A stretch of 6,304 nucleotides of DNA from Gemmatimonadota bacterium (GTDB lineage Bacteria; JBHIER01; G020348925). The notes beneath the pieces are model-generated. The model saw only the letters and a program-made list of their open reading frames with translations. It was not told the DNA's origin and searched no databases. The position numbers were made by a program, and so were the translations under genes. Position 1 is the first letter of the stretch. Every line of letters starts with the position of its first letter. The DNA is taken from the NCBI GenBank assembly GCA_020348925.1, contig CP070758.1, positions 4,775,921 through 4,782,224 of the forward strand. The letters are read 5' to 3'. Of the stretch, positions 1-6,304 are shown in pieces.

Positions 1-275
1 AGATTCATATTGATAATTTCACATGTCTGCAAAAAGCCATCCTCGGCAGGATCGTCGTCTTGAGCAAAGACTATTCTGGAGTACAGAAGCTGTTTCTCTT
101 CCAGAATTCCGTGAGTGGCCAGATGGATTATCTTGTACTCGCCAGCTCTTTGCTTCAGATATTCCTCTTTTGCATCCTGTCCGAGAAATTCTTCCGCCGG
201 TCTCATGATCCGCGTGATCTCATGTATCTCCTCCTCCGATTTTGGAAGAGGCTTGAATACCCATCCAAAACCATA
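1..275 (-). pseudogene. CHAT-domain (caspase-like) protein fragment, 5' end missing, runs off the left edge
   Basis: Read on the minus strand from about 275 to base 1, the frame is open and gives a recognisable start of a CHAT (Caspase HetF Associated with TPRs) domain: PLPKSEEEIHEI, then EFLGQDAKEEYLKQ, then IIHLATHGILEEKQLLYS, then DGFLQTCEIINMN. HLATHG is the characteristic motif with the catalytic histidine; the catalytic cysteine would lie beyond the window edge. CHAT domains are clan CD cysteine peptidases, usually C-terminal to TPR repeats, in signalling or defence-like proteolytic pathways. Upstream, the same frame has a TGA at 303-305 and no ATG, GTG or TTG before PLPK; the first ATG lies inside the domain. 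The N-terminal part, where TPRs would be expected, is absent. I therefore call it a broken gene or a chimeric join. The family assignment is secure; the exact right boundary (about 255-302) is not. Confidence 0.82.
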
Positions 276-509
276 GTCAGATATGAAATAACGGATTCTT
301 TTTCACCTGCTCATGCGACGCTGGAAATCTTCAATCTCATGGGTCAAAAAGTGGGGACTTTGGTCAGTGAAATGAAAAAAGCCGGGAGATACGAAGTTCC
401 CTGGGCCGGCAGGGATGCCCAGGGCAACCCTGTTCCCAGTGGCATGTATGTCTTGCACTTACAGGCCGGTGAACAGAAGGCCTCAAGTCGAATGGTTGTC
501 GTGAGGTGA
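261..509 (+). pseudogene. FlgD-like / T9SS-type C-terminal sorting domain, orphan 3' fragment
   Basis: The plus-strand frame from about 261 to the TGA at 507-509 encodes roughly 82 residues with the standard layout of the FlgD-Ig-like C-terminal domain: PSKTIVRYEI (the usual NPFNPxTTIRYxL entry), LEIFNLMGQKVGTLV, AGRYEVPWAGRDAQGN, then VPSGMYVLHLQAGE and a final MVVVR. In FCB bacteria this module sits at the extreme C-terminus of large secreted proteins and marks them for export or surface attachment. Here the passenger protein is missing. The frame stays open upstream to an ATG at 60, but bases 60-260 translate to meaningless sequence on this strand and are clearly CHAT coding on the other. 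No plausible start or ribosome site belongs to the domain itself. It is either a remnant after rearrangement or the product of an assembly chimera. Confidence 0.8.
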
Positions 510-523
510 AAACAGAGAATGGC

Positions 524-557
524 ACACAAGGTGACACTACAATCCACTTTCTTGTGT
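524..557. terminator. Possible weak bidirectional terminator hairpin
   Basis: ACACAAG (524-530) is complementary to CTTGTGT (551-557), with a 20-base loop that contains a further GTG/CAC pairing. It lies in the 60-base gap between the convergent ends of the FlgD-like fragment (stop at 509) and the downstream selenoprotein gene (stop at 570-572). There is no tight U-tract on either side, so an intrinsic terminator function is only suggested by position. Confidence 0.25.
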
Positions 558-569
558 CGGTAACATCTC

Positions 570-2534
570 TTACGTTTCGAGAATGACGTTCACTAAGGTC
601 ATCACATCCTGAAGGTCGATGGTCCCATCCTGGTTCACATCGGCGAGTCGCTGGCGCGTCGGGGTCGGCCCGTATATGCCCAAAATGATGTTCGCTATCC
701 GGACAAGATCGAAAACATCCAGTGTCCCATCACAATTTACATCCCCCATCTGAACCTGGGTCTGAAACCAGCCGAAGATGCGCTGAAGCACATCCGCCCT
801 CAGATCGAAGGACCTGGCTATGTTGTGAAATTCGACGATCGCTTCGAAGCCGATGGCAAAATAGACGATCTTATAATTGTCAATATAACGAAGCGCCGCC
901 GTGCGATCCGAACCGCGATAGGTGAGTACCGGATAGGCATCCTCCAGGGGTACGATCTCGTCCGGACTGTTCTGATTGGCCGCACCGTAATCCCCGCTGA
1001 CGATGGATAATAGATTCAATTGACCTGCGATGGGATCGTCCGGGACCGGATCCAGCCAGACATCGTTGCTGCTGTCGGCTACAAACTCGGCACGGAGATA
1101 GTCTCTGAGAAAGGATGAACCTTGGAGATCTGAGGCGATGTCCTGACCACTGATGAGAAGATTTCCTCCTGCGTCCAAATACGCGGTCAGGACTGCCTCC
1201 TCCTCGGGCTTGATGGTGGGATCGGACACGCCGGTGAACCAGATGACGATGTCATAAGCTGTCAGGAGGTCCGCAGCCGGAGTTCCGTCTGAAGGTGTGT
1301 TCCAGACATGATAGGTCTCACCCCGGTCATATAGGGCCATAGTGTAGAATTTTTCGGCATTGTAGCCCCAGGGAAGAGCTGAAGGGGAGTGGTCGTCGTT
1401 GACGATGAGGATATCCGGTTTGCCGATAAGGATCTCGATCACCTCTCGGGATGAAGCCTGGCCCCCGTTGGCCCTGACCGTGACGGTTAGATGCGTGTAG
1501 TGGACCTCCACGTTCTGACTGACCTGGAGTACAAGGGGTGCGGTGGCGTTGTCGACTGTGGAGTTGAGGGGGATGTCCTCGAGTTGGACGTCAGAGGTGA
1601 GGATTGAGATATCGGGATCGTCGCTGGTCAGCGTAGCCGAGACGCCTGTGGCCAGAGGTCCGTAATTTCTGACAGAGAATGTTACGTCGACCATCTCACC
1701 CATCTCGAAGTTGGAGTCGCCGTCACCTCCGGTGTCGAGAAGATCCAAGTCGAGAATTGAGACGGCTGTGAAGATTCGGGACTTTGTTGCCTGGATCACT
1801 TCGAAGGTCGAGGTGTCTTGGACGAAGACGACGAAGCCGCAGTGTTCGGGTATCCATTCGGGATCGAGGGTAAAATTTCGAGAGATATCGAGGGACTGGC
1901 CCTCTTGGATGGAGAAGGGCTGGCCGTTGCCGTCAGGGTACATTTTCCGCATGACGTGGTCATGGAGCAGAAGCCCGTTCGAGGCCTCGTATTCGATTTC
2001 GGATTCGGTCAGGACGAATTGAATGACGACGTCCGGAGAAGAGATCTCCTCCGAAGATGTAATGTGCGCCTGAACCCTCTCGTCCGATCCGTCGAGATCG
2101 AAGCCGAGGGTCATCTCCAGCGGAATCTCTTGTTGACTTCTCTGTTCCAGCAGAGCAACCCATAACTCCCAGGGATCGTCCATGTCGTAGGCATCATCGT
2201 CACCGACCCCGTCGAAAAAGAGGCGGGGCACGTACCACACCTTTTCCCCACTGTGTTCGGGATAGAAATCGACTCGCGCCTCGTTTTCTTCCCTGTTCGC
2301 GTTGTAGAAGGGATCGCTCGGGGACGGCCACCAGACGTGGTAGGAAATGAGGGCCAGATCTTCAGCGTTCAGCTGTTCAAGGACCGCCACACGGGGGTCC
2401 GCCTCCGCACAGCCCCGTCACGACGTGTTGGTGAAAAGCTCTCCCAGGACCATGCGCCGGGCTGCACCCACAGGGCCGGAGAGAGCACAAGAAAGAGACA
2501 GCGAAAGAACGAAGGCGGCCATGCTTCGTGTCAT
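570..2534 (-). CDS. Secreted selenoprotein candidate: Sec-thioredoxin/Omp28-like protein with Ig-like, GATase-like and dockerin domains (copy 1)
   Basis: Reads 654 residues from ATG at 2534 to TAA at 572-570 if the TGA at 2420-2418 (codon 39) is read as selenocysteine. Order: signal peptide, about 1-25 (MTRSMAAFVLSLSLSCAL, AxA-type end near GAA); thioredoxin-like domain with FTNTS-U-R-G-C (residues 34-42), then ADPRVAVLEQ, ISYHVWWPSPSDPFY and the cis-Pro-type VPRLFFDG (102-109); Omp28-like beta region about 138-254 (MRKMYPDGNGQPF, CGFVVFVQD); Ig/CARDB-like domain about 256-370; GATase-like alpha/beta domain about 373-590 (DILIVNDD, YDIVIWFTG, DAGGNLLISGQD, no obvious catalytic Cys); type I dockerin 597-654 with two Ca-binding repeats (DVNCDGTLD, DVNQDGTID). 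The start at 2534 places 38 codons before the TGA, exactly as in copy 2. An alternative in-frame ATG at 2582 has GGAGG only 3 bases upstream. A start at GTG 2390 would remove signal peptide and redox motif. Role inferred: extracytoplasmic thiol/selenol redox protein. Confidence 0.85.
2373..2412 (-). promoter_or_regulatory. Candidate bacterial SECIS hairpin of copy 1
   Basis: On the mRNA, counting from the base after the UGA: outer pairing CUGU (+6 to +9) with ACAG (+42 to +45); apical stem GGACC (+18 to +22, bases 2400-2396) with GGUCC (+33 to +37, bases 2385-2381); loop CCCGUGUGGC, where two more C-G pairs are possible. Bacterial SECIS elements lie inside the coding region directly after the UGA, with a short apical loop carrying an early G roughly 16-37 bases downstream. 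This hairpin fits that geometry. The stem and loop are identical in copy 2. SelB binding is inferred, not shown. Confidence 0.65.
2418..2420 (-). other. In-frame TGA, candidate selenocysteine codon (copy 1, Sec39)
   Basis: Reading codons on the minus strand: ACC AAC ACG TCG TGA CGG GGC TGT GCG gives T-N-T-S-U-R-G-C-A. The family motif at this place is FTNTS-C-x-x-C, so the TGA sits exactly on the first, attacking cysteine of the redox pair. The frame is open from the start codon to the TGA and for 615 codons after it. Confidence 0.85.
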
Positions 2535-2551
2535 GGCCGCCTTGTCTCTTT
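2492..2551 (-). repeat. Long inverted repeat / RNA hairpin over the start region of copy 1
   Basis: AAGGCGGCCATG (2512-2523) is a perfect 12-bp inverted repeat of CATGGCCGCCTT (2532-2543) with an 8-base loop. Outside it, AAAGAGAC (2492-2499) pairs perfectly with GTCTCTTT (2544-2551), leaving a one-sided 12-base bulge (2500-2511). On the mRNA, the ATG at 2534 lies at the loop end of the 5' arm, and the weak AAGG ribosome-site-like bases lie within the same arm. The structure is the strongest inverted repeat I see in the window and could hide the initiation site, couple translation to the upstream gene, or favour the ATG at 2582. It has no counterpart at the start of copy 2. Confidence 0.75.
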
Positions 2552-2591
2552 GAATCCAAAAGAGGTGAAAAGAAAATTTCATAGACCTCCA

Positions 2592-4544
2592 TTAGCCGCC
2601 CAGAATGATGTTTACCAGGACGATGGCGTCAATGATGTTGATGGCTCCGTCTTCGTTCACATCAGCCGCCCACGCCTGACCGGGTGTCGGCTGGTGCGTT
2701 CCCAAGACGATGTTCACCACCCAGACCACATCAATGATGTCGACGTTCCCGTTTTCATTCACATCGCCGATCTGAGGCTCAAACTCAAACCAGTCGAAAA
2801 TTCTCTGAAGGAAATCCGCCCGCATATTGAAGGAATTGGCCACATCGTAGAATTCGACGAGCGACTCGAACCCAAAGGCGAAGTAGACGAGTCGGTAGTC
2901 GTTCATGTACCGGAGAGCTGCCGTACGGCCGGAGTTATAGTACGTAAGTATGGGCATAGCATCTCCGAGAGGCGCTATCTCGTCCGGGCTGTCCTGGTTG
3001 GCCGCCCCGTAATCGCCGCTGGCGAGGGACAGCATGCTCAATTCGCCTGTGATCGGGTCAGCCGTGGGATTGAGCCAGATGTCGCTGCTGCTGTCGGCCA
3101 CAAACTCGGCGTGGAGGTAATCGCTGAGAAAGGATGATCCCTGAAGATCGGAAGCGATATCCTGACCACTGATGATGAGGTTTCCGCCTGCATCGAGATA
3201 GGCCGTCAGGACGGCCTCGTCCTCAGGTGTGATGGTGGGATCGGAGGCGCCGGTGAACCAGATAACGATGTCATAGGATAGCAGGACGTCAGCCCCCGGG
3301 GTCTCTACCAATGTGGTGTTCCAGACGTGATAGGTCTCATCCCGGTCGTAGAGGGCCATTTTGTAGAACCCCTCTGCGTTGTAATCCCAGGGGAAGACCG
3401 CAGGGATGTGGTCATCGTTGACGATGAGGATGTTGGGCTTGCCGACGAGGATCTCGATCTCCTCCTCAAAGGTGACCTGGCCGCCGTTGGCCGTGAGGGT
3501 GATGGTTATATCGGTGAAGTGGACCTCAACGTCCTGGCTGACCTGGAAGACGAGAGGAACAGTTGTATTGTCGACCGTGCCGTTGAGGGGGATGTCGTCG
3601 AGCTGAACGTCAGAGGTGAGGATGGAGACGTCTGGATCGTCACAGGTGAGCGTGGCCGAGACGCCTGTGGCCAAAGGACCGTAATTTCTCACGGAGAAGG
3701 TGACGTCCACGCTTTCCCCCTGCTCGAAGTTGCCGTCGCCATCTCCTCCGGAGTCGATGAGGTCGTATTCGATCACTGAGACCGAGGTGAGGATCCTGGA
3801 TTTTGTGGCTTGGATGACCTCAAAGGTGGCATTGTCCTGGACGAAGACGACGAAGCCGCAGTGTTCGGGCATCCAACCGGGATCGAGGGTAAAATCTCGG
3901 GAAATATCAAGGTGTTGACCCCCTTGAATAGTGAAAGGTTCGCCGTTGCCGTCCGGGTACATTTTTCGCATGACGTTGTGATGGATATTGGAGCCGTTTG
4001 TCGCCTCATACGCGATCTCTGATTCGGTGAGGACGAAGTGGATGACAACATTCGGAGCATCGAGGGTCTGTTCAGCAGTGATGTGAGCATGGACGGTGCC
4101 GTTCGTACCGTCGAAATCGAAATCGAGGGTCATCTCCAGGGGACTCTCCGTCAGATTCCTGTCGGTTATCATGTTGGGCCAGGTGTCATCGTCGTACAAG
4201 TATTGGCCGTCGATGAAACCATCGAAGAACATACGCGGAACGTACCAGCCACCTTCAATAGGATCGTCCGGGTAGAAATTGATTCTCCCCTCGTTCTCTT
4301 CGACATTGGCCAAGTAGAACGGATCATCATCGCCCGGCCACCATCCGTGAAACTCGATGAGGGCCAGGTTTTCAGCGTTGCTCTGATCAAGGACCGCCAC
4401 ACGGGGGTCCGCTTCTCCGCAGCCGCCTCACGATGTGTTCGTGAAGTACTCGCCCAGGACCATCCGCTCTGCGGATTGTGCCTGGTAGGAGAGAACGGAG
4501 ACGAGGGCAACTGTGAAGATGAGTCCAATGATCGCCCTTTTCAT
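2592..4544 (-). CDS. Secreted selenoprotein candidate: Sec-thioredoxin/Omp28-like protein with Ig-like, GATase-like and dockerin domains (copy 2)
   Basis: Reads 650 residues from ATG at 4544 to TAA at 2594-2592 if the TGA at 4430-4428 (codon 39) is selenocysteine. The start is well supported: AAGGAGGAGGT ends 5 bases before it, and the N-terminus MKRAIIGLIFTVALVSVLS...QAQSA is a classic Sec signal peptide. Then follow FTNTS-U-G-G-C (34-42), GEADPRVAVLDQ, FHGWWPGDDDPFY, VPRMFFDG (102-109), an Omp28-like region with MRKMYPDGNGEPF and CGFVVFVQD, an Ig/CARDB-like domain with VTFSVRNYGPLATGVSATLT, a GATase-like domain (NILIVNDD, YDIVIWFTG, DAGGNLIISGQD) and a type I dockerin 593-650 (DVNENGNVD, DVNEDGAIN). 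By eye most of the middle is about three-quarters identical to copy 1, so the pair is a tandem duplication. Copy 1 follows 57 bases downstream. Apart from the TGA, no frameshift or stop interrupts it. Confidence 0.87.
4383..4422 (-). promoter_or_regulatory. Candidate bacterial SECIS hairpin of copy 2
   Basis: Same position and fold as in copy 1: outer CUG (+6 to +8 after UGA) with CAG (+43 to +45); apical GGACC (bases 4410-4406) with GGUCC (bases 4395-4391); loop CCCGUGUGGC. The 26 bases from +16 to +41 are identical between the two copies, whereas flanking bases differ, including an R-G-C versus G-G-C codon context directly after the TGA. This local conservation is consistent with an RNA-level constraint. 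Confidence 0.65.
4428..4430 (-). other. In-frame TGA, candidate selenocysteine codon (copy 2, Sec39)
   Basis: Minus-strand codons ACG AAC ACA TCG TGA GGC GGC TGC GGA give T-N-T-S-U-G-G-C-G. The TGA is at the same residue number (39) and the same alignment column as in copy 1, on the first cysteine position of CxxC. Other stop codons do not occur in frame until the TAA at 2594. Confidence 0.87.
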
Positions 4545-4548
4545 GGTC

Positions 4549-4559
4549 ACCTCCTCCTT
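4549..4559 (-). promoter_or_regulatory. Strong Shine-Dalgarno site of copy 2
   Basis: AAGGAGGAGGT on the minus strand, with 5 bases between its last GG and the ATG at 4544. It matters because it fixes the true start 38 codons before the in-frame TGA, and so argues against initiation at the GTG (4400) after the TGA. Confidence 0.85.
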
Positions 4560-4600
4560 GTGATAGGGTGAAACGTGAAACAGAAACCCCACACCACACC

Positions 4601-4768
4601 TCATCCACCCAGAATAATATTGACGAGAACGACGGCATCAACAATATTGACCGCGCCGTCCTCATTCACATCCGCCGCCCAGCTTTGTCCGGATGTCGGG
4701 GCGTGTGTTCCCAAGATGATGTGGAGAGGGAACAGAGCGGCCGTAACGACCAGCGCGAGCAGGAGCAT
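4601..4768 (-). pseudogene. Collapsed third copy: signal-peptide core fused to half a dockerin
   Basis: From the ATG at 4768 the product is 55 residues: MLLLALVVTAALFPL, then HIILGTHAPTSGQSWAADV, then NEDGAVNIVDAVVLVNIILGG, TGA stop at 4603-4601. The part from HIILGTH onward (about 4723 down) matches the last 40 residues of copy 2 (IVLGTHQPTPGQAWAADV...) in protein and DNA. The beginning is a signal-peptide hydrophobic core. Everything between, about 570 residues including the redox motif, is missing, so this looks like an internal deletion of a third paralogue. AGAAGG lies 6 bases before the ATG. A better site, AAAGGAGG (4798-4791), lies 4 bases before an in-frame ATC (4786-4784), perhaps the decayed original start; GTG at 4774 is another option. 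One complete Ca-binding repeat remains, so a small secreted dockerin peptide cannot be excluded. Confidence 0.7.
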
Positions 4769-4811
4769 AATCACCCTTCTTAAGATCGTGCCTCCTTTCG
4801 TAAAGAGGTGG

Positions 4812-4851
4812 GTTGATTGTATCAACGGCTGTAACGAAAACCGTTACAGCC
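4812..4851. repeat. Two adjacent inverted repeats after the barrel gene
   Basis: GGCTGTAACG (4827-4836) and CGTTACAGCC (4842-4851) form a perfect 10-bp stem with a 5-base loop; the TAA stop of the barrel gene (4846-4844) is inside one arm. Immediately beside it GTTGAT (4812-4817) and ATCAAC (4821-4826) form a 6-bp stem with a 3-base loop. On the minus-strand transcript no U-run follows, so this is more likely an mRNA processing or stabilising structure, or a partial terminator between the barrel gene and the dockerin genes, than a full intrinsic terminator. Confidence 0.6.
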
Positions 4852-6304
4852 TACTGAATAATTTGACTTCAATACCTTCAAACTCGGGTTCGAGGCGACA
4901 TACGCCACCGGCGCAGAGAAAGCCGGCCTGGCGTGAACCGTACATGACAGACAGGTCATGATTCGGTGATATATTAATATCAAACTTGCCGAAAAGCCAA
5001 AGGTTTTTTTCGTCCGGCCTGTTCTGGAGTTTTTCTTGAAGGTCGGACGTGTTGGTCCACTCCCCTACGAGGCTCAAGGTGTATTTCGGAGAGTGGGCGT
5101 ATTCCAGCGAGTAGATCTGGTTATCGAACTCACCCAGCAACTCCGAATCCGTGTGCTGGTGTTGGAAGACGAAGCGGAAACTGTTTACAGGATCGAGAGA
5201 ATATGTGAACTCAAAAACAGGGGTGATATACGTATCCTGTCTCTGCTTTGAAAGACCCAAGGCTCCAATAGTAAAGAAGTCGTCGCTGAAATGATGTTCT
5301 ATTTCGCCATAAATCTCCTCGTACAGCGTGTTTCCTTCTCCTAAGATCGTTTTGCCCTCATGATCCTTTGTCAGGCTGTAGTTGGCGAGAAGGGACGTCT
5401 TCGGTGTGGGAGAGAAGGTGGCTTCGATCTGTATTCCGGCTTCATCATCGGCATTCAGAAGGTACGGATGTCTGTTCAGCAATGTGTACGAATGTTCACG
5501 AATGAGAGCCGGTGGATTGTTGTATGTTACAAAATGGTCATCCGACAGGAAGAAGAAATTATGATAGTATTTGTATTCGCAACTTAATCCGAAACCTGCT
5601 GTCGTAAAACTCGTTGAGAAATAGGCTCCAGTGCCTTTAGAATTTGTCTTCTTCCCGTATTCACCGTAGAGATCCAACATCCACGTCTCCTGTGAAAGGG
5701 AAAGCTGCGTTCTCCCCGAGGTGATCTCCGCCTTCTGGCGAAGATTCGGACTGTTGCTCACATAACTGCCGCCGAATGCTACTCCATCCAACAGATTCAG
5801 GTTAAGATCAGCCCCATGTATCAGGTCTGTCCTTTGATCTGAAGGGCCTTCGGGTCTGCCGGAGAGAAAGGTGGCTGAAAGCCGATCGTAGCTGACATCG
5901 AACTTCACCCCTTCCAGATTATTATCGACACGGATATCACGATCCTCGTATGTGCGAAGGGTCATTCCTCTACCGAACATGGCGTAGTAATTACCGACGC
6001 GAGCCTGGATATTATCGTGATGATATTCAAAATAACGAAAGGTGATCCCCTCTTCCACAGGGTCAGTCCCGGGGAACTGTAAGGATGGGTCTTTGGGCTG
6101 ATAGAGCTCCATTCTCAATCCTGCGGTGAAATTGTCGAAGTAGAAGTCGGCATCGAGCCAGTTCTCGAGAATCTCATCGTTCGTCTCTGTGGAAAAGGAG
6201 TATTCCATGTGGTTGGCCAGGCTGGTCGTCAGACCGCCAAACATCTGGGCCTTGAGTGGCAGAGACAATGCCGTGAGTACCATCAGCATGAATACAAGCA
6301 GGAA
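4844..6304 (-). CDS. DUF6029-like outer-membrane beta-barrel protein, N-terminus outside the window
   Basis: The frame is open to the right edge; an ATG at 6289 gives 481 residues, but the codons before it (F-L-L-V-F) continue a signal-peptide hydrophobic core (FLLVFMLMVLTALSLPLKAQ), so the real start is probably a few codons beyond the window. After the LKA-Q cleavage site there are long alternating beta strands rich in aromatic residues (ADFYFDNFTAGLRMELYQ, FRYFEYHHDNIQARVGNYY), typical of an outer-membrane barrel. The segment VGNYYAMFGRGMTLRTYEDR (about 98-117) followed by a DNNLEGVKF stretch resembles the DUF6029 family found in Bacteroidetes-like bacteria; this assignment is from memory of the family pattern. 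Near the end CAGGVC (Cys459 and Cys464 from ATG 6289) offers a CxxxxC pair. It ends with TAA at 4846-4844, 75 bases before the next reading frame, same strand, so co-transcription with the selenoprotein genes is likely. Function unknown. Confidence 0.72.
   Translation of the reverse strand, partial: FLLVFMLMVLTALSLPLKAQMFGGLTTSLANHMEYSFSTETNDEILENWLDADFYFDNFTAGLRMELYQPKDPSLQFPGTDPVEEGITFRYFEYHHDNIQARVGNYYAMFGRGMTLRTYEDRDIRVDNNLEGVKFDVSYDRLSATFLSGRPEGPSDQRTDLIHGADLNLNLLDGVAFGGSYVSNSPNLRQKAEITSGRTQLSLSQETWMLDLYGEYGKKTNSKGTGAYFSTSFTTAGFGLSCEYKYYHNFFFLSDDHFVTYNNPPALIREHSYTLLNRHPYLLNADDEAGIQIEATFSPTPKTSLLANYSLTKDHEGKTILGEGNTLYEEIYGEIEHHFSDDFFTIGALGLSKQRQDTYITPVFEFTYSLDPVNSFRFVFQHQHTDSELLGEFDNQIYSLEYAHSPKYTLSLVGEWTNTSDLQEKLQNRPDEKNLWLFGKFDINISPNHDLSVMYGSRQAGFLCAGGVCRLEPEFEGIEVKLFSRL

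Follow-up and report, generated by a model that had tools for sequence, protein, structure and literature searches.

Omp28-related selenoproteins and other relatives

Selenoproteins with an Omp28-related domain are a known kind, already catalogued as GOS_C and NF045500. GOS_C, a hypothetical protein, came to light in ocean metagenomes in 2008, represented by 74 selenocysteine (Sec) sequences (PMC2398784), and is listed in Table 1 of a 2026 selenoprotein catalogue (PMC13188914). NF045500 is the NCBIfam family 'Omp28-related selenoprotein'. Among solved structures, HBP35 of Porphyromonas gingivalis (PDB 5Y1A) is a surface protein whose in vitro thioredoxin activity needs its two cysteines (PMC2907840), and Atu2684 (PDB 2AXO) represents the DUF1223 family, which has a thioredoxin (Trx)-like fold.

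The window analysed here, a stretch of 6,304 nucleotides, covers positions 4775921-4782224 of a single 5.04 Mb contig. It holds two tandem paralogues on the minus strand, gene A (2592-4544) and gene B (570-2534), that are very probably real selenoproteins (probability roughly 0.93), namely presumed exported, thioredoxin-like UxxC thiol/selenol-disulfide oxidoreductases for which a dockerin tether is proposed. Genes A and B share with NF045500/GOS_C the Omp28/Trx-like domain, the UxxC motif and the existence of Cys homologues, but they are longer and carry a dockerin and an Ig/ThuA-like module. The two-part fold of HBP35 is also predicted for genes A and B; unlike HBP35, a CxxC protein with 15% identity to them, they have UxxC and a different C-terminal domain, and the hemin binding of HBP35 is not expected for them. 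Atu2684 differs from genes A and B in having Cys and no dockerin. A C-terminal type I dockerin, in a genome with many cohesin-like domains, recalls cellulosome-type cohesin-dockerin assemblies, but the cargo there is a glycoside hydrolase whereas here it would be a redox selenoprotein, and the assembly is suggested here by domain matches.

NF045500 was the best NCBIfam match of gene A, gene B and a third paralogue in the same genome, and it matched 33 of the 34 homologues in our alignment. The scores of gene A (48.8 bits), gene B (39.9 bits) and the third paralogue (52.7 bits) fall below the 200-bit cut-off, so the three are not members of the family by that test; they are clearly related to it. 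The family match would favour regarding genes A and B as ordinary members of NF045500/GOS_C with nothing new about them, a reading that concerns novelty and not selenoprotein status. We regard it as rather unlikely given the low scores, the added dockerin and Ig/ThuA-like modules and the outcome of the literature search. In the literature searched, which included few subscription papers, none paired 'selenoprotein' with 'Omp28' or 'DUF1223', and no dockerin selenoprotein was described, the sole co-mention of 'dockerin' concerning CAZyme domains. The original prediction that a large secreted Sec protein with a dockerin may be undescribed therefore holds in part: the Omp28-related selenoprotein family is catalogued, but a divergent form that bears an Ig-like/ThuA-like module and a type I dockerin appears undescribed.

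Two frames interrupted at the redox motif

Gene A has 650 codons and gene B 654, both ending in TAA, and each contains one internal stop, a TGA at the first position of the CxxC motif (minus strand; 4428-4430, FTNTS-U-GG-C, in gene A and 2418-2420, FTNTS-U-RG-C, in gene B). The single in-frame TGA at the redox motif of both genes had been noted before and was confirmed, while the coordinates first given for the pair, 2418-4430, run from TGA to TGA and are not the extents of the genes. In both genes the TGA comes after a signal-peptide-like stretch and the FTNTS motif and is followed by xxC. No further stop was found in the 611 codons downstream of the TGA in gene A or the 615 codons in gene B. 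The probability of a stop-free random frame of 611 codons is about 1.6e-10 at the local base composition, and the two other same-strand frames of gene A contain 17 and 27 stops.

The start of gene A lies 4 nt downstream of a Shine-Dalgarno-like sequence, AAGGAGGAGGT (4549-4559, minus strand). The TGA is codon 39 of gene A, as first noted, but in gene B this number applies only when codons are counted from the start at 2534. An alternative upstream ATG at 2582 has a better ribosome-binding site (GGAGGTCT-ATG), and from that start the TGA of gene B is codon 55. As with other selenoproteins, standard gene callers would end both genes prematurely at the UGA, and the active site would be missed.

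Genes A and B have diverged to 67% protein identity, with dS >1, and have kept both the frame and the TGA, in agreement with what had been noted before. In codons +1 to +210 after the TGA, dN was 0.26 and dS >1 (dN/dS about 0.23), and in the remaining codons dN was 0.20 and dS >1 (dN/dS about 0.16). Judged by these rates, purifying selection acts at the protein level on the region behind the TGA, in the same frame.

Selenocysteine machinery and Sec/Cys exchange

The genome encodes SelA, SelB, SelD and tRNA-Sec(UCA), the set expected of an organism with bacterial selenoproteins, and all four components proposed for checking were thus present. The genes selA (520.8 bits), selB (396.5 bits) and selD (372 bits) form one cluster at 2516704-2521319, with selA and selB scoring above their cut-offs, and a single tRNA-Sec above cut-off lies at 405376-405470, which ARAGORN also called as tRNA-SeC with anticodon TCA. 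The selA and selB frames are open without TGA. The selD frame carries a TGA where its Sec normally lies (CAGUASK), which gives independent support for the decoding of UGA as Sec in this genome.

The same genome contains the third paralogue (231721-233643), whose one TGA occupies the same site, codon 39 (FANNS-U-VPC), and a fourth gene (2643816-2644484) with Cys at the aligned site (FTSTT-C-EPC). A search of 145 genomes detected homologues in the source genome and 14 others; six homologue contigs, belonging to Marinimicrobia and Planctomycetota, were identified apart from this search. The search was also widened to the phylum of one relative, where it covered that single genome, and the plasmids searched gave no match. 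The resulting alignment of 34 sequences from several phyla contained UGA in a UxxC motif in 19 sequences and CxxC in 15. In all but one of the 19 UGA sequences (18/19), U aligned with the first Cys of CxxC, the exception (L045) having a UAAC motif offset by two residues. An in-frame UGA where homologues hold Cys is a mark of bacterial selenoproteins, and the Cys homologues sought at this site were thus found both in the alignment and as a paralogue in the same genome. One homologue listed with an 'internal TGA' (L069) was set aside because its motif is CQAC; the TGA is probably the ordinary stop of that gene.

Among the 14 other genomes, the six with UGA copies all had SelA and a tRNA-Sec match above cut-off, and the three without SelA had Cys copies only; the numbers are small and the direction is as expected. 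A 75-nt match to the tRNA-Sec family in genome G129, slightly above cut-off, was attributed to an ordinary tRNA, as that genome lacks SelA. In the tree, the U/C label requires about 10 changes, at least three of them forced by well-supported branches, indicating that Sec and Cys have been exchanged repeatedly. With these results, a selenoprotein family that has received little description spans several phyla, and its repeated exchange of Sec and Cys includes neighbouring paralogues in one genome, so that why Sec is kept or lost becomes testable on matched pairs.

Alternative readings of the TGA

The TGA might be a true stop, with genes A and B decayed or with a separate translation start for their downstream parts at an internal GTG (4400 in gene A). 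Internal GTG starts do exist, and a dockerin remnant just upstream of gene A (4601-4771) shows that decay of copies does occur in the cluster. Set against this are the three diverged paralogues, each of which retains one TGA at the homologous site, the dN/dS of about 0.16-0.23 after it and the Cys at the TGA position in homologues; moreover, a separately initiated product would have no signal peptide and only half the redox motif. We consider a true stop very improbable. Still less probable is that UGA is read as another amino acid, either in a recoded genome or by a UGA-reading tRNA that is charged otherwise. Such a reading would leave the frames open, as UGA would then be a sense codon, but an internal TGA is rare among the related frames listed for the genome, selA and selB lack one, the UCA tRNA that was found is tRNA-Sec and the UGA of selD lies at its known Sec site. 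A pseudogene, a stop followed by reinitiation and a recoded genome were accordingly rejected on the evidence of the paralogues, dN/dS, tRNA-Sec and selD. The original proposal that both genes encode selenoproteins is supported by the Sec machinery, the Cys homologues, the third TGA paralogue and purifying selection.

A putative SECIS hairpin downstream of the UGA

An identical 26-nt stretch, the second longest in the gene, is shared by genes A and B and begins 18 nt downstream of the first TGA base. Within it lies the 20-mer GGACCCCCGTGTGGCGGTCC, capable of folding into a putative bacterial SECIS hairpin (GGACC.CC-GUGU-GG.GGUCC) with its apical GUGU loop 25 nt from the UGA; the 20-mer lies at 4391-4410 in gene A and, unchanged, at 2381-2400 in gene B (both minus strand). 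The bSECIS model places the hairpin 16-37 nt after the UGA, at -7.5 kcal/mol or lower, and has G in the first two loop positions (PMC13188914). The hairpin of gene A fits this model (-12.1 kcal/mol, GUGU, spacing 25), gene B fits it through an alternative hairpin and the best hairpin of the third paralogue, at -7.2 kcal/mol, falls short of the -7.5 limit.

Hairpin strength was compared with a null of codon-synonymous resampling that took the best SECIS-like hairpin of each gene. Neither gene A (p 0.475) nor the third paralogue (p 0.66) exceeded this null, and gene B was borderline (p 0.05). Fold z-scores against shuffles were near 0 to 0.8, the hairpins of genes A and B being little or no stronger than dinucleotide shuffles, and an Rfam scan of 2300-4560 gave two chance-level matches only. 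When all 19 UGA genes were combined, hairpins were stronger than the synonymous null (Fisher p 1.3e-4, a value inflated by kinship), and those of the 15 Cys genes combined were not (p 0.13). The direct comparison of hairpin strength between U and C genes was borderline (p 0.055), the sequences being related and not independent. The SECIS hairpin is plausible yet weak for genes A and B individually, and is supportive only.

Domain architecture

The N-terminal part of gene A (3795-4469, minus strand) is predicted with high confidence to comprise a Trx fold and an Omp28 beta-sandwich. Pfam Omp28 (PF11551) was detected at 50.3 bits in gene A and 54.9 bits in gene B, against a gathering cut-off of 34.9, with an E-value of 3e-13 in gene A; in gene B, DUF1223 also scored above the Pfam cut-off. 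The AlphaFold2 model of the N-terminal domain (pLDDT 92) places U31 just before helix 32-47 (model numbering), and the invariant P95 precedes strand 96-99, which corresponds to the conserved Pro loop opposite [U/C]xxC. The predicted model and the alignment agree in placing [U/C]xxC where the first helix of the Trx fold begins. The nearest solved structures were HBP35 (Z 23.7, rmsd 2.6 over 222 residues) and then Atu2684 (Z 19.0), and the profile alignment matched the CxxC of both with UxxC. The solved structure of Omp28 gave Z 9.4 and matched the beta-sandwich part only.

An Ig-like beta-sandwich and a ThuA/GATase-1-like module follow at 2775-3797 in gene A and 750-1784 in gene B (both minus strand; 73% identity between the two modules). 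The module in gene A was modelled at pLDDT 84 with ThuA-/GATase-like neighbours at Z 13-16, and its Pfam matches were all below threshold. Type I dockerins (PF00404, cut-off 22.9) close both proteins, at 2604-2768 in gene A (47.2 bits; Dockerin_1 E-value 3e-12) and 582-746 in gene B (38.1 bits), again on the minus strand.

Proposed function and docking

We infer that the ribosome, with SelB, tRNA-Sec(UCA) and the putative SECIS just downstream, would read the UGA as selenocysteine and continue to the TAA. The protein would be exported, and U-x-x-C would open the first helix of its N-terminal Trx-fold domain. The selenolate may attack disulfides of a target, or else peroxides or other oxidised thiols; the intermediate would then be resolved by the Cys that follows Sec by three residues. 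Beyond the Omp28 beta-sandwich and the Ig-like/ThuA-like module, the type I dockerin is the probable tether to surface or secreted proteins that bear cohesins, which would place selenium chemistry on predicted exported, dockerin-bearing proteins.

About 70 cohesin-like matches (PF00963) above cut-off were detected in the genome, mostly with modest scores, which makes a docking role plausible; domain matches alone suggest the dockerin-cohesin pairing. It is a tentative proposal, to which we give somewhat less than even odds, that a cohesin-dockerin scaffold outside the cell displays Sec enzymes of a superfamily with repeated cross-phylum Sec/Cys exchange, with a selenium redox module beside other secreted enzymes.

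The middle Ig-like and ThuA/GATase-1-like part is common to many other large proteins of this genome, and the third paralogue has an additional T9SS-like sorting tail. Homologues of the UGA type from Phycisphaerae have tails that look dockerin-like by eye and score below the Pfam cut-off.

Genomic context of the selenoprotein genes

A small minus-strand frame at positions 4601-4825, 5' of gene A, has a signal-peptide-like start that runs directly into a dockerin's second half. This half is 73% identical to the dockerin of gene A, and the frame is apparently the leftover of an additional, collapsed copy upstream of that gene. The gene for a DUF6029 protein (4844-6289, minus strand; Pfam, 3e-67) is located immediately upstream of selenoprotein genes A and B. 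Positions 1-509, at the window edge, contain a FlgD_ig/T9SS-like tail on the plus strand that is overlapped by a minus-strand fragment, whose HLATHG motif looks CHAT-like by eye; both are probably remnants of genes. Across the whole genome, dockerin-like matches number about 100, and cohesin-like hits that exceed the cut-off about 70, totals that are unusually high for a single bacterium.

Omp28-like genes in related genomes

Five Omp28-like genes occur in tandem in another lineage (G104:C186:34480-44335), where UGA, Cys and motif-less copies lie side by side. In the genome of one relative, G101, the tRNA-Sec gene and a UGA-type Omp28 gene (L064, contig C58) are separated by about 1.6 kb. The selA gene of this genome is preceded, about 330 bp upstream, by a Cys-type Omp28 gene (L069, contig C5). 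The proximity of these genes to tRNA-Sec and selA may reflect a functional or regulatory link.
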